A stretch of 64,000 bases of DNA from Clostridiales bacterium (GTDB lineage Bacteria; Bacillota; Clostridia; Oscillospirales; Acutalibacteraceae). Of the stretch, positions 1-64,000 are shown in pieces. The notes below the pieces were generated by a model that saw nothing but the letters and a program-made list of their open reading frames with translations, searched no databases and was not told the origin of the DNA. Location of the stretch: NCBI GenBank assembly GCA_012840445.1, contig DULI01000011.1, positions 1 to 64,000 of the forward strand, given 5' to 3'. Both the position numbers and the translations under genes were made by a program. Each line of letters begins with the position of its first letter. Positions within the stretch are counted from its first letter, which is position 1.

Positions 1-109
1 GAACAAACGGATTCTGAAGTACAAGGCAAAGTTTGCTGCATAAAAAGAGCTACCACCATTTGGCAGTAGCTATTCAATAACCATGTTTTAATTATTTCCC
101 TGGTCTACA
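1..109. other. Non-flagellar segment joined to fliF (possible insertion-element end or assembly junction)
   Basis: Read in the fliF frame, this stretch has stop codons at 41-43 and 89-91, and its translation does not resemble the FliF ring-building domain that should lie here. The frame ending at 41-43 (last residues ...KYKAKFAA) looks like the tail of another gene, and a hairpin follows at 48-71. FliF-like sequence resumes at about 110-125. The simplest readings are the end of an insertion sequence inside fliF or a chimeric contig end. No terminal inverted repeat or target duplication can be verified because only one side is visible. Confidence 0.45.
42..71 (-). terminator. Hairpin with minus-strand U-tract
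   Basis: Arms 48-58 and 61-71 are complementary over 11 positions with two G-U pairs. On the minus strand the stem is followed by five T residues (A-run at 42-46), which fits an intrinsic terminator reading leftward. It could equally be the terminal hairpin of a mobile element. Confidence 0.45.
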
Positions 110-1261
110 TTGACAGGGGCGGATCACCCCGTTAAATCGGCAGTAGTTTTTATTAATGCGCCGAAAGACAGCGGGTATGTGCTTGGCAATGAAAAAAGCA
201 TACCCACCGCATCGGTAAAACTGGAGCTGAAATCGCCGCTTGAACCCCAGCAGGTAAGCGGAATCAAGCGGCTGGTAGCCCACAGCGGTGTACCAAATCT
301 TACCGCTGAAAATGTTGCGGTTATTGATTCAAACGGAAATGAACTATCTGCCGAAGAGGAAAAGGAGCAGTCCCAAGTATCCTTAACCGATTTTAAAACC
401 CAAATAGAACGTGAGTTTCAGCAGGATATAGAGAAAAAGGTTAAAACCCTGCTGGGTTCGATTTATGGCGGAACCGAAAATGTTGAGGTTGTAGCCAGCG
501 TTAATATGGATGTCGACAAAAAAATCCGTGAAATTATTACATATATACCCTCCGAAGAAGGGGAAAACACAGGAGTAATTTCAAAGGAACAGACAAAATC
601 GGAAATGCAGGTTGACCCGTCTGGCACTGGCGGAATTCCCGGTACCGATACCAATACCGACATATCCATTTATCCAAATGTTACGGTTGAGGGCGATTTG
701 ATAAATGTAAAAGACGAAAAATCATATGAATATCTTGTCAGCCAGGTTACCGAGCAGATCCAGAAAGAAGCTGCAGAGCTAAAAAGCGTTACAATAGGCA
801 TTACAGTTAACAAACAGCATATGGATGACCAGGAAAAGCAGGATGTTTTAAACCTTGTATCCAAAGCAACCAATACCGCTGTTGAAAACATTGCGGTTAT
901 GAACTATTCCTTCTCTATACCCACCAATCCCACCGACGTTCCACCATCTGCGGATGAATGGCTTTCCGGCTGGAGATTGTATGCGTTTATTGGCGCTTTG
1001 GCACTGATGTTTACCCTTTTAACCTTGACACTGATATTCATATTCATAAGCAGGGCGAATAAGAGAAAACTGCTGGAGCTTCAGCAGCAGGAGATACTGG
1101 AAGCAGAAGATGAATTTGAAGAGCTCAAGCCGCTGGGCTCTGAAACTCCAAAATCCAGAAGCAAAGCTATGCTGGATGAAATCAGACGCTTCGCTGACGA
1201 AAATCCTGAAATTACTGCACAATTAATACGTTCGTGGTTGAGGGATGAGGACATTGATTAG
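110..1261 (+). CDS. fliF: FliF flagellar MS-ring protein, 5' part missing
   Basis: FliF forms the membrane ring that carries the C ring and surrounds the export gate. The visible 383 residues begin in the middle of the YscJ/FliF ring-building domain (VKSAVVFINAP, then the PNLTAENVAVIDSNG region). They continue through the variable periplasmic region to the second membrane segment (nt about 972-1058) and end in the acidic, Trp-containing tail (LIRSWLRDED) that binds FliG. Intact homologues are about 520-550 residues, so roughly 150 N-terminal residues including the first membrane helix are absent. A TTG at 110 is the first in-frame start after the stop at 89-91, but it has no convincing ribosome site. 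It overlaps fliG by 17 bases. Either the gene is disrupted or the left edge of the sequence is chimeric. Confidence 0.85.
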   Translation: MTGADHPVKSAVVFINAPKDSGYVLGNEKSIPTASVKLELKSPLEPQQVSGIKRLVAHSGVPNLTAENVAVIDSNGNELSAEEEKEQSQVSLTDFKTQIEREFQQDIEKKVKTLLGSIYGGTENVEVVASVNMDVDKKIREIITYIPSEEGENTGVISKEQTKSEMQVDPSGTGGIPGTDTNTDISIYPNVTVEGDLINVKDEKSYEYLVSQVTEQIQKEAAELKSVTIGITVNKQHMDDQEKQDVLNLVSKATNTAVENIAVMNYSFSIPTNPTDVPPSADEWLSGWRLYAFIGALALMFTLLTLTLIFIFISRANKRKLLELQQQEILEAEDEFEELKPLGSETPKSRSKAMLDEIRRFADENPEITAQLIRSWLRDEDID

Positions 1262-2264
1262 AAGCAGGTATTTAAACGGTTCTCAAAAAGCGGCAGCGGT
1301 TATTATCGCATTGGGGACTGAAAGTGCCTCAAGAATTTATAAGTATTTAAGAAATGACGAAATTGAGCAAATTACCATGGAAATTGCTCATATGTCCAAC
1401 CTGTCACCAGAAGATACTGAGGATATTCTGTCCAGTTTTTATCAGGTATGCCTTACCCAGAAGGTAATCACAGAAGGCGGCCTGGAATATGCCAGAGCAG
1501 TCCTCGAAAAAGCATTCGGTCCCCAAACGGCTAATGCATTGATTGAAAGGATAACCAAGAATTTGCAGACAAAGGCCTTTGAGTTCGTTAGGAAGGCCGA
1601 CTACAAGAATCTGCTGGCATTAATTCAGAACGAGCATCCACAAACCATTGCGCTGATTCTTGCCTATGCCAGGGCGGACCAGGCTGCCGCCGTAATAGCA
1701 GAACTTCCCAAGGACAAGCGCATTGATGTGGTTGAAAGAATAGCCAAAATGGACCGTGCGTCACCCGAAATAATACATATTGTGGAAGAAAAGCTGGAAA
1801 GGAAATTCTCGTCGGTAATATCGGTGGACTTTACGGAAATTGGCGGTGTAAAGTATATCGCCTATGTAATGAACCATATGGACCGTTCCAACGAAAAGTA
1901 CATATTCGACGAGCTAAGCAAAAAAGACGCCAAACTTTCAGACGAGATACTCAAAAACATGTTTGTATTCGAGGATATTGTCACACTCGACAATTTGTCT
2001 ATACAAAGGTTTATCAGGGAAGTGGATACCAAGGATCTGGTATATGCACTCAAAGGCGCAAACAAGGAAGTCGCCGATGTTATATTCTCGAATATGTCCC
2101 AGCGAATGGCCGAAACCATACGTACGGATCTGGAGTATACACACAACGTGCGTCTGCGTGATGTTGAAGAGGCCCAGCAGCGTATTGTTGCTACTATCAG
2201 GCGCCTTGAAGAGGAGGGCGAGCTGGTAATTACCAAGGGCGGAAAGGATGAGATAATTGCCTAA
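1245..2264 (+). CDS. fliG: FliG flagellar motor switch protein
   Basis: FliG sits on FliF and transmits torque from the MotA/MotB stator to the rotor. The 339 residues match full family length, with the N-terminal FliF-binding domain (GSQKAAAVIIALG), a middle domain (EHPQTIALILA) and a C-terminal torque helix region rich in charged residues (TLDNLSIQRFIREVDTKDL). ATG 1245 lies inside the fliF end. TTG 1254, preceded by GAGGGA at the usual distance, gives an N-terminus MIRSRYLNG closer to other FliG proteins and may be the true start. It overlaps fliH by 8 bases, so translation is probably coupled. Confidence 0.96.
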   Translation: MRTLIRSRYLNGSQKAAAVIIALGTESASRIYKYLRNDEIEQITMEIAHMSNLSPEDTEDILSSFYQVCLTQKVITEGGLEYARAVLEKAFGPQTANALIERITKNLQTKAFEFVRKADYKNLLALIQNEHPQTIALILAYARADQAAAVIAELPKDKRIDVVERIAKMDRASPEIIHIVEEKLERKFSSVISVDFTEIGGVKYIAYVMNHMDRSNEKYIFDELSKKDAKLSDEILKNMFVFEDIVTLDNLSIQRFIREVDTKDLVYALKGANKEVADVIFSNMSQRMAETIRTDLEYTHNVRLRDVEEAQQRIVATIRRLEEEGELVITKGGKDEIIA

Positions 2265-3003
2265 AATTATCAAATCCGGGCAGTATTCTGGCATCTTGAA
2301 CGAAGTACCGATTTCCGAGCTTGAGCATGAGGAAGGCTCGGAAAGCAGTTCGCTCTCTGATGAAATCCTGCTTGAAGCTTTAAACAAATCCAAAGAAATT
2401 ATAGACAAAGCCCAAAAATACAGTGACTCTTTGGTTGAAGACAAAATGCAGCAGCTTGAACAGGAGTGCGAGAAAATCAAGGAGCAAAGCCGCAAGGAAG
2501 GCTACTACGAGGGCTATGTGATAGGTGAAAAAGAGGGTTACGAAAAAGGCCATTCTGAAGGATATCAAAAAGGCATGCAGGAGGTTCAAAAATTAATACA
2601 GGATTTACAGAAGGTAATTCTTGAAGTGAATCGGTATAAGGACAGCTTGATAGAAGGCAGGGAGGCAGAGATTGCCGAATTTGCCTGGGAGGTTGCACGC
2701 AAGGTTCTGCGGACCCAGCAAAAGCAGCAGCCTGAATACATAATTAAACTTATAAGCTCGGTACTTGAGGATTACAGAAGTGAAAACTGGATAAAGCTTC
2801 ATGTTTCAAAAAACACCGCTGACTTAATAAAAAACTGCGGCGACCAGGAATTAAACAATCTGCTGTTTAGTTTAAAAAACTTTGCAATCGAACCGGATTT
2901 GGAAATGTCCGACGATGAATGCATAATAGAAATTCCTGAAGGCTTTGTAGATCTCGGTGCCGAAACACAGTTTGTTAACCTAAAAAGAGCATTGGATGCA
3001 TAA
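2257..3003 (+). CDS. fliH: FliH flagellar export ATPase regulator
   Basis: FliH binds the FliI ATPase and links it to the C ring and export gate. The TTG start at 2257 follows GGAAAGGATGAG and overlaps the fliG stop. The 248-residue protein has an N-terminal coiled-coil region and, at about residues 83-107, a run in which Gly recurs every fourth position, the GxxxG repeat typical of FliH. The C-terminal half (EIAEFAWEVARKVL onward) is the FliH/YscL-like globular domain. Position between fliG and fliI is the conserved order. Confidence 0.94.
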   Translation: MPKIIKSGQYSGILNEVPISELEHEEGSESSSLSDEILLEALNKSKEIIDKAQKYSDSLVEDKMQQLEQECEKIKEQSRKEGYYEGYVIGEKEGYEKGHSEGYQKGMQEVQKLIQDLQKVILEVNRYKDSLIEGREAEIAEFAWEVARKVLRTQQKQQPEYIIKLISSVLEDYRSENWIKLHVSKNTADLIKNCGDQELNNLLFSLKNFAIEPDLEMSDDECIIEIPEGFVDLGAETQFVNLKRALDA

Positions 3004-3022
3004 AAGACTTTAGGAGTACGCC

Positions 3023-4318
3023 ATGAACTTTAATTCAGCCATACGGCAGATGCGTAAAATCGACACACTTACCTACATGGGAAAAATCCGCAACATAACC
3101 GGCATGATGATGGAAGCCTGCGGTATGGAAGCTAAGATTGGAGAAATCTGCACCATCCATACCGATGACCCCGACAAGGTGGTTACCGCCGAGGTGGTCG
3201 GGTTTAAGGACGGAAGGTTGCTTTTGATGGCGTATGATGATATTAAGGGCATTGGCCCCGGCAGCCTTATAAAATCAACCGGCAGCAAGCTTAAAATCCC
3301 AGTATGCGACGGGCTGATTGGCCGCATAGTCGATGCCATGGGAAGGCCCATAGACGATAAAGGGCCGCTTAAAGCCTCTAAATACTACGAGGTGCATAGC
3401 GGATACAAAAACCCCCTGTACCGGCCGAGGATTGACTCTTATTTAAGTTTCGGTATCAAAGCTATAGACGGGCTTCTTACCATAGGCAAAGGGCAAAGGA
3501 TGGGCATTTTCGCGGGAAGCGGTGTTGGTAAAAGTACCCTGATGGGCATGATTGCCAAGAACATAAAATCTGACGTGAATGTTATTGCCCTTGTTGGTGA
3601 GCGCGGCAGGGAGGTTAAGGAGTTTATTGAAAAGGACTTAGGTCCTGAGGGAATGGCGCGTTCGGTCCTTGTGATTGCCACCTCTGACCAGCCCGCCATG
3701 TTAAGGGTAAAGTGTGCGCTTGTGGCCACCACTATTGCTGAATACTTTTGCGATAAAGGAAAAGATGTGCTTTTAATGATGGACTCTCTGACCCGCTTTG
3801 CCATGGCGCAAAGGGAAATCGGCTTGGCAGTCGGGGAGCCGCCCATAGCGAGGGGATACACGCCATCTATTTATTCCGAACTGCCAAAACTGCTTGAGCG
3901 CAGCGGTAAATTTGAAAACGGGTCGATTACCGGAATATACACTGTTTTGGTTGAGGGAGACGATACCAATGAACCTATATCCGATACTGTCCGCGGCATA
4001 TTAGATGGCCATATAGTGTTAAGCCGAACCTTGGCAAATCGAAACCATTACCCTGCGATTGACGTTAATGCCAGCATATCAAGGCTTATGTATGATATTG
4101 TATCGAAGGAACATCTTGACCTTGCAGCAAAGATACGCAATTTGCTTTCTGTCTACTATCAAAACTATGATTTAATCTCGATAGGCGCGTATAAGCATGG
4201 TATTAACCCCAAATTGGACGAGGCTATTGAAAAAATAGACCGGATTAATTCCTTCTTAAGGCAGAAGGATGAGAAATATTCTTATGAAGAAACGCTGCAA
4301 CTAATGAGGGAGATTTAA
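3023..4318 (+). CDS. fliI: FliI flagellum-specific export ATPase
   Basis: FliI is the hexameric ATPase of the type III flagellar export apparatus, related to the F1 beta subunit. The 431 residues include the Walker A loop GSGVGKS at residues 165-171, the Walker B region DVLLMMDSLTRFA, and the signature GYTPSIYSELPKLLER. Start ATG 3023 follows TTAGGAG with good spacing. It lies 19 bases after fliH and is followed by fliJ, the standard fliHIJ arrangement. Confidence 0.97.
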   Translation: MNFNSAIRQMRKIDTLTYMGKIRNITGMMMEACGMEAKIGEICTIHTDDPDKVVTAEVVGFKDGRLLLMAYDDIKGIGPGSLIKSTGSKLKIPVCDGLIGRIVDAMGRPIDDKGPLKASKYYEVHSGYKNPLYRPRIDSYLSFGIKAIDGLLTIGKGQRMGIFAGSGVGKSTLMGMIAKNIKSDVNVIALVGERGREVKEFIEKDLGPEGMARSVLVIATSDQPAMLRVKCALVATTIAEYFCDKGKDVLLMMDSLTRFAMAQREIGLAVGEPPIARGYTPSIYSELPKLLERSGKFENGSITGIYTVLVEGDDTNEPISDTVRGILDGHIVLSRTLANRNHYPAIDVNASISRLMYDIVSKEHLDLAAKIRNLLSVYYQNYDLISIGAYKHGINPKLDEAIEKIDRINSFLRQKDEKYSYEETLQLMREI

Positions 4319-4342
4319 TCCTTCAAGAGAGGCGGAAGCAGT

Positions 4343-4789
4343 ATGAAAAAATTCAAATTTACTCTGCAAAAAGTATATGAGTACAAACAGCAGGTATTGG
4401 ATGTGCTAAAATCCGAGTATGCCAGCCTGAATGAAGAAATCAACAAAGTTACCGCGTCTATTTGTGAGCTTGAGGAACAATACAAAACGACAAATGCAGA
4501 GCTTAAAGAGAAACTCAGTGGCGGCATGAGGCCAAATGATATTTCGGTGTTTAAAGCTTATCTCGCAAGGCTAAATGCTCAGATTATCCAACTATGTATA
4601 CGCAAAAGATTTCTTGAAGGAAAGCTTGAGCAAAAACGCAACGAGATTATATCGGTTAACAAGGAAATTATGACACTTGAAAGTCTGAAAGCCAAGCAAC
4701 TTGAAGCATACAGAAAGGCGGAACTTAAAAGCCAGGAAATTTTGATTGAGGAATTTGTCAGTTCTGCACGGGCTTTAAAATCAGGTTAA
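4343..4789 (+). CDS. fliJ: FliJ export chaperone / central stalk
   Basis: A 148-residue, almost fully alpha-helical protein rich in Glu, Lys and Gln, starting FKFTLQKVYEYKQQ, which is the FliJ N-terminal pattern. FliJ is the coiled-coil stalk that couples FliI ATP hydrolysis to the FlhA export gate and recycles chaperones. ATG 4343 follows a purine-rich AGAGGCGGAAG. Assignment rests on position after fliI, length and coiled-coil character. A hairpin overlaps its stop codon. Confidence 0.9.
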   Translation: MKKFKFTLQKVYEYKQQVLDVLKSEYASLNEEINKVTASICELEEQYKTTNAELKEKLSGGMRPNDISVFKAYLARLNAQIIQLCIRKRFLEGKLEQKRNEIISVNKEIMTLESLKAKQLEAYRKAELKSQEILIEEFVSSARALKSG

Positions 4790-4797
4790 ACCCGTGC
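4766..4797 (+). other. Hairpin across the fliJ stop codon
   Basis: GCACGGG at 4766-4772 pairs with CCCGTGC at 4791-4797, and the inner TTAA segments extend the stem. No U-tract follows, so it is unlikely to terminate transcription. It may act as an mRNA-processing or stability element in the long flagellar transcript. Confidence 0.4.
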
Positions 4798-4829
4798 TTG
4801 AATAAAATCAGAAGTAAGGAGGTGGTAGA

Positions 4830-6194
4830 TTGAATTTAATACAACTGTTGCAGGCCAGCTATCTGCCTGGATCGGTTAACAGGTCCAATATTGGGGCGCG
4901 GGGTAAACCGGAAGGTGGTTCGTTTTTAGAACTGCTGATGAACACCAAGCCGGACGCATTAAATGGCGGGGATTTGACAAGCCCTGAGATAAATGCTGAA
5001 GCTAAGGCAAATCCAAAACTGTTAAGAAGGCTTCTACCCGTAATGGTGCAGCTGCCCGAAGGCGTTGTTCTGTTTCAATCCGCGCAGGGTATTGAGCCTG
5101 AGCCGTCAGGAATGCTTGATTTAAATGTCAGCGCGGTTGGTGTTATGCAAACTGCTGATACTATCCAGGCGTTAATACGGGCGCCGAAACATGCCGCAAC
5201 ACCGCAGATGGCCGGGCAAATTGTAAACCTTGAGACTGTAGCGAAATCCCCGCATCCCGTGGCTTTTGACAATGTCGTTGTACCGGCAGGGGTAAAAAAC
5301 AGTGTTAATGGAAATACTGCTGAAGTTGAAAACACAGCACAGAATGAGGCGGTAAATTATTTAAATTTACAACCTGCCGATGTGCTTAAACCGGTAAACT
5401 TTATAGTGAACAGTGCTGATGAAATATCTACTCACAAGGATTACACGCCGGTTGAAAACGCCTGGCCGCAAAAGGCTACTGTGCAGGCGGATGGGCCAAT
5501 CCGGACAGCAAAACCAGGCGATGGTATACAGCGCATACCACAGGCAAATGTGACCAAAAGCCATTCAGCACATGACACTTTGTCAGGCGCCGGGCAGTTA
5601 AATCTTAAGTTTGAAAGCTGGGCCGATTTTATGCTAGATGTCAAACATGATGCCGCTTTAGCAGAGAAACATGCCGAGATGGATAACACAAACGCAAGAT
5701 ATGAACAAAAGGCTGTGTTTGATACCGCGGGTTTCATTTTTGGGAACGACAAAAGTATTGTTAAAATATCCGATACCGCTTCAAGAGTTTCTAACAAATC
5801 AATGGCGGTGGATGTAGCGACCACGATTATAGTAAACATTAAGAAAGACAAACCCGAGTTTGAAATGCAGCTTCAACCCGAGCAACTCGGCAAAATTAAC
5901 GTGAAGTTAAGCTACGAAAACGGCCGTGTTAACATCGAAATTACTGCTTCAAGGCCCGAAACACACAGTTTGCTTGCGTCATCGGCGGATGAAATAAAAG
6001 CGATTCTAGAAAACAACGGGGTGCGGCTTGACGGTCTAGTTGTAAACCAAGGGGAGCGTGATTATCTTGAAAACCAACCTGACAAGCATTTTGGACAGGG
6101 CGGTCAGCATAACCGGCAGGATAATCACAAGGAAAGACGTGATCAGTTAAATACGGTATCCTTTATAACTTTGGTTAACGGACTTAGCACCTAG
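4830..6194 (+). CDS. fliK: FliK flagellar hook-length control protein
   Basis: FliK measures hook length and switches export specificity through FlhB. The TTG start at 4830 is preceded by a strong AAGGAGGTGG. The first about 330 of 454 residues are low in conservation and probably extended, as expected of a molecular ruler. The C-terminal Flg_hook domain is clear: MQLQPEQLGKINVKL, then ENGRVNIEITA and LLASSADEIKAILENNG. It sits between fliJ and flgD as in many Firmicutes. Confidence 0.93.
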   Translation: MNLIQLLQASYLPGSVNRSNIGARGKPEGGSFLELLMNTKPDALNGGDLTSPEINAEAKANPKLLRRLLPVMVQLPEGVVLFQSAQGIEPEPSGMLDLNVSAVGVMQTADTIQALIRAPKHAATPQMAGQIVNLETVAKSPHPVAFDNVVVPAGVKNSVNGNTAEVENTAQNEAVNYLNLQPADVLKPVNFIVNSADEISTHKDYTPVENAWPQKATVQADGPIRTAKPGDGIQRIPQANVTKSHSAHDTLSGAGQLNLKFESWADFMLDVKHDAALAEKHAEMDNTNARYEQKAVFDTAGFIFGNDKSIVKISDTASRVSNKSMAVDVATTIIVNIKKDKPEFEMQLQPEQLGKINVKLSYENGRVNIEITASRPETHSLLASSADEIKAILENNGVRLDGLVVNQGERDYLENQPDKHFGQGGQHNRQDNHKERRDQLNTVSFITLVNGLST

Positions 6195-6208
6195 AAGGAG
6201 GCAGGATA

Positions 6209-6643
6209 GTGGCAAATATCTATGCATACAATGGAATCAGCGGGCTTAGCAGTGCAAATGTAAAAACTGTTGGCTCCGCAAGCAGAAGTTCAGACGGAAG
6301 CCTTGGAATGGATGACTTTATGAGGCTGCTAATAACACAGCTTACCAACCAGGACCCGATGAGTCCGATTGAGGATACCCAGTTTATCGCCCAGATGGCG
6401 CAGTTTAATGCGCTGAAAATCGCGCAGACCCAGGCCGAAATCTCCCTTACCACACAGGGGATATCGCTTGTTGGAAAAGAGGTAATAGTGTCAGACTACG
6501 ACAATAACGGTGGTACCGAATCGGTCAGAGGTGTTGTCGAGTCGGTAAGGTTCTTTTCGGGCGAGTGCCGGGTTGTCGTAAACGGCAAAGAGTACCCGTT
6601 ATCCAGAATAATGGAGGTTGTAAGCCGGGCGTCAGCAGAATAG
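6209..6643 (+). CDS. flgD: FlgD hook-capping scaffold protein
   Basis: FlgD is the scaffold needed to polymerise FlgE into the hook. The GTG start at 6209 follows AAGGAGGCAGG. The conserved N-terminal core is present (MDDFMRLLITQLTNQDPMSPIEDTQF, residues about 34-59, and the following QMAQFNALK). The protein is only 144 residues, against about 220 or more for enterobacterial FlgD. The usual C-terminal Ig/tudor-like part is reduced to a short segment ending KEYPLSRIMEVV, a compact form known in Firmicutes. Confidence 0.94.
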   Translation: MANIYAYNGISGLSSANVKTVGSASRSSDGSLGMDDFMRLLITQLTNQDPMSPIEDTQFIAQMAQFNALKIAQTQAEISLTTQGISLVGKEVIVSDYDNNGGTESVRGVVESVRFFSGECRVVVNGKEYPLSRIMEVVSRASAE

Positions 6644-6658
6644 CAAAGGAGGTGTCCT

Positions 6659-7057
6659 GTGCGCGATATTAATTTTGAGCGAAGCTACAATGCATTAATT
6701 AGAACGCCTATAGTCGGCAATGCACAATCTGCTGCGGTAAAACCCAGTGTTAACAAACCTTCAGTAGATTTCTCCGAAATATTAAGGCAAAAGATTAGTG
6801 ATAACAGCCTTATAATCTCCAAGCACGCCAACCAGAGGATTACCGACCGGAATATCAATGTTACCGAAACGGTCATCGAGCGGCTGAATGCCGCGGTTGA
6901 CAAGGCGCGTGAGAAGGGAATCAGGGATGCCTTAATTTTTGGGAATGACATGGCGTTTATTGTAAACATACCCAACAACACTGTTATTACTGCTATGAAC
7001 AGCAAAGATATGCAGGAAAACATTTTTACAAATATTGACGGAGCCGTTATGCTTTAG
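6659..7057 (+). CDS. Flagellar operon protein of the TIGR02530 type
   Basis: A 132-residue protein between flgD and flgE, starting GTG 6659 after AAAGGAGGTG. It carries FSEILRQKI followed by SKHANQRITDRNINVTE, the core of a small conserved family found at this position in Firmicutes flagellar operons (flg_new, TIGR02530). The molecular role is not established. Its operon position suggests hook assembly. No signal peptide or membrane segment is visible. Confidence 0.85.
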   Translation: MRDINFERSYNALIRTPIVGNAQSAAVKPSVNKPSVDFSEILRQKISDNSLIISKHANQRITDRNINVTETVIERLNAAVDKAREKGIRDALIFGNDMAFIVNIPNNTVITAMNSKDMQENIFTNIDGAVML

Positions 7058-7134
7058 CTGGACCTTTTTTGGAGGCTAATCGGGTTTTGATGACAGAGAA
7101 ACCCGGCGGTTCCGAAGAAAAAGGAGGATATTTT

Positions 7135-8139
7135 ATGTTAAGAGCAATGTTTTCTGGAGTATCAGGATTAAAAACCCACCAAATTAAGATGGATGTTATC
7201 GGTAACAATATCGCTAACGTAAACACTCCTGGCTTTAAGGCTGGATATGCTAATTTCAAAGATGTGTTTTACCAGACACTTACCGGTTCTGCGGAAGCTA
7301 CCGCTTTAAATGGCGGTATAAATCCATCTCAGGTCGGATATGGCACCCAACTAAACTCCATAGAATTAAATTTCAGCAATGCCGGATATATGACAAGCAG
7401 TTCACCGACCCACTGCTACATAAATGGTGAAGGTTTCTTTGTGGTTCAAAACAGCGCCGGCGAGTATCTCTACAAACGCCTTGGTGATTTTAGATTCGAC
7501 GGAAACGGAAACCTTGTTGACAGCAGTGGTAATTTTGTAATGGGTTATCCGGCTGCTTTGGCAGATGCCGACGGGAATCCGGTTACCCAGGTGCCGCTGC
7601 TTGATGGTAGCGGGAATCCCGTGCTTGACCCTGATGGCAATCCGGTAATGACCTGGTCTGCGCCCCCTGTTCTGACTGTGGTTGACAATTCCAATTTGCA
7701 GGCATTGTCGCCAATCAAAATCCCTTATTATGACAAGCAGACAGGAGAGTTTTCAATAAACGACGGAAGCGATCCTTCTAAAATAGCCGAGATAACTAAT
7801 CTGCAGATTAATGCGGACGGTAAAATAATCGCTTCGGTTGGCAACAAGATAGTAGAACTTGGCCAGATTTGCATAGCCTATATACCCAACGCCTCCGCTC
7901 TTGTTCAAAACGGAGATTCCAGCTATGTAGCCCGTGGCAACACCGGCGTTATAACCTATCACACTGCAGACGACGGCACTGCCGGCGGGGTTATTTCGGG
8001 AGCGCTTGAGTCTTCCAACGTGGACCTTGCAAATGAGTTTACCGAAATGATTATTACACAGAGGGGATTCCAGGCTAACTCCAGGATTATCACTGTGGGC
8101 GACGAGATGCTTCAGGAACTGGTCAATCTAAAACGCTAA
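7135..8139 (+). CDS. flgE: FlgE flagellar hook protein
   Basis: The structural subunit of the flexible hook. The chosen ATG at 7135 lies six bases after AAAGGAGGA and gives the canonical N-terminus MLRAMFSGVSGLKTHQ followed by NNIANVNTPGFK; an upstream in-frame start at 7069 has no such support. The C-terminus (ESSNVDLANEFTEMIITQRGFQANSR) is the conserved D0 helix. The protein is 334 residues, on the short side. The middle contains three close copies of a DxxGNPV unit at about nt 7567-7650. Confidence 0.96.
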   Translation: MLRAMFSGVSGLKTHQIKMDVIGNNIANVNTPGFKAGYANFKDVFYQTLTGSAEATALNGGINPSQVGYGTQLNSIELNFSNAGYMTSSSPTHCYINGEGFFVVQNSAGEYLYKRLGDFRFDGNGNLVDSSGNFVMGYPAALADADGNPVTQVPLLDGSGNPVLDPDGNPVMTWSAPPVLTVVDNSNLQALSPIKIPYYDKQTGEFSINDGSDPSKIAEITNLQINADGKIIASVGNKIVELGQICIAYIPNASALVQNGDSSYVARGNTGVITYHTADDGTAGGVISGALESSNVDLANEFTEMIITQRGFQANSRIITVGDEMLQELVNLKR

Positions 8140-8152
8140 AAACAGGTAAAAA

Positions 8153-8189
8153 TTCGGCGGGCTAAAACATAAGTTTTAGCCCTGCCGAA
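8153..8189 (+). other. Long intergenic hairpin between flgE and flbD
   Basis: Left arm 8153-8168 and right arm 8173-8189 pair over 16 bases with a single bulged A and an ATAA loop. There is no U-tract on the + strand; on the minus strand the stem is followed by a T-rich stretch. It may be a processing or attenuation signal that separates hook-gene from stator-gene expression. Confidence 0.5.
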
Positions 8190-8213
8190 ACCAATAAATT
8201 GAGGTGAGCGTGT

Positions 8214-8438
8214 ATGATCGAATTGACAAAGCTCAACGGTACGCCTTTTGTACTTAATTGTGAACTTATTGAAAAAATTGAGCAGATTCCGGAAACAAAA
8301 ATCACATTGCAGGACGGAAAGTATTACCTCGTTTGCGAGGACACGGCGACCATTATTGAAAAGGTGATAAATTATCACCGGCAAATTTACAAGGACCAGA
8401 TTTTAAAGCTGGTAAGTTTCGATAAAGAGGAAAAGTAA
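8214..8438 (+). CDS. flbD: FlbD family flagellar protein
   Basis: A 74-residue protein with the FlbD family pattern: MIELTKLNGTPFVLN, ELIEKIEQIPETKITLQDGK and a C-terminal basic-acidic tail. FlbD-family proteins (also called swarming motility protein SwrD in Bacillus) lie directly before motA or fliL and are reported to help flagellar power. ATG 8214 follows TTGAGGTGAG. Located 75 bases after flgE, past a hairpin, and 15 bases before motA. Confidence 0.9.
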   Translation: MIELTKLNGTPFVLNCELIEKIEQIPETKITLQDGKYYLVCEDTATIIEKVINYHRQIYKDQILKLVSFDKEEK

Positions 8439-8453
8439 AAAGAGGTAGTAGAA

Positions 8454-9290
8454 ATGGATTTTACAACAATTCTTTCTTTGCTGGCCGGGATTGCGCTTAT
8501 TGTTTTCGGTATATCATTTAACGGCACTGGATTTGATCTTAATAAGCTTTCACATTTCTATGACCTGGCATCTATAGCTATAACATTTGGCGGAACAATA
8601 ATGGCGACCATTATGTCCTTCCCGTTCTCAATTATTAAAACCGTTCCCAAGCAGATTGTTATTGCCTTTAGAAGGAAAAAGCATGATCCGGTAAAATACA
8701 TAGATTTGCTTGTGGAATTTGCGCAAGAGGCCAGAAGAAAGGGAATCCTGGCGTTGGAAGACAGGGCAATGCAACAGGAGGACCGTTTTTTGAGAGACAG
8801 TGTGATGTTAATAGTTGACGCAATTGAACCGGAAAAGGCAAAGGAAATTTTGGAAAACGAACTTGACTGCCTTGAGGAAAGGCATGCAAGGGCGCGACTT
8901 GTATTTGACAGGGCTGCCGCTTTTGCACCCGCTTTTGGTATGATTGGTACACTTATTGGTCTTATTAATATGTTACGCGGTTCGGACATTACGGTCGAGG
9001 GCGGTGCCCAGCAGATGGTTGCCGGTATGGCGGTAGCGTTGATTACTACCTTTTATGGTTCTATATTTGCAAATCTTGTGTTAACTCCGATATCTAATAA
9101 ACTAAGGACGCGCCACGAGGAAGAAATGCTCTGCAAGGAAATTATTGTGGAGGGCGTGCTTGCAATCGGCGCAGGCGATAACCCAAGACACATCGAAGAA
9201 AGGCTTTATGCTTTCCTTAAGAGTTCTGAAAGGGAAAAGCTAAGCAACAGTAAGAATCAAGAAGCCGCTCCAGCAAGAGGAAGAAGATAG
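8454..9290 (+). CDS. motA: MotA stator ion-channel subunit
   Basis: MotA and MotB form the proton- or sodium-driven stator. The 278 residues contain four membrane helices: two near the N-terminus, then a long cytoplasmic loop with charged residues (VKYIDLLVEFAQEARRKG), then two more around AFAPAFGMIGTLIGLINML and GMAVALITTFYGSIFANLV. The conserved Pro-containing fourth segment is typical. ATG 8454 follows AGAGGTAG. The coupling ion cannot be decided from sequence reading alone. Confidence 0.96.
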   Translation: MDFTTILSLLAGIALIVFGISFNGTGFDLNKLSHFYDLASIAITFGGTIMATIMSFPFSIIKTVPKQIVIAFRRKKHDPVKYIDLLVEFAQEARRKGILALEDRAMQQEDRFLRDSVMLIVDAIEPEKAKEILENELDCLEERHARARLVFDRAAAFAPAFGMIGTLIGLINMLRGSDITVEGGAQQMVAGMAVALITTFYGSIFANLVLTPISNKLRTRHEEEMLCKEIIVEGVLAIGAGDNPRHIEERLYAFLKSSEREKLSNSKNQEAAPARGRR

Positions 9291-9322
9291 TCTACCAAAA
9301 TCCTTTTAAGGGAGGCAGCTTT

Positions 9323-10111
9323 ATGAGTAAAAGGCGCGGCGGATCAGATTACGGCGTCGGCTATTATTGGATGGATACATACGGTGATATGGTAACCCTA
9401 TTGCTTACTTTTTTCGTGTTGCTTTATTCAATAAGTAGCGTTGACACGAACAAATGGAAGATTCTTGCGCAATCAATTGTGGGAGAAATACAACATGATG
9501 AGCCATCGAACATCATTGGTGTCGGCGGCTCCGATGAAAACGGAGGGTTTGAGAGTATCGACGAGACTCCGCCCGATGAGGTTACCGACTTTTCCCAGCT
9601 GTATGCCTACTTGAAAAAATATGTGGAAGACAGAGGCCTTCAGGATTCCATTTCGCTTCATAGGGATGACAGCAATATTTTAATAACCTTTAGCAACCAC
9701 ATATTTTTCGACGGAAATAGTGCAGTTATAAGGCAGGAGGGCAAGGAAATTCTGGATTTTCTTACCGACGCTATGAAAAATATTGGCCACCAGATTGGAA
9801 AGATAAAAACCTATGGCCATACCGCAAGAGTGGAAAACAACAACTTTGACCCATATTTTGATGATGAGCTGTCATGTTTAAGGGCTGCGCATGTGTGTAC
9901 ATATATGCGCATTAAACTGGACGGTATAGTTCCTCCACAAAAGCAGAGTGCCGAGGGTATGGGCGAATGGTGGCCGGCGGTTCCGCATGACGGTACTGAA
10001 GAAACCAGAAAAATCAACCGGCGTGTAGAAATATGCATAGCAAAAGAGGGCGGCGGCTATATAGACATAGACCGTATTTATAATGAATTGAGAAACTCTA
10101 AAAGTGAATAG
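9323..10111 (+). CDS. motB: MotB stator peptidoglycan-anchoring subunit
   Basis: The second stator subunit. A short cytoplasmic N-terminus is followed by one helix carrying the ion-binding Asp (D22 in YGDMVTLLLTFFVLL). The C-terminal OmpA-like domain anchors to peptidoglycan (ITFSNHIFFDGNSAVI, IKTYGHTA, and ending KINRRVEICI). It is 262 residues, normal length. ATG 9323 follows AAGGGAGGCAG. Confidence 0.96.
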   Translation: MSKRRGGSDYGVGYYWMDTYGDMVTLLLTFFVLLYSISSVDTNKWKILAQSIVGEIQHDEPSNIIGVGGSDENGGFESIDETPPDEVTDFSQLYAYLKKYVEDRGLQDSISLHRDDSNILITFSNHIFFDGNSAVIRQEGKEILDFLTDAMKNIGHQIGKIKTYGHTARVENNNFDPYFDDELSCLRAAHVCTYMRIKLDGIVPPQKQSAEGMGEWWPAVPHDGTEETRKINRRVEICIAKEGGGYIDIDRIYNELRNSKSE

Positions 10112-10150
10112 CCCAAAGTTTATTTTGACCAGCAGTGAAGGTGGGATTAA

Positions 10151-11149
10151 ATGGCTGAGATTTTATCACAGCAGCAGATTGATGAAATGCTGCAGCAGTT
10201 AATGGCCGGCAATGTTGACATTGAAAATATAGAAAAAGAAAAGTCTAAAAAAATAAAAGAATATGACTTTAGATCTCCCAAAAGGTTTACAAGGGAACAA
10301 CTAAAACTGCTTAACAGCATATTCGATAACTTTGCCTGGCTGTTCTGTCTGCAGGTGTCAAGTCTGCTAAGAGTCAGTTGTGAAATGGAAATAGTGGCAA
10401 TTGAAGAACAGCAGTTTCATGAATATAACAACGCACTTAATGATTCGGTGCTGGTCGGAAATTTTTCGTTGCTTAAAGGCCAACATGGCGAGGATAAACC
10501 CTTATTGGTGGAAATTTCGCGTGAGATTTCCTTTAGCATGATAGACAGGTTGCTCGGGGGAAGCGGTTACGGTTATAATGTCCAGCGGGACTACACCGAA
10601 ATAGAAATTGCTATACTTGAATACCTTTTCAAACAGATGGCAAATATGATTAGAAATGCCTGGCAAAACTATGTCGAAGTTGTGTCTGAACTTATTGGTA
10701 TAGAAACCAATGCACGGCTTTTGCAGACTGTTTCCCCGGATGAAACTGTTGCAATAATTATTTTTGATATGGTTCTTAATAATGATTTAACCGGAAAAAT
10801 GAGCATTTGTATTCCAGCTGAAACGCTGGAATCGGTATTTAAGGTTTTTAAACTTAAACATACCAGGCAGAACAAAAATATAAGCAATACTGTGGACGAC
10901 TCAAAAAGAGATCATATTTTCGGTGCATTAAAAACATCTGATCTTGTTCTTAGTGCTTATCTTGGCAAAACAGAAATCACTTTAAAGGATTTATTAAATT
11001 TACAGGTAGGTGATATAATTACGCTAAATACCCAAATCAAAGAAGATCCTGTTATGATTGAGATCGAAGATGTGCCCTGGTACCAGGGCAAACTGGGAAT
11101 CAGCAAGAAAAACTACGCAATAAAGATAAGCAAAGTGTTAAAAAAATAA
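10151..11149 (+). CDS. fliM: FliM flagellar motor switch protein
   Basis: FliM is the C-ring component that receives phospho-CheY and reverses rotation. The N-terminus ILSQQQIDEMLQQL is the conserved CheY-binding peptide. The middle domain is CheC-like (LVEISREISFSMIDRLLGG), and the C-terminal SpoA domain (TEITLKDLLNLQVGDII) contacts FliY. Full length is 332 residues. ATG 10151 follows GAAGGTGGG. Confidence 0.97.
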   Translation: MAEILSQQQIDEMLQQLMAGNVDIENIEKEKSKKIKEYDFRSPKRFTREQLKLLNSIFDNFAWLFCLQVSSLLRVSCEMEIVAIEEQQFHEYNNALNDSVLVGNFSLLKGQHGEDKPLLVEISREISFSMIDRLLGGSGYGYNVQRDYTEIEIAILEYLFKQMANMIRNAWQNYVEVVSELIGIETNARLLQTVSPDETVAIIIFDMVLNNDLTGKMSICIPAETLESVFKVFKLKHTRQNKNISNTVDDSKRDHIFGALKTSDLVLSAYLGKTEITLKDLLNLQVGDIITLNTQIKEDPVMIEIEDVPWYQGKLGISKKNYAIKISKVLKK

Positions 11150-11170
11150 CTACGGCAAGAAGGTGTACTA

Positions 11171-12352
11171 TTGGATAGCAGAAACAGGTTCTTTTCAGAT
11201 ATGGAAATTGATGCCCTTGGGGAAATCATGAATATCAGCCTTGGTTCATCCGCCACTTCAATTTCTGAAATGCTTAATCAAAGGGTTGAAATTACAACGC
11301 CAAGGGTAGAGATTTCAAGGGTCAAGGATTTTACCTACAAACAACTTGAACCGGCAATAGGTGTGAAAATTAAATACAGCACCGGGTTGGTTGGAACAAA
11401 TATTTTGATTTTAAAAAGGTCCGATGTCCGAATTATAGTAGGTCTGTTGCTGGGCACAGAAATAGATGAGGAAAGCTTTGAACTGGATGATATGAACATA
11501 AGCGCTATTTGTGAAGTCATGAACCAGATGATGGGCGCTTCTTCAACTGCACTTGCGGAGTTTTTAAACAGGCCTATTAGCATTTCGGTGCCGGAACCAT
11601 TTATGATAGACAACGACACAGAGTTTAAAAATCAGTATCTGGTCGATTACGACAATGAAATTGTACATATAAATTTCGATCTTAAGATTGGCGAGCTTGT
11701 AAACAGCGAGTTCATCAGCATCTACTCTATCGATTTTGCCAAAGAGCTGCTGGGCTATTTTGGACTTGAAAGTGCCAGGGCGGAGGAAGAAAGTATTAAT
11801 CTGCCGCAGGAAAGGCAGACTCAAGCTTTCGCTCCCAATATTGTTCAAGAGGCAGTACCGCCAGTCAATGTTAGCGCAGCTCAGGCACAGTTTACACAAC
11901 CGATACATCCGCCACAACCTGAACAGCCAATACAGGCACAACAGCCGGCGCAGCCGGTACAACCTGTACAGCCGACACCACAGCCTGTATCACAGCAGCC
12001 TACTGTTTATAATGCGGGTAATAATTTTAATTCGGAAATAAAACAGCCAGTTTTCCGAAAGTTCGAGGAGGTAGAGCAAGTGCAGAAAACAAATGACAGC
12101 AACCTGGATTTAATAATGTCTGTACCCCTGCAAATATCGGTTGAAATTGGAAAAGCCCGCAAAAAGGTCAAGGAGATACTTGAGTTTGGTATCGGTACTG
12201 TTGTTGAACTGGACAAGCAGGCCGGCTCCCAGGTAGACATTTATGTAAACGGCAAGCAGATTGCGCGAGGCGATGTTGTCGTTGTAGACGATTACTACGG
12301 TGTAAAAATTACCGAAATTTTAAGCAACAAAGAAATAATGGATATTATATAA
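11171..12352 (+). CDS. fliY: FliY motor switch phosphatase (FliN-type SpoA domain)
   Basis: FliY replaces FliN in many Firmicutes and also dephosphorylates CheY-P at the motor. The TTG start at 11171 follows AGAAGGTG. The CheC-like part carries two phosphatase motifs of the form (D/S)x3Ex2N: DALGEIMN at about residues 14-21 and SAICEVMN further on, both intact. A Gln/Pro-rich linker (about residues 230-300) joins this to a C-terminal SpoA/FliN domain (PLQISVEIGKARKKVKEIL). The protein is 393 residues. Confidence 0.95.
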   Translation: MDSRNRFFSDMEIDALGEIMNISLGSSATSISEMLNQRVEITTPRVEISRVKDFTYKQLEPAIGVKIKYSTGLVGTNILILKRSDVRIIVGLLLGTEIDEESFELDDMNISAICEVMNQMMGASSTALAEFLNRPISISVPEPFMIDNDTEFKNQYLVDYDNEIVHINFDLKIGELVNSEFISIYSIDFAKELLGYFGLESARAEEESINLPQERQTQAFAPNIVQEAVPPVNVSAAQAQFTQPIHPPQPEQPIQAQQPAQPVQPVQPTPQPVSQQPTVYNAGNNFNSEIKQPVFRKFEEVEQVQKTNDSNLDLIMSVPLQISVEIGKARKKVKEILEFGIGTVVELDKQAGSQVDIYVNGKQIARGDVVVVDDYYGVKITEILSNKEIMDII

Positions 12353-12371
12353 AATTTTCGGAGGGTCTTAA

Positions 12372-12734
12372 ATGGGTAAAAAAATCATGCTGGTTGACGA
12401 TGCAGCATTTATGAGGATGATTATAAAAGATACTTTAAAGAAAAACGGTTATGAAGACATCATCGAGGCTTCCAATGGCGAAGAGGCAGTAGAAAAATTT
12501 GTGGAAGAACGGCCTGACCTTGTGGTTATGGACATTACCATGCCTATTATGAACGGTCTGGAATCACTTAAAAAACTTAAGGAAATTGACAAGGATGTCA
12601 AGGTAATAATGTGTTCTGCTATGGGCCAGGAAAATATGGTGCTTGAGGCGTTAAAGCTTGGTGCGAAGGATTTTATTGTCAAGCCGTTTAAAGCCGACAG
12701 AATTATGAAAACTATTTCGAGCCTGCTCGAGTAG
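12372..12734 (+). CDS. cheY: CheY chemotaxis response regulator
   Basis: A single receiver domain of 120 residues. Key residues are present: acidic pair D9/D10, phospho-acceptor D54 (VVMDITMP), S82 and K104 (FIVKPFK). Phosphorylated CheY binds FliM and FliY to bias rotation. ATG 12372 follows TCGGAGGG, 19 bases after fliY, the same order as in Bacillus. The cognate kinase CheA is not in the window. Confidence 0.95.
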   Translation: MGKKIMLVDDAAFMRMIIKDTLKKNGYEDIIEASNGEEAVEKFVEERPDLVVMDITMPIMNGLESLKKLKEIDKDVKVIMCSAMGQENMVLEALKLGAKDFIVKPFKADRIMKTISSLLE

Positions 12735-12759
12735 TTGATATTCAGGGAGGATTTCGGGT

Positions 12760-13101
12760 TTGAGCGATTTTTTACAGCTGCTGGTGCCGCTCATTATGAT
12801 AATTGTGGTGCTGGTGTTGTGCTATTTCTTTAGCAGATACATCAGCCGGAAAATGAGTACGGTGACAAACACCAGCAATATTAAGGTAATTGAAAGGGTA
12901 CTGCTGGGTCAGGATAAGTACCTAGCTATAGCCCTTATCTGCAACACATATTATCTAATCGGTGTGACAAATCAGAATATTCAGATATTAAAGGAACTTG
13001 ATGAGGCTGAAATTTCGAAACCGCCTAAACCCGCCGATTACACATTTCTTAATATGCTTAAAGCTGCCATGAAGGGCAAAAAAGCGGGTGACGGTAAATG
13101 A
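12760..13101 (+). CDS. fliO: FliO flagellar export protein
   Basis: A 113-residue protein with one N-terminal membrane helix (LLVPLIMIIVVLVLCYFF) followed by a basic region and a small beta-rich domain (IKVIERVLLGQDKYLAIALI), which is the FliO/FliZ pattern. FliO assists assembly of the FliP ring. TTG 12760 follows GGGAGGATT. The stop overlaps the fliP start (ATGA). Confidence 0.92.
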   Translation: MSDFLQLLVPLIMIIVVLVLCYFFSRYISRKMSTVTNTSNIKVIERVLLGQDKYLAIALICNTYYLIGVTNQNIQILKELDEAEISKPPKPADYTFLNMLKAAMKGKKAGDGK

Positions 13102-13874
13102 AATCCTCTCGGTTTGGATTTTTTAAGAAGCACAAAAAACACATCCTGGCTGCGGTTATGTTAATAGGCTTATCAGCCCTGTTTACATCATCGGTTACGG
13201 CCGCGGATGTGGATATTAATATAAATCAGGAAAGCTCGGACACAATTGACGTTTTAATAACTTTAACCGTGCTTGCGCTGTTGCCCTCTATCTTAATCAT
13301 GATGACCAGTTTCACTCGAATTATTGTTGTGCTGTCATTCTTAAGGAGTGCTTTAGGGCTTCAGCAGACGCCCCCGAATCAGGTGCTGATAGGCATAGCG
13401 CTGTTTCTTACGCTGTTTGTCATGTCTCCGGTGCTAACTGAAATTAACAATACTGCATATGAGCCATATAAACAGGAACAGATAACAAGGGACGAATTTT
13501 TGAACAATGCGTCTATCCCCTTAAAAAAGTTCATGCTAAAGCAGACCAAACAGCAGGATCTTAAACTTTTTTTCGATATGAATGGTGGAAGCTTGCCAGA
13601 GGGGGATGAACAGGCAGTTATTGAAAATACACCCATGAAGGTGGTCATTCCGGCGTTTATTACAAGCGAGCTAAAGCGCGCGTTTTTAATCGGTTTTTTG
13701 CTTTACATACCATTTGTCGTCATAGATATGATTGTCGCAAGCACGCTTATGTCTATGGGAATGATTATGCTGCCGCCAACCATGATTTCTATCCCATTCA
13801 AACTTATTCTGTTTGTGCTGGTTGATGGGTGGAGCCTGCTGTTTAAGTCGCTGGTTCAAAGCTTTAATTTATAA
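13098..13874 (+). CDS. fliP: FliP export gate protein
   Basis: FliP is the main subunit of the export gate pore. The 258 residues start with a basic stretch and a cleavable signal-like segment (ILAAVMLIGLSALFTSSVTAA), as is usual for FliP, followed by four membrane helices. Conserved stretches include LPSILIMMTSFTRIIVVLSFLR and MGMIMLPPTMISIPFKLILFVLVDGW. ATG 13098 overlaps the end of fliO, so translation is coupled. Confidence 0.97.
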   Translation: MKSSRFGFFKKHKKHILAAVMLIGLSALFTSSVTAADVDININQESSDTIDVLITLTVLALLPSILIMMTSFTRIIVVLSFLRSALGLQQTPPNQVLIGIALFLTLFVMSPVLTEINNTAYEPYKQEQITRDEFLNNASIPLKKFMLKQTKQQDLKLFFDMNGGSLPEGDEQAVIENTPMKVVIPAFITSELKRAFLIGFLLYIPFVVIDMIVASTLMSMGMIMLPPTMISIPFKLILFVLVDGWSLLFKSLVQSFNL

Positions 13875-13891
13875 TAAAAGCTGGGATATAC

Positions 13892-14158
13892 ATGACTATT
13901 TCGCAAATAATGGAGATATTACAGGCTGCGATGCTGGCAGCGATCAAAATAGCCGCACCGATACTTATAACAAGCATTGCGGTAGGATTGATTATCGCTA
14001 TATTCCAGGCTGCTACCCAGATTCACGAGCAGACCATTACCTTTGTGCCAAAACTGTTTGCAATTGTAGTCGTCCTGCTGGTTATGGGTTCTTGGATGCT
14101 GCAGGTTCTTGTAGACCTTGTGAATTACATTTTTAATATAATAGTAAAACTTAATTAG
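13892..14158 (+). CDS. fliQ: FliQ export gate protein
   Basis: A small membrane protein of 88 residues with two helices (ILITSIAVGLIIAIFQAATQI and FAIVVVLLVMGSWMLQVLVD), the FliQ architecture. It surrounds the FliP pore. ATG 13892 has only a weak upstream GCTGGGA, so coupling to fliP is likely. Confidence 0.95.
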   Translation: MTISQIMEILQAAMLAAIKIAAPILITSIAVGLIIAIFQAATQIHEQTITFVPKLFAIVVVLLVMGSWMLQVLVDLVNYIFNIIVKLN

Positions 14159-14167
14159 GTGTTTTAA

Positions 14168-14932
14168 ATGCAGTCGGATTTTAATTTCACTTTGCTGATG
14201 CTTGTATTTATGAGAATGACAGGCTGCATTGTATTCAGCCCTGTTTTTGGGCGGAGAAATTTGCCGGTTATGGCAAAGGTGGGGCTAAGTCTTCTCCTGT
14301 CGGGAGCGGTATACCCGCTGGTGCCTGATACTGCTGTGGAGATATCTTCGGTAATTGTGTTGATGATAACGGCCACCAAGGAGCTTTTGGTAGGGTTTAT
14401 AATCGGGTTTATAGTAAATCTGTTCATCTCGGTTATAGTTATCGGCGGCGAAGTAATTGACCTGCACATGGCTATGTCCATTGCCCACATATATGACCCT
14501 ACAAGCAATGTGTCCATGCCGGTTTCGGGTTCGTTTTTTTATATGATGTTCATATTTATCTTCTTTGCTTCAAATGCCCACGGGACCCTGATAAGGCTTT
14601 TTGCCGAATCCTGTGTGGTTGTGCCGTATGGTACGGAGTTTTTTAATACCTCGACACTTGGCGTTGTAGTGGGGCTTTTTTCCCGGATTTTAATTTACGC
14701 AGTTCAAATGACCATTCCAATGTTTGCTGCAGCATTAATTACCGAAGTGGGGATGGGACTGCTTTCCAAGGCCGCCCCGCAGATAAATGTGTTTGTTACA
14801 AACATTCAGTTTAAAATCCTTGCAGGATTTTTTGTATTATTTTTATTAATCCAACCGATGTCGTCATTTTTGGAACGGTTAATAGGCTTAATGCTTGATA
14901 ATGTAAGCAATGTAGTTAAATTGTTGATGTAG
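14168..14932 (+). CDS. fliR: FliR export gate protein
   Basis: A 254-residue protein with about six membrane helices, beginning with MRMTGCIVFSPVFGRRNLPV, a hallmark of FliR (R-x-x-G followed by P-x-F/G). It completes the FliP5-Q4-R1 gate complex. ATG 14168 follows TTAGGTG. Normal length. Confidence 0.96.
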   Translation: MQSDFNFTLLMLVFMRMTGCIVFSPVFGRRNLPVMAKVGLSLLLSGAVYPLVPDTAVEISSVIVLMITATKELLVGFIIGFIVNLFISVIVIGGEVIDLHMAMSIAHIYDPTSNVSMPVSGSFFYMMFIFIFFASNAHGTLIRLFAESCVVVPYGTEFFNTSTLGVVVGLFSRILIYAVQMTIPMFAAALITEVGMGLLSKAAPQINVFVTNIQFKILAGFFVLFLLIQPMSSFLERLIGLMLDNVSNVVKLLM

Positions 14933-14955
14933 TATTTTTTAGGGGGGACAGGCAG

Positions 14956-16023
14956 TTGCCATCAGCAGAGAGTAGAACCGAAAAAGCCACCCCTAAAAAG
15001 CGACGGGACGAGCGCAAAAAAGGTAATGTATTTCAAAGCAAGGATATTGCAAGTTCGCTGTGCCTGCTTACCTGTTTTATCGTATTAAAATTGATTTTCC
15101 CATACATATTTTTGCAGCTTGATAATTTGTATTCAAAATGTGTCGGGCTCATCAGGGGGGCCACCGAGGTCAGCGAAACATTTTTATTTAATGTTTTAAA
15201 AGACACGGTTTTGGTGCTTGTTATATGTACAGGCCCAGTAATGCTTACCTCGGTTTTTGTAAATATCGTGGCTACCGGCGCCCAGACAAGGTTTCTGTTT
15301 TCATCAGAACTGATAAAGCCGAAGTTTTCAAGGCTAAGCCCGATAAACGGCATTAGAGGGCTTTTCTCGCTTCGTTCGGCAATAGAGCTGATGAAATCCC
15401 TGATTAAAGTTGTTGTAATCGGCTATTGCATATACGACAGCGTTAAGGATGTGGTAAATTACTTTGAAAGGCTTGTTTTTTTTGATTTAAAAGAGGCTGT
15501 GGTATTCGTAGCCGATACTATCATGGACATGATTATCCAGATGTCAATTGCATTTATTACGATTGCCGCGCTTGATTACCTGTACCAGTGGTGGGAGTAT
15601 GAAAGAAATCTGCGCATGACCAAGCAGGAGGTAAAAGAAGAATTCAAACACCTCGAAGGTGACCCCCAAATCAAAGGTAGAATCAGGGAACGACAGCGAA
15701 AGATGGCCCTGTCCCGCATGATGCAGCAGGTCCCCAAAGCCGATGTAATAATCAGGAACCCCACGCACTATGCTGTGGCCTTAAGATATGATTCAAGCAA
15801 AGACGCAGCCCCCGTGGTAATTGCAAAAGGCAAGGACCACGTGGCTTTGAAGATTATAGAGATAGCAGAAAAACATGATATACCAATGACCGAGAATAAA
15901 CCGCTTGCCAAGCTGCTTTATGACACTGTGGAGCTGAATATGGAGGTTCCGGCCGAATTTTATGAAGTGCTTGCTGAAATTTTGGCATGGGTATATAAGC
16001 TCAAGAATAAGGAGTCGAGATAA
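14956..16023 (+). CDS. flhB: FlhB export specificity switch
   Basis: FlhB wraps the FliPQR gate and changes substrate class from rod/hook to filament after self-cleavage. The TTG start at 14956 follows AGGGGGGAC. The N-terminus shows the conserved basic stretch EKATPKKRRDERKKGNV, then four membrane helices. The cytoplasmic domain has the autocleavage motif NPTH at residues 268-271, followed by YAVALRYD. It is 355 residues, normal. Confidence 0.97.
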   Translation: MPSAESRTEKATPKKRRDERKKGNVFQSKDIASSLCLLTCFIVLKLIFPYIFLQLDNLYSKCVGLIRGATEVSETFLFNVLKDTVLVLVICTGPVMLTSVFVNIVATGAQTRFLFSSELIKPKFSRLSPINGIRGLFSLRSAIELMKSLIKVVVIGYCIYDSVKDVVNYFERLVFFDLKEAVVFVADTIMDMIIQMSIAFITIAALDYLYQWWEYERNLRMTKQEVKEEFKHLEGDPQIKGRIRERQRKMALSRMMQQVPKADVIIRNPTHYAVALRYDSSKDAAPVVIAKGKDHVALKIIEIAEKHDIPMTENKPLAKLLYDTVELNMEVPAEFYEVLAEILAWVYKLKNKESR

Positions 16024-16025
16024 TT

Positions 16026-18086
16026 TTGAAGCTGCTCAATAACGCTGTTGCAGTGTTTGTTATTTTAATTATCGCACTCATATTGCTGCCATTACCGCCA
16101 GTTTTGCTAGATATGATGTTCCTGTTGAACATCACACTCTCGCTGGTTATTCTGCTTATAACCATGTACATACGAGAGCCACTTCAATTTTCGATTTTTC
16201 CGTCCTTACTGCTTATTTCCACCATATTCCGCCTGGGCCTGAACATATCCTCTACCCGAAGCATACTCGGCAACGAAGGTAATGCTGGAAAGGTAGTTAA
16301 AACGGTTGGCGACTTTGTGCTTGGCGGCAACATGGTTGTAGGGTTTATAATATTCATCATAGTTGTACTTGTGCAGTTTATTGTAATCACCAAGGGTGCC
16401 GAAAGGGTATCCGAAGTCTCGGCAAGGTTTACGCTCGACGCAATGCCCGGCAAACAGATGTCGATAGATGCCGACCTTAGTTCCGGGCTTATTAACGAGG
16501 AACAGGCAAGGGAAAGGCGCCGCAAGATTGAACGAGAAGCTGAGTTTTACGGTTCCATGGACGGTGCCACCAAATTTGTAAAAGGCGACGCCATTATGTC
16601 TATAATAACCGCCCTAATTAATTTTGTCGGTGGAATAATAATCGGCATGGTTCAGAGCGGGGCCGGTTTTGACGAAGTGCTTAGTACATATTCCATTTCC
16701 ACAGTCGGAAACGGTATTGTGGTACAGATACCCGCGTTGCTGGTTTCTACCGCTACTGGTATGATAGTTACAAGGGCGGCTTCCGATTCGACCCTTAGCA
16801 GCGATGTTATAAAGCAGTTTAAGGCACAGCCCATTACCATGATAATCGCAAGCATAGTTCTTTTCTTTATGTGCTTAATACCCGGAATGCCAAGGATACA
16901 GTTACTTATATTGGGAGCCGGATTTCTGACACTCGGACTTGTTGTGCAGCGGAAAGCGGTCCTGGTGACACCTGAAGGCAGTGTTTCGGAAATTGATGCG
17001 CTGAAGCCTGAAGAGCCAATTAATGAAACCGAGTATTTTAAGGATATAGACCATATATATGAAATTCTTCCTATAGACGCCATAGAAATGGAGTTTGGAT
17101 ACAGCCTTATACCACTTGTCGATGAAAGCAGCGGAAGCAGTTTTATCGACAGGGTAGTTATGTTCAGAAAACAGTTTGCGCTGGATATGGGAATGGTTAT
17201 ACCGGCAATCAGGCTCCGGGATAACGGCATGCTTAACCCCAACCAATATGTGATAAAATTAAAGGGCGAAGAGGTAGCAAGGGGAGAAATTTTGGTTGAC
17301 TACTATCTTGCCCTTGATCCTGGTAACCTGACAGGAACTGTTGACGGCATTGACACAATCGAGCCGGCATACGGCATACCCAGCAAATGGATAACCCCTG
17401 ACAAGCGGGAAATTGCCGAAATATACGGCTACACTGTCATAGACCCATTGTCGGTAATAGTCACACACCTTGCGGAAACAATCAAAAAGCATGCCTATGA
17501 GCTTTTGTCGCGCCAAGATATAAACCAGATACTTGAAAATGTAAAGAAAAATAATCCAAGTCTTGTGGAAGACGTCGTGCCAAACATGATTTCTGTAAAC
17601 TCCCTCCAGAAGGTGCTTTGCAACCTGCTGAAAGAAGGGGTTCCGATCAGGGATATGGAAACCATACTCGAGACAATATCCGATTACGCATCCTCCGTAC
17701 GGGATGTGGAGGTCTTGACTGAGTATGTACGACAAGCGCTAAAACGTACCATTACCCGAAAATGGTCTGAAGGCGGCCAGATAAAGGTTATTACTTTGGA
17801 TTCCGAAATAGAAAAGAGCATTATAAATTCTATCAACAAAAATGAACAGGGGACTTACCTTGCACTCGACCCGCAGCTTACTCAAATAATTATATCCAAT
17901 CTAATGGATTGCATTGCAAAAGTTAAGGACCTTATAAATGTCCCGATAATTCTCACATCCCCTGTCGTTAGAATTTATTTCAGTAAAATGCTTGAGCAGT
18001 TTTACCAGGAAGCGGTTGTACTCTCGTATAATGAACTTGATTCCAGCGTACAAATCCAGGCGGTTGCAAATGTTACACTTGACTAA
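16026..18086 (+). CDS. flhA: FlhA export gate protein
   Basis: FlhA forms the nonameric export ring and docks chaperone-substrate pairs. The 686 residues have eight N-terminal membrane helices and a large cytoplasmic domain. The linker motif RVSEVSARFTLDAMPGKQM and SIDADLSSGLINEEQARERR are highly conserved. TTG 16026 starts two bases after the flhB stop and has AAGGAG inside the flhB end. In Bacillus flhF and flhG follow; here the sigma factor gene follows directly. Confidence 0.97.
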   Translation: MKLLNNAVAVFVILIIALILLPLPPVLLDMMFLLNITLSLVILLITMYIREPLQFSIFPSLLLISTIFRLGLNISSTRSILGNEGNAGKVVKTVGDFVLGGNMVVGFIIFIIVVLVQFIVITKGAERVSEVSARFTLDAMPGKQMSIDADLSSGLINEEQARERRRKIEREAEFYGSMDGATKFVKGDAIMSIITALINFVGGIIIGMVQSGAGFDEVLSTYSISTVGNGIVVQIPALLVSTATGMIVTRAASDSTLSSDVIKQFKAQPITMIIASIVLFFMCLIPGMPRIQLLILGAGFLTLGLVVQRKAVLVTPEGSVSEIDALKPEEPINETEYFKDIDHIYEILPIDAIEMEFGYSLIPLVDESSGSSFIDRVVMFRKQFALDMGMVIPAIRLRDNGMLNPNQYVIKLKGEEVARGEILVDYYLALDPGNLTGTVDGIDTIEPAYGIPSKWITPDKREIAEIYGYTVIDPLSVIVTHLAETIKKHAYELLSRQDINQILENVKKNNPSLVEDVVPNMISVNSLQKVLCNLLKEGVPIRDMETILETISDYASSVRDVEVLTEYVRQALKRTITRKWSEGGQIKVITLDSEIEKSIINSINKNEQGTYLALDPQLTQIIISNLMDCIAKVKDLINVPIILTSPVVRIYFSKMLEQFYQEAVVLSYNELDSSVQIQAVANVTLD

Positions 18087-18137
18087 CCCATAAGTGGCCG
18101 CTATACATGCCAAATGACAAGGAAGGGTTTGTTTTAG

Positions 18138-18911
18138 ATGTTAAGTTGCAAAGCCGATATGAATGCTTATCCGGATTTATGGGAACAGTATAGGGCTACC
18201 AGAAGTATTGAAGTCCGGAATAAGCTTGTTGCAAAGTATGAGCATTTGGTCAAAATCTCGGCTGCAAAGATAGTGGCAAACTACAGGTATTTCAACTTCC
18301 TGGAAGACATTATTAACGAAGGCATTATTGCGCTGATAAATGCGGTGGAAAAGTATGATGTTAATAGAAATGTAAAGTTTGAAACCTATGCATCCATTAA
18401 AATAAGAGGGGCGATGATTGATTACATAAGAAAACAGGACTGTCTGCCACGTAGGATCAAAACAATCGCAAAAAAAATAAACGAAGCTAACATTTACCTT
18501 TGCAATAAGCTTGGCAGGATGCCGGATGACGATGAACTGTCAGAATATTTGCAGATTTCAAAGGAAAAGTTTGAGAAATTGCAGGTTGAAACTCACTTTT
18601 TGAATGTGTTATCTTTTGAACAGACATTGGAAGAGCAAATTACAGAAAGCGATAAAATTAAGCCGATTAATCACGGAAGCATAGAAACGCCTGAACAGTA
18701 TATTTTTGAAAAGGAACTGCTGGAAACCCTTTCAAAATGCATTGATAAACTGAACGAAAAGGAGAAAATGGTGATTTCTCTTTACTATAAAGAGCAGCTT
18801 AAAATCAAGGAAATAGCCGAAGTACTTGATGTAAGCGACTCAAGGGTATCGCAGATTCATTCCAGCGCCTTGCGAAAACTTAATTTAGAAATGAAAAAGT
18901 ATATGGGGTGA
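18138..18911 (+). CDS. sigD: FliA/SigD flagellar sigma factor
   Basis: A 257-residue sigma-70 family factor with regions 2, 3 and 4: KFETYASIKIRGAMIDYIRKQD (region 2, with the FliA-type RGAMID stretch), LGRMPDDDELSEYLQIS (region 3), and a C-terminal helix-turn-helix LKIKEIAEVLDVSDSRVSQIHSSALRKL. It should transcribe late flagellar and chemotaxis genes. Two sequences in this window resemble its promoter (before flgN and before cheW). Its stop overlaps the next ribosome site. Confidence 0.95.
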   Translation: MLSCKADMNAYPDLWEQYRATRSIEVRNKLVAKYEHLVKISAAKIVANYRYFNFLEDIINEGIIALINAVEKYDVNRNVKFETYASIKIRGAMIDYIRKQDCLPRRIKTIAKKINEANIYLCNKLGRMPDDDELSEYLQISKEKFEKLQVETHFLNVLSFEQTLEEQITESDKIKPINHGSIETPEQYIFEKELLETLSKCIDKLNEKEKMVISLYYKEQLKIKEIAEVLDVSDSRVSQIHSSALRKLNLEMKKYMG

Positions 18912-18916
18912 GCAGA

Positions 18917-19645
18917 ATGGTTAGAGGATTTTATACTTTAGGTTCCAGCATGATGACCAACACGCAGACCTTGAGTACCATAAGCAATAATATTGCCAAT
19001 GCCGAAACCATAGGGTTTAAGAAGGATATAACCCATACAGCTGCCTTTGGCGACATGTTGGTCAGCAGGTTGGATTCCGAAATAAACCCGCTCGGAAATA
19101 TGTCTTTGGTACGTATAGCCCAAGAGAACGATACAATCCACTCACAGGGTACAATTAAGGAAACCGGAAGGAATTTGGACTTTGCAATTACCGGTTCGGG
19201 CTTTTTCGGTATTAATACGGGAAACGGGATTGCTTATACCCGCAACGGCAGTTTTAGCATTGATAATGAGGGGTATCTTGTTTTAAAGGATGTCGGAAGG
19301 GTAATAGGGCAGGATGGCGAGATATATATCGGGACCGATGAATTTACCGCCGACAGCTATGGCAACCTGTCTATTAACGGGGCGTTAATAGACAAAATCC
19401 AGGTGTATGATTTTGAAGATTATAATAATCTTGAAAAAGCCGGAGAAGGATTGTATACCGGGCAGGGTGCTTTTGTTAACCCGACCCCGAATTTGATCTG
19501 GAAGGCCCTTGAAGGCTCCAATGTGGATATGGTTGAGGAACTGACCAATGCGATATCTGCCACCAGAAACCTGCAGTCCTGCTCCCAGGTCCTTCAGATG
19601 TATGATGTTGTGCTCTCAAAAGCGGTGGAAATCGGAAAACTATAA
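18917..19645 (+). CDS. flgF: FlgF/FlgG family rod protein (FlhO-like)
   Basis: A rod protein of the FlgF/FlgG family. ATG 18917 follows GGGGTGA and gives MVRGFYTLGSSMMTNTQ, close to the FlgF/FlhO N-terminus; a GTG at 18908 is in frame but has no ribosome site. The N-terminal motif NNIANAETIGFKKD and the C-terminal LEGSNVDMVEELTNAISATRNLQ are family hallmarks. The pair with the next gene mirrors flhO-flhP of Bacillus. Whether it builds proximal or distal rod cannot be decided here. Confidence 0.9.
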   Translation: MVRGFYTLGSSMMTNTQTLSTISNNIANAETIGFKKDITHTAAFGDMLVSRLDSEINPLGNMSLVRIAQENDTIHSQGTIKETGRNLDFAITGSGFFGINTGNGIAYTRNGSFSIDNEGYLVLKDVGRVIGQDGEIYIGTDEFTADSYGNLSINGALIDKIQVYDFEDYNNLEKAGEGLYTGQGAFVNPTPNLIWKALEGSNVDMVEELTNAISATRNLQSCSQVLQMYDVVLSKAVEIGKL

Positions 19646-19665
19646 TTTAAGGCGGGGATTGAAAA

Positions 19666-20361
19666 ATGATCAGATCTTTTTATACTTCATCGGTTGGGAT
19701 GAAACAAAACCAGCATAAATTTGAAGTAATCGCAAATAATGTCTCAAACATTTCGACAGTTGGATACAAACCCTCCAGGGCAGAATTTTCCGAACTGCTT
19801 TACACAAATCTTAAAGAAACTGACGATTTGCAGGCGGGCAACGGCATGAAGCTGCAAAAAACCGATGCAAGCCACTCAGCCGGCTCGTATATTACCACCA
19901 ACCGAACGCTTGATTTTGCAATTATGAGCAATGAAGGGTATTTTGGCATACTTACCGATGAAGGGGTAAAATACACGCGCGCCGGCAACTTTTCATTGTC
20001 GCAAGGCCTTGATGGGAACTTTTATCTTGCATTGCCGGGAGCCGGGTATGTGCTGGGCCCGGACGGCAATCCCGTTGCGGTATCCAGTGAACAGGACAAC
20101 GTTAATATTGGAGTATTCAGCTTTGCAAACCGCGACGGTTTGCTAAAAGACGGCAACAACCTGTTTGTTGCCACCGAGAACAGCGGACAGGCCTTTTCCA
20201 TTGACAATTCCTGTGTCAAAAACAATACGCTGGAAGGGTCAGCTGTTGATCTCGCCACCGAGATGTCCGAGCTTATACTTGCGCAAAGAAACTTTCAGTT
20301 TAACTCCAGGATGGTCCAAATGTCTGACGAAATAATGCAGACAATTAACAATTTACGCTGA
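19666..20361 (+). CDS. flgG: FlgG family rod protein (FlhP-like)
   Basis: The second rod protein, 231 residues, starting MIRSFYTSSVGMKQNQHKFEVIANNVSNISTVGYK with the characteristic rod motif, and ending LEGSAVDLATEMSELILAQRNFQFNSR. It is somewhat shorter than enterobacterial FlgG (about 260). ATG 19666 follows AAGGCGGGG. The symbol is a family-level call; flhP is the Bacillus equivalent. Confidence 0.9.
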   Translation: MIRSFYTSSVGMKQNQHKFEVIANNVSNISTVGYKPSRAEFSELLYTNLKETDDLQAGNGMKLQKTDASHSAGSYITTNRTLDFAIMSNEGYFGILTDEGVKYTRAGNFSLSQGLDGNFYLALPGAGYVLGPDGNPVAVSSEQDNVNIGVFSFANRDGLLKDGNNLFVATENSGQAFSIDNSCVKNNTLEGSAVDLATEMSELILAQRNFQFNSRMVQMSDEIMQTINNLR

Positions 20362-20377
20362 AAACTAGGTGAAAAAT

Positions 20378-21976
20378 ATGGCGGATGATCGCTCTTTGTT
20401 AAACCGGCCTGATTTTGATCCCAACATTGACCTTGACAAAGTGGCAGAATTGGACGTGGATTCCATAATTGCCCTGTTGGAAGGAAAACAACAGCAAGTA
20501 GAAGCTGATGATAAAGGTTCCGAACCGGAAACCGGGCAGAACAATACCGATGAACAGAATCCTGCAAGTGTTGACGACCCGGTTTTCGAACTAACCGTTT
20601 CGTCAGACAAGCTATATGCTTATGTTAAGGTCAAAATCGATATACCCGAAAGGGAAATCACAAAACAGGATATTTTAAATTTTCTAAAGCAAAACCATGT
20701 TACATACGGAATTTGTGAACAAGAGATAGAGGATTTTTGCAGAAAGAAAGAGTATTACCGGGAGCTTATTGCTGCAAAAGGAAAACCGCCTGTCCACGGA
20801 CAGGACGGGAAAATAGAGTACAAATTCAGCAAAAGGGTTGAGTTACAGCCCACAGTTAGAGAAGACGGTTCGGTTGACTACAAGGAATTGGGATTTGTTC
20901 AGAATGTTAGCAAGGGCGATGTTTTGTGCGAGTTGATTCCCCCTACAGAAGGCGAGCCGGGTATCGATGTATACGGGAACCCCATCCCCAACCAAAGCGG
21001 GTCCGCCCCCGAATTCCCGCCGGGGGAAAATACCATTGTGTCAGAAGACGGCACAAAGCTGCTTGCGGCTATTGACGGTTGTATCGTTACCAGTTCTCAT
21101 ACGGTATCGGTCAAGGAAATTTTTGTGCTCGATGGCGATGTTGACGCTTCATCGGGCAATATAAACTTTATTGGCACGGTAAAAATAAATGGAGACGTGC
21201 GCGAAGGTTTTACCGTTAAGGCCGGACAGGATGTTATAGTAAAAGGCGTAGTGGAAGGCGCGTTTATAGAAGCGGGCAGGGATATTATTATTTCTGAGGG
21301 CGTAAATGCCATGGGAGTGGGCCGGCTTTATGCAAATGGCAATGTTGTCAGCGCCTTTATTGAAAATGCCAATGTCGAGTGCGGCGGCGATATTACTGCA
21401 AATGTGATTATGAATAGCAATGTCAAGGCTGAAGGCTCAATTAACCTTAAAGGGAACCGCGGCTCAATAGTTGGCGGTTCCTGTACAGCAGGCAAATCTA
21501 TATTTGCGAAAAATATAGGTACAGAACGTTATACACCAACCAACGTATCGATTCAATCCCCCATCCTTAACGAGCTGTTACTTACTGGAGAGGCGATACA
21601 TCAATATAACAACAATATGCGCATAATTAATGAACTTAGCGGTGAGTTGGATAAGGCCTCCGAGTATATTAAAAAACTGGAAAACCAGCCTGCTTTAAGC
21701 GAAAAACAGGAGCTGATTTTACGTGCATTAACAACTAAGTATAATGATTTAACTAAAAAACTTGATGAAGCCCAGCAAAAATTAGAAGAATCCAAAAAAG
21801 AGCTTATCAGGCTGCAGGATTTTAAAATTGTCGCGGTCAAAAATATGTATCCGGGTACCAAAATCAGCATTGGTTGTTTTTATAAAATCGTTGATAACAC
21901 CGAGCAGGGCGTTAAATTTTATGCAGATGTAAACGGTATAACAAAAAGCCCGCTTAGCATAGCGGAAAAATTCTGA
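20378..21976 (+). CDS. FapA family (DUF342) protein
   Basis: A 532-residue protein. ATG 20378 follows AGGTGA; an in-frame GTG at 20369 is less likely. It begins with an acidic, probably flexible region, then a FapA/DUF342 core: DIPEREITKQDILNFLKQN, VYGNPIPNQSG, and a beta-helical stretch of repeated short strands with Gly (NINFIGTVKINGDV, VVEGAFIEAGRDIIISEG). A coiled coil follows (about residues 405-480). The family often lies in flagellar gene clusters but its job is unproven. No signal peptide or membrane helix, so it is probably cytoplasmic. Confidence 0.85.
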   Translation: MADDRSLLNRPDFDPNIDLDKVAELDVDSIIALLEGKQQQVEADDKGSEPETGQNNTDEQNPASVDDPVFELTVSSDKLYAYVKVKIDIPEREITKQDILNFLKQNHVTYGICEQEIEDFCRKKEYYRELIAAKGKPPVHGQDGKIEYKFSKRVELQPTVREDGSVDYKELGFVQNVSKGDVLCELIPPTEGEPGIDVYGNPIPNQSGSAPEFPPGENTIVSEDGTKLLAAIDGCIVTSSHTVSVKEIFVLDGDVDASSGNINFIGTVKINGDVREGFTVKAGQDVIVKGVVEGAFIEAGRDIIISEGVNAMGVGRLYANGNVVSAFIENANVECGGDITANVIMNSNVKAEGSINLKGNRGSIVGGSCTAGKSIFAKNIGTERYTPTNVSIQSPILNELLLTGEAIHQYNNNMRIINELSGELDKASEYIKKLENQPALSEKQELILRALTTKYNDLTKKLDEAQQKLEESKKELIRLQDFKIVAVKNMYPGTKISIGCFYKIVDNTEQGVKFYADVNGITKSPLSIAEKF

Positions 21977-22038
21977 TTTTTGTTAGTATTGCGGAGCAAT
22001 TAAATTTTTTACAAATTTTGCTTTATAGGAGTGCTTTA

Positions 22039-22662
22039 ATGCCAATTTATAATTTGCATCAGTTGAACGAATTGCAAAAGGACGCGCTGCGGGAAACAGG
22101 AAATATTGGAGCGGGCAATGCTGCAACAGCTCTGGCTGAGTTGCTTAACAGCCATATACAAAACAGCATTCCGCAGGTTCGGGTGCTTAAAATACAGGAA
22201 GTGTTCGATGTTTTAGGTGGACCAGACACTGTTGTTGTGGCAGTCTTAACATCCATTGCGGGTGACCTCGATGGGATGGCAGTTTTAATAATGGGTACCG
22301 AGTTTGCCGAATTTGCATTAAAGGCCATGCTTAAAACCCAAAAGGCTTCGTTTGACAACATGTCCGAAATAGAAGTGTCGGCAATTAGTGAGCTGGGCAA
22401 CATACTGCTTGCCACCTATATCAGCGCGATTTCTAACCTAGCTGATATGAAGATAATTTTGTCGGCACCGTCGGTGGGTATTGATATGATTGGCGCTATC
22501 ATGAACCTGCCCGTAATGATTATGGGGCAGACCTCCGACGATATCATTTATATCGAGGATAATATCTCCATAGATGATAAAGACATGGTTGCCAACATTT
22601 TATTGATACCAAGCATTGAATCTGTAAACAGACTTTTGGAAAAGTTGGGATTAACGCAATGA
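22039..22662 (+). CDS. cheC: CheC CheY-P phosphatase
   Basis: CheC dephosphorylates CheY-P and, in complex with CheD, feeds back on receptor adaptation. The chosen ATG 22039 follows TATAGGAG; TTG 22018 lies upstream without support. Two intact phosphatase sites are visible: DALRETGN early in the protein and SAISELGN about 100 residues later. Length 207 is normal. The stop overlaps the cheD start by four bases. Confidence 0.95.
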   Translation: MPIYNLHQLNELQKDALRETGNIGAGNAATALAELLNSHIQNSIPQVRVLKIQEVFDVLGGPDTVVVAVLTSIAGDLDGMAVLIMGTEFAEFALKAMLKTQKASFDNMSEIEVSAISELGNILLATYISAISNLADMKIILSAPSVGIDMIGAIMNLPVMIMGQTSDDIIYIEDNISIDDKDMVANILLIPSIESVNRLLEKLGLTQ

Positions 22663-23144
22663 GTGAATCTTTTAATATAGGCATGGCCGAGATGAGGATA
22701 TTGCGAAACGGCGAGGTGGGCGTTATTTTTGCTCTTGGTTCATGTGTGGGTGTATGTCTGTATGATCCGTTATTAAAAATTGGAGCCATAGCGCATATAG
22801 TCCTGCCTGAAAGCCCCGACCTAGCGTATGAGCAAAACAAATATAAATTTGCCGATACCTGTATACCTGAAATGGTTAAGCAAATGACAAGTCTTGGCTG
22901 CAGCTTAAAACGAACCTGGGCTAAAATTGCGGGCGGCGCGCAGATGTTTAATTCAAATTTAGGATCCGCTTTCGGTGATATCGGAAGAAGAAATATCGAA
23001 GCCGTTAAATCGGCTTTAGGCGAATATAATATCCCGATAATTGGCGAAGACACAGGGCAAAAACACGGCCGGACGATGTATTTCTATTCTGGGAACGGCG
23101 AGGTTCAGGTAAAATCATTCAGCAAAGGCTGTTTGACTTTATAA
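22659..23144 (+). CDS. cheD: CheD chemoreceptor glutamine deamidase
   Basis: CheD deamidates receptor glutamines and is regulated by CheC. The 161 residues carry the catalytic Cys in LGSCVGVCLYDP, the His in IAHIVLPES, and the conserved IAGGAQMF segment. ATG 22659 overlaps cheC (ATGA), so the two partners are made together. Receptors and CheR/CheB are not in the window. Confidence 0.96.
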   Translation: MSESFNIGMAEMRILRNGEVGVIFALGSCVGVCLYDPLLKIGAIAHIVLPESPDLAYEQNKYKFADTCIPEMVKQMTSLGCSLKRTWAKIAGGAQMFNSNLGSAFGDIGRRNIEAVKSALGEYNIPIIGEDTGQKHGRTMYFYSGNGEVQVKSFSKGCLTL

Positions 23145-23155
23145 TCTAGAAAATA

Positions 23156-23182
23156 TTAACTTTTGTATTTTTTTGCCGATAT
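23156..23182 (+). promoter_or_regulatory. Sigma-D-like promoter for flgN-flgK-flgL operon
   Basis: GCCGATAT at 23175-23182 is a near-perfect sigma-D -10 element. Fifteen bases upstream lies TTAA (23156-23159), one mismatch from the TAAA -35 element. It sits in the 74-base gap between cheD and flgN, just where a late-gene promoter is expected. Confidence 0.65.
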
Positions 23183-23218
23183 TTATTTTTGAGATGGGTT
23201 TTATCAGGATGTGCATTT

Positions 23219-23704
23219 ATGATGGATAAAAAATTAAGCCTTGAATATCTTGAGTTTTTGAAAAACTACATAAATGTCTTAAAAGAGTTTATTGAGGTTG
23301 AAAACAGAAAATTTGAAATACTCTCTTTGAATCAGCTTGATATGTTAGATGATTGCGTGAAATTGGAAGAGGTTTACCTGCTGAAAACAAGGGGACTGGA
23401 GCAGGAAAGATTAAAATACATGGAACGTCTGGGCCACCCGGATCTTAAATTCCGCAAATTAATACCTTTGCTTCCGGAGGAAGTAAAAGAGGATTATACA
23501 AAAGTATTTGAGGAAATATCCGACACGGTTAAAGAGCTGAGAAGAATAAATCTCCAGGCCAATTCTGCCGCCAAAATCAGGCTTCAACAGATAGAAAAAG
23601 TTATCGATAAGCTCGAAAACAATAATACAGCTTTGAAAAACAGCTATAATAGGGAAGCCCAAAAGGAGAACAAGGCATCAAACTTCATTTCTAAAAAGAT
23701 TTAA
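23219..23704 (+). CDS. flgN: FlgN-type export chaperone
   Basis: A 161-residue, strongly helical protein preceding flgK. FlgN is the export chaperone of the hook-filament junction proteins FlgK and FlgL. ATG 23219 follows CAGGATG; upstream TTG 23189 overlaps the promoter region and is unlikely. The pattern LEYLEFLKNYINVLKEFIEVE with later LEEVYLLKTRGLEQER is the FlgN family shape. In Bacillus flgM precedes this gene; no flgM is seen here. Confidence 0.85.
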   Translation: MMDKKLSLEYLEFLKNYINVLKEFIEVENRKFEILSLNQLDMLDDCVKLEEVYLLKTRGLEQERLKYMERLGHPDLKFRKLIPLLPEEVKEDYTKVFEEISDTVKELRRINLQANSAAKIRLQQIEKVIDKLENNNTALKNSYNREAQKENKASNFISKKI

Positions 23705-23723
23705 AAGAAAGGTCTGATAGGAT

Positions 23724-25730
23724 ATGAGGCCAACATTTTCTGGTTTTGAGGTTGCAAAAACCGGCATAAATGCTGCAAGGGCTAATTTGCAGGTTGCTGG
23801 CCAGAATATTGCTAATGCAAATACTGAAGGTTATACTCGGCAAAGGGTTGATTTATATTCAATAGCCCCAAGCGGTATTAATATGCGCTATAATTCCGGG
23901 AACACATTAATAGGCGAGGGTGTAAAAATCGGCGGTATCAGCCAATACCGCGATATCTTCCTGGATACCCAGTACCGACAGCAGAACACCCTTTTGGCCG
24001 GGTCCCAAATTGAAATAGATGTGCTGGAAGACCTGGAAAGCATTTTTGACTCGGTAGTCAATTCAAATATCAGCGATGCATTGAATACCATATTGGATGC
24101 ATTGAACGAGTTTTCAAAAAATAATTCCAATTATTCCTATGACAGTACCGTAAAAAACGCAATGAAAAACATGCTGGGGCTTTTGGATTCCCTTAATACC
24201 CAAATCGAAAGGGTAATAAGCCAGCAAACCTCCTATCTTGAGACAGGCGCGATTAAGGATACCAATAACCTGCTGCAGAATATAGCCTTTTTAAGCGATC
24301 AGATAAAGAAGTCCAATATTAGCGGAAACGGCGCTTTGGAACTGCTCGACCAGCGCAATCTTATGCTGGACAGATTGTCGTCATACCTCGATATAGAAGT
24401 CGTGTATAATATCGTTTCGGTAGGAAGCGGTGTAACGGTCGAAGAGATTGAGGTAAACCTTTTAGGGGACAATGGCGAGAAATTTAACTTAATTAGTAAT
24501 TCGGAATATCGCCAGCTTGAAATGGTTAAGGCCACAAATGGCGACATTCTGATACGCCTGCTAAACAAAGACGGTTCGGCAGTTGCTGCCAGCGATAGTG
24601 GTAATGTGCAGCTCGATGGCGGGCTTATTAACCATCATCTTAATGCCGGAGCCATCAGCTCTTATCTTAAGATGCTCAACGAAAACGGCGCTTACGACAT
24701 CAATCACGCGGATATTTTGAATCTGCATAAAAAATTCATGCTAGGTTCGGATTTGCTTGATACCGGAGCGGTTGCCGAAGCAAATGCCATTTTCGCAGGA
24801 TATGACCCCTCCAACTGGCAACAGGTATTAAGTACATTAAAGAGCCTTTTTGGCAGCGATGCAGTTAGCATTTCGGCTGACAGGACTGCTATAATATTAA
24901 CCGACAAAAACGGGAACACATACCGTCTGGTGGACAATTCGGGACATGCCGTGCTAACTTTCAGCGGAAATGATGATGAGGGTTATGTTTTAGGTCTTAC
25001 CGACGCGATGGGGGAAACCGTTAACTTGAATGACATCCTTGAAAACGGTGATTTTGCAAGGTCACTTGTTGCACTGAATTCCAAAGAAGTATATGACACA
25101 ACTGTAGCCACCGCAAAAGGCATTGGATATTATAAAGGAATGCTTGACACATTTACATATACCTTTGCCGAAATGTTTAACTCGATAAACAGCACCTCTG
25201 GCCCGCCTTACGACAAACCTCTGTTTGAGTCGATAGACGGCGGCCCCATTGCAGCAGGAAATATTAAAATATCCGAACAGTGGGAAAATGCGCTTGATGT
25301 GTATCTTACTGCTACTAAGCAGACCGGAACCAACGAAGTTTTCGATAATGTTCAGAAAATGATATCATTGCTGAAGGACGGAACCGAGTTTGATTTCTTT
25401 GCCCCTGCAAATACTGCAGGGTCTGGGCACCTGCAGCAGTCAATCCCCGGCGCTTTGATACACCACAGCTCATTTAAATCCTTTTTTACGCAAATAGGTG
25501 TCGATATTGGTCTTGAGCTTTCCACAATCAACCAAAAAGCTACGATGTATTCAAACAGCCTTGACAGTATTGACAGCAAGAGGTACGCGCTTTCCGGGGT
25601 CAGCGAGGACGAAGAGGCTATTAACCTTGTTATGTATAACAGGTCTTTGGCAGCTGCTTCCCGTTTCATGACCACTTTAGACGAAGCATTAGAAAACATT
25701 ATTAGCAGAATGGGCATTGTCGGACGCTAA
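23724..25730 (+). CDS. flgK: FlgK hook-filament junction protein 1
   Basis: FlgK caps the hook and joins it to the filament. The N-terminal D0 helix reads FSGFEVAKTGINAARANLQVAGQNIANANTEGYTRQ split across the first 40 residues, the classical FlgK start. The C-terminal helix ends SGVSEDEEAINLVMYNRSLAAASRFMTTLDEAL. The length, 668 residues, is at the long end of the family because of an expanded middle region. ATG 23724 follows a weak GATAGGAT. Confidence 0.96.
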   Translation: MRPTFSGFEVAKTGINAARANLQVAGQNIANANTEGYTRQRVDLYSIAPSGINMRYNSGNTLIGEGVKIGGISQYRDIFLDTQYRQQNTLLAGSQIEIDVLEDLESIFDSVVNSNISDALNTILDALNEFSKNNSNYSYDSTVKNAMKNMLGLLDSLNTQIERVISQQTSYLETGAIKDTNNLLQNIAFLSDQIKKSNISGNGALELLDQRNLMLDRLSSYLDIEVVYNIVSVGSGVTVEEIEVNLLGDNGEKFNLISNSEYRQLEMVKATNGDILIRLLNKDGSAVAASDSGNVQLDGGLINHHLNAGAISSYLKMLNENGAYDINHADILNLHKKFMLGSDLLDTGAVAEANAIFAGYDPSNWQQVLSTLKSLFGSDAVSISADRTAIILTDKNGNTYRLVDNSGHAVLTFSGNDDEGYVLGLTDAMGETVNLNDILENGDFARSLVALNSKEVYDTTVATAKGIGYYKGMLDTFTYTFAEMFNSINSTSGPPYDKPLFESIDGGPIAAGNIKISEQWENALDVYLTATKQTGTNEVFDNVQKMISLLKDGTEFDFFAPANTAGSGHLQQSIPGALIHHSSFKSFFTQIGVDIGLELSTINQKATMYSNSLDSIDSKRYALSGVSEDEEAINLVMYNRSLAAASRFMTTLDEALENIISRMGIVGR

Positions 25731-25748
25731 TAGCCGGAGGTGGACAAT

Positions 25749-27083
25749 ATGCGAATTACAGCAGGAATGATAGCAAGACATTACAGCAAAAATTTAAACA
25801 GGTCCTTAAGAAGGCTAAATGACGCCAGCATCAGGGCAATCAACCGCAGAAAATTCAGCAAGGTTTCGGAAGACCCGCTGGCGGCTATTAAAGCCTTCCG
25901 AATACGCAATGAATATGATGAAAACCTTATTCATATAAGCAATGCACAAGATATCCAAAGCGTTATGGTGGCGGCGGAAAGCTCCCTTATGACCATAAAC
26001 AGCATGATTCAGGAGGCAAATTTCGACGATCTGGTAAAGGGCCTAAACGGCACCATGCAGGAAACCGACCGTTCAGCTATTGCCAGCAAGCTCCGCAAAA
26101 TCCAGGAAGCGGTTGTTACTACCATGAATACCAAGTTTGGCGACCAGTATCTGTTTGGCGGTGCCACCAAAAACGAGCCTCCATTTTCGGTTGAAAATGG
26201 TCAGCTGTATTACCGGAATATAAATGTCAACACCGGTCTGTATAAGGAAGTGCCTGCCAAAGAGGCGGTAGCAAATATCAGGGGCATGAGGGTACATTTT
26301 GGCGTTGAAAATGGTGCGGCATTAAATGGATATACCCTTAATGTCCAATTGGACGAAACGTTGTCGGGTTCCGGATATGCGGTTTTAAATGATACTAATA
26401 AAACAATAACCGTGTATCTTGGCGGTAACGCCACAAATGCGCAACTGCAGGATGCTCTGCAGAATATGGCAAATGCCCCGGCAAGTGTTGACCTTTCGAA
26501 GATTACCGTGGACAACCCCGCAAGCCTTGTTTGTTTTGGGAAAACATATATAGACGGGGGAAGTTACGGTATTGCAGAAGGCACTCCCGGTGACCTTACA
26601 CTGCTTGCAAATGAGGCTGCCTATATTGATATTGGCCTTGGCCTTAAATTCAATGGCCAGGAAATTTTAGACAATACGGTCTACAATTCGGCATTTCCAG
26701 GCATTGATTTTATTGGCTACGGGACTACTGAAAACGGAATCCCAAAGAATTTCTATACCCTTCTTGGCGAAATCGCAAGCCGCCTGGAATCAGCGAATTT
26801 TGATGCCGAAGGCACTAAACCGTATGTACAAGAGCTGGAGAAACAGTACAACGAATTCCTTACCAAGTTAACCGGATTCGGTGCCAAGTCTAATTTCATT
26901 GAGAACACAATTAAAAGGCTTGAAGATTTGGACTATAATTTGATTGAAAAATCCGATGCGGTTGAATTCGTTGACCCGACTACCGCGATAATGGAATACA
27001 AACTAATGGAGTATTCATATAACGCAGCCCTTCAAATGGGCGTAAACCTACTGCAACCAACCCTGCTTGATTATCTTAGATAA
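25749..27083 (+). CDS. flgL: FlgL hook-filament junction protein 3
   Basis: The second junction protein. ATG 25749 lies six bases after GGAGGTGG, giving MRITAGMIARHYSKNLNRSL; GTG 25740 overlaps that ribosome site and is not used. The N-terminal motif with KVSEDPLAAIKAFRIRNEYDEN and DQYLFGGATKNEPPF is typical of FlgL. The C-terminal helix contains DPTTAIMEYKLMEYSYNAAL. Length 444 is longer than the about 300 of enteric FlgL. Confidence 0.95.
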   Translation: MRITAGMIARHYSKNLNRSLRRLNDASIRAINRRKFSKVSEDPLAAIKAFRIRNEYDENLIHISNAQDIQSVMVAAESSLMTINSMIQEANFDDLVKGLNGTMQETDRSAIASKLRKIQEAVVTTMNTKFGDQYLFGGATKNEPPFSVENGQLYYRNINVNTGLYKEVPAKEAVANIRGMRVHFGVENGAALNGYTLNVQLDETLSGSGYAVLNDTNKTITVYLGGNATNAQLQDALQNMANAPASVDLSKITVDNPASLVCFGKTYIDGGSYGIAEGTPGDLTLLANEAAYIDIGLGLKFNGQEILDNTVYNSAFPGIDFIGYGTTENGIPKNFYTLLGEIASRLESANFDAEGTKPYVQELEKQYNEFLTKLTGFGAKSNFIENTIKRLEDLDYNLIEKSDAVEFVDPTTAIMEYKLMEYSYNAALQMGVNLLQPTLLDYLR

Positions 27084-27114
27084 GATAAAAAGTTGGAATT
27101 AGAGGATGTTGCGT

Positions 27115-27732
27115 ATGGAACAATTAATCAGAATGCGGACCATCCCCCTTTCGTTTGAATTCAAAGTTCACCCGGTCAGATTAGAACTTAAAACCGAACC
27201 TGCCAGCTACAGCGTTAAACGCGACAGGGGAGCATTTGAAATAAATAGTACCCCGGCACGGTTTTATATTGATTCAAGAGCTATGCGGGCAAGTACCGGA
27301 TGGTTCCCCAACATTACCATGTTTAATAAGTATATAGCCCAAAAAGGGGTTAAGGCGGCATTTGAAGAGGTCGGACGACTTGTAAAGGAGGGGAACAGAT
27401 TGGCAGACATATATAAGCATGACAACCCGATAGCCCAAATTGCTAGGGAAAGTACGGATACAAGAGTTGAAACCGTGCTTGGCTTCTCGCCGTCGGAACC
27501 TCTCAATATTAAATGGGACCCGCATAATTTATCCATCCGCTATGAAATGGACCGGTTGTTTTTCGAGTGGAGAACCAATCAAAAGCCGGAGCTGGAGTTT
27601 ATCCCCGCAAAGATAGAATTTGTTATTAAGGAATATGCCAGACTTGAGGTGGAATACATAGGAGGGCCCATATACATCCCGCCAAGTGCAGATCCTTCCT
27701 ATGAGCCTAAACATTTTTCAAGTGTCGCATAA
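27115..27732 (+). CDS. YviE-like DUF6470 family flagellar-locus protein
   Basis: A 205-residue protein between flgL and fliW, exactly where Bacillus has yviE. The start ATG 27115 follows AGAGG at nine bases; ATG 27106 is possible. It begins RTIPLSFEFKVHPVRLELKTEP and has a middle basic segment (KYIAQKGVKAAFEEVGRLVKEGNR) and a beta-rich C-terminal part. DUF6470 matches the order and sequence style. Function unknown; no signal peptide or membrane segment. Confidence 0.8.
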   Translation: MEQLIRMRTIPLSFEFKVHPVRLELKTEPASYSVKRDRGAFEINSTPARFYIDSRAMRASTGWFPNITMFNKYIAQKGVKAAFEEVGRLVKEGNRLADIYKHDNPIAQIARESTDTRVETVLGFSPSEPLNIKWDPHNLSIRYEMDRLFFEWRTNQKPELEFIPAKIEFVIKEYARLEVEYIGGPIYIPPSADPSYEPKHFSSVA

Positions 27733-27783
27733 ATTAATTATGACAGATAACAACCGCAAAAACTAAGCAAATGTGGAGATAAT

Positions 27784-28206
27784 ATGAGTATTACTGAAGA
27801 AATAATTCCCTTGGGCAGAGAAAACGCAATTAAATTTGTTGAGGGAATATACGGATTTGAAAGTATTAATGAATATTATTTGGAACCGGTTGGCGATGAC
27901 CTTTCGGTTCTGATATTGCAGTCGGCCAATACAAGGGTACCGTCCTTTGTGGTTATTAATCCTTTCCTGATTACCGATGATTATTGCCCAGTACTTTCTG
28001 ATGAGGAGATAAAGGCGCTGGGAGCCGAGTCACAGCAGGAGCTGGCCTTTTATGTGATTGCGGTGGTCAAGGAGGACTACAAAAAGACGGTAGTAAATTT
28101 AAAAAGCCCCATTGTTATCAATCCTAAATCAAGGCTTGCTAAACAGATAATTCTTGACAATTGTGATTATCCAATTAGATTTGCGATCTTCGGCAACGAA
28201 GGTTAG
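27784..28206 (+). CDS. fliW: FliW flagellar assembly factor, CsrA antagonist
   Basis: FliW binds flagellin and CsrA; when flagellin is exported, freed FliW sequesters CsrA and lifts repression of flagellin mRNA. The 140 residues include GIYGFESINEYYLEPVGDDLSVLILQS and the C-terminal KSPIVINPKSRLAKQIILDNCDYPIR, the FliW signature. ATG 27784 follows TGTGGAGAT. It lies 10 bases before csrA, the conserved partner gene. Confidence 0.96.
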   Translation: MSITEEIIPLGRENAIKFVEGIYGFESINEYYLEPVGDDLSVLILQSANTRVPSFVVINPFLITDDYCPVLSDEEIKALGAESQQELAFYVIAVVKEDYKKTVVNLKSPIVINPKSRLAKQIILDNCDYPIRFAIFGNEG

Positions 28207-28216
28207 GGGGAGTTTC

Positions 28217-28441
28217 GTGCTTGTAATCAGCCGCAGAAGAAACGAGTCTATAATCATTGGGGATAATATTGAGATTATAGTGTCGGAAATAGGTTCTGAC
28301 AAAGTTAAGCTTTGCATAAATGCTCCTAAGGGAATAACAATAACCCGCAAGGAACTGTTGGAGACTAGCGATCTTAATAAAGAAGCAAGCATAATCCCCC
28401 GCAAGCAGGTACTTGATAATCTTGGCAAATTGCTAAAATAA
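28217..28441 (+). CDS. csrA: CsrA carbon storage / flagellin translation regulator
   Basis: A 74-residue RNA-binding dimer that blocks ribosome sites with GGA motifs. The GTG start at 28217 follows GGGGGAG and gives MLVISRRRNESIIIGDNIEI, the CsrA N-terminus, with the RNA-contacting LVISRR strand. The C-terminal VLDNLGKLLK is longer than in enteric CsrA. It ends the motility superoperon and is followed by a terminator. Confidence 0.96.
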   Translation: MLVISRRRNESIIIGDNIEIIVSEIGSDKVKLCINAPKGITITRKELLETSDLNKEASIIPRKQVLDNLGKLLK

Positions 28442-28443
28442 AC

Positions 28444-28474
28444 AACTGCACCTTTAAGGTGCAGTTTTTGTTTT
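28444..28474 (+). terminator. Intrinsic terminator after csrA
   Basis: An 11-bp perfect stem (28444-28454 with 28456-28466) followed by a T-rich run. It closes the flagellar superoperon three bases after the csrA stop. Confidence 0.9.
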
Positions 28475-28482
28475 ATGGGGAC

Positions 28483-28511
28483 TTCTAAAATTTAGAGCAA
28501 TATGTTATAAT
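28483..28511 (+). promoter_or_regulatory. Possible promoter for the PilZ gene
   Basis: TATAAT at 28506-28511 with a weak TTCTAA 17 bases upstream (28483-28488). It follows directly after the csrA terminator and precedes the PilZ gene by about 30 bases, so an initiation site is needed here. Confidence 0.4.
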
Positions 28512-28541
28512 TTTCTAAACAATTAATAGGAGACGATTAGC

Positions 28542-29195
28542 TTGGAACTGTATGCTTACAAGGGAAGTTTATGTGAATTAAAAACCGAATCAAATTATTT
28601 TCTTGGTTCCGGTTTTGTTTCCAAGGTAACCGACGAGTACATAGAAGTTCAGAGTAAGCAGGGCGACATGCCCATTTTGCAGGCCAACTTAAGGGTTAAA
28701 ATATACCTGTATAATGAAGAGGCTGGCAATATTGTGGTTATGGGGACTGTTTACCTTTCAACCAGGGATTTTGCCAGGATTATTGATGTTCGCACTTTAA
28801 GTGAATATGAAAAGCGCAGTTTTTACCGTGTCGAGATACTTAAGGAAGCGATGGTATTCCTGCTGCATAAAGACCCCGAAAAGGACCAGGATGGCAATAC
28901 GATTTGGCGGGTTGTTGACAGTTTCGCAGCCATGATTTTTGATATCAGCCTTGGCGGTGCGCAGATTAGAACCTCAAGACTTATTCCTGAAAACAGCTAT
29001 TTGCGCTTCGGGCTTGATATTAACGGGACAATAGTAGAATATAACTGCGTGGTAAGGCGCAGGCGCGAGCTTAAAAAGGGAATTTTCCAATACGGGTGTG
29101 AATTTTATGAATGCCCAAGCAGGGATCTTGATAAATTGAGCAGGTTTATCATTGCAAAGCAAAGGGAACTTATCCGCCGCAACAGAAATGATTAA
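28542..29195 (+). CDS. PilZ-domain c-di-GMP receptor (YcgR-like)
   Basis: A 217-residue protein with an N-terminal YcgR-N/PilZN-like beta domain and a C-terminal PilZ domain. The c-di-GMP-binding residues are visible: RxxxR in KRSFYRVE and DxSxxG in DISLGGAQI. YcgR proteins brake or bias flagellar motors when c-di-GMP is high. The TTG start at 28542 follows TAGGAGAC. Its place beside cheW and the flagellar operon supports a motility role. No diguanylate cyclase is in the window. Confidence 0.88.
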   Translation: MELYAYKGSLCELKTESNYFLGSGFVSKVTDEYIEVQSKQGDMPILQANLRVKIYLYNEEAGNIVVMGTVYLSTRDFARIIDVRTLSEYEKRSFYRVEILKEAMVFLLHKDPEKDQDGNTIWRVVDSFAAMIFDISLGGAQIRTSRLIPENSYLRFGLDINGTIVEYNCVVRRRRELKKGIFQYGCEFYECPSRDLDKLSRFIIAKQRELIRRNRND

Positions 29196-29219
29196 AAAAT
29201 AATCTATTTGAGCCGATAT
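29193..29219 (+). promoter_or_regulatory. Sigma-D (sigma-28) promoter for cheW
   Basis: TAAA at 29193-29196, exactly 15 bases, then GCCGATAT at 29212-29219: a near-perfect match to the Bacillus/Clostridium sigma-D consensus. It overlaps the end of the PilZ gene and lies 44 bases before the cheW start. Confidence 0.82.
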
Positions 29220-29263
29220 ATATATTAGTATCATTACTGCTGAATGGGAAAAGGGGCATTGTC

Positions 29264-29812
29264 ATGGCTCAAGCTAAATTGTATGATAAATTAAAAGAGT
29301 TTTTTGAAACCAGTTCTGATGAAAATTTTGTTGCGGACAAGTATTTAACCTTTATTAGCCACGACCAGCTTTTCGGTGTGCCAATTGTACAGATTGAACA
29401 AATTGTCAGCATGCAGGATGTTGTAGCCGTTCCCGAATTTCCGGAATATGTGCGTGGGGTTATGAATATTAGGGATAGAATAATCCCTGTAGTGGACTTA
29501 AACCTCAGGTTTGGCAAACCAGCAAAATTTGATGTGCACGAGACAGTAATTATTATAAATGCTTTAAAACAGAAAATCGGGCTTGTGGTTGACGATGTCA
29601 ACGAGGTTGTGACCATAAAGGAAAGCGATATTTACAATCCGCCCACCCTTTCCTCTGATAAATCCTTTTCGTACCTTAGAGGCTTCGCAAAATACAATGA
29701 TAAAATTGTGCTTCTTATGGATACCGACAAAATTTTAAGCAATAAAGAATTAAAGCTGATAACAGGAGAACGCTTAAAGCAAATAGCTGCAGAACTAAAT
29801 TCCAAAAACTAA
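29264..29812 (+). CDS. cheW: CheW chemotaxis coupling protein
   Basis: CheW links chemoreceptors to the CheA kinase. The 182 residues form one CheW domain: KYLTFISHDQLFGVPIVQIEQIV, then VPEFPEYVRGVMNIRDRIIPVVDL and IGLVVDDVNEV, with an N-terminal extension of about 25 residues and a helical C-terminal tail. ATG 29264 follows AAAAGGGGC. It has its own sigma-D promoter and a terminator, so it is monocistronic, away from any cheA. Confidence 0.94.
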   Translation: MAQAKLYDKLKEFFETSSDENFVADKYLTFISHDQLFGVPIVQIEQIVSMQDVVAVPEFPEYVRGVMNIRDRIIPVVDLNLRFGKPAKFDVHETVIIINALKQKIGLVVDDVNEVVTIKESDIYNPPTLSSDKSFSYLRGFAKYNDKIVLLMDTDKILSNKELKLITGERLKQIAAELNSKN

Positions 29813-29818
29813 ATAATA

Positions 29819-29847
29819 AACACAGGTCGTAAGGCCTGTGTTTTTTT
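29819..29847 (+). terminator. Intrinsic terminator after cheW
   Basis: AACACAGG at 29819-29826 pairs with CCTGTGTT at 29835-29842 and is followed by seven T residues. It lies between convergent cheW (+) and the ComFB gene (-), and its T-run touches the ComFB stop codon. Confidence 0.88.
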
Positions 29848-30307
29848 AATGTCTTGGGTTTTTCCTGACTGTAAGAACTGCTTTTAGTATTGCGGCAGTA
29901 GCCTCGCGGTCATTGATTGAGGAGGCAATGATATTTATTTGATCCGGCTCGCAAACCATATATTTGGCCGGCAGGGTATTAAGCGCAATTGCCGCAGCGT
30001 CTTTTTTGCAGCGGTCGCACTTGCAGCAGTTCATGCGGGAAAACACGTCGTTGATTTTGCTGGCCACCACGTGCTCCATTATGTTTACAAGCACGGTATT
30101 GTTGATTGAATCGAAACTAACGGGGATTTTAGCCCCAAGGGGTTGGTTTTGTTTGCGGGTTTCGGTTTCGACTTTTATGGTGGGAGCGGCTTTGGTTTCG
30201 GTGGCTGGAGTACTGGTGTTTGGCGCCTGATCCTTTTCAAGAAATGCCGAGGGCATTATTTTTTTATACATATATTCCTTGTCATAATCTTTGTTTGTTT
30301 TAGCCAT
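29846..30307 (-). CDS. ComFB-domain protein
   Basis: A 153-residue protein with a variable, Pro/Thr-rich N-terminus (about 70 residues) and a C-terminal ComFB domain: VNIMEHVVASKINDVFSRMN, four closely spaced Cys (CCKCDRC), then AAIALNTLPAKYMV. The Cys cluster probably binds zinc. ComFB proteins occur in competence operons and next to motility genes; members of the family have been reported to bind cyclic di-nucleotides. It lies 24 bases downstream of parA, so the two are likely co-transcribed. Role here is inferred only. Confidence 0.78.
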   Translation of the reverse strand: MAKTNKDYDKEYMYKKIMPSAFLEKDQAPNTSTPATETKAAPTIKVETETRKQNQPLGAKIPVSFDSINNTVLVNIMEHVVASKINDVFSRMNCCKCDRCKKDAAAIALNTLPAKYMVCEPDQINIIASSINDREATAAILKAVLTVRKNPRH

Positions 30308-30331
30308 GTGATCTTCTCCTAATAGAATTTC

Positions 30332-31090
30332 TTAAAGCCTGCTTAAAAACTCGTCAACAAAAGCTATATAATCATTGACCGCTTTGTTTTTGGGGTAGCT
30401 TTCTATCATGTCCCGCTGGGTTATTTGTGATTCACTGATGGCTATACTGTTCCTTATAGATGTTTTAAATAAATATATTCCAAATTTTTCTGATATCATT
30501 TCAGCCGTGCCCCTTACTTCTTTAGCAAGGCGGGTGCGCGAATTAAATTTGGTAAGCAAAATACCAGAAATTTTAAGATTTGGATTGCAGTAGCTTTTGA
30601 CCCTTTCAATCGTATCATACAGTTGGGTAATTCCCTGAAGGCTAAATATATCTGACAGCATGGGGATAATAATATAATCGGATGCCGTAAAGGCGTTGAC
30701 AGTAAGTATGCTTAAGGCCGGTGGAGTATCTATCAATATAAAATCGTACATGTTTTTAATAGGTTCAAAGGCATTTTTAAGCAGGAACTCCCTGCCGTGC
30801 CCTGTAAATTCAAGCTCTATGCCGCTAAGCAGTATGTTTGAGGGTATAACATCCACCAAGGGTGTATGCTGTATGGCAAAGGAGGTTTTGATTTCGCCTT
30901 TTAGAACATCATATATGGTGGCGCTCATCTCGGTGTTGGCGCCAACGCTAAAACTTAGATTTCCCTGAGGATCCATATCCACCACCAGCACCTTAAAGCC
31001 AAGTTTTTGAAGCTGGTAGGCCATGGCGCAGGTAGTGGTGGTTTTAGCTACCCCTCCTTTTTGATTAGAGAAACAGACAATTTTTCCCAT
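30332..31090 (-). CDS. ParA/Soj-type ATPase, orphan
   Basis: A 252-residue ParA/MinD superfamily ATPase. The deviant Walker A motif KGGVAKTTT follows an N-terminal SNQ, the Walker A-prime is VVDMDPQGN, and Walker B is FILIDTPPAL. The C-terminus fits chromosome-partition Soj rather than FlhG, which normally has a different N-terminal activation helix. No parB or parS-like 16-bp palindrome is adjacent. Partner may be the ComFB gene that follows. ATG 31090 has a weak GAAGGGG ribosome site. Confidence 0.88.
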   Translation of the reverse strand: MGKIVCFSNQKGGVAKTTTTCAMAYQLQKLGFKVLVVDMDPQGNLSFSVGANTEMSATIYDVLKGEIKTSFAIQHTPLVDVIPSNILLSGIELEFTGHGREFLLKNAFEPIKNMYDFILIDTPPALSILTVNAFTASDYIIIPMLSDIFSLQGITQLYDTIERVKSYCNPNLKISGILLTKFNSRTRLAKEVRGTAEMISEKFGIYLFKTSIRNSIAISESQITQRDMIESYPKNKAVNDYIAFVDEFLSRL

Positions 31091-31127
31091 TAATTATTAC
31101 CCCTTCGATTTTTACAAAATCCATTAT

Positions 31128-31156
31128 ATTGTAACATATTTATACAAAAATAACAA
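31128..31156 (-). promoter_or_regulatory. Promoter for parA-comFB
   Basis: On the minus strand, TTGTTA (31156-31151) is followed after 17 bases by TACAAT (31133-31128). Good spacing and five of six -10 bases fit a housekeeping sigma promoter 38 bases before the parA start. Confidence 0.6.
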
Positions 31157-31189
31157 TATAAGCGCAACATGCAGCTTTTTACAAGCCTG

Positions 31190-31234
31190 CAAAAATTAAG
31201 CGAATAGTCAGAAACCTCTGGCTATTCGCTTAAA
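31190..31234 (-). terminator. Intrinsic terminator after hsp20
   Basis: A long stem (TTAAGCGAATAG at 31196-31207 with the complementary arm at about 31222-31233) followed on the minus strand by five T residues. It ends the hsp20 transcript. The stop codon of hsp20 lies two bases away. Confidence 0.88.
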
Positions 31235-31235
31235 G

Positions 31236-31688
31236 CTAATTGATGGGTATTCTTCTTGAGTTGCCTTTATTACGGTCCTTTTTGGGACAGTGAATGGTTA
31301 ATACGCCGTTATTCATTTCGGCACGGATCTCGTCGGGTTTTATGTTTTCAAGGCTGAAACTTCTTCTCAGCTTACCTGTGCGGCGCTCTCTTCTGATATA
31401 CCTGCCGTCATTATGTTTAACCTCTTCGCTCTCATCATACTGTGCCGAAATGGTAAGCATGTGGTCGTTAACGTCAATCACCACATTTTTCTTATCAATT
31501 CCTGGCATGTCGGCGTCTATGATGTATTCATCATCGGTCTCGCGTACATCGATCTTAAAACCGCCGAAACCCCCAAAGCTGAAACCGTCAAAAAGCGATT
31601 CGCCGAAAAAGTTAGAGAACAAAGTCGGAATCAATCCGTGATATGGATTGTTGTAGATGGTAATATCCTTGTCCTTATCCCGGCTCAT
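31236..31688 (-). CDS. Hsp20/alpha-crystallin small heat shock protein
   Basis: A 150-residue holdase that keeps denatured proteins soluble. The alpha-crystallin core is clear: FKIDVRETDDEYIIDADMPGID, then RSFSLENIKPDEIRAEMNNGVLTIHCPK with the conserved GVL. A Phe/Gly-rich segment precedes it. ATG 31688 follows AGGAGG. No CIRCE element was found upstream; a TATAAT lies about 25 bases before the start on the minus strand, without a clear -35. It is transcribed in the same direction as the large membrane protein 78 bases upstream. Confidence 0.93.
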   Translation of the reverse strand: MSRDKDKDITIYNNPYHGLIPTLFSNFFGESLFDGFSFGGFGGFKIDVRETDDEYIIDADMPGIDKKNVVIDVNDHMLTISAQYDESEEVKHNDGRYIRRERRTGKLRRSFSLENIKPDEIRAEMNNGVLTIHCPKKDRNKGNSRRIPIN

Positions 31689-31765
31689 AGAATACCTCCT
31701 TTAATAATACCTTATTATATATTATGTTAAAATATACTAAGGTTTATAAGGAGGCATTCAATAAA

Positions 31766-34645
31766 CTACAATGCCCTTAAAGATATAAGGGATGTTATTA
31801 CTGTAAAGAATAGCTGGTATATGATAATCCAAAGCGCTGTAATAAATGTAAAATGGCTTGTTAACACAAAATAGGCGGCAAGCGCAATGCCTAGAATTAC
31901 TCCGAGTATATGTACAACCGTGTTGGCGGCAATTGTGCTTTTTAGCTTTATGCATGCGGTGAGTGCCGCTGCAAACCCGCAAACCGTATCAGTGTATAAG
32001 GCTAAAGCGTTTGTGTTCTCTTGGTAGTTTGCCTCCTGTTTGTATAACTGTACAGCTACGGGGTCCATTATTTTAATTGAATCGACATATAGGCCGAAAT
32101 AATCACTTAGCATTTGCTCAGTAATGTTGGGGTCGTTTGAGTTGATAAGAAGCGTCATTCCGGTATTGCAAAGGCGCCGGAGCTCCAGGGTGATTTCCTC
32201 GTTTGCCTCATATCCTACAACAAACAATAAACAGGGTGCGCCGCCGCTTGATATATAAACCGGGAAAAAGCCGTTTCGGAGTATTTTGCGGTCCACCTCG
32301 ATAGGAGGAACAGTAACGCCGTGGGCTTCCATTAGGGTCCGGTTGCCCACAAGTATTCGCTTGTCTCCAATCCAGCCTGACAGGCCCATTTTATCTTCAT
32401 AGGTAATTGAATCAACTACCGGCAGCTTTGACCTGTCGTATTCCAAAATCCTGTCAAAAATATCCGTAAGCGTGCTTTTAGCGCCAATTGCCAGAGCGGA
32501 GGCCTCGATTATGGTCTGGTCAACTGGATTGTTGTTTAAAAGATGCATGTTGTATAATTTTACAGTCCCCGCCGGGAACAGGTCTAAAGCGTCGAATACA
32601 ACAGCATTGGATTCGCTGAGGGTTTCCACCGCGTCATATCCGGTTATTGCTGCCTTGTAGTCCCCGAGCCGAACGGATGCAAACCTTAAAGGCAGATTGC
32701 TTAATAGCAACGATGTGGGGGGGCAGGCAAGGCAGAAAACTGTAGTGGCAAGCGTTATTGCTGGAATAATACAGCCTGACATAAAGAAGGCAAGAAGTCC
32801 GAAACCGGCAGAGGCAGCGGTGGCAATAGCCAGGAGTTTCGGGATTAACCGTTCAAAGGGGTCTACACAATAGGAATTTCTAAGGTAATGGGTGATATTG
32901 GTTGTCCGCCGGCCTATGCCGATTAGCGCGTCCCCATAGACAGCCCCTCTTGCCATGCTGGCCGCTGCCATTTCGTTTTCAACAAGCTGGATTCCGTATT
33001 TGGGATCGGGCGTTGCCACAAATTTAAACCCTTTGCGTATTCTTGACACAATGGCAAGTTTGCCAAAGGCATTAAACAGCAGTGCGACCGATGCAACGGA
33101 CGATAGCTGGGGGATTGAATCGCCCGCATTCAGGGCAAAACCCAATACGCTGTGAATTAATACTGCAAATACCGCAAGGGCCGCGGGGGTGTCCATATCA
33201 GGCTTCAGGGTGAAAATCCCTGCAAGTCCTTTCATGGTATTTATGTTTATTAGTGAGCAAAGTGACAGCAGAAGTATGTTAGCCAGCAAATACATATTGT
33301 AATTGGCCGCCTTGATAAATTCTGCAAAGGGTGTGGCTAAAAAGACAAGTAAGGCGACGATAATAAAGGTGGGGATAATCCTAAATATCAGCCTGCGCCT
33401 GTTGGAGTTCAGCTCAGCCCATACCGAATTTGCGTCGTCGTAGCAGTTGTAGTCATCAATTTCAAGGTCCTCTTCCTGCTCGACTGCCAGGCGCACCTCG
33501 TCAGGGAAGTTGTCTTCTTCCTCGTCGCCAAATAGAGAGAACTTTTTGGCGGTGGAACGTCTGCGTTTTTCAAGCTCTATTTCCCAATCTGATTTTTCGT
33601 TTTGGTCAAATATTTCATCCAATTCCTTAAAATTAAAGGCCGTTGTATGTGCGGTGGAACTGGAAGTATCAATGGGGCTTTTTTCAGTGATTGGGATATG
33701 CAGTTCTTTGGTTTTTTCATTAGAATTGCTGTAATCGGATATTTTTATGTTTTCATCGGCATAGCTGAATTGAAAGTTTTTAGCCTTTATGGCGGCGTTA
33801 TTGCTGGGGTTCTCAAACTGTTTATTTGTTGCTAGTGTGTCGGTTTTCTGATTTGGGTCAACAAACGCGATTTTAACCGGCACCTCTTTGGCCTCTCTTG
33901 AAACAGCTGGGCTGCTACCCGGTGTGTTTTTTGTGAACCTGCGTGGAGTAACCTTTTTTATCTGTACTTTATTATGCTGTTCGGCAGGTTTTTCTTCGTC
34001 TGTTTTACCCTTCATATTTTCGCAGGATGGCGCCTCAATCTCTCCCTTAATTGGAGGCTGGGAAATGCCGGGCTTGCGATTGGACAACGGGTCAATGAAC
34101 TCCAGTTTTAAGTTGCTTATACCGTCTTCTTGGGTGCCGTAGATTTTTGCAATCCGCTCTTGTGCTTTCTTTTCGGCAGAGCGTATTATTTCTTCCACAC
34201 TCTCCAGCTGGTATTTCGGCTTGCGAAAATATGAATCGGGGTCCCCGCTGTCGGCTATAAAATCCCTCATTTTATAAAGCAACGATGTGGTAGGCTGTTC
34301 AGGTGGTCTATATGTAGCCTGGGTGCTAGTCCCGGTCTTGGTTTGGTTTATATTCCCAATTTTTTCAGATAGCTGTTTTTTAGCTTCAAGCAGTTTATAA
34401 TACAGGGTTTGGGAATCTTCCTGCCGTGTGGAGGCCTGAGGTTCATGTTTTTCCATTATAATATTTTCCACACTATGTTCGGGGGTATTACGGTTAGAAT
34501 GCATAAGCTCATCCGGGGTAAGCGCGTATGGTGCGATTACCCTTTTTTGGGTAGAAATATTATTATTTTGGTTTAACATAGGGATGTTTTCAATATCATA
34601 TGGCAGAATGCTATCACTAGGTCTTTTTTTACGAAACCAGCCCAT
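31766..34645 (-). CDS. Degenerate P-type ATPase-like membrane protein
   Basis: A 959-residue protein with an unusual build. Residues 1 to about 410 are hydrophilic, rich in Lys, Glu, Pro, Ser and Asn, and probably disordered. From about 420 it follows the P-type ATPase plan: helices, an actuator-like loop, a helix with CPP (641-643) where heavy-metal pumps have CPC, then VVFDALDLF at about 682-690 where DKTGTL should stand, a nucleotide-domain-like GWIGDKRILVGN, and NSND in place of TGDN. The TGE loop and GDGxNDxPAL are absent. It ends with about three helices. It therefore cannot form the usual phospho-intermediate cycle. ATG 34645 follows GGGGGATT. It lies 26 bases downstream of rlmB and is likely in its operon. 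Function unknown. Confidence 0.72.
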   Translation of the reverse strand: MGWFRKKRPSDSILPYDIENIPMLNQNNNISTQKRVIAPYALTPDELMHSNRNTPEHSVENIIMEKHEPQASTRQEDSQTLYYKLLEAKKQLSEKIGNINQTKTGTSTQATYRPPEQPTTSLLYKMRDFIADSGDPDSYFRKPKYQLESVEEIIRSAEKKAQERIAKIYGTQEDGISNLKLEFIDPLSNRKPGISQPPIKGEIEAPSCENMKGKTDEEKPAEQHNKVQIKKVTPRRFTKNTPGSSPAVSREAKEVPVKIAFVDPNQKTDTLATNKQFENPSNNAAIKAKNFQFSYADENIKISDYSNSNEKTKELHIPITEKSPIDTSSSTAHTTAFNFKELDEIFDQNEKSDWEIELEKRRRSTAKKFSLFGDEEEDNFPDEVRLAVEQEEDLEIDDYNCYDDANSVWAELNSNRRRLIFRIIPTFIIVALLVFLATPFAEFIKAANYNMYLLANILLLSLCSLININTMKGLAGIFTLKPDMDTPAALAVFAVLIHSVLGFALNAGDSIPQLSSVASVALLFNAFGKLAIVSRIRKGFKFVATPDPKYGIQLVENEMAAASMARGAVYGDALIGIGRRTTNITHYLRNSYCVDPFERLIPKLLAIATAASAGFGLLAFFMSGCIIPAITLATTVFCLACPPTSLLLSNLPLRFASVRLGDYKAAITGYDAVETLSESNAVVFDALDLFPAGTVKLYNMHLLNNNPVDQTIIEASALAIGAKSTLTDIFDRILEYDRSKLPVVDSITYEDKMGLSGWIGDKRILVGNRTLMEAHGVTVPPIEVDRKILRNGFFPVYISSGGAPCLLFVVGYEANEEITLELRRLCNTGMTLLINSNDPNITEQMLSDYFGLYVDSIKIMDPVAVQLYKQEANYQENTNALALYTDTVCGFAAALTACIKLKSTIAANTVVHILGVILGIALAAYFVLTSHFTFITALWIIIYQLFFTVITSLISLRAL

Positions 34646-34671
34646 TATTAATCCCCCGTTTTACGGTTATA

Positions 34672-35421
34672 TTATGCGTTCACACTTCTTTGGCGGGCGA
34701 CCTCATACATTAAAATACCCGCAGCAACAGATGCGTTAAGCGAATTTATTTTGCCGAACATGGGTATAGATATTATATAATCGCAGTTGCGTTTAACAAG
34801 CTGACTTAATCCCTTTCCCTCGGAACCTACCACGATGGCACAAGGGCCGGTGTAGTCTTTACCGGTCCAGGGCTCTCCGCCCATGTCAGCGCCGTATATC
34901 CACAATCCCTTATCCTTCAGCTCGTTTATAGTAGATACAAGATTAGTAACCCTTGCAACCTTCATATATTCAAGCGCGCCGCTTGCCACCTTTGAAACGG
35001 TAGCTGTAAGTGACGCCGAGCGCCTTTTGGGGATGATTATCCCGTGGACGCTGCTCGCTTCGGCGGTGCGGATTATTGCGCCAAGGTTGTGGGGATCTTC
35101 AATGCCATCGCATATAACAATAAAAGGAGGTTCTTTTTTTGATTCAGCTAAAGTTAGAATATCCGAAACCTCGCAGTATGAATGAGAAGCAATGATTGCG
35201 GCAATACCCTGGTGCTTGGTGGTGCCGCAAATATTATCAAGCTTTGCTGAGGCAACCTCTTTGACGGGTATTCCTTTTTCTTTGCATTTTGCGATGGCTG
35301 CCGTATGTGCACCGGAGGCTGTGCTGACAACCAGGATGTAGTCGATTTCCCTACCCGAGCGGAGGGCTTCCAATACCGCATTCCTGCCTATTATCAGGTT
35401 TTGGTTTGGGTCCTGTGGCAT
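34672..35421 (-). CDS. rlmB: RlmB/TrmH-family 23S rRNA 2'-O-methyltransferase
   Basis: A 249-residue SPOUT methyltransferase. The N-terminal substrate domain starts LIIGRNAVLEALRSG; catalytic motifs are DPHNLGAIIRTAEAS (motif 1), IVVGSEGKGLSQL (motif 2) and SLNASVAAGILMYE (motif 3), which form the trefoil-knot AdoMet site. RlmB methylates G2251 of 23S rRNA; the family also contains tRNA enzymes, so the exact target is an inference. ATG 35421 follows GGAGG. Confidence 0.92.
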   Translation of the reverse strand: MPQDPNQNLIIGRNAVLEALRSGREIDYILVVSTASGAHTAAIAKCKEKGIPVKEVASAKLDNICGTTKHQGIAAIIASHSYCEVSDILTLAESKKEPPFIVICDGIEDPHNLGAIIRTAEASSVHGIIIPKRRSASLTATVSKVASGALEYMKVARVTNLVSTINELKDKGLWIYGADMGGEPWTGKDYTGPCAIVVGSEGKGLSQLVKRNCDYIISIPMFGKINSLNASVAAGILMYEVARQRSVNA

Positions 35422-35484
35422 AAATAAAAACCTCCGGATTTAAGACATTTGTTAAAAAAGTCATAATTTGTAGTTTACCATAAA

Positions 35485-35513
35485 ATTATAACATATGGCG
35501 CAAAAAAAATGAA
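35485..35513 (-). promoter_or_regulatory. Possible rlmB promoter
   Basis: Minus-strand TATAAT (35490-35485) with TTCATT 17 bases upstream (35513-35508). The -35 half touches the inverted repeat at 35513-35540, which would place a regulator next to RNA polymerase. Confidence 0.42.
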
Positions 35514-35540
35514 GTATGTAAAACTAATTGTTTACATACT
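35513..35540. promoter_or_regulatory. Operator-like inverted repeat upstream of rlmB
   Basis: AGTATGTAAA (35513-35522) and TTTACATACT (35531-35540) are perfect 10-bp inverted copies separated by eight bases. It lies in the AT-rich 357-base gap between rlmB and the first AraC-type gene. The symmetry suits a dimeric DNA-binding protein; which one is unknown. Confidence 0.5.
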
Positions 35541-35655
35541 AATATTTTTAATACAGTTCACTTATTTAGTGTAAAATAATATTTATATAATATACAATTA
35601 AATTAAAAAAATGTTATATAAAACGGAAAATTTTTCTGTTAGAATACAAAAAGTG

Positions 35656-35683
35656 TTTACAAACTAAAATATTCTCATATAAT
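35656..35683 (+). promoter_or_regulatory. Promoter of candidate small RNA
   Basis: TTTACA (35656-35661), 16 bases, then a perfect TATAAT (35678-35683). No protein-coding gene starts downstream on this strand before a terminator, so the product should be a short RNA. Confidence 0.6.
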
Positions 35684-35689
35684 GGATAT

Positions 35690-35780
35690 TGTAGTTTTAC
35701 AATTTAAACTTGCTTTCGTCTTACTCCTTCTTTTTAGAAGAACACCCTCGATGCCATAGCGCCCGAGGGTGTTTTTCTTT
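35690..35780 (+). ncRNA. Candidate small RNA of about 90 nt
   Basis: A predicted transcript from the promoter at 35656-35683 to an intrinsic terminator (stem 35741-35750 with 35764-35773, then T-rich). The unpaired middle contains ACTCCTTCTTTTT (about 35723-35735), complementary to Shine-Dalgarno sequences, a common seed in regulatory RNAs. The terminator end touches the stop codon of the opposing AraC gene. A 25-codon hydrophobic reading frame begins inside the -10 box and is unlikely to be translated. It has no recognised family. Confidence 0.45.
35741..35780 (+). terminator. Intrinsic terminator, better on + strand
   Basis: A 10-bp perfect GC-rich stem (35741-35750 / 35764-35773) followed on + by TTTCTTT. 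On the minus strand, where it follows the AraC-type gene, the tail is CTTCT and weaker, though it may serve both directions. Confidence 0.8.
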
Positions 35781-36561
35781 AATCTTTTTTGGTATGCTTT
35801 TTGGAATACATTGTTGGGGCAACGCCGAATTTTTGCTTAAACATTTTGGAAAAATTGAAAATGTCGGTGTATCCTGCGCTTTGTGCAGCTATGCTGGCAG
35901 GATATCCGTAGGTCGAAATCAGCTCGGCGGCTTTTTGCAATCTTACATCTACAAGATATTGCTTAGGTGATTTGCCGATATATTTTTTAAACGCGGCACT
36001 GAAATAGCTGCGGTTGAGATTTAAGTATCTGGCAAGTTTTGAAATAGAAATGGGTTGGGAATAGTTGGAATCAATATAGTTTTTAGCCTTTAGAATATGT
36101 TCGTAGGTTTTGTCGGAAATTTCGGGCTGGTCGAACAGGGTCATCAGGGTATAAATTTTTCCGCAAATATAATATTCCCTTTGGTTTTGTACCTTGTCGC
36201 AGTCCTTTAAATCAAGAAAGATATGTTCGGCCTGGGGCAGGTCGATAACGTCGTTATTATCAAGGCAGGGTTGGGGAAGAGTGCTTTCAAAACCCACCCA
36301 GCTGTAGTACCACGGCTCTTTTGTGTCGGCCCTGTAGTTTACAATTTCGTTTGGCCTTATAATAAAAATCTGGCCCTTCTCTACGGTGTATTCCCTGGAA
36401 TTTACATAATAATGCCCCTTACCCGTAAATACATAGTGAAGCAGGTAGTAGTCTTTGGATATTGGTCCTACACTATATCCCGGCGAACAGTCCTCTTCGC
36501 CGCATTCACGGGGGTTTATGTCTTTTAACATTTTGTTGGTTATAAGTATTTGTTTTAGCAT
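35779..36561 (-). CDS. AraC-family transcriptional regulator
   Basis: A 260-residue regulator with an N-terminal cupin-like ligand domain (YYLLHYVFTGKGHYYVNSREYTVEKG, PWYYSWVGFES) and a C-terminal double helix-turn-helix (ISKLARYLNLNRSYFSAAFKKYIGKSPKQYL, then DIFNFSKMFKQKFGVAPTMY). Regulators of this form often control sugar uptake and catabolism, but no such target operon is adjacent. ATG 36561 follows AAGGCGG. It lies 27 bases after the second AraC gene and is probably co-transcribed. Confidence 0.92.
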   Translation of the reverse strand: MLKQILITNKMLKDINPRECGEEDCSPGYSVGPISKDYYLLHYVFTGKGHYYVNSREYTVEKGQIFIIRPNEIVNYRADTKEPWYYSWVGFESTLPQPCLDNNDVIDLPQAEHIFLDLKDCDKVQNQREYYICGKIYTLMTLFDQPEISDKTYEHILKAKNYIDSNYSQPISISKLARYLNLNRSYFSAAFKKYIGKSPKQYLVDVRLQKAAELISTYGYPASIAAQSAGYTDIFNFSKMFKQKFGVAPTMYSKKHTKKD

Positions 36562-36588
36562 AATCGCCGCCTTCTTAAGGGCAATTTT

Positions 36589-37416
36589 TTATGCGTCATG
36601 ACCGGAATTATCGGATTGCTTGTACTGTTCCCGGTAAGCAACCCTGAACTGCGAAGGGGTCATGTTATAGACCGAAGTGAAAGCTCTGTTAAAGGTGCGG
36701 TAGTTGTCAAATCCCGACTGGAAGGCGATCTGTGTTAAATTGTCATTGGTTTGTTTTATTAGCTGAACCGCATGGCGGGAGCGCAGTATATTCAGGTATT
36801 TGTTAAACCCATAGCCAAAATAGGAGTTGAAAAAACGGGACAGGTAGTCTTTGTTGTAGCCAAAGCGCTTTGCCAGTGATGTAATGGTTATTTTGTTAGT
36901 GTAGTTTTGTTCAAGGTATATCAATATTTCACGCGCCAGGGTGCTGTTGCTGGTTTTGGGGCTGCTTTTTAAACCTAATTCCCTTATTAAAGTTCCTAAA
37001 ATAACATACAGATAGCCCTTTGTTTCCAACCAATCTGATTTTTTGTATTTTAAGATTTGCTGCAGGGCATAGTATATTTCGTCAGAGCTCTCGCCCGGGT
37101 TTAAAAACGGGCTTGCAAAGGTTTTGCCCCGGATTTTAGTGTTATAGCTGTGAACAGTATCGATTGGGACAATTAGTATTAATGTGTGTGATTCTTTGGG
37201 GGTGTGGTAAGAATGTATATCATAGCTGTTGGCGACCGAAACGCAGCCCTTTGACAGCAGGCGGCTTGTACCGTTGATGGTAATTTCAATCTCGCCGTCT
37301 AAAACATATACAACTTCTATGTTCGAATGAAAATGGGGCATGCATGCATTCTGCCAGCTTTCAAAACAGGCAAGCGAATTTTCGAGTTCGCGGTATTTTT
37401 CAAAATAAGCATCCAT
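36589..37416 (-). CDS. AraC-family transcriptional regulator
   Basis: A second AraC-type regulator of 275 residues. The cupin domain has HFHSNIEVVYVLDGEIEITINGT and the DNA-binding domain has ITSLAKRFGYNKDYLSRFFNSYFGYGFNKYL and LTQIAFQSGFDNYRTFNRAFTSVYNMTPSQFR. The chosen start (ATG complement at 37414-37416) follows AGAGGTGA; a longer reading frame extends into the gtrA-like gene and lacks a ribosome site. It starts four bases after the gtrA-like stop, so translation is likely coupled. Target genes unknown. Confidence 0.92.
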   Translation of the reverse strand: MDAYFEKYRELENSLACFESWQNACMPHFHSNIEVVYVLDGEIEITINGTSRLLSKGCVSVANSYDIHSYHTPKESHTLILIVPIDTVHSYNTKIRGKTFASPFLNPGESSDEIYYALQQILKYKKSDWLETKGYLYVILGTLIRELGLKSSPKTSNSTLAREILIYLEQNYTNKITITSLAKRFGYNKDYLSRFFNSYFGYGFNKYLNILRSRHAVQLIKQTNDNLTQIAFQSGFDNYRTFNRAFTSVYNMTPSQFRVAYREQYKQSDNSGHDA

Positions 37417-37420
37417 AGGT

Positions 37421-37825
37421 TCACCTCTGATTGCTTGCATCTTTCTTTTCAAACACAAAGAACTTGGTGAACAAAAATGTTAGTGGAACGCCGATAATTG
37501 CAGCTATTGCGTAAGCTGTAATTTCTTTTAATCCCAATAAGTTGTGGGCAATTAAAACCGTTATAAATTGTATTATGAAATTCGGGATGTAGGAAATGCA
37601 AAATTTAATGTATTTTTTAAACCCCGGGCGCTGTTTAAAATTGACCAGTGAATTCAGCAAATAGGCAACAGTAAGACTAATAGCATATCCAGCAACAAAA
37701 GCCATGTTGGGATGGCTTATTAAATACCGCTGCAACAGCCCGGAAATAATCGTGCAGTTAAAGGTATTAAAAAAACCAATTATGACAAAAATGAGAAAAT
37801 TTCTTGAAAAGAAAATTTTAAACAA
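37421..37825 (-). CDS. GtrA-like membrane protein
   Basis: A protein of at least 134 residues with four membrane helices and the GtrA pattern: IGFFNTFNCTIISGLLQ, AYLLNSLVNFKQRP, and a C-terminal AAIIGVPLTFLFTKFFVFEK. GtrA proteins help move lipid-linked sugars across the membrane for cell-surface polysaccharides. The first standard start is TTG 37825, but no ribosome site precedes it. The frame stays open upstream (GVFINISSLILKL), with GGGGTG before an ATA or ATT codon, so the real start may be non-standard. Confidence 0.82.
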   Translation of the reverse strand: MFKIFFSRNFLIFVIIGFFNTFNCTIISGLLQRYLISHPNMAFVAGYAISLTVAYLLNSLVNFKQRPGFKKYIKFCISYIPNFIIQFITVLIAHNLLGLKEITAYAIAAIIGVPLTFLFTKFFVFEKKDASNQR

Positions 37826-37886
37826 TTTTAAAATTAACGATGAAATATTTATAAAAACACCCCGTTTTTAACGGATATTTATGTAA

Positions 37887-37915
37887 ATTATATCATTTGT
37901 GGCTGCTAAACGCAA
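37887..37915 (-). promoter_or_regulatory. Promoter for gtrA-araC-araC
   Basis: Minus-strand TTGCGT (37915-37910), 17 bases, then perfect TATAAT (37892-37887). It lies about 60 bases before the GtrA-like gene and would drive all three minus-strand genes. Confidence 0.55.
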
Positions 37916-38007
37916 GATTATGTCACCTGGCATTTTTGATAGGCATCCATATGCAATAAAGCTTTATTAAAGCATAAACAGCAAGGTTTCATGATTGGCA
38001 GGCGTAC

Positions 38008-38036
38008 TTGAATCAAAACCCGAAAAATAGTATAAT
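38008..38036 (+). promoter_or_regulatory. Promoter for miaB operon
   Basis: TTGAAT (38008-38013), exactly 17 bases, then TATAAT (38031-38036). It lies 31 bases before the miaB start codon. Confidence 0.75.
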
Positions 38037-38067
38037 AAACGAGTAAATATTTTTTTGGGAGATTATA

Positions 38068-39489
38068 ATGTCTGTTAACATAGATAAAAACAAAACAACC
38101 GTTAATCTTGACGAACAAAAGGTTTATATGTCCCGAGTGGCTAAAATTGTAAAAAAACGGTGGGAAAGGCCGGCTGCGTGCGTGGTTACCTACGGTTGTC
38201 AGCAGAATGTAAGCGACAGCGAGCGCATCAGGGGTATGCTAATGTGCATGGGTTTTGAATTTACCGACAACACGGGCGATGCTGATGTGGTAATATTCAA
38301 TACCTGTGCCGTGCGCGGCCATGCCGAGAACAGGGTGTTCGGAAATGTGGGCGCGCTGAAACACATAAAGCAAAAAAAGCCGGATATGATTATTGCTCTG
38401 TGCGGCTGCATGATGCAGCAGCAGCATGTGGCTGAAAAAATTAGGCGCAGTTATCCGCATGTGGACATAGTGTTTGGAACCCATGTAATGCACCGGCTTC
38501 CCGAGTTTTTGTGGAACCGGCTCACAGGGGCTTCGAGGATTTTTGAACTGCCCGATTCGGACGGCGAAATAATCGAGGGCCTTCCGGTACACCGTGACGG
38601 TAGCGTGCGGGGTTTTCTTTCAATAATGTACGGCTGCAACAACTTTTGTTCATACTGTATAGTTCCCTATGTCAGGGGCAGGGAACGCTCAAGAGACCCC
38701 GAGGTTATTATCAGGGAAGCCGAGCAAATGGTCAAGGCGGGTTACAAGGATATTACCCTTTTGGGCCAGAATGTAAATTCCTATGGGAAAGGCGAACCCC
38801 ATGGCGTGAATTTCGCAAAGCTCTTAAGGCTTCTAAATGAAATTGAGGGGGATTTCAGAATCAGGTTTATGACATCCCACCCGAAGGATTGCACCATTGA
38901 GCTGCTTGATGCCATGAAGGACTGCGAAAAGGTCTGCCGCCATTTGCATCTGCCTTTCCAGTGCGGGTCTGACCGGATTTTAAAGCAGATGAACAGGCAC
39001 TACACCAAGTCTGATTACCTTGCGCTTGTTGAGGCAGCCTATGAGAGGATGCCCGATCTTAACCTTTCAAGCGATGTTATTGTGGGCTTCCCCGGCGAGA
39101 CTTACGATGACTTTCTTGATACCCTTGACGTTGTAAAAAAGGTGGGATTTACGCAGCTGTTTACCTTTATTTTTTCACCGCGGCAGGGCACTCCGGCCGC
39201 ACAGCTCCCTGACCCTGTAAGCCGCGATGAAAAGGTTAAATGGTTTGAGGAACTGCTTAAAGTTCAGGAGGAGATACTCCAGTCCAAAATGCATGATATG
39301 GTTGGCAAGACCTACCGCGTGCTTTGCGAAGAGCCGGGGCGCATGGAAGGGCTTGTTTGCGGCAGGACCAGCGGCAATATGGTCATTGAATTTAAAGCAG
39401 ACATAAGTTTAATAGGGAGTTTTGCAGACGTTAAGGTTACAAATGCCTCCAATGTGATTGAAGGCGAGCTTGTACAAAAAATATCCTAA
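38068..39489 (+). CDS. miaB: MiaB tRNA-2-methylthio-N6-dimethylallyladenosine synthase
   Basis: A radical SAM enzyme that adds a methylthio group to i6A37 of tRNAs, using two [4Fe-4S] clusters. The N-terminal UPF0004 domain holds three Cys (YGCQQN, FNTCAVR, LCGCMMQ). The radical SAM motif CxxxCxxC is in YGCNNFCSYCIVPYVRGRERSR (beginning C in GCNNFC). A TRAM domain ends the 473-residue protein. ATG 38068 follows TGGGAG. MiaA, which makes the substrate base, is encoded at 44542. Confidence 0.96.
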   Translation: MSVNIDKNKTTVNLDEQKVYMSRVAKIVKKRWERPAACVVTYGCQQNVSDSERIRGMLMCMGFEFTDNTGDADVVIFNTCAVRGHAENRVFGNVGALKHIKQKKPDMIIALCGCMMQQQHVAEKIRRSYPHVDIVFGTHVMHRLPEFLWNRLTGASRIFELPDSDGEIIEGLPVHRDGSVRGFLSIMYGCNNFCSYCIVPYVRGRERSRDPEVIIREAEQMVKAGYKDITLLGQNVNSYGKGEPHGVNFAKLLRLLNEIEGDFRIRFMTSHPKDCTIELLDAMKDCEKVCRHLHLPFQCGSDRILKQMNRHYTKSDYLALVEAAYERMPDLNLSSDVIVGFPGETYDDFLDTLDVVKKVGFTQLFTFIFSPRQGTPAAQLPDPVSRDEKVKWFEELLKVQEEILQSKMHDMVGKTYRVLCEEPGRMEGLVCGRTSGNMVIEFKADISLIGSFADVKVTNASNVIEGELVQKIS

Positions 39490-39508
39490 TTTTTTTGGAG
39501 GTTTTTTA

Positions 39509-39919
39509 ATGAAAGAGATTATTGAAATTACCAGGAAACTTGGTGCAGCGATACAAAAGGATGAATGTTATCTGGCATATTTAGAGGCTAAAAAGCGCAA
39601 CGATAAAGATGTGCAGCTTCAGGAAGATATCGGTGCTTTTAACCTTGCAAGAATGTCGCTGGATAATGAGCTGTCCAAACAGGACAAGGATGAAGAAAAG
39701 GTAAAAGAGTTAAACAACAATCTGCGTCAGATATATTCCAAAATCATGTCTAATCCTAATATGATTAATTTTAATAATGCCAAATCCAACCTTGAGCGGC
39801 TGGTAAACATGGTTCATGGCATGCTAACCGAAATGGTCAACGGTGCCGATCCTGAAACGGTTGAGCCGTCCCTGTCTAATTGTTCAGGCAGCTGTTCCGG
39901 ATGTTCGGGCTGCAATTAG
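39509..39919 (+). CDS. ricA: YlbF/YmcA family protein (RicA-like)
   Basis: A 136-residue helical protein of the YlbF/YmcA family, right after miaB as ymcA is in Bacillus. RicA, RicF and RicT form a complex with Fe-S clusters that acts with RNase Y in mRNA maturation. ATG 39509 follows TTGGAGG. The C-terminus carries four Cys in a short Ser/Gly stretch (CSGSCSGCSGC), which could be cluster ligands. An rny gene lies at 56752, consistent with this pathway, though the two are not linked. The symbol is by synteny. Confidence 0.78.
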   Translation: MKEIIEITRKLGAAIQKDECYLAYLEAKKRNDKDVQLQEDIGAFNLARMSLDNELSKQDKDEEKVKELNNNLRQIYSKIMSNPNMINFNNAKSNLERLVNMVHGMLTEMVNGADPETVEPSLSNCSGSCSGCSGCN

Positions 39920-39945
39920 AGGAATTTATTTAACTTATATTTTTT

Positions 39946-39980
39946 AAACCCAGCCTTTTCCTGCCGAAAGGCCGGGTTTT
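39946..39980 (+). terminator. Intrinsic terminator after ricA
   Basis: Stem AAACCC-GCCTTT (39946-39958) pairs with AAAGGC-GGGTTT (39967-39979), with an A/C mismatch, followed by a short T-run. It separates miaB-ricA from mutS. Confidence 0.8.
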
Positions 39981-40022
39981 AATAAAATTTTCGTGGTTCC
40001 ATTGCCAGGTGGAGGGATATTA

Positions 40023-42629
40023 ATGGCCGAGTTGACACCCATGATGAGGCAGTATCTCGAAATAAAAGATAAATATAAAGACTGTATTCTGTTTTTTCGC
40101 CTGGGCGATTTTTATGAAATGTTTTTTGAGGACGCCAAAATCGCCTCTGAAGAGCTTGACCTTACCCTTACCGGTAGGGACTGCGGGCAGGAAGAACGCG
40201 CCCCCATGTGCGGAGTGCCGTATCATAGCTGCGAGGCTTACATAGCAAGGTTAATTTCTAAAGGTTACCGTGTGGCAATATGCGAGCAGGTAGAGGACCC
40301 GGCAACCGCCAAAGGGCTTGTTAAGCGCGAGGTTGTAAGGGTCATTACCCCTGGTACCGTAATTGAAGATAGCATGCTTGATGAGTCTAAAAACAACTTT
40401 CTGGCGGCTATCAGTATCCTTGGCAATAAAGCCGGCATGTGCTTTGTGGACGCCTCCACCGGGACGCTTAACCTTACCGAGTTTGACTGCAAAGGCACCG
40501 ACCAGCGTATTATAGATGAACTGGGCAGGTTTAACCCCAGCGAAATTTTGGCGGATGAAGGTATTGGCAAAAGAAAAGAACTGGTCGAGTTTATAGAAAA
40601 CAGACTTTCCTGCAGAATTACCAAGAGAAGCGAGGAGGACTTTGATCCTGAAAAGCTTAAAGAGGTAATTCTGTCCCACTTTATGGCGGAAAAACTGGAT
40701 AACCTGGGGCTTAAAGACGGCAGCGCTGCCGTTTCGGCTTTGGGTGCGGCGCTTAAATATTTATACGAAACCCAGCGCACTGGGCTTTTAAACATTAATG
40801 ACATCAATTTTTATGAAGAGTCCCAGTTTATGCGGCTTGACCTTTTCACCATCAGGAATCTTGAGCTGCTTGAAACTATGCGCAACAAAGAAAAACGTGG
40901 TTCGCTTCTGTGGGTGTTGGACAAGACCAAAACCGCCATGGGAAAACGCAGGATAAGGACATGGATAGAGCAGCCGTTGATTAGCATACCCGAAATCGAA
41001 ATGCGGCTTAATGCTGTTGATGAGATAGCCGGGGACACAATACTTCGCGGCGAAATTTTAGAACAGCTTGCGGGCATTCATGACCTGGAAAGGCTTATGA
41101 CCCGGATTGTGTACGGCACGGCGGGGGCAAGGGAACTGAAATCCTTATCCAGCGCCATAAGCCGGCTCCCTCAGCTGAAAGCTCTGCTGCAAAATGTAAA
41201 CAGCAGGCTGCTAAAAGAAATTTATGAAAATATTGATTTGCTGGAAGATGTATATAATTTAATTGAATCTGCAATTATTGACCAGCCGCCTGCAACAATC
41301 AGGGAGGGCGGAATAATCAAAGAAGGGTATAACAGCGAAGTAGACCAGTTAAGGGATGATATTAACGACACCAAAGGCGTTTTGGCACGAATTGAAAATC
41401 AGGAAAAAGAGCGCACGGGAATAAAAACCCTTAAGGTGCGCTACAACAAGGTTTTTGGATATTATATTGAAGTTACCAATTCCTACAAGTCAATGGTCCC
41501 TCCCGATTACATACGCAAGCAGACCCTTACCAACTGCGAAAGGTTTATCACTGAAGAGCTGAAGAATCTTGAAAGCCGTATTTTAGGGGCTAAAGACAGA
41601 ATAGTCCAACTTGAATACGAGCTGTTTGAAGAAATAAGAAAACAGGTCGCAAACCAGTTTGAAAGGGTGCAGTCGACCGCTTCGGCGGTGGCTGTGCTGG
41701 ACGTGCTGTGCTCTTTTGCCGAAACAGCGGTTAAGAATAACTACTGCAGGCCGAAATTAAATAACGAAGGGCGTATCTATATAACAAACGGCCGCCATCC
41801 GGTTGTAGAAGCGACCCTTAAAACCCCTTTTGTGCCCAATGACACAATTCTGGATAATAAGGATAACCGTTGTATCATAATTACAGGACCCAATATGGCG
41901 GGTAAATCCACATATATGCGCCAGGTGGCGTTAATCTGCCTAATGGCGCAGATGGGCAGTTTTGTGCCTGCCCAATCGGCCGATTTGTGCATTGTGGACG
42001 CAATTTTTACCCGCGTTGGCGCGTCGGACGACCTGTCAGCAGGGCAGTCGACCTTTATGGTCGAAATGAGCGAGGTGGCGTATATACTTAAAAACGCCAC
42101 CAGCAAAAGCCTGCTGATCTTGGATGAAATTGGCAGGGGAACCTCTACTTATGACGGTATGTCAATCGCGCGCGCTGTACTCGAGTATGTGTCGCGAAAG
42201 ATTTGCGCCAAAACCATGTTCGCTACCCACTACCACGAGCTGACAGTGCTCGAAGGCCAGATTGAGGGCGTAAAAAATTACAACATTGCCGTTAAAAAAC
42301 GCGGAGATGAAATCACGTTTTTGCGGCGTATAGTCCGCGGCGGTGCGGACCGAAGTTACGGAATAGAGGTAGGAAAACTTGCAGGTATTCCCGACGCGGT
42401 AATCGAGCGGGCTAAGGAAATCCTGAAACTCATTGAGAAAGACGGCGTATCCGCAAAGAATACTCCTTACGGGTACAATTTAAGTGCAGATGAACCTCAG
42501 GTGTCCTTTGAAATGCAGACCGCCAAACTTCTTGCCGATGAGCTGAAACGGCTGGATGTAAACACCTTGACGCCGATAGAGGCCATGACTAAGCTGTTTG
42601 AGCTGGTCAACAAGGCTAGAAACCTCTAG
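40023..42629 (+). CDS. mutS: MutS DNA mismatch repair protein
   Basis: MutS recognises base mismatches and recruits MutL. The chosen ATG 40023 follows GGTGGAGGG; an upstream frame start at 39993 lies in the terminator region. Of 868 residues, the mismatch-reading F-x-E triad is FYE at 30-32. The ATPase Walker A is TGPNMAGKSTY, and Walker B ILDEIGRGTSTYDG. The C-terminal dimer helices are present. No promoter is obvious in the 42 bases after the upstream terminator, so transcription may begin within it. Confidence 0.97.
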   Translation: MAELTPMMRQYLEIKDKYKDCILFFRLGDFYEMFFEDAKIASEELDLTLTGRDCGQEERAPMCGVPYHSCEAYIARLISKGYRVAICEQVEDPATAKGLVKREVVRVITPGTVIEDSMLDESKNNFLAAISILGNKAGMCFVDASTGTLNLTEFDCKGTDQRIIDELGRFNPSEILADEGIGKRKELVEFIENRLSCRITKRSEEDFDPEKLKEVILSHFMAEKLDNLGLKDGSAAVSALGAALKYLYETQRTGLLNINDINFYEESQFMRLDLFTIRNLELLETMRNKEKRGSLLWVLDKTKTAMGKRRIRTWIEQPLISIPEIEMRLNAVDEIAGDTILRGEILEQLAGIHDLERLMTRIVYGTAGARELKSLSSAISRLPQLKALLQNVNSRLLKEIYENIDLLEDVYNLIESAIIDQPPATIREGGIIKEGYNSEVDQLRDDINDTKGVLARIENQEKERTGIKTLKVRYNKVFGYYIEVTNSYKSMVPPDYIRKQTLTNCERFITEELKNLESRILGAKDRIVQLEYELFEEIRKQVANQFERVQSTASAVAVLDVLCSFAETAVKNNYCRPKLNNEGRIYITNGRHPVVEATLKTPFVPNDTILDNKDNRCIIITGPNMAGKSTYMRQVALICLMAQMGSFVPAQSADLCIVDAIFTRVGASDDLSAGQSTFMVEMSEVAYILKNATSKSLLILDEIGRGTSTYDGMSIARAVLEYVSRKICAKTMFATHYHELTVLEGQIEGVKNYNIAVKKRGDEITFLRRIVRGGADRSYGIEVGKLAGIPDAVIERAKEILKLIEKDGVSAKNTPYGYNLSADEPQVSFEMQTAKLLADELKRLDVNTLTPIEAMTKLFELVNKARNL

Positions 42630-42646
42630 ATTTTTAAGGAGATGAA

Positions 42647-44536
42647 GTGTTGGGCAAGATAAATCTGCTAAGCAAACAGACCGCAGAGCTGATAGCAGCC
42701 GGCGAGGTGGTCGAACGGCCCTCTTCGGTTATAAAGGAGTTGGTGGAAAACTCCATTGATGCCGGCGCGACTGCCATTACGGTTGAAATAAAAAACGGCG
42801 GCATAGTTTACATTAGGGTTACCGACAACGGCAGCGGAATTGCCAAAGACGACGTAAAGCGAGCGTTTTTGCGCCATGCGACCAGTAAAATAGCAAGAGA
42901 AGAAGACCTTAACAACATTGGCACCTTGGGATTCCGCGGGGAGGCTTTGGCTGCAATCTGTGCGGTGTCTAAAGTTGAGCTGCTTACCAAATACGAGTCA
43001 GAGTCAATCGGAACCCGGTATATAATAGAAGGCGGCCAGGAGGTTTTATTAGAGGATGCAGGATATCCCAAGGGCACCACAATAGTTGTAAGGGATTTGT
43101 TTTACAACACACCTGCCAGGATGAAGTTTTTAAAAAAGGATGTTGCCGAAGCAAATGCGGTGGCATCAGTGATAGACCGGCTGGCACTGTCCCACCCCGA
43201 AATAGCCTTTAAATTTATAAGAGACGGCAATTTAGTCCTTTCCACGTCGGGTGACGGGATGTTTTTATCGGCCATATATTCCGTGCTTGGCAGGGAGTTT
43301 GCTTCGGGACTGATTCCAGTTGATTATGAAATGTATGGTATTAAAGTCTCCGGTTATGTTTGCAAGCCGATAAACTGCAGGCCTAACCGCAAAATGCAGT
43401 ACTTTTTTATCAACAGCCGTTTTGTAAAAACGGGTACAGGAAGCGCCGCACTTGAACAGGCATATAAAAATTCTGTTATGTCGGGCAAGTTTCCTTCCTG
43501 CGTGCTAAATATCGTGTTGCCGTTTGATGCGGTAGATGTTAATGTGCATCCCGCCAAAATTGAGGTGCGCTTTGCAGATGAAAAACGGGTGTTTGACAGC
43601 GTTTACTATGGTGTAAAATCGGCGCTGGAAGCCGGGGATTCCCGCCCGGTGCTCGAGCTTAAGCAAAACAAAACTTTTAAAACCGAGCCTGAACCGGTAT
43701 TGCAAAAAACTACGAATTATGAATTTAATCCTGAAAAAAAGGAAATTATTATTAATAAAACTATAAAACCCGTTGAATCTCCCAAAACACAGCCGGAATT
43801 TAGTAGAATTAACCGATTGTCTGATTTTGCCCAAAAACCTTCCCCACAGAAAATTGCAGAGGTTCTTGATATTCTTAACGAAACCGCTAAACAGGTAGAA
43901 AAAGCTGAAGAATCGAGCTCTCCAGAACAGCCCGGGCGACAGGCAATTGAAGAAAAACCCGAAACAAAGCCCGATGACCAGGAAATACTGTGCATTGGCG
44001 AGGCTTTTGGGACATATATTATCGTGCAAATGGGTAAAAAGCTTGTTTTTTTGGACAAGCATGCCGCCCATGAAAGGATTATATATGAGGAATTAAAAAG
44101 TAATACCCAAATAGGACAGCAGCAGCTTTTAACCCCGATTTCGGTAACGCTGTCAAAAGAGGAGTACTCGGCGCTGCTTGAAAATAATCAGTTGCTGTCG
44201 TCCGCCGGGTTTGAAATTGAGGATTTTGGCAACGGCACGGTGCTGGTAAGAGGAATTCCGGCGGTATTGAGTGAAGAAAATATAAGCGGAGTAATAGGTG
44301 AAATAGCGGGCGGCCTTATTGATAGCCCGGTTGTGAGAGTGTCTAAACTTGAGTGGATATTTGAATCCATAGCCTGCCGGGCGGCAGTGAAGGCCGGTGA
44401 TAAGCTTTCGTTGTCCGAAATGCAGGCAATAGCCAAAAAGGTATTGTCAAACAACGATATTTTATACTGTCCCCACGGCCGGGCAGTGGCGTTTGAAATA
44501 ACTGAAAGCCAGCTTAAAAAACAGTTTGGAAGGTAG
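42647..44536 (+). CDS. mutL: MutL DNA mismatch repair protein
   Basis: MutL couples mismatch recognition to strand incision. The N-terminal GHKL ATPase motifs are ENSIDAGAT, DNGSGI and GFRGEAL. A Lys/Glu/Pro-rich linker (about residues 340-445) joins the C-terminal endonuclease domain, whose metal motif reads DKHAAHERIIYEE, with Lys where most have Gln or Met. The GTG start at 42647 follows AAGGAGATG. The protein has 629 residues. Confidence 0.96.
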   Translation: MLGKINLLSKQTAELIAAGEVVERPSSVIKELVENSIDAGATAITVEIKNGGIVYIRVTDNGSGIAKDDVKRAFLRHATSKIAREEDLNNIGTLGFRGEALAAICAVSKVELLTKYESESIGTRYIIEGGQEVLLEDAGYPKGTTIVVRDLFYNTPARMKFLKKDVAEANAVASVIDRLALSHPEIAFKFIRDGNLVLSTSGDGMFLSAIYSVLGREFASGLIPVDYEMYGIKVSGYVCKPINCRPNRKMQYFFINSRFVKTGTGSAALEQAYKNSVMSGKFPSCVLNIVLPFDAVDVNVHPAKIEVRFADEKRVFDSVYYGVKSALEAGDSRPVLELKQNKTFKTEPEPVLQKTTNYEFNPEKKEIIINKTIKPVESPKTQPEFSRINRLSDFAQKPSPQKIAEVLDILNETAKQVEKAEESSSPEQPGRQAIEEKPETKPDDQEILCIGEAFGTYIIVQMGKKLVFLDKHAAHERIIYEELKSNTQIGQQQLLTPISVTLSKEEYSALLENNQLLSSAGFEIEDFGNGTVLVRGIPAVLSEENISGVIGEIAGGLIDSPVVRVSKLEWIFESIACRAAVKAGDKLSLSEMQAIAKKVLSNNDILYCPHGRAVAFEITESQLKKQFGR

Positions 44537-44541
44537 CCGAT

Positions 44542-45477
44542 ATGAAGGACCAAATTCCGTTAGTAGCCGTTGTTGGCCCTACGGCTTCGGGAAAAACGGT
44601 GCTCGGAATAAAACTAGCCCACCATTTTGACGGTGAAATTGTATCCGCCGATTCGATGCAGATATATAAAGGCATGGATATTGCAACCGCAAAACCGACA
44701 GAAGGGGAAAAAGAGGGTATTCCCCACCATTTGATTGATTTTTTGGACCCTTCTGAAAGTTTTTCGGTTGCCGACTATGTAAAGCTTGCTCGCAGGGTGA
44801 TTGAGGATATTCACTCAAGGGGGAAACTCCCTATATTGGTAGGGGGGACAGGGCTTTATGTTAATTCTTTGATAGACAACATTGAATTCCAGCCTGAACC
44901 TGAAAACCTTAAGGTGCGTGAAGAGTTGGCAAAACAGGCCGAGCAATTGGGAAACGAGACGATGCTTGAAATATTAAGGAGTATTGACCCTGAAACCGCC
45001 TCTAGGGTGCATCCAAACAACATCAGAAGAATAATAAGGGCACTGGAGGTTTACAAAACCACTGGCATTACCATGAGCGAGTATCAGCGCCTGTCCCGCC
45101 AAAAACCGTCGCCTTACAATGTCTGCATGATAGGGATAGGCTTTAGGGACCGTAAAGTGTTGTACGACAGGATAAATAGACGCGTGGATTTAATGGTAGA
45201 GAATGGGCTTATTGAAGAGGCAAAAAAGGTGCTTGATTCCCCGATTAGCACTGTCGCAGGCCAGGCAATAGGGTACAAGGAATTAAAACCCTATTTGATG
45301 GGTGAGATACCGCTTTCAGAGGCAATAGAGAATCTAAAACGCGAGACCCGAAGATATGCCAAGCGGCAACTTACATGGTTCAGAAGGGATAAGCGGATAA
45401 ACTGGATATATGCCGACCAGACTCAGGATTTAACCAGATGTGCCATAGATATAATAACCAAAGCTTACAGCAGTTAA
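44542..45477 (+). CDS. miaA: MiaA tRNA dimethylallyltransferase
   Basis: MiaA adds a dimethylallyl group to A37 of tRNAs that read UNN codons. The 311 residues include the P-loop GPTASGKT at about residues 12-19, SADSMQIYKGMDIATAKPT, the swinging-loop region and GTGLYVNSLID. ATG 44542 is six bases after the mutL stop and follows GGAAGGTAG. Order mutS-mutL-miaA is common in Clostridia. Confidence 0.96.
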   Translation: MKDQIPLVAVVGPTASGKTVLGIKLAHHFDGEIVSADSMQIYKGMDIATAKPTEGEKEGIPHHLIDFLDPSESFSVADYVKLARRVIEDIHSRGKLPILVGGTGLYVNSLIDNIEFQPEPENLKVREELAKQAEQLGNETMLEILRSIDPETASRVHPNNIRRIIRALEVYKTTGITMSEYQRLSRQKPSPYNVCMIGIGFRDRKVLYDRINRRVDLMVENGLIEEAKKVLDSPISTVAGQAIGYKELKPYLMGEIPLSEAIENLKRETRRYAKRQLTWFRRDKRINWIYADQTQDLTRCAIDIITKAYSS

Positions 45478-45506
45478 TAATTGTCTTTTAGCCGGGGGTG
45501 AGGAAA

Positions 45507-46727
45507 TTGAAAAATTCATTTGTGTTGACCTTCGTAAAATGGGCGGGCGCCCTTTTTGTGCTTGCCTATCTTTCGATTCAGGTATACAACTCGCTGTACA
45601 ATCCATTCGCCACCGGCACGGCAATATATTACGAGGCCTATGAAGGAATCCCCATAACCGCCGTTGCCATAAGGAATGAAAGCATTATAAATTCAGATGC
45701 GACCGGAGCACTTAGCTATATGATAGAGGAAGGCGGCAAGGTGGCAAAGGGTGGCGTGATTGCGGAAGTTTTCCCATCCGAGCAGGACGCCAGCGTAAAT
45801 TTACGGATACAAGAGCTTGAAAGGCAGATTGAAGATCTTGAGACAATAAAAAAGCATAATAACATTGAGGCTTTAGATTTGGAACTGCTTAACACCCACA
45901 TTAACACAGAATTTCTCTCGCTGCTAAATTACGGCGAATCGGGGAGGTTGGGCGGCATACAGGAAAGCTATAACCGGTTGCTTAACCTGCTTAACCAAAG
46001 AAAAGCAGCAACAGGTGAGCTTAGCGGAATTGAAGATTTGATAAATAATTTAAAAACCGAGCGGGATAGTTTAAAAAACAACTACAATCCTGTTAAAAGT
46101 TACATAAAGTCTGATGTCTCAGGTTATTTCATATCAACGATTGACGGCTGCGAAGGGGTAATTCCCACGGACCGGCTGGATTCCATTTCCCTGGAAGAGT
46201 TAAATGCAATAAATCCGCAACCGGCAAGAAAAGAAGGGGTAATAGGAAAGGTAGTTTCGGATTATGAGTGGTATATCGCAGCGGTAATTTCCTTTAATGA
46301 TTCCTTGAAACTAAAGGAAGGCGCTTCCCTGAAACTGCAGACCCAGCTTGAGTCCATACCCGAACTGCCCGTGACGATAAAATATATTAATAAAGGTACA
46401 AAAGGAGACAAATCGGTTGTTATATTCAGCTGCAAATATATGAACGGCGAACTTGCTAATATTAGAAAGCAGTCCATGACGATACTGCTTAACAAATACG
46501 AGGGGCTGCGGGTCAGCAGTAAAGCAATACGCGTAGTTGACGGGGTTAAGGGCGTTTACGTGCTTAAAGGTAATGAGGCCAAATTTGTGCCGGTAGAAAT
46601 AGTCTACTCAACCGAAAGCTATGCCATATGCAAGGAGCAGGGAGCCGGCAGCAAAGGCTTAAGGCTTTATGATGAGGTTATTATAAAGGGGAAGAAACTG
46701 TATGACGGAAAGCTTGTTAAGTATTGA
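45507..46727 (+). CDS. HlyD-like membrane-anchored adaptor protein
   Basis: A 406-residue protein with a short cytoplasmic start, one membrane helix (WAGALFVLAYLSIQVYNSL) and a large extracellular part. It has a biotinyl-lipoyl-like half (GGKVAKGGVIAEVFPSEQD), a coiled coil (about residues 80-200) and a beta-rich C-terminus, as in HlyD-type periplasmic adaptors. No ABC or RND transporter is nearby. TTG 45507 follows GGGGGTGAGG and is preferred over GTG 45498. It lies just before the yggS-sepF division cluster and overlaps yggS by 26 bases, hinting at a cell-envelope role. Function unproven. Confidence 0.75.
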   Translation: MKNSFVLTFVKWAGALFVLAYLSIQVYNSLYNPFATGTAIYYEAYEGIPITAVAIRNESIINSDATGALSYMIEEGGKVAKGGVIAEVFPSEQDASVNLRIQELERQIEDLETIKKHNNIEALDLELLNTHINTEFLSLLNYGESGRLGGIQESYNRLLNLLNQRKAATGELSGIEDLINNLKTERDSLKNNYNPVKSYIKSDVSGYFISTIDGCEGVIPTDRLDSISLEELNAINPQPARKEGVIGKVVSDYEWYIAAVISFNDSLKLKEGASLKLQTQLESIPELPVTIKYINKGTKGDKSVVIFSCKYMNGELANIRKQSMTILLNKYEGLRVSSKAIRVVDGVKGVYVLKGNEAKFVPVEIVYSTESYAICKEQGAGSKGLRLYDEVIIKGKKLYDGKLVKY

Positions 46728-47424
46728 GAACAAAAAGCAGCTTTTCGATGAAAACTTTAAAGCAATAACTGAGAGAATAGATATTGCGGCGCAAAGCGTA
46801 GGAAAAAAGCCGGATGATATTATTCTGCTTGCCGCTACAAAGACTGTTGATGTGGAAGTAATAAACCATGCAATAAGCAAGGGTATTAAATATATTGGCG
46901 AGAACCGAGTTCAGGAGTTTTTGGATAAATTTGACAGGCTGCAATCCTGCCACCGGCATTTTATCGGGCATTTGCAGACGAACAAGGTAAAGTACATAAT
47001 AGATAAGGTCGAAATGATAGAATCGGTTGATTCTGTTAAGCTTGCAAACCAAATTGCCAAATACTGCCGCAGAATTGGCAAAACAATGGATATATTGTTA
47101 GAAGTAAATATTGGAAAGGAACAGAGCAAATCGGGCTTTTATGCCGAACAACTGGAAGAGGCGGTCGAAAAAATATCGAAGATTGAAGGCATTTGTATTA
47201 GAGGATTGATGACCATACCGCCCATTTGCGAAGACCGCAACCAAACAAGAAGATATTTTGAACAAATGTATAAACTGTTTATTGACATTAGAGGGAAAAA
47301 AATAGATAATAGTAATATAAATTTACTGTCTATGGGAATGTCCGATGATTTTGATATTGCAATCCAAGAAGGGGCAAATATTGTAAGAATTGGTAGTGCC
47401 CTTTTTGGGAAAAGAGATTATTGA
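46702..47424 (+). CDS. ylmE: YggS/YlmE PLP homeostasis protein
   Basis: A 240-residue PLP-binding protein of the alanine-racemase-like fold, involved in vitamin B6 balance. The PLP lysine is in LLAATKTVD, with GENRVQE, HFIGHLQTNK and LSMGMSDDFDIAI further along. ATG 46702 lies inside the end of the HlyD-like gene. It precedes sepF as ylmE does in Bacillus. Confidence 0.94.
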   Translation: MTESLLSIENKKQLFDENFKAITERIDIAAQSVGKKPDDIILLAATKTVDVEVINHAISKGIKYIGENRVQEFLDKFDRLQSCHRHFIGHLQTNKVKYIIDKVEMIESVDSVKLANQIAKYCRRIGKTMDILLEVNIGKEQSKSGFYAEQLEEAVEKISKIEGICIRGLMTIPPICEDRNQTRRYFEQMYKLFIDIRGKKIDNSNINLLSMGMSDDFDIAIQEGANIVRIGSALFGKRDY

Positions 47425-47443
47425 TTTGTTGGGAGAGATCACA

Positions 47444-47899
47444 TTGGGACTGTTCGATAAAATTAAAAACATTATGAGTGTTCCCGAAGACGATTACTAT
47501 GATGACGATATTCTTCAGGAAGACAGCAGTTTTCTAAACAAGCCTGAAACAAAATATGATGACTACAGCAGTACCATAGACAAGGAAAAACGCAACAAAG
47601 TTGTTAATATCCATGCTACGACACAGCTTAAAGTGGTGTTGGTAAAACCCGAGCGTTTTGAGGATGCACCGTCAGTCGCCGACCATCTTAATGCCAAACG
47701 GACTGTGGTGCTTAACCTTGAGTCTGCCTCAAGGGAAGTTTCCAGGCGCATTGTGGATTTCTTAAGCGGCGTGGCATATGCCAACAATGGCCAGTTTAAG
47801 AAGGTCGCTAACAATACCTTTATTATTACGCCTTTTAATGTGGATATTATGGGCGATCTGGTTTTAGAAGAACTTGAAAACAGTGATATGTACATCTGA
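47444..47899 (+). CDS. sepF: SepF cell division protein
   Basis: SepF bundles FtsZ and anchors it to the membrane. TTG 47444 follows GGGAG and gives MGLFDKIKNIM, the amphipathic membrane-binding helix. After an acidic linker the SepF domain reads VVLVKPERFEDAPSVADHLNAKRTVVLNLE and ends RRIVDFLSGVAYANNGQFKKVANNTFIITP. It is 151 residues. The stop overlaps ylmH (TGATG). The ylmG gene usual here is absent. Confidence 0.95.
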   Translation: MGLFDKIKNIMSVPEDDYYDDDILQEDSSFLNKPETKYDDYSSTIDKEKRNKVVNIHATTQLKVVLVKPERFEDAPSVADHLNAKRTVVLNLESASREVSRRIVDFLSGVAYANNGQFKKVANNTFIITPFNVDIMGDLVLEELENSDMYI

Positions 47900-48645
47900 T
47901 GGGTTTTCAGACAGGTTTTATTCAAAGACGGGTTGAGGATGCGGTTAGGCTTTGCCAGAAACACGATGCCTGCCGTTTTTTGGGTTTCTTGGACTCAGCC
48001 GAGATAATTGAAGCCAAACGCACTGTTGAGAAGTATAAAGTAAAGCACAGGTTTTTTGCCGGATATCCCGACGGGGAACGCATGGTATTAGGGGTGTTTC
48101 CTGACTGGTGCGAACCGGAGGACTCTCTTTTCCCCATATCACCGATTACTGCAGTCTTCCGAAAAGGCGAGATGTTGTCGCACAGAGACTTTTTGGGAGC
48201 TCTTATGAGCCTTGGTATAGAGCGCGAGACTGTGGGCGACATTTTGCCCGGCGACGGTTTCGCGGTGTTTTTTGTGCTTAAGGACATATCGCCCTTTATA
48301 CTTACACAGCTTGATATGGTGGGTAAAACAGGTGTAAAACTTTCGGAAGGTCTGCCAATGGGCCTTCCTCTTGGACAGGGTTTTTTGGAAATATCTAAAT
48401 CTATCGCCTCAGAGAGGCTTGACTGTGTGGTAGCTGCCCTTTGTAATACCGGAAGGTCAAAGGCTGCCGAATTAATAAAAACCGGTTTGGTAAGCGTTAA
48501 TTCCCTTCCTGCGGAGAAGCTGACAAAACAGGTATCAAGCGGAGATAAAATAAGTATTCGCGGCAAGGGGAAATATTTAATCCAATCTGTCGATGACAGG
48601 TCCAAAAGAGGTAGGATAATTTTAAAAGCTCGGAAATACTTATAA
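47899..48645 (+). CDS. ylmH: YlmH/RqcP S4-domain RNA-binding protein
   Basis: A 248-residue protein with an N-terminal YlmH domain and a C-terminal S4 RNA-binding domain (ERLDCVVAALCNTGRSKAAELIKTGLVSVN). YlmH (RqcP) helps ribosome-associated quality control by positioning tRNA on split 50S subunits. ATG 47899 overlaps the sepF stop. The sepF-ylmH-divIVA order is conserved in Firmicutes. Confidence 0.94.
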   Translation: MGFQTGFIQRRVEDAVRLCQKHDACRFLGFLDSAEIIEAKRTVEKYKVKHRFFAGYPDGERMVLGVFPDWCEPEDSLFPISPITAVFRKGEMLSHRDFLGALMSLGIERETVGDILPGDGFAVFFVLKDISPFILTQLDMVGKTGVKLSEGLPMGLPLGQGFLEISKSIASERLDCVVAALCNTGRSKAAELIKTGLVSVNSLPAEKLTKQVSSGDKISIRGKGKYLIQSVDDRSKRGRIILKARKYL

Positions 48646-48665
48646 TTTCTAAGGGGGAATAGGCT

Positions 48666-49619
48666 GTGCGTACAGCAGACGAAATTCGCACCATGGAATT
48701 TCAAAAAGCGACTGTGGGTGGATATAAGCAGACAGATGTTGAGATGTTTTTGGAGGAAGTAGCGCAAACCGTTGAAGAGCTGAATCAGAGAATTGCTGAA
48801 TACGAAAACCGCATTAACCAGCTGAACAAAAAAATCCAGGAATATCACGATTCCGAATCCAGCATACAGAATGTGCTGCTAAGCGCACAGCGCCTTGCCG
48901 ACCAGATTGTCAAGGAAGCCAACGATATGGCAGAGGATATTGTTGGCAAAGCCAAAGAAAAGGCCACAAATATTTTGGCTGATGCCGAACAAAAGGCACA
49001 GGCTAAATTGGATGAAGCCAACGCCAAGGCTACCAGCATTCTTAATTCTGCCGTTGCAAAATCCGAAAGCATGATTTCTGCTGCACACGACAGCGTGGCC
49101 AGGCAGCAGTTGTTGTTTGATAAATTAAAGGTAGAGGTATCGCGCTTTAAAAATTCTATGATGCCCAAATTTAAGGAGCTGTTGAACCTTTTGTCTACCC
49201 TTCCTGATGAGGTGCCCTTCGGCCCGCAACGTGCGGCTGAAGCAGTCGTGTTTGAGTTTGAGAAAGCACCTGATTTTAAAGAAATCGTGGCAGAAGTAGT
49301 TAAGTCCAATAAATTGATGGAGGAGCCTTTAATACAAACACAGCCTCATGCAGAGACTGAAGATCAACAGACTCAAGCGGAAATGTCGGAACCTCCAACA
49401 GTGCAGGAAACACCTGAAAAACCCGTTATTCAGGCGCAGCAAACTGCGAATCAGCCGGATTTTGTGAATGCTCCCGATGAGGAACAGCCCAAGATAAAGG
49501 GCTTTAAGATAATTGTTGATGAAAATGAAGATGACGAAGCCTTGTCGGACAGTTTAAACTTTGTAGAGACCGATTCTGAACCTGAAAAACAGAGGGGCCT
49601 CTTTAGAAAACGCAAATAA
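48666..49619 (+). CDS. divIVA: DivIVA cell-pole / septum protein
   Basis: DivIVA binds curved membranes at septa and poles. The GTG start at 48666 follows AAGGGGGAA; ADEIRTMEFQKATVGGYKQTDVEMFLEE is the membrane-binding domain. A long coiled coil follows (about residues 30-160), then an acidic, Gln/Pro-rich C-terminal half that may be disordered. At 317 residues it is much longer than Bacillus DivIVA (164). Confidence 0.92.
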   Translation: MRTADEIRTMEFQKATVGGYKQTDVEMFLEEVAQTVEELNQRIAEYENRINQLNKKIQEYHDSESSIQNVLLSAQRLADQIVKEANDMAEDIVGKAKEKATNILADAEQKAQAKLDEANAKATSILNSAVAKSESMISAAHDSVARQQLLFDKLKVEVSRFKNSMMPKFKELLNLLSTLPDEVPFGPQRAAEAVVFEFEKAPDFKEIVAEVVKSNKLMEEPLIQTQPHAETEDQQTQAEMSEPPTVQETPEKPVIQAQQTANQPDFVNAPDEEQPKIKGFKIIVDENEDDEALSDSLNFVETDSEPEKQRGLFRKRK

Positions 49620-49652
49620 AACAACGCTATCTTTAAGGAGAGTTTTTATCAG

Positions 49653-52436
49653 ATGGAACAGGATTATAACAAAACGCTGAACCTTCCTAAAACCGAGTTT
49701 CCAATGCGGGCTGGGCTTCCTACCCGTGAGCCTGAGACTTTAAAAAAATGGTACGATTTAAAACTTTATGAAAAGCTTGTTCAAAAGAACCAAGGCAAAC
49801 CCAAATATATACTGCACGACGGCCCTCCTTATGCTAACGGAATAATTCATCTTGGAACCTCACTTAACAAAATTCTTAAGGATTTTATTATTCGATATAA
49901 AAGCATGACTGGATACCAGGCACTGTTTGTGCCAGGGTATGATACACACGGCCTTCCCACAGAGCTTAAAGCAAGGCAGAAGGCCGGAATCGATTCCAAT
50001 ACCGTAGTATCGCCGTTAGAGCTTAGGAAGATTTGCAAAGAGTTTGCCCTTAGCTATTCCAAGGACCAAACAGAACAGTTCAAACGCTTAGGCGTTTTAG
50101 GTGAATGGGACAATCCTTACCTTACCCTTTCAAACGACTTTGTTGCCAAACAGATTGAAGTATTCGGGAAAATGGCCGAGAAGGGGTATATTTACAAGGG
50201 GCTAAAACCTGTTTACTGGTGTGCGTACTGCAGAACCGCGCTTGCAGAAGCTGAAATTGAATATCACGAAGACCCCTGCCATTCCATATATGTAAAATTT
50301 GCCGTAACCGATGATCTCGGCAAACTATCCGCATTGGGGGCGGATATCAGTAAAACCTATTTTGTTATTTGGACCACTACCACCTGGACATTGCCGGGTA
50401 ATGTGGCAATTTGCGTAGGCCCGGAATACGAATACAGCCTTATTAAGGCAAATGGCGAGTATTATGTAATCGCCAGCGAGCTGGTTGAAAATTCACTTAA
50501 AGCTGCTGGAATTGAAGAATATGAGATTTTAGGGACATTAAAGGGCAGCGAGCTTGAATATATGAAGACTGCGCACCCCTTCCTTGACAGGGTTTCGCTT
50601 GTGATTGTGGGTGACCATGTAACGCTGGACAGCGGTACCGGATGTGTCCACACCGCTCCTGGCCATGGCGTTGAAGACTTTGAGGTATGCCATAATTACA
50701 AAGATCTCCCTGTTGTAGTGCCTGTTGACCACAGGGGCGTTTTGACCGATGAGGCAGGGGAGTTTTCGGGGCTTACCACAGAACAGGCCAATAAGGCAAT
50801 AGCAGAAAAACTTGAAAAAACCAACAACCTGTTTGCCATATCCAAGATAATCCACCAGTATCCCCACTGCTGGCGTTGCAAGGAACCGATTATATACAGG
50901 GCTACCGAGCAGTGGTTCTGTTCGGTTTCTGATTTTGTGGACCAGGCGATTGATGCCATAAAACAGGTAAAATGGATCCCCGCCTGGGGCGAGGAACGCA
51001 TCAGCAATATGGTAAAGGACCGCAGCGACTGGTGTATCTCCCGCCAGCGTGTTTGGGGAGTTCCAATCCCGATATTCTACTGTGAAGATTGTGGCAAAGA
51101 AGTTATTAACAATATTACAATTTCTCATGTCGCCGGGCTTTTCCGCCAGCATGGTGCTGATATCTGGTATGAGAAAGATGCGGCTGATTTACTGCCCGAA
51201 GGTTTTGTTTGTCCGTTCTGTTCGGGCAAGCGGTTCAAAAAAGAAACCGACATTATGGATGTTTGGTTTGATTCGGGAACCACACATGCGGCCGTATTGG
51301 ACGAGCGGGATTATTTGGAATTCCCAGCCGATCTGTATCTTGAGGGTGCCGACCAATACCGCGGCTGGTTCCAGTCCTCGTTACTGACATCGGTTGCCAC
51401 AAAAGGCGTAGCCCCATATAAGAGCGTAATTACCCACGGCTGGGTGGTCGACGGCGAAGGCAAAAAGATGTCGAAATCTATTGGCAATGTAATCAAGCCC
51501 GAAGACGTGGTTGACAAATACGGGGCAGATATTTTACGCCTTTGGGTCGCTTCATCCGATTATCACGCCGATATCAGGATTTCCCCCGATATTTTGGCCC
51601 AGCTTAGCGAAGTATACAGGAAAATTCGCAATACAGCGCGCTTTATACTTGGCAATCTGGGGGATTTTGACCCGGACAAGGACATGGTGGACCCGTCTGA
51701 ATACCGCGAGATTGACAAATGGGCTTTAATCCGGCTTGATAGGCTGGTTAAGAGATGCCGGGAGGCATATGACAATTTTGAATACCACTTAATCTTCCAC
51801 GCGGTTCACAACTTCTGCGTTGTGGATATGTCCAACTTCTATCTGGATGTATTGAAAGACCGTTTGTATGTTGAAAAGGCGGATAGCGCCTCCCGCAGGG
51901 CTGCGCAGACGGTGATTTACAGGATACTTGATACTTTGGTAAGGCTCATCGCGCCCATCTTGGCCTTTACGGCCGATGAAATCTGGCAGTATATGCCGCA
52001 TGAATCGGGAAAAAATACTGAAAACGTCATGTTTAACAACATGCCCGATGCAACGGGTGAATATGACGAGGAATTTATGGCTCGATGGGATAGAATCCTT
52101 GAAATACGCGAGGATGTGAAAAAGGCGATTGAGATTGCACGCACCTCCAAGGTAATCGGTGCCTCATTGGAGGCAGAGGTAACGCTTTATGCCGAAGGTG
52201 AGCTGTACGAGTTTGTTTCTTCGGTAAAATCCATGTTGCCTGAGATATTTATCACATCCGGAGTTAATTTGATTAATGGCAGCGGCGGGGAATATAAAGG
52301 TGACCTTGACATGGGAATTACCGTTACCAAGGCCAAGGGAGAAAAATGCGAACGCTGCTGGGTATATTCCGAATCGGTCGGAAAGGTCAGCGAACATCCA
52401 ACGCTTTGTTCCCGCTGCGTTAGTGTAATAAAATGA
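49653..52436 (+). CDS. ileS: Isoleucyl-tRNA synthetase
   Basis: A class I synthetase of 927 residues that charges tRNA-Ile. Motifs: the HIGH-type motif in PPYANGIIHLG, KMSKS in GKKMSKSIGN, and the CP1 editing domain around TTTTWTLPGN and GCVHTAPGHG. The C-terminal zinc site has CERCWVYSE and CSRCV. ATG 49653 follows AAGGAG. No T-box precedes it in the 33-base gap, so it is expressed with divIVA. Confidence 0.97.
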   Translation: MEQDYNKTLNLPKTEFPMRAGLPTREPETLKKWYDLKLYEKLVQKNQGKPKYILHDGPPYANGIIHLGTSLNKILKDFIIRYKSMTGYQALFVPGYDTHGLPTELKARQKAGIDSNTVVSPLELRKICKEFALSYSKDQTEQFKRLGVLGEWDNPYLTLSNDFVAKQIEVFGKMAEKGYIYKGLKPVYWCAYCRTALAEAEIEYHEDPCHSIYVKFAVTDDLGKLSALGADISKTYFVIWTTTTWTLPGNVAICVGPEYEYSLIKANGEYYVIASELVENSLKAAGIEEYEILGTLKGSELEYMKTAHPFLDRVSLVIVGDHVTLDSGTGCVHTAPGHGVEDFEVCHNYKDLPVVVPVDHRGVLTDEAGEFSGLTTEQANKAIAEKLEKTNNLFAISKIIHQYPHCWRCKEPIIYRATEQWFCSVSDFVDQAIDAIKQVKWIPAWGEERISNMVKDRSDWCISRQRVWGVPIPIFYCEDCGKEVINNITISHVAGLFRQHGADIWYEKDAADLLPEGFVCPFCSGKRFKKETDIMDVWFDSGTTHAAVLDERDYLEFPADLYLEGADQYRGWFQSSLLTSVATKGVAPYKSVITHGWVVDGEGKKMSKSIGNVIKPEDVVDKYGADILRLWVASSDYHADIRISPDILAQLSEVYRKIRNTARFILGNLGDFDPDKDMVDPSEYREIDKWALIRLDRLVKRCREAYDNFEYHLIFHAVHNFCVVDMSNFYLDVLKDRLYVEKADSASRRAAQTVIYRILDTLVRLIAPILAFTADEIWQYMPHESGKNTENVMFNNMPDATGEYDEEFMARWDRILEIREDVKKAIEIARTSKVIGASLEAEVTLYAEGELYEFVSSVKSMLPEIFITSGVNLINGSGGEYKGDLDMGITVTKAKGEKCERCWVYSESVGKVSEHPTLCSRCVSVIK

Positions 52437-52472
52437 CGAACTATCGGGTTCGGTTTTAAGGGGTATTGCTCC

Positions 52473-52970
52473 ATGACTTATGCTTTGGCCATCATCAGCG
52501 CCCTAATTCTGCTTTTTGCTGACCAGCTTTCCAAGTACTATATTTCAAGCAACTTCTATTACGGGCAATCGGAGCCAATAATAGATGGGGTTGTGAATTT
52601 CACCTATATCCATAACAGGGGAGCTGCGTTTGGAATTTTGCAGGACCAGCAGTGGCTTTTTCTGTCGCTGACAGCCATAATCCTAGTGCTGTGTTTGGGA
52701 ATGCTTATAAAAAAGACCTTCAACAGCCGGATGATGTTTTGGGCTTTGACATTGATAATAACCGGCGGTCTTGGCAACCTTATTGACCGCATATTCAGAG
52801 GCGGCAATGTTGTTGATTTTATCGACCTTCAGTTTGTTAAGTTTGCAATATTCAATATAGCCGACTGCTGTGTTGTTGTCGGTGCATCTTTGGTTGTGCT
52901 TTACTTTATTATTGATACTTTTAAGGATTATACAAAGGGCAAGCCGGTAAACACCGGGGAGGAAGGTTAA
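52473..52970 (+). CDS. lspA: LspA signal peptidase II
   Basis: Lipoprotein signal peptidase, a membrane aspartyl protease of 165 residues with four helices. Catalytic Asp residues lie in GGLGNLIDRIFRGG and VVDFID; the conserved NRGAAFGIL loop is present. ATG 52473 follows AAGGGG. It precedes an RluD-type gene by two bases, a conserved lspA-rluD pairing. Confidence 0.96.
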   Translation: MTYALAIISALILLFADQLSKYYISSNFYYGQSEPIIDGVVNFTYIHNRGAAFGILQDQQWLFLSLTAIILVLCLGMLIKKTFNSRMMFWALTLIITGGLGNLIDRIFRGGNVVDFIDLQFVKFAIFNIADCCVVVGASLVVLYFIIDTFKDYTKGKPVNTGEEG

Positions 52971-52972
52971 AT

Positions 52973-53887
52973 ATGCGCACTGTCGAACTGACAGTCGATG
53001 CTTCCCAGCCCATGCGGATTGACCAGTATATTGCAGGCGCTCTAAATATAACGCGTTCGTCCGCAGCCAAATTAATTGAAGAGAATTATGTGTTATTAAA
53101 CGACAAACCGGTCGCCAAAAAGACTAAAGTAAAAACTGGCGACCGGCTTGCCATTACTATGCCCGAACCCAAGCCCCTTGAGGTGGAAAAGCAGGACATT
53201 CCGCTTGATATTGTCTATGAGGATGACTGGCTGCTTGTGGTTAACAAACCAAAGGGAATGGTTGTCCACCCGGCCCCTGGAAACCCAGACGGAACGCTTG
53301 TTAATGCGCTGCTTAACCACTGCGGCGACAGCTTGTCCGGCATAAATGGCGTGTTAAGGCCTGGGATTGTACACAGGATTGATAAAAACACCAGCGGGCT
53401 TTTGGTGGTGGCGAAAAATGATATTGCCCATAATTTTCTGTCCCGCCAGATTAAGATGCACTCCTTTACAAGGGAGTACGAGGCGGTGGTTATCGGGAAT
53501 TTAAAATCCGACAGCGGCAAAATCGACGCGCCAATCGGCCGGCATCCGGTAAAACGCAAGCAAATGGCCGTAGTTAATAAAAATTCCAAACATGCGGTGA
53601 CATACTATTATGTATTAAACCGGTATAATGGGTATACCCATGTAAGACTAAAACTCGAAACCGGAAGAACCCATCAAATAAGGGTGCATATGGCATATAT
53701 CGGGCATCCTGTCGCAGGCGATGACGTATACGGACCTAAAAAGGATAAAACCGGGCTTAATGGGCAATGCCTGCATGCAAAAAAAATTGGGTTTATACAT
53801 CCATTTACAAAAGAGTATTTGGAATTTGAATGCCCGCTTCCGGACTATTTTACTGATTTTTTAAATAAAATTTCGAGTACTATATAG
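52973..53887 (+). CDS. rluD: RluD-family 23S rRNA pseudouridine synthase
   Basis: A 304-residue pseudouridine synthase with an N-terminal S4 domain (MRIDQYIAGALNITRSSAAKLI) and the catalytic Asp in HRIDKNTSGLLVVAK. The exact uridines modified are an inference from the RluD family. ATG 52973 follows GGGAGGAAGG. Confidence 0.93.
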   Translation: MRTVELTVDASQPMRIDQYIAGALNITRSSAAKLIEENYVLLNDKPVAKKTKVKTGDRLAITMPEPKPLEVEKQDIPLDIVYEDDWLLVVNKPKGMVVHPAPGNPDGTLVNALLNHCGDSLSGINGVLRPGIVHRIDKNTSGLLVVAKNDIAHNFLSRQIKMHSFTREYEAVVIGNLKSDSGKIDAPIGRHPVKRKQMAVVNKNSKHAVTYYYVLNRYNGYTHVRLKLETGRTHQIRVHMAYIGHPVAGDDVYGPKKDKTGLNGQCLHAKKIGFIHPFTKEYLEFECPLPDYFTDFLNKISSTI

Positions 53888-53912
53888 CATATTACTTTTA
53901 AGGAGTTTTTGG

Positions 53913-54737
53913 ATGGGAAAATTTGAAGGGTGTCTGTTAGTATCTGATATTGACGGAACCTTAGTACACGATGGGAAAATACCCCAGCCGAATATAGAAA
54001 AAATTAAGGAATTTATAGAGCACGGTGGAAAATTTACCATTGCTTCGGGCAGGTCTTATATGGCTTGCAGGGTTTATTATGAAGAATCAGGATGTAACTG
54101 CCCAGCCATTACTTTTAACGGCGCCGTGGTTTATGATTATAAAAATGAAAACATTATTCATAAAGTGAAGTTGCCAGATGAATGCAAACAATATCTTCAG
54201 CTTGTGCTTGAAAGGTTTCCGTCTATTGGTGCTGAAGTGCATTCGGTTGACAAAATATTCGTTTTAAACCGCACTGATATAATAGACTGGCATTTGGAAT
54301 ACGAGAGCCTTATGGCAAAAGATAAAAAATTTGAGGACATAGTCGACTGTGAATGGACAAAGGCGCTGTTTGCTTCCTACAACCGCGAAGAGTTGCTTGA
54401 GGCTTTTGAATTTGCCAAGAAACTGCCCTTTGAGGGGGCATATTTTCTGGAAACCGCCCCTGTGTTTTTTGAGCTGACAAGCAAGGAGGCAAGCAAGGGT
54501 ACTGCCTTGAGGAAACTGGCTGAATACTTAAACATTGAGCCTTGCAAGGTCTTTGCAATAGGGGACTACTACAACGACATTGACATGATAAAGGCTGCCG
54601 GAATCAGCGCCCTTGCAAAAGAAGCCCCGGAGGATATAAAAGGGCTTGCCGATTATATTGCATGCGGCTGTTCGGAAGGGGCTGTCGCCGATTTTATTGA
54701 GTATTTAGAACATAATATGGACATTGGCGGCAACTGA
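53913..54737 (+). CDS. Cof-type HAD phosphatase
   Basis: A 274-residue haloacid-dehalogenase phosphatase of the Cof/type IIB class. The nucleophile Asp motif is VSDIDGTLV; motif II is FTIASGRS; motif III Lys is in SKEASKGTAL; motif IV is FAIGDYYNDIDMI. Substrate is unknown; relatives act on sugar phosphates or flavin precursors. ATG 53913 follows AAGGAG. Confidence 0.92.
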   Translation: MGKFEGCLLVSDIDGTLVHDGKIPQPNIEKIKEFIEHGGKFTIASGRSYMACRVYYEESGCNCPAITFNGAVVYDYKNENIIHKVKLPDECKQYLQLVLERFPSIGAEVHSVDKIFVLNRTDIIDWHLEYESLMAKDKKFEDIVDCEWTKALFASYNREELLEAFEFAKKLPFEGAYFLETAPVFFELTSKEASKGTALRKLAEYLNIEPCKVFAIGDYYNDIDMIKAAGISALAKEAPEDIKGLADYIACGCSEGAVADFIEYLEHNMDIGGN

Positions 54738-54763
54738 TTTAGGACAGTATATCTATTGATTTA

Positions 54764-54791
54764 TTGTCATTAAATAGTGTAATATTATATT
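54764..54791 (+). promoter_or_regulatory. Possible promoter for the transketolase pair
   Basis: TTGTCA (54764-54769), 16 bases, then TATATT (54786-54791). It lies in the 95-base gap before the transketolase gene. Confidence 0.45.
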
Positions 54792-54832
54792 GCAAATTGC
54801 TATAAAAGGTTTACAACCGGAGCCGGAAAGGG

Positions 54833-55687
54833 ATGGTTAAATTAATGGATATTAAAACCAAAAAAAGGTTAATGCAGACCGCTTGCAAGGTTAGGATGGG
54901 GATTATCGAAGGAACATATAATGCAAAATCCGGCCATCCGGGCGGTTCCCTGTCGATAGCCGACATACTGACCTACCTTTATTTTGAAAAAATAAACATT
55001 GACCCTAACAACCCACAAATGCCAAACCGAGACAGGTTTGTGCTTTCCAAAGGGCATGCAGCTCCTGCGCTGTATTCTGTACTTGCCCATCGGGGATTCT
55101 TTTCGGTTGAAGAACTTAAAAGGCTAAGGCACATTGGGAGCATGCTGCAAGGCCATCCGGATATGAAAAACACTCCCGGTGTGGACATGTCTACCGGTTC
55201 TTTGGGTCAGGGAATTTCGGCGGCGGTCGGAATGGCGCTTGCGTCGAAACATTTTAAAAGCGGGTTCAAAGTTTACTGCGCGGTTGGCGATGGGGAGCTT
55301 GAAGAGGGCCAGGTTTGGGAAGCCTTTATGTTTGCCGCCCACAAAAAGCTCGACAACCTTATCGTATTTGTGGATTTAAACAACCTGCAAATTGACGGCA
55401 CGTTGGATGATGTTAATTCACCTCTGCCCGTTGATAAAAAGCTTGAAGCTTTTAACTGGCATGTAATCACCATTGACGGGCATGATTTTGACCAGATAGA
55501 ACAAGCGGTTGAGGAGGCTTTGGCTGTAACAGGAAAACCGACTGCGATAATTGCCAATACGATTAAAGGCAAGGGAGTTTCTTTCATGGAAAACGCGGTC
55601 GATTGGCACGGCGTTGCGCCGAATTATGACCAGTACAAAGCTGCAATGGCAGAGTTGGAAGAATATCTTAAATCTTTAGAAGACTAA
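54833..55687 (+). CDS. Transketolase, N-terminal subunit
   Basis: The TPP-binding half of a split transketolase, 284 residues, acting in the non-oxidative pentose phosphate pathway. It has the GDG...N motif for TPP-Mg (VGDGELEEGQ, then VDLNNLQIDG), and SGHPGGSLS, SKGHAAPALY and GSLGQGISAAVGMAL. ATG 54833 has GGAG ten bases upstream; ATG 54845 is an alternative. Split transketolases are common in Clostridia. Confidence 0.94.
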   Translation: MVKLMDIKTKKRLMQTACKVRMGIIEGTYNAKSGHPGGSLSIADILTYLYFEKINIDPNNPQMPNRDRFVLSKGHAAPALYSVLAHRGFFSVEELKRLRHIGSMLQGHPDMKNTPGVDMSTGSLGQGISAAVGMALASKHFKSGFKVYCAVGDGELEEGQVWEAFMFAAHKKLDNLIVFVDLNNLQIDGTLDDVNSPLPVDKKLEAFNWHVITIDGHDFDQIEQAVEEALAVTGKPTAIIANTIKGKGVSFMENAVDWHGVAPNYDQYKAAMAELEEYLKSLED

Positions 55688-55722
55688 AATAATGCCGACT
55701 TTTTGGCGGAATGGAGCGAACA

Positions 55723-56667
55723 ATGGCTGAGGTAAAAAAGGTTGCAACCAGAGACGGGTATGGCATGGCACTGGTCGAGCTTGGCAAAATCAATCAGGAT
55801 TTTCTGGTATTAGATGCCGACCTTGGAGCCGCCACAAGAACCGGAATGTTTAAAAAAGAGTTTCCCGACAGGTTCTATAATTGCGGTATTGCTGAACAAA
55901 ATATGATAAGCCTCGCAGCCGGTATTGCGTCAACCGGAAAAAAGGTATTCGCGAGCACTTTTGCAATGTTTGCCGCTGGACGTGCCTTTGAACAGATTAG
56001 GAATTCGGTCGGTTATCCCCGATTAAATGTAAAAATCGGCGCTACACATGCGGGTGTGTCGGTAGGCGAAGATGGTGCCACCCACCAATGCTGCGAGGAT
56101 ATCGCACTAATGAGGACAATACCGGGCATGATTGTTATAAACCCTGCCGATGTGGTTGAGGCCAAAGCCTGTGTGATTAAAGCTTTTGAGGTGGACGGCC
56201 CGGTTTATATGAGGTTTGGAAGGCTCGCAGTACCGGTTATTTTCGATGAGGATTATGAATTCCAAATTGGTAAGGGAATTGAACTTCGGCCCGGTACCGA
56301 TGTGACTATTATTGCGACCGGACTGATGGTTGCAGAGGCTTTGCAGGCACATGAAATTCTTGCTGCCGAAGGTGTCAGCGCTAGGATAATTAACATGGCG
56401 ACAATAAAACCGATAGACAAGGAAATTATTATTAAGGCAGCAAAAGAAACCGGCCTTATTATTACCGCGGAGGAGCATTCGATAATCGGAGGGCTGGGCT
56501 CGGCTGTTTGTGAGGTAACAAGCGAAAAGTATCCTGTAAAGGTAATCAGGATAGGAATAAAAGACACCTATGGAATTTCCGGCCCCGCCGTTGATTTACT
56601 AAAATATTATAATCTTACAGCCGAGGAAATAGCAAAAACCGCTTTGCAGGCTGTAAAGTGCAAATAA
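55723..56667 (+). CDS. Transketolase, C-terminal subunit
   Basis: The pyrimidine-binding and C-terminal domains of the split transketolase, 314 residues. ATG 55723 lies six bases after GGAG; ATG 55711 is too close to be used. Key stretches: RDGYGMALVELG, NCGIAEQNMISLAAGIASTG with the catalytic Glu, and the C-terminal domain with TAEEHSIIGGLGSAV. It is 35 bases after its partner and is followed by a terminator. Confidence 0.94.
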   Translation: MAEVKKVATRDGYGMALVELGKINQDFLVLDADLGAATRTGMFKKEFPDRFYNCGIAEQNMISLAAGIASTGKKVFASTFAMFAAGRAFEQIRNSVGYPRLNVKIGATHAGVSVGEDGATHQCCEDIALMRTIPGMIVINPADVVEAKACVIKAFEVDGPVYMRFGRLAVPVIFDEDYEFQIGKGIELRPGTDVTIIATGLMVAEALQAHEILAAEGVSARIINMATIKPIDKEIIIKAAKETGLIITAEEHSIIGGLGSAVCEVTSEKYPVKVIRIGIKDTYGISGPAVDLLKYYNLTAEEIAKTALQAVKCK

Positions 56668-56673
56668 AAAATT

Positions 56674-56711
56674 GCCGAAATCAGTTTTTACTGATTTCGG
56701 CTTAAATTTTT
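56674..56711 (+). terminator. Intrinsic terminator after transketolase
   Basis: Perfect 12-bp stem GCCGAAATCAGT (56674-56685) with its complement ending at 56701, followed by TTAAATTTTT. The T-run is broken but the stem is strong. Confidence 0.85.
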
Positions 56712-56713
56712 AA

Positions 56714-56743
56714 ATAAAAAACCGCTGGTTAAAAACCAGCGGT
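56714..56743 (-). terminator. Intrinsic terminator after rny
   Basis: Stem ACCGCTGGTT (56721-56730) with AACCAGCGGT (56734-56743), followed on the minus strand by a T-run. It ends the rny transcript eight bases after the stop codon. Confidence 0.9.
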
Positions 56744-56751
56744 GAATTTTT

Positions 56752-58305
56752 CTATTTTGCGTAATCAATAGCCCGGTTTTCTCTGATTAAATGTACCTTT
56801 ATTTGACCCGGATAATCAAGATCGCTTTCAATTCTTTTCACGATGTCCCTTGCGACCAATACCATTTGATCATCACTGATAACTTCAGGCTTAACCATAA
56901 TCCGGATTTCGCGGCCGGCTTGTATCGCATAGGAACGATCAACGCCTTCAAAGGAATTGGCGATTTCCTCTAATTTTTCAAGACGTTTGATGTAATTCTC
57001 AAGATTTTCCCTGCGCGCTCCCGGTCGGGCTGCAGAAATTGCGTCGGCTGCCTGTACCAGGCAGGCAATTACAGATTTGGGTTCCACATCGCCGTGATGA
57101 GCTTGAATTGCATGGATAACAGCTTCATTTTCCTTGTACTTTTTAGCGACTTCCACACCAAGCTGAATATGCGAGCCGTCATGTTCGTAGTCAAGAGCTT
57201 TGCCAATGTCATGCAACAGACCTGCACGTTTTGCTAAATCAATATCCTCATCAAGTTCGGCAGCCATTAAGCCGGCCAAATAACAGACTTCCAATGAGTG
57301 CTTAAGCACATTCTGGCCGTAGCTTGTCCGGTAATGCAGTTTTCCAAGCAGTTTGACGAGTTCAGGATGCAAATTGTGTATTCCGGCTTCGAGCATAGCC
57401 CGCTCGCCTTCCTGTTTTATTGTATTATTTACCTCTGCTTCGGCCTTTTCCACCATTTCTTCGATTCTTGCCGGATGAATGCGGCCATCGGCTATAAGCT
57501 TTTCAAGTGCAATCCTTGCAACCTCACGCCTGATGGGATCAAAACAGGACAGGGTAATAGCTTCCGGCGTATCATCTATAATCAGGTCAACGCCTGTCGC
57601 CGTTTCAAGAGCCCTGATGTTGCGCCCTTCTCTGCCTATTATCCTTCCTTTCATCTCGTCATTCGGCAGCTCTACCACCGATACAGTAGATTCGGATGAA
57701 TGGTCGACTGCACAGCGCTGGATGGCTTGTACAATAATATCACGTGCATATCTGTCGGCTTCTTCTTTGAACTGAGCTTCAAAATCCATGATTTTGACTG
57801 CTTTTTCGTGGGTAAGTTCACTATCAAGGCTGTTTAACAGGTATTCTTTTGCCTGTTCGGTAGTAAAACCGGATATTCTTTCGAGCAAACTGATTTGGTT
57901 TTTCTTAAGTTCTTCAATTTCCTCTAACTTCTGCTCGATTTCACGGCTTCGCTTGTTAAGCTTTTCTTCCTTTGCCTCAAGGTTATCCATTTTGCGATCA
58001 AGGGTTTCTTCCTTTTGCATCAGTCTTCTTTCCTGACGCTGGATTTCAGCACGCCTTTCACGCAATTCCTTATCGGCTTCTGTTCTTAAGTGGTGTATTT
58101 CGTCTTTTGCTTCGAGTAGCATTTCTTTTTTCTGGGCTTCAGCGTTTTTAATTGCCTCGCTCAAAATTCGGCGGGCTTCTTCTTCAGCCGAATTTATGGT
58201 AGCCTCGGCGGTCTTTTTGCGATGCAGGTGACCCAAAATAAAACCAAGTATGCCAACCGCTAATGTTACAACGCAAAATATGACATAAACAATAGCACTG
58301 GGCAT
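56752..58305 (-). CDS. rny: Ribonuclease Y
   Basis: The membrane-anchored endoribonuclease that starts mRNA decay in Firmicutes. The 517 residues have an N-terminal membrane helix ([21 protein letters not shown]), a long coiled coil (about residues 25-190), a KH domain ([15 protein letters not shown]) and an HD domain ([17 protein letters not shown]) with the metal-binding His and Asp. ATG 58305 follows AAGGAGG. It has its own promoter, a leader of over 100 bases and a terminator. Confidence 0.97.
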
Positions 58306-58329
58306 TAATGCACCTCCTTATATGAAATC

Positions 58330-58366
58330 GCAGTTAAGGTCGCGTTCCACCTTGATGTGGGACTGC
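58330..58366 (-). other. Structured element in the rny leader
   Basis: On the minus strand GCAGT and ACTGC (58366-58362 and 58334-58330) close an outer stem around AAGGT/ACCTT. The loop reads GGAACGCG, which partly resembles a T-box bulge but lacks one C and has no accompanying stem I. It may instead be a target of RNase Y autoregulation. Confidence 0.3.
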
Positions 58367-58424
58367 AAAATTAAAGATGCGCCATCATCAAAGTATAATT
58401 ATGCAATCTAACCACATCATAGCT

Positions 58425-58453
58425 ATTCTATTACCATATTAATTGTATGTCAA
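58425..58453 (-). promoter_or_regulatory. Promoter for rny
   Basis: Perfect TTGACA (58453-58448) and TAGAAT (58430-58425) with 17 bases between, on the minus strand. The predicted leader before the rny start is about 110 bases. Confidence 0.78.
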
Positions 58454-58477
58454 GTACAAATTTGTTAAGGTTTTTCT

Positions 58478-58523
58478 AAAAACCGAAACAGCGAGGAAGG
58501 TAACTTCACTCGCTGTTTCAGTA
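58478..58523 (-). terminator. Intrinsic terminator after the VWA gene
   Basis: GAAACAGCGAG (58485-58495) pairs with CTCGCTGTTTC (58509-58519), and a T-run follows on the minus strand. It ends the ECF sigma-VWA transcript and shields the rny promoter. Confidence 0.85.
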
Positions 58524-58568
58524 CGAAATATAAGGGATGTTGGAGCTGCATGCTATTTTAGGTACATG

Positions 58569-59951
58569 CTATTTTAGGTAGGTGTTTATAATCCTAACCA
58601 TCAGGTCATTGAGCTGTTCCGCCTCAAATTCGCCGATGGTTGGCTTCAGTTTGGATGGGATATTCTCTGACGAATCAGTAAAAAAGACATATGTGCCTCC
58701 GGATGTAATCGCTAGAGAACGCATTAAAAATTCAGTATCCAGAGAGATGCCATTTGTGGAAACTGGAATAATGCGGATTCCTTTTGCAGAGATATCCTGA
58801 ATCAGTTTGTGAAGTTTTTGTTTTGTAGCCTCATTGTTGTATGCAGGAGAGTCATGTATCAAAAACAACAGTTTTGCGGTGGAAGTATCCGACCAGTTAA
58901 GATTATACACAGCTTCCTCAAGGGCTTTATCAACAGCATCGGGATATTCATTACCACCGCCTGCTGCCTGTTGCAGCTTTAAAAAGGCGTTAGCAGCATT
59001 GATTTGTTCTTTACCGTTTACAAAGGGATAGGAACGTACGACGTATTCATCGCCCTCATCACGGTAAAATATGTAGCTTAAGCGTAAGTCTATGTTTTGT
59101 TCACTAATTCGTGAAACTACATCCTCAATTTGTGACTTAATATAGCTAAGCTCATCATACATAGAGCTGGTAGTGTCAATAGCAAACATTAAATCAAGAG
59201 ATTTGGGAAGACGGATTGCTTTTGACACTTCTACAGATACCTCATCCTGCCCATATGACAGGCGAAGGGTTTTAGTAGCAATGCCCGATATTACCTGCAG
59301 TTTGAAAGGCGGGTTCTGGCTGTTATCATAAAGGTTGTAGAATAAATAAGCAATGCCGTTGTTATTGGTGACAGAGGTCCAGATAGTATTGTTTTTTGAA
59401 TCGATAAGTCGAATTTTTGCGGCCTCAACAGGTTTGCCATCACATGTGACCGTTACGGCAATTCGCGAAGTTGGGGTCAACCCCCAGCCCAGCAAATACT
59501 GCTTAAATGATGGTTGTTCGCTTATTAGCTGCTGGAAAAAAGACCAGTTAAGATTGTCGTTCCATTCACCTGCAGTTATGACTTCGAAGTCAAACTGCTG
59601 ATTAGTATTTATTTTAGGATTGTTCTGAGTGCTTTTTCTGTCCGAAATGTCAATGCAGTTATTCCAACCAGAAGAATAATTACCCGAATCAGACAAACAA
59701 GCGGTATGCATGCAAGCCCCCATTAAGCCATTGGAGGAGGAAAGGTATGAAATGACTATGTATATTGCCAGGACAAATGCGATAGATAGGGACATTGCCC
59801 TGATTCGGTAAAGAAACAAAAAGGCATTTTGTTTTTTTGAGTTGCGCAGCTTAGCCTCCTTAATTATTTTTTCGCTATTCATAAACCTTGCTTTTTTGTA
59901 TTTTTCGTCGACAAAGTCTTTAAGCTGAGCAGATAGATATTCATTGCGCAT
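58569..59951 (-). CDS. Membrane-anchored VWA-domain protein, possible anti-sigma factor
   Basis: A 460-residue protein with a charged cytoplasmic N-terminus of about 50 residues, one membrane helix (about 53-71, LSIAFVLAIYIVISYLS), and an extracellular part. Outside there is a Cys-containing spacer, an Ig-like or carboxypeptidase-regulatory-like domain (about 160-235), and a von Willebrand factor A domain with the metal site DTTSS (about 259-263) and the later GGGNEYPDAV. VWA domains bind protein ligands through a metal ion. It lies 23 bases downstream of an ECF sigma gene, so an anti-sigma role for the N-terminus is plausible; no known anti-sigma motif is visible. Confidence 0.75.
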   Translation of the reverse strand: MRNEYLSAQLKDFVDEKYKKARFMNSEKIIKEAKLRNSKKQNAFLFLYRIRAMSLSIAFVLAIYIVISYLSSSNGLMGACMHTACLSDSGNYSSGWNNCIDISDRKSTQNNPKINTNQQFDFEVITAGEWNDNLNWSFFQQLISEQPSFKQYLLGWGLTPTSRIAVTVTCDGKPVEAAKIRLIDSKNNTIWTSVTNNNGIAYLFYNLYDNSQNPPFKLQVISGIATKTLRLSYGQDEVSVEVSKAIRLPKSLDLMFAIDTTSSMYDELSYIKSQIEDVVSRISEQNIDLRLSYIFYRDEGDEYVVRSYPFVNGKEQINAANAFLKLQQAAGGGNEYPDAVDKALEEAVYNLNWSDTSTAKLLFLIHDSPAYNNEATKQKLHKLIQDISAKGIRIIPVSTNGISLDTEFLMRSLAITSGGTYVFFTDSSENIPSKLKPTIGEFEAEQLNDLMVRIINTYLK

Positions 59952-59974
59952 CAGACAGACCTCCTCGGATTGGC

Positions 59975-60502
59975 TCAGTAGTTTGTGGAATATACGCAGA
60001 GGGCTCGTTTTCTACATTTGCTCAAAGCTTTTTTATGGTACCATTTAACCGTAGATTCGGGAATTGACAGAATTTTTGCGATTTCTTTAAAAGTAAGGTC
60101 AGAATAATAATGTAGTATCATAACCTGCCTTTCCTTATCAGAAAGTTTGGATAAAAGCTGTTCAACAAATACGCTGTCGTCGTTATTTGAATAGCAAATC
60201 TGTTCGGGAAGCTCTTCGGTGAAAATGTGATTGCTATGTTGTCTTTTTATTTCCAATGCTACATTTTTGCAGATTTTTAATATGTAAGCCTTTGCATATC
60301 CTTGCGGGGTGTAATTCCTGCTCAAGCTGTAAAGACGGATAAAGGTTTCATTAACTGCATCCTCTGAAAGTTCGATATTGGTTAAAATACTGTAAGCGCA
60401 CGCAAAAACATCCTTTCTCAAAAGCATATACAGCGTTTCAAAGGATTCTGGGTCGCTATATATGCTTTTAAGCAAAGAGTCCACATATGTGGAGTCGTAC
60501 AT
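59975..60502 (-). CDS. ECF-type RNA polymerase sigma factor
   Basis: A 175-residue sigma factor with only regions 2 and 4. Region 2: LRKDVFACAYSILTNIELSEDAVNETFIRLY. Region 4: LLSKLSDKERQVMILHYYSDLTFKEIAKILSIPESTVKWYHKKAL. ECF factors usually respond to envelope signals through a membrane anti-sigma. ATG 60502 follows GAAGGA. Its own promoter is not clear; a TATAAT lies 46-51 bases upstream with a poor -35, which may fit self-recognition. Confidence 0.94.
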   Translation of the reverse strand: MYDSTYVDSLLKSIYSDPESFETLYMLLRKDVFACAYSILTNIELSEDAVNETFIRLYSLSRNYTPQGYAKAYILKICKNVALEIKRQHSNHIFTEELPEQICYSNNDDSVFVEQLLSKLSDKERQVMILHYYSDLTFKEIAKILSIPESTVKWYHKKALSKCRKRALCVYSTNY

Positions 60503-60709
60503 TAGTAATCATTCCTTCAGTAAAGACTCTGTCGACCCAAGTCTTCAATTATATATGATTTTAGAAGCGAAAAAAGTTGGCGATTATTGTAGATTTTTAT
60601 AGAATTACTAAAAAAACTATTAATATTATTATAATAATAGCTAAAATCCTAAAATATTTCAAACCGTTTTTAAAATTAAGTACAAAATACTGTTAAAAGA
60701 GTAAGCGGC

Positions 60710-60738
60710 TTGACCGTTGTATTTTATGTTAATATAAT
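60710..60738 (+). promoter_or_regulatory. Promoter for the exporter-asnS operon
   Basis: TTGACC (60710-60715), 17 bases, then TATAAT (60733-60738). It lies 27 bases before the start codon, in the divergent region shared with the ECF sigma gene. Confidence 0.78.
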
Positions 60739-60765
60739 AATACATAAACTAATAAGGGGATAAAT

Positions 60766-61317
60766 ATGGGCAACATAAAACTGGGAATAGGAATGCGAAC
60801 CACCAAAACGGCCATTGCTGTTGCAATCTGCATACTTACTTTTAATTTGATAGATTTTTTGGGGCTCCTTCCGGATACCGGCTACACTGCATTTTTTGCC
60901 TGTATTGCTGCTGTGGTCTGCATGAGCAACACGGTAGAAAGCACGATAAGCCTTGGAATCAGCCGGCTTATGGGGACTGTAGTTGGCGGCGTAACAGGCT
61001 TGTTGATTCTGGTTGCAAATGATTTAGCACCAGTCGACCTTCCCGAGGTTATAAAAATTGGCGTGGGAATATATATAAGCATTATGTGCTGTAATCTCCT
61101 TCGGCGTCCGGAAGCGAGTGGGGTATCCTGTGTTGTGCTTCTGGCTATTTGCATGAACAACAGCGGTGCGGACAGGTATGTATATGCCGCCATAAGGCTG
61201 GTCGAAACGGGTTACGGCGCACTGGTTGCAATTTTAGTAAATAAATATTTTAACCTTCCTAAGGTTTTCAAACGCAATTTTAAAAATAAAACAAAAAAAG
61301 AGGCAGAGACAGACTGA
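60766..61317 (+). CDS. FUSC/aromatic acid exporter family membrane protein
   Basis: A 183-residue membrane protein with about five helices, resembling the N-terminal half of the aromatic-acid exporter (ArAE/FUSC) family: [45 protein letters not shown]. The soluble C-terminal half of larger relatives is missing and a basic tail follows. Substrate unknown. ATG 60766 follows AAGGGGATA. The stop overlaps the asnS start (TGATG). Confidence 0.82.
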
Positions 61318-62708
61318 TGAAAAAATATTTCATTTCGGATCTATACAAAGATAAAGGTTTGATTAACCAGACAGTTACGGTATCCGGGTGGATAAAGACC
61401 TTAAGGGATTCGAAGAATATTGCCTTTATCGAAATTTCAGACGGCAGCTGCTTTAAGGGGCTTCAGGTGGTAGTTGAAAGCGATAAGGTAGGCAATTATA
61501 AGGAAATTGTCTCGCTTAATGTCGGTGCTGCGATTACGGTAAATGGCAATATTGTCGAAACGCCCGGACGACGCCAGCCGTTTGAATTGAATGCGGACAG
61601 TGTCGTAATTGAGGGGTTGTCTTCGCCCGAATACCCGCTGCAAAAAAAGCGCCATTCAATGGAATTTTTAAGAACCATTGCCCACCTGCGTCCCCGTACA
61701 AACACTTTCCAGGCGGTTTTCAGGGTAAGGTCTGTGGCGGCCTTTGCCATACACAAGTTTTTTAATGAAAACGGATTCGTATATGTGCATACCCCGATTA
61801 TCACGGCAAGCGACGCCGAGGGGGCGGGTGAGATGTTCAGAGTCACCACCCTTGACGCCACGAATCCGCCGCTTGATAAATCCGGTTTGGCGGATTATTC
61901 CAAAGACTTTTTCGGAAAAAAGACTTCCCTTACGGTATCCGGGCAGCTTGAGGGCGAATGCCTTGCTATGGCTTTTTCAAAAATTTATACCTTCGGGCCA
62001 ACTTTCAGGGCCGAAAACTCAAATACCACAAGGCACGCAGCAGAATTCTGGATGATAGAGCCCGAGATTGCGTTTGCCGATCTTAAGGATGATATGAAGC
62101 TTGCGCGGGACTTAATTAAATATATCATTTCCTATGTTTTGCAACATTGCCCCGACGAAATGGAGTTTTTCAACACCTATTATGATAACGGGCTTATCGA
62201 GAGATTAAATAATATAGTAACATCCGAATTTGCGCATATTACCTATACCGAAGCCATAGATATATTAAGCCGTGCAGACGGGCAGTTTAACTTCCCGGTT
62301 AAATTCGGGTGCGACCTTCAGACCGAGCATGAGCGATATTTGACCGAAAAGATATTTAAAAGGCCGGTATTTGTAACCGATTATCCAAAAGAAATAAAGG
62401 CGTTTTACATGAGGCTTAATGACGACGGGCGAACGGTTGCAGCCATGGACCTGCTGGTACCGGGGATAGGCGAGATAATTGGCGGAAGCCAGCGCGAAGA
62501 GCGGCTGGAACTGCTTGAGGCCCGTATAAGGGAATTGGGGTTAAAACAGGAGGATTATTGGTGGTATCTGGACCTGCGCAGATATGGTACCGCCAAGCAT
62601 GCCGGATTCGGCCTGGGTTTTGAGCGGCTTATTATGTATCTTACCGGTGTGCCGAACATACGTGATGTTATACCGTTCCCGAGAACCGTAGGCTGGGCTG
62701 AGTTTTAA
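61317..62708 (+). CDS. asnS: Asparaginyl-tRNA synthetase
   Basis: A class IIb synthetase of 463 residues that charges tRNA-Asn. The N-terminal OB fold ([25 protein letters not shown]) binds the anticodon. Motif 2 is [25 protein letters not shown] across two lines, and motif 3 is [18 protein letters not shown] 61317 overlaps the upstream stop. No T-box precedes it. Confidence 0.96.
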
Positions 62709-62715
62709 TGCCTGC

Positions 62716-62744
62716 TTGACAATGGTGCTCATTGGTACTATACT
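62716..62744 (+). promoter_or_regulatory. Promoter for T-box-thrS
   Basis: Perfect TTGACA (62716-62721), 17 bases, then TATACT (62739-62744). It lies eight bases after the asnS stop. Confidence 0.85.
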
Positions 62745-62750
62745 ATAAAC

Positions 62751-62995
62751 AAATGAATAAGCTAAAGCGTTGAGAGGGAAAGTAGCTTATATTCCGAGTC
62801 CCCAGAGAAGGGCGGCCACAGGCTGGAAGCCGCCCGATGAGGGTATAAGTGAAGACCACCCTTGAGTGTCCGCCGAAACAAGGCGGAACGTCGGCACCGC
62901 GTTACTGGTGTGTAGAGTGGCATCGTTTTAGATGCAAATTGGGTGGAACCGTGGAGCGTCAGCTTCATCCCATTTCTGGGATGAAGCTTTTTATA
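62751..62995 (+). ncRNA. Threonine T-box riboswitch
   Basis: A tRNA-sensing leader controlling thrS. The T-box sequence GGGTGGAACCGTGG lies at 62941-62954, followed by a strong terminator (GCTTCATCCCA / TGGGATGAAGC, 62962-62987) with a T-run. Stem I features include GAGAGGG, AGAGAAGG and the distal GCTGGAAG loop. The likely specifier is the Thr codon ACC at 62855-62857. Uncharged tRNA-Thr would pair with the T-box and disrupt the terminator. It fills most of the 344-base gap between asnS and thrS. Confidence 0.93.
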
Positions 62996-63052
62996 TTAAA
63001 AGCTGGTATTTAACTTTCTTTATATATTAATTAAAATGCGGAGGAAATAACA

Positions 63053-64000
63053 ATGGTGAAAATTACTTTAAAAGGCAATGTGGTTAAAGAATATGAAAGT
63101 GGAGTTACCCCCGCTATGGTGGCGACAGATTTAGGTGCCGGGCTTGCAAAGGCTGCCTGTGCGGCGAGAATAAACGGGAAGACGGTTGATTTGAGAACCC
63201 CCATTACAGAGGACTGCAGCCTCGAGATTCTTACCTTTGATGATGAGGACGGACGAGTGGCCTTTAGGCATACCGCGTCGCATATGCTGGCGCAAGCGGT
63301 AAAACGGCTGTACCCCGACGCAAAGCTTGCAATAGGACCGGCCATTGAAAACGGGTTTTATTATGATTTCGATGTAAAAACCCCCTTTAATAAAGCCGAC
63401 CTTGAAAAACTCGAGGAAGAGATAAAAAAGATTGCAAAGGAAAATCTTGCGCTTGAGCGTATTGAGGTGCCAGCCGATGAGGCCATCAGGATTATGCAGG
63501 AGCGGGGTGAGGGTTACAAGATTGAGCTCATAAAAGAACACGCCGCAAAAGGGGAGAAGATTACATTATACAAACAGGGTGAGTTTATTGATCTTTGTGC
63601 AGGCCCCCATCTTATGAACACCGGTGTGGTAAAAGCTGTCAAGCTTACCCAGTGCACGGGCGCTTATTGGAGGGGCGATGAGTCGAATCCCCAGCTTTGC
63701 CGTGTGTATGGTACTGCATTCCCCAAGGCGTCAATGCTTGAAGAACACTTAAAAGCCCTTGAGGAAGCAAGGAAGCGGGACCATAATCTGATCGGCAGGG
63801 AACTTGGATATTTTACAACCGTAGATGTTATTGGACAGGGGCTTCCGATTCTGCTGCCCAAAGGCGCAATGGTTATCCGCACGCTGCAACGCTTTGTGGA
63901 GGATGAAGAGGAAAGAAGAGGCTACCTGCTTACCAAAACTCCGTATCTTGCCAAACGCGAGCTTTATAAAATTTCGGGACACTGGGACCACTACCGTGAC
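63053..64000 (+). CDS. thrS: Threonyl-tRNA synthetase, 3' end beyond the window
   Basis: A class II synthetase; the first 316 codons are visible and the frame runs off the right edge. An N-terminal TGS domain (MVKITLKGNVVKEYESGVTPAMVA) is followed by the editing domain with HTASHMLAQAVK and IDLCAGPHL, then the start of the catalytic core (YWRGDESNPQLCRVYGTAFP). ATG 63053 follows GGAGGAAA. It is controlled by the T-box just upstream. Confidence 0.96.
   Translation, partial: MVKITLKGNVVKEYESGVTPAMVATDLGAGLAKAACAARINGKTVDLRTPITEDCSLEILTFDDEDGRVAFRHTASHMLAQAVKRLYPDAKLAIGPAIENGFYYDFDVKTPFNKADLEKLEEEIKKIAKENLALERIEVPADEAIRIMQERGEGYKIELIKEHAAKGEKITLYKQGEFIDLCAGPHLMNTGVVKAVKLTQCTGAYWRGDESNPQLCRVYGTAFPKASMLEEHLKALEEARKRDHNLIGRELGYFTTVDVIGQGLPILLPKGAMVIRTLQRFVEDEEERRGYLLTKTPYLAKRELYKISGHWDHYRD

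Follow-up and report, generated by a model that had tools for sequence, protein, structure and literature searches.

A predicted P1B-ATPase pseudoenzyme family encoded beside rlmB across a bacterial order

The window (the whole stretch of DNA analysed, 64,000 nt) carries on its minus strand a long gene 26 bp downstream of rlmB. The gene product consists of a tail of nearly 400 residues followed by a core that resembles a P1B-type ATPase. The features of the locus are as follows.

34672..35421, minus strand: rlmB, a 23S rRNA methyltransferase of the TrmH/SpoU type and the conserved upstream neighbour (neighbourhood comparison)
31766..34645, minus strand: pseudo-P1B-ATPase gene, an intact open reading frame with an ATG start, 959 aa
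33467..34645, minus strand: N-terminal cytoplasmic tail, residues 1–393, mostly disordered and variable in length and sequence (predicted model and alignment occupancy)
34499..34525, minus strand: ALTPDELMH, residues 41–49, common to the closest orthologues (L031, L037, L038, L040)
34178..34204, minus strand: ESVEEIIRS, residues 148–156, an acidic motif of the family type in a short predicted helix (150–169)
31769..33466, minus strand: P1B-ATPase-like core, residues 394–959, eight transmembrane helices and the P/N head (AlphaFold, Foldseek)
32846..33016, minus strand: remnant of the actuator (A) domain, residues 544–600, without TGE (alignment with the genome's own CopA)
32717..32725, minus strand: CPP, residues 641–643, in M4 at the expected position of CPC (alignment)
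32579..32593, minus strand: DALDL, residues 685–689, replacing DKTGT (family consensus [D/x]-x-x-[DE]-[LI]-[FY]-P)
32372..32401, minus strand: N-domain loop YEDKMGLSGW, residues 749–758, holding Gly754 (alignment)
32210..32224, minus strand: FVVGY, residues 808–812, holding Tyr812, aligned to the Asp of the stretch VADTIK in the genome's own CopA
32120..32146, minus strand: INSNDPNIT, residues 834–842, at the TGD position (family [TS]-x-D-P-N-I-T)

The original prediction, made from the letters of the DNA, was that the second half of the protein has the helix and domain order of a heavy-metal P-type ATPase. Profile matches, a structure model and a structure search all uphold it. On its own, the window protein matched the NCBIfam CopA model PRK10671 with E = 1.4e-15 (56 bits, cut-off 1316) and TIGR01525 with E = 2.1e-5 (24 bits, cut-off 346). 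As both scores lie far below the cut-offs, these models would not name the protein, and a Pfam search with it gave no significant match. Homology of the family as a whole is detected with the same two models, as PRK10671 was matched by 49 of 57 members and TIGR01525 by 44 of 57. A family profile of 57 orthologues matched Legionella CopA (PDB 3rfu) with E = 1.2e-41. The AlphaFold model of the core (pLDDT 93.5, pTM 0.89) shows the complete set of eight P1B helices, and the PDB entries that Foldseek ranked highest for it were P1B copper ATPases (4bbj, E = 1.1e-18). The rmsd across the whole Foldseek alignment was large, 10–13 Å, which is expected since the domains sit differently. The homology spans the M, P and N domains, and by descent and fold the protein is a member of the P-type ATPase superfamily; a lack of structural similarity to these pumps is contradicted by the strong P1B match. 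The predicted domain order is kept with one refinement, namely that the actuator domain in the M2–M3 loop is cut to ∼60 residues; the genome's own CopA has roughly 120 there.

The catalytic motifs were compared column by column in an alignment of 56 family members and 10 real P1B pumps from the same searches. All ten pumps retain every motif, which serves as an internal control. For the window protein, the alignment confirms each substitution that had been read from its sequence: CPP for CPC, DALDL for DKTGT and NSND for TGDN (SND, residues 836–838, stands where CopA has TGD), with TGE and GDGxND gone. At the columns of DKTGT, the phosphorylation motif, the Asp is found in 26 of the 56 members and the Lys in none, and the Gly column holds D or E in 50. 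The column of the Glu of TGE, the dephosphorylation loop, is a gap in 55 members and aligned in one, and the Mg-binding GDGxND segment is deleted in all 56. An SEHP-type motif is present in 0 of 61 members; at the column of the ATP-contacting His in the HP motif of the N domain no His occurs among the listed residues, and the Pro of that motif is present in 40 of 56. The CPP triplet of the window protein is real but not a family feature, as only the middle Pro of the M4 metal site is conserved (50/56). The first Cys is found in 6 of 56, and at the third position Cys is not among the eight most frequent residues.

The string DKTG is absent from the core of all 61 members. It does occur in two orthologues (L093 and L094), where it sits in the disordered tail and was rejected as an intact motif, as were TGD or TGE strings in a few members, given the gap in the TGE Glu column. 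No orthologue with an intact DKTGT or GDGxND was found among the 61 members searched by string or the 56 in the column table, and motif loss is common to the rlmB-linked orthologues. Thus, a finding that would have spoken against the original prediction, orthologues with intact motifs, did not appear. Judged from these alignments, the evidence shows that the family has no known way of going through the P-type cycle, and that the catalytic parts are lost throughout the family, not only in the window copy. Compared with P1B-1 CopA (LpCopA, PDB 3rfu and 4bbj; AfCopA), the family shares the fold, the eight-helix topology including MA and MB, the P and N domains and the helix-breaking Pro in M4, but it lacks DKTGT, TGE, GDGxND, SEHP and CPC, has a reduced actuator domain and carries a long disordered N-terminal tail instead of the metal-binding domains.

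Other positions are conserved instead. The residues specific to the family are Gly754 (invariant in one family alignment, A2, and 56/57 in another), Gly767, Tyr812 (56/57) and Asp838 (54–55 of 56–57), and the conserved segments are DLFP, TxDPNIT and YEDxxGxSGW. In an alignment with the genome's own CopA and LpCopA, the two glycines map to the nucleotide loop of the N domain; Tyr812 is matched with the Asp of VADTIK, and Asp838 occupies the TGD position. The conserved head residues would thus be placed around the old nucleotide cleft and the N/P hinge. The two glycines may owe their conservation to structure alone. The strongly conserved polar residues of the head, that is Asp838, the D/E of DLFP and Tyr812, could suggest that the re-modelled head has acquired another enzyme activity, as a HAD-like phosphatase or a new nucleotide hydrolase, and 4 of 57 members gave weak Pfam Hydrolase matches (best E = 1.6e-4). 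We regard this as improbable, as only 26 of the 56 members keep the nucleophilic Asp of HAD enzymes, and none has the Lys or the GDGxND segment.

The membrane part permits a different reading, in which the protein is a passive channel, facilitator or scramblase whose membrane path now conducts a substrate down its gradient, gated by the head. All eight P1B helices are retained, and the family alignment shows conservation of Pro642 (M4) and of Gln944 and Trp947 (M6). However, CPC is gone, the metal-site residues of CopA M5 and M6 are not kept, and conservation is lower in the membrane segments than in the head, which makes passive transport an unlikely function.

Searching with the window protein alone gave matches in 56 of 60 relatives, and the profile search gave full-length matches at E ≤ 1e-45 in 241 of 248 genomes of the order, which is probably Oscillospirales. 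Three of the other seven genomes carry divergent copies (G581, G596, G630), and the remaining four (G343, G457, G474, G560) are without both the gene and rlmB, as is G032 from the first set of 60; these five have reported completeness of 94–100%. Three further apparent absences were rejected, one due to a divergent copy (G041) and two because rlmB at a contig end leaves no room for the gene (G005, G040). Every genome shown to be without the pseudo-ATPase gene is also without rlmB. Either the two genes were lost together or both fell into an assembly gap, and the co-absence is suggestive only, since the genes are adjacent and one gap could remove both.

Among 300 genomes of the phylum, matches at E ≤ 1e-45 were found only in five of the same order. 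In the class sample, none of the matches listed from outside the order was full-length; these reached at most 145 bits and spanned only profile positions of about 212–502, and the nine that were examined are real pumps with intact motifs. By comparison, the window protein scores 644 bits against profile A1, of which it is itself one row. In the tree, the family and the real pumps are divided by a single branch with a support of 100/100. The window protein bears the marks of this rlmB-linked pseudo-P1B family, i.e., a full-length profile match, motif loss and rlmB immediately upstream. The gene is near-universal in the order and apparently restricted to it.

Selection on the reading frame was estimated as dN/dS by the Nei-Gojobori method, using within-genus pairs from genera other than that of the window genome. 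For the core, dN/dS was 0.027–0.124 in eight pairs with at least 65% identity. Two further pairs at 39% identity gave about 0.2, with dS near saturation. The tail gave 0.08–0.15 where dS was usable and therefore appears to be constrained too, though less than the core. A decaying pseudogene or an assembly artefact could in principle account for a pump without motifs, and one orthologue (L049:4164-6560, genome G058) does contain an isolated in-frame TGA at a normally conserved Gly, which is either a recent nonsense mutation or a sequencing error. In-frame TGA codons in two other genomes (G478, G489) proved to be the terminal stops only. Set against this single case are intact frames in nearly all genomes, strong purifying selection on the core and retention across the order, and decay, to which we give next to no credence, is refuted for both the family and the window copy. 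The original view that the gene is retained rather than decaying is established by the dN/dS values together with its presence in nearly every genome of the order.

The surroundings of the gene are conserved on one side. Among the 58 loci with enough flanking sequence to show it, 57 have rlmB upstream in the same orientation, and in 54 the two genes are no more than about 220 bp apart. A larger distance in L049 is an artefact, as the in-frame TGA splits the open reading frame. At one locus (L088, genome G037) the gene instead follows obgE in the cluster dnaX-ybaB-recR-rplU-rpmA-obg, where the neighbours are still ribosome-related genes. The genes downstream differ between loci. In nine of them we read a neighbouring product as a putative EF-G-like GTPase, mostly encoded directly 3′ of the pseudo-ATPase; it follows directly or almost directly in L049, L059, L061, L072, L074, L084, L087 and L091. 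The linkage to rlmB may be a mere frozen operon. It also bears on the idea that the protein regulates a real P-type ATPase, e.g., the cell's own CopA, as one of its subunits, acting by hetero-oligomerisation. Real P1B ATPases are indeed encoded in most genomes searched, but the gene partners rlmB rather than a pump in all but one of these loci, and real pumps are found throughout the class without the pseudo-ATPase. A role as pump subunit is therefore very improbable.

The N-terminal region is of a different character. A disordered stretch of about 400 residues had been predicted to precede the pump-like part, and this holds: the full-length model puts 328 residues at pLDDT <50, and almost all of these belong to residues 1–393. 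Short helices are predicted at 78–97, 150–169 and 350–366, and the block of helix 150–169 has a pLDDT of 77–78. The mean alignment occupancy is 0.50 in the tail compared to 0.98 in the core, and the tail ranges from ∼100 to ∼1000 residues across the orthologues; two seemingly cut-short tails (G461, G488) were rejected, as they lie at contig ends. The tail is poorly conserved. Many members carry a short motif near the N-terminus, S-h-[DE]-[DE]-I-[LI]-x, which reads ESVEEIIRS in the window protein. As a shared recruitment signal this motif was rejected, as a pattern search of 60 genomes gave eight matches, four in the pseudo-ATPase gene and four in unrelated contexts, and found no other carrier. 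Among ∼560 neighbouring proteins, the sole carrier of a stricter version was a fragment of a split copy of the pseudo-ATPase gene.

No Pfam domain was found fused in the long tails. The tail of one orthologue (L049) is an (AKAAAE)n helical repeat, which fits a spacer. At two loci (L071:2850-7013 in G035 and L072:9554-13500 in G011), two long low-complexity open reading frames lie between rlmB and the pseudo-ATPase. Their products of about 600 and 750 aa are weakly similar between the two genomes, and the pseudo-ATPase's own tail is short in both. This arrangement suggests that the tail has split off into genes of its own, as if its function could be supplied in trans.

Taken together, we conclude on comparative grounds that the window gene belongs to an ancient, order-wide and unannotated family of predicted P-type ATPase pseudoenzymes. 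As a stripped pump that is kept nearly throughout the order, almost always next to rlmB, the protein has probably been re-used for a new and important job. The reading we favour, and consider rather likely, is that a CopA-like P1B ATPase has lost its catalytic cycle and now works in the membrane without pumping, as a scaffold, sensor or regulator whose tail acts as a recruiting arm; such a role would be compatible with all the evidence. The cycle would have been lost, most simply once, in the ancestor of the order. The transmembrane bundle would then act as a membrane anchor, the non-cycling P/N head as a fixed module binding a ligand or a protein, and the disordered tail with its short conserved helix would recruit a cytosolic partner. 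The role may be a housekeeping one, and because of the pairing with rlmB it is perhaps tied to ribosome or translation functions. More speculatively, the protein could be an order-defining core membrane hub in which the head senses a cytosolic ligand or holds a partner and the arm recruits a factor related to the ribosome or translation, so that the rlmB operon would couple a membrane signal to rRNA modification or translation, a scenario that we put forward only tentatively.

The closest precedent that we found is the P4-ATPase-like domain of the Plasmodium guanylate cyclase PfGC-beta, one of the alveolate guanylate cyclases, which has been described as degenerated (PMC6592433). That domain is eukaryotic, of the P4 type and fused to guanylate cyclase domains, whereas the pseudo-ATPase is an independent, order-wide bacterial family. 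A 2023 review expects more prokaryotic P-type ATPase families, and the parts of it consulted mention no catalytically dead one (PMC10654040). We found no description of the family in Pfam, NCBIfam or the open-access literature searched, and as far as these sources show, bacterial P-type ATPase pseudoenzymes are undescribed.

The family is near-universal in a large order, probably the Oscillospirales, which include many gut bacteria, yet it is without annotation. It is open to direct tests that start from its pairing with rlmB, the conserved residues of its head or the motif in its tail. That it has been retained almost everywhere in the order, at very low dN/dS, points to an important function that current annotation has missed.
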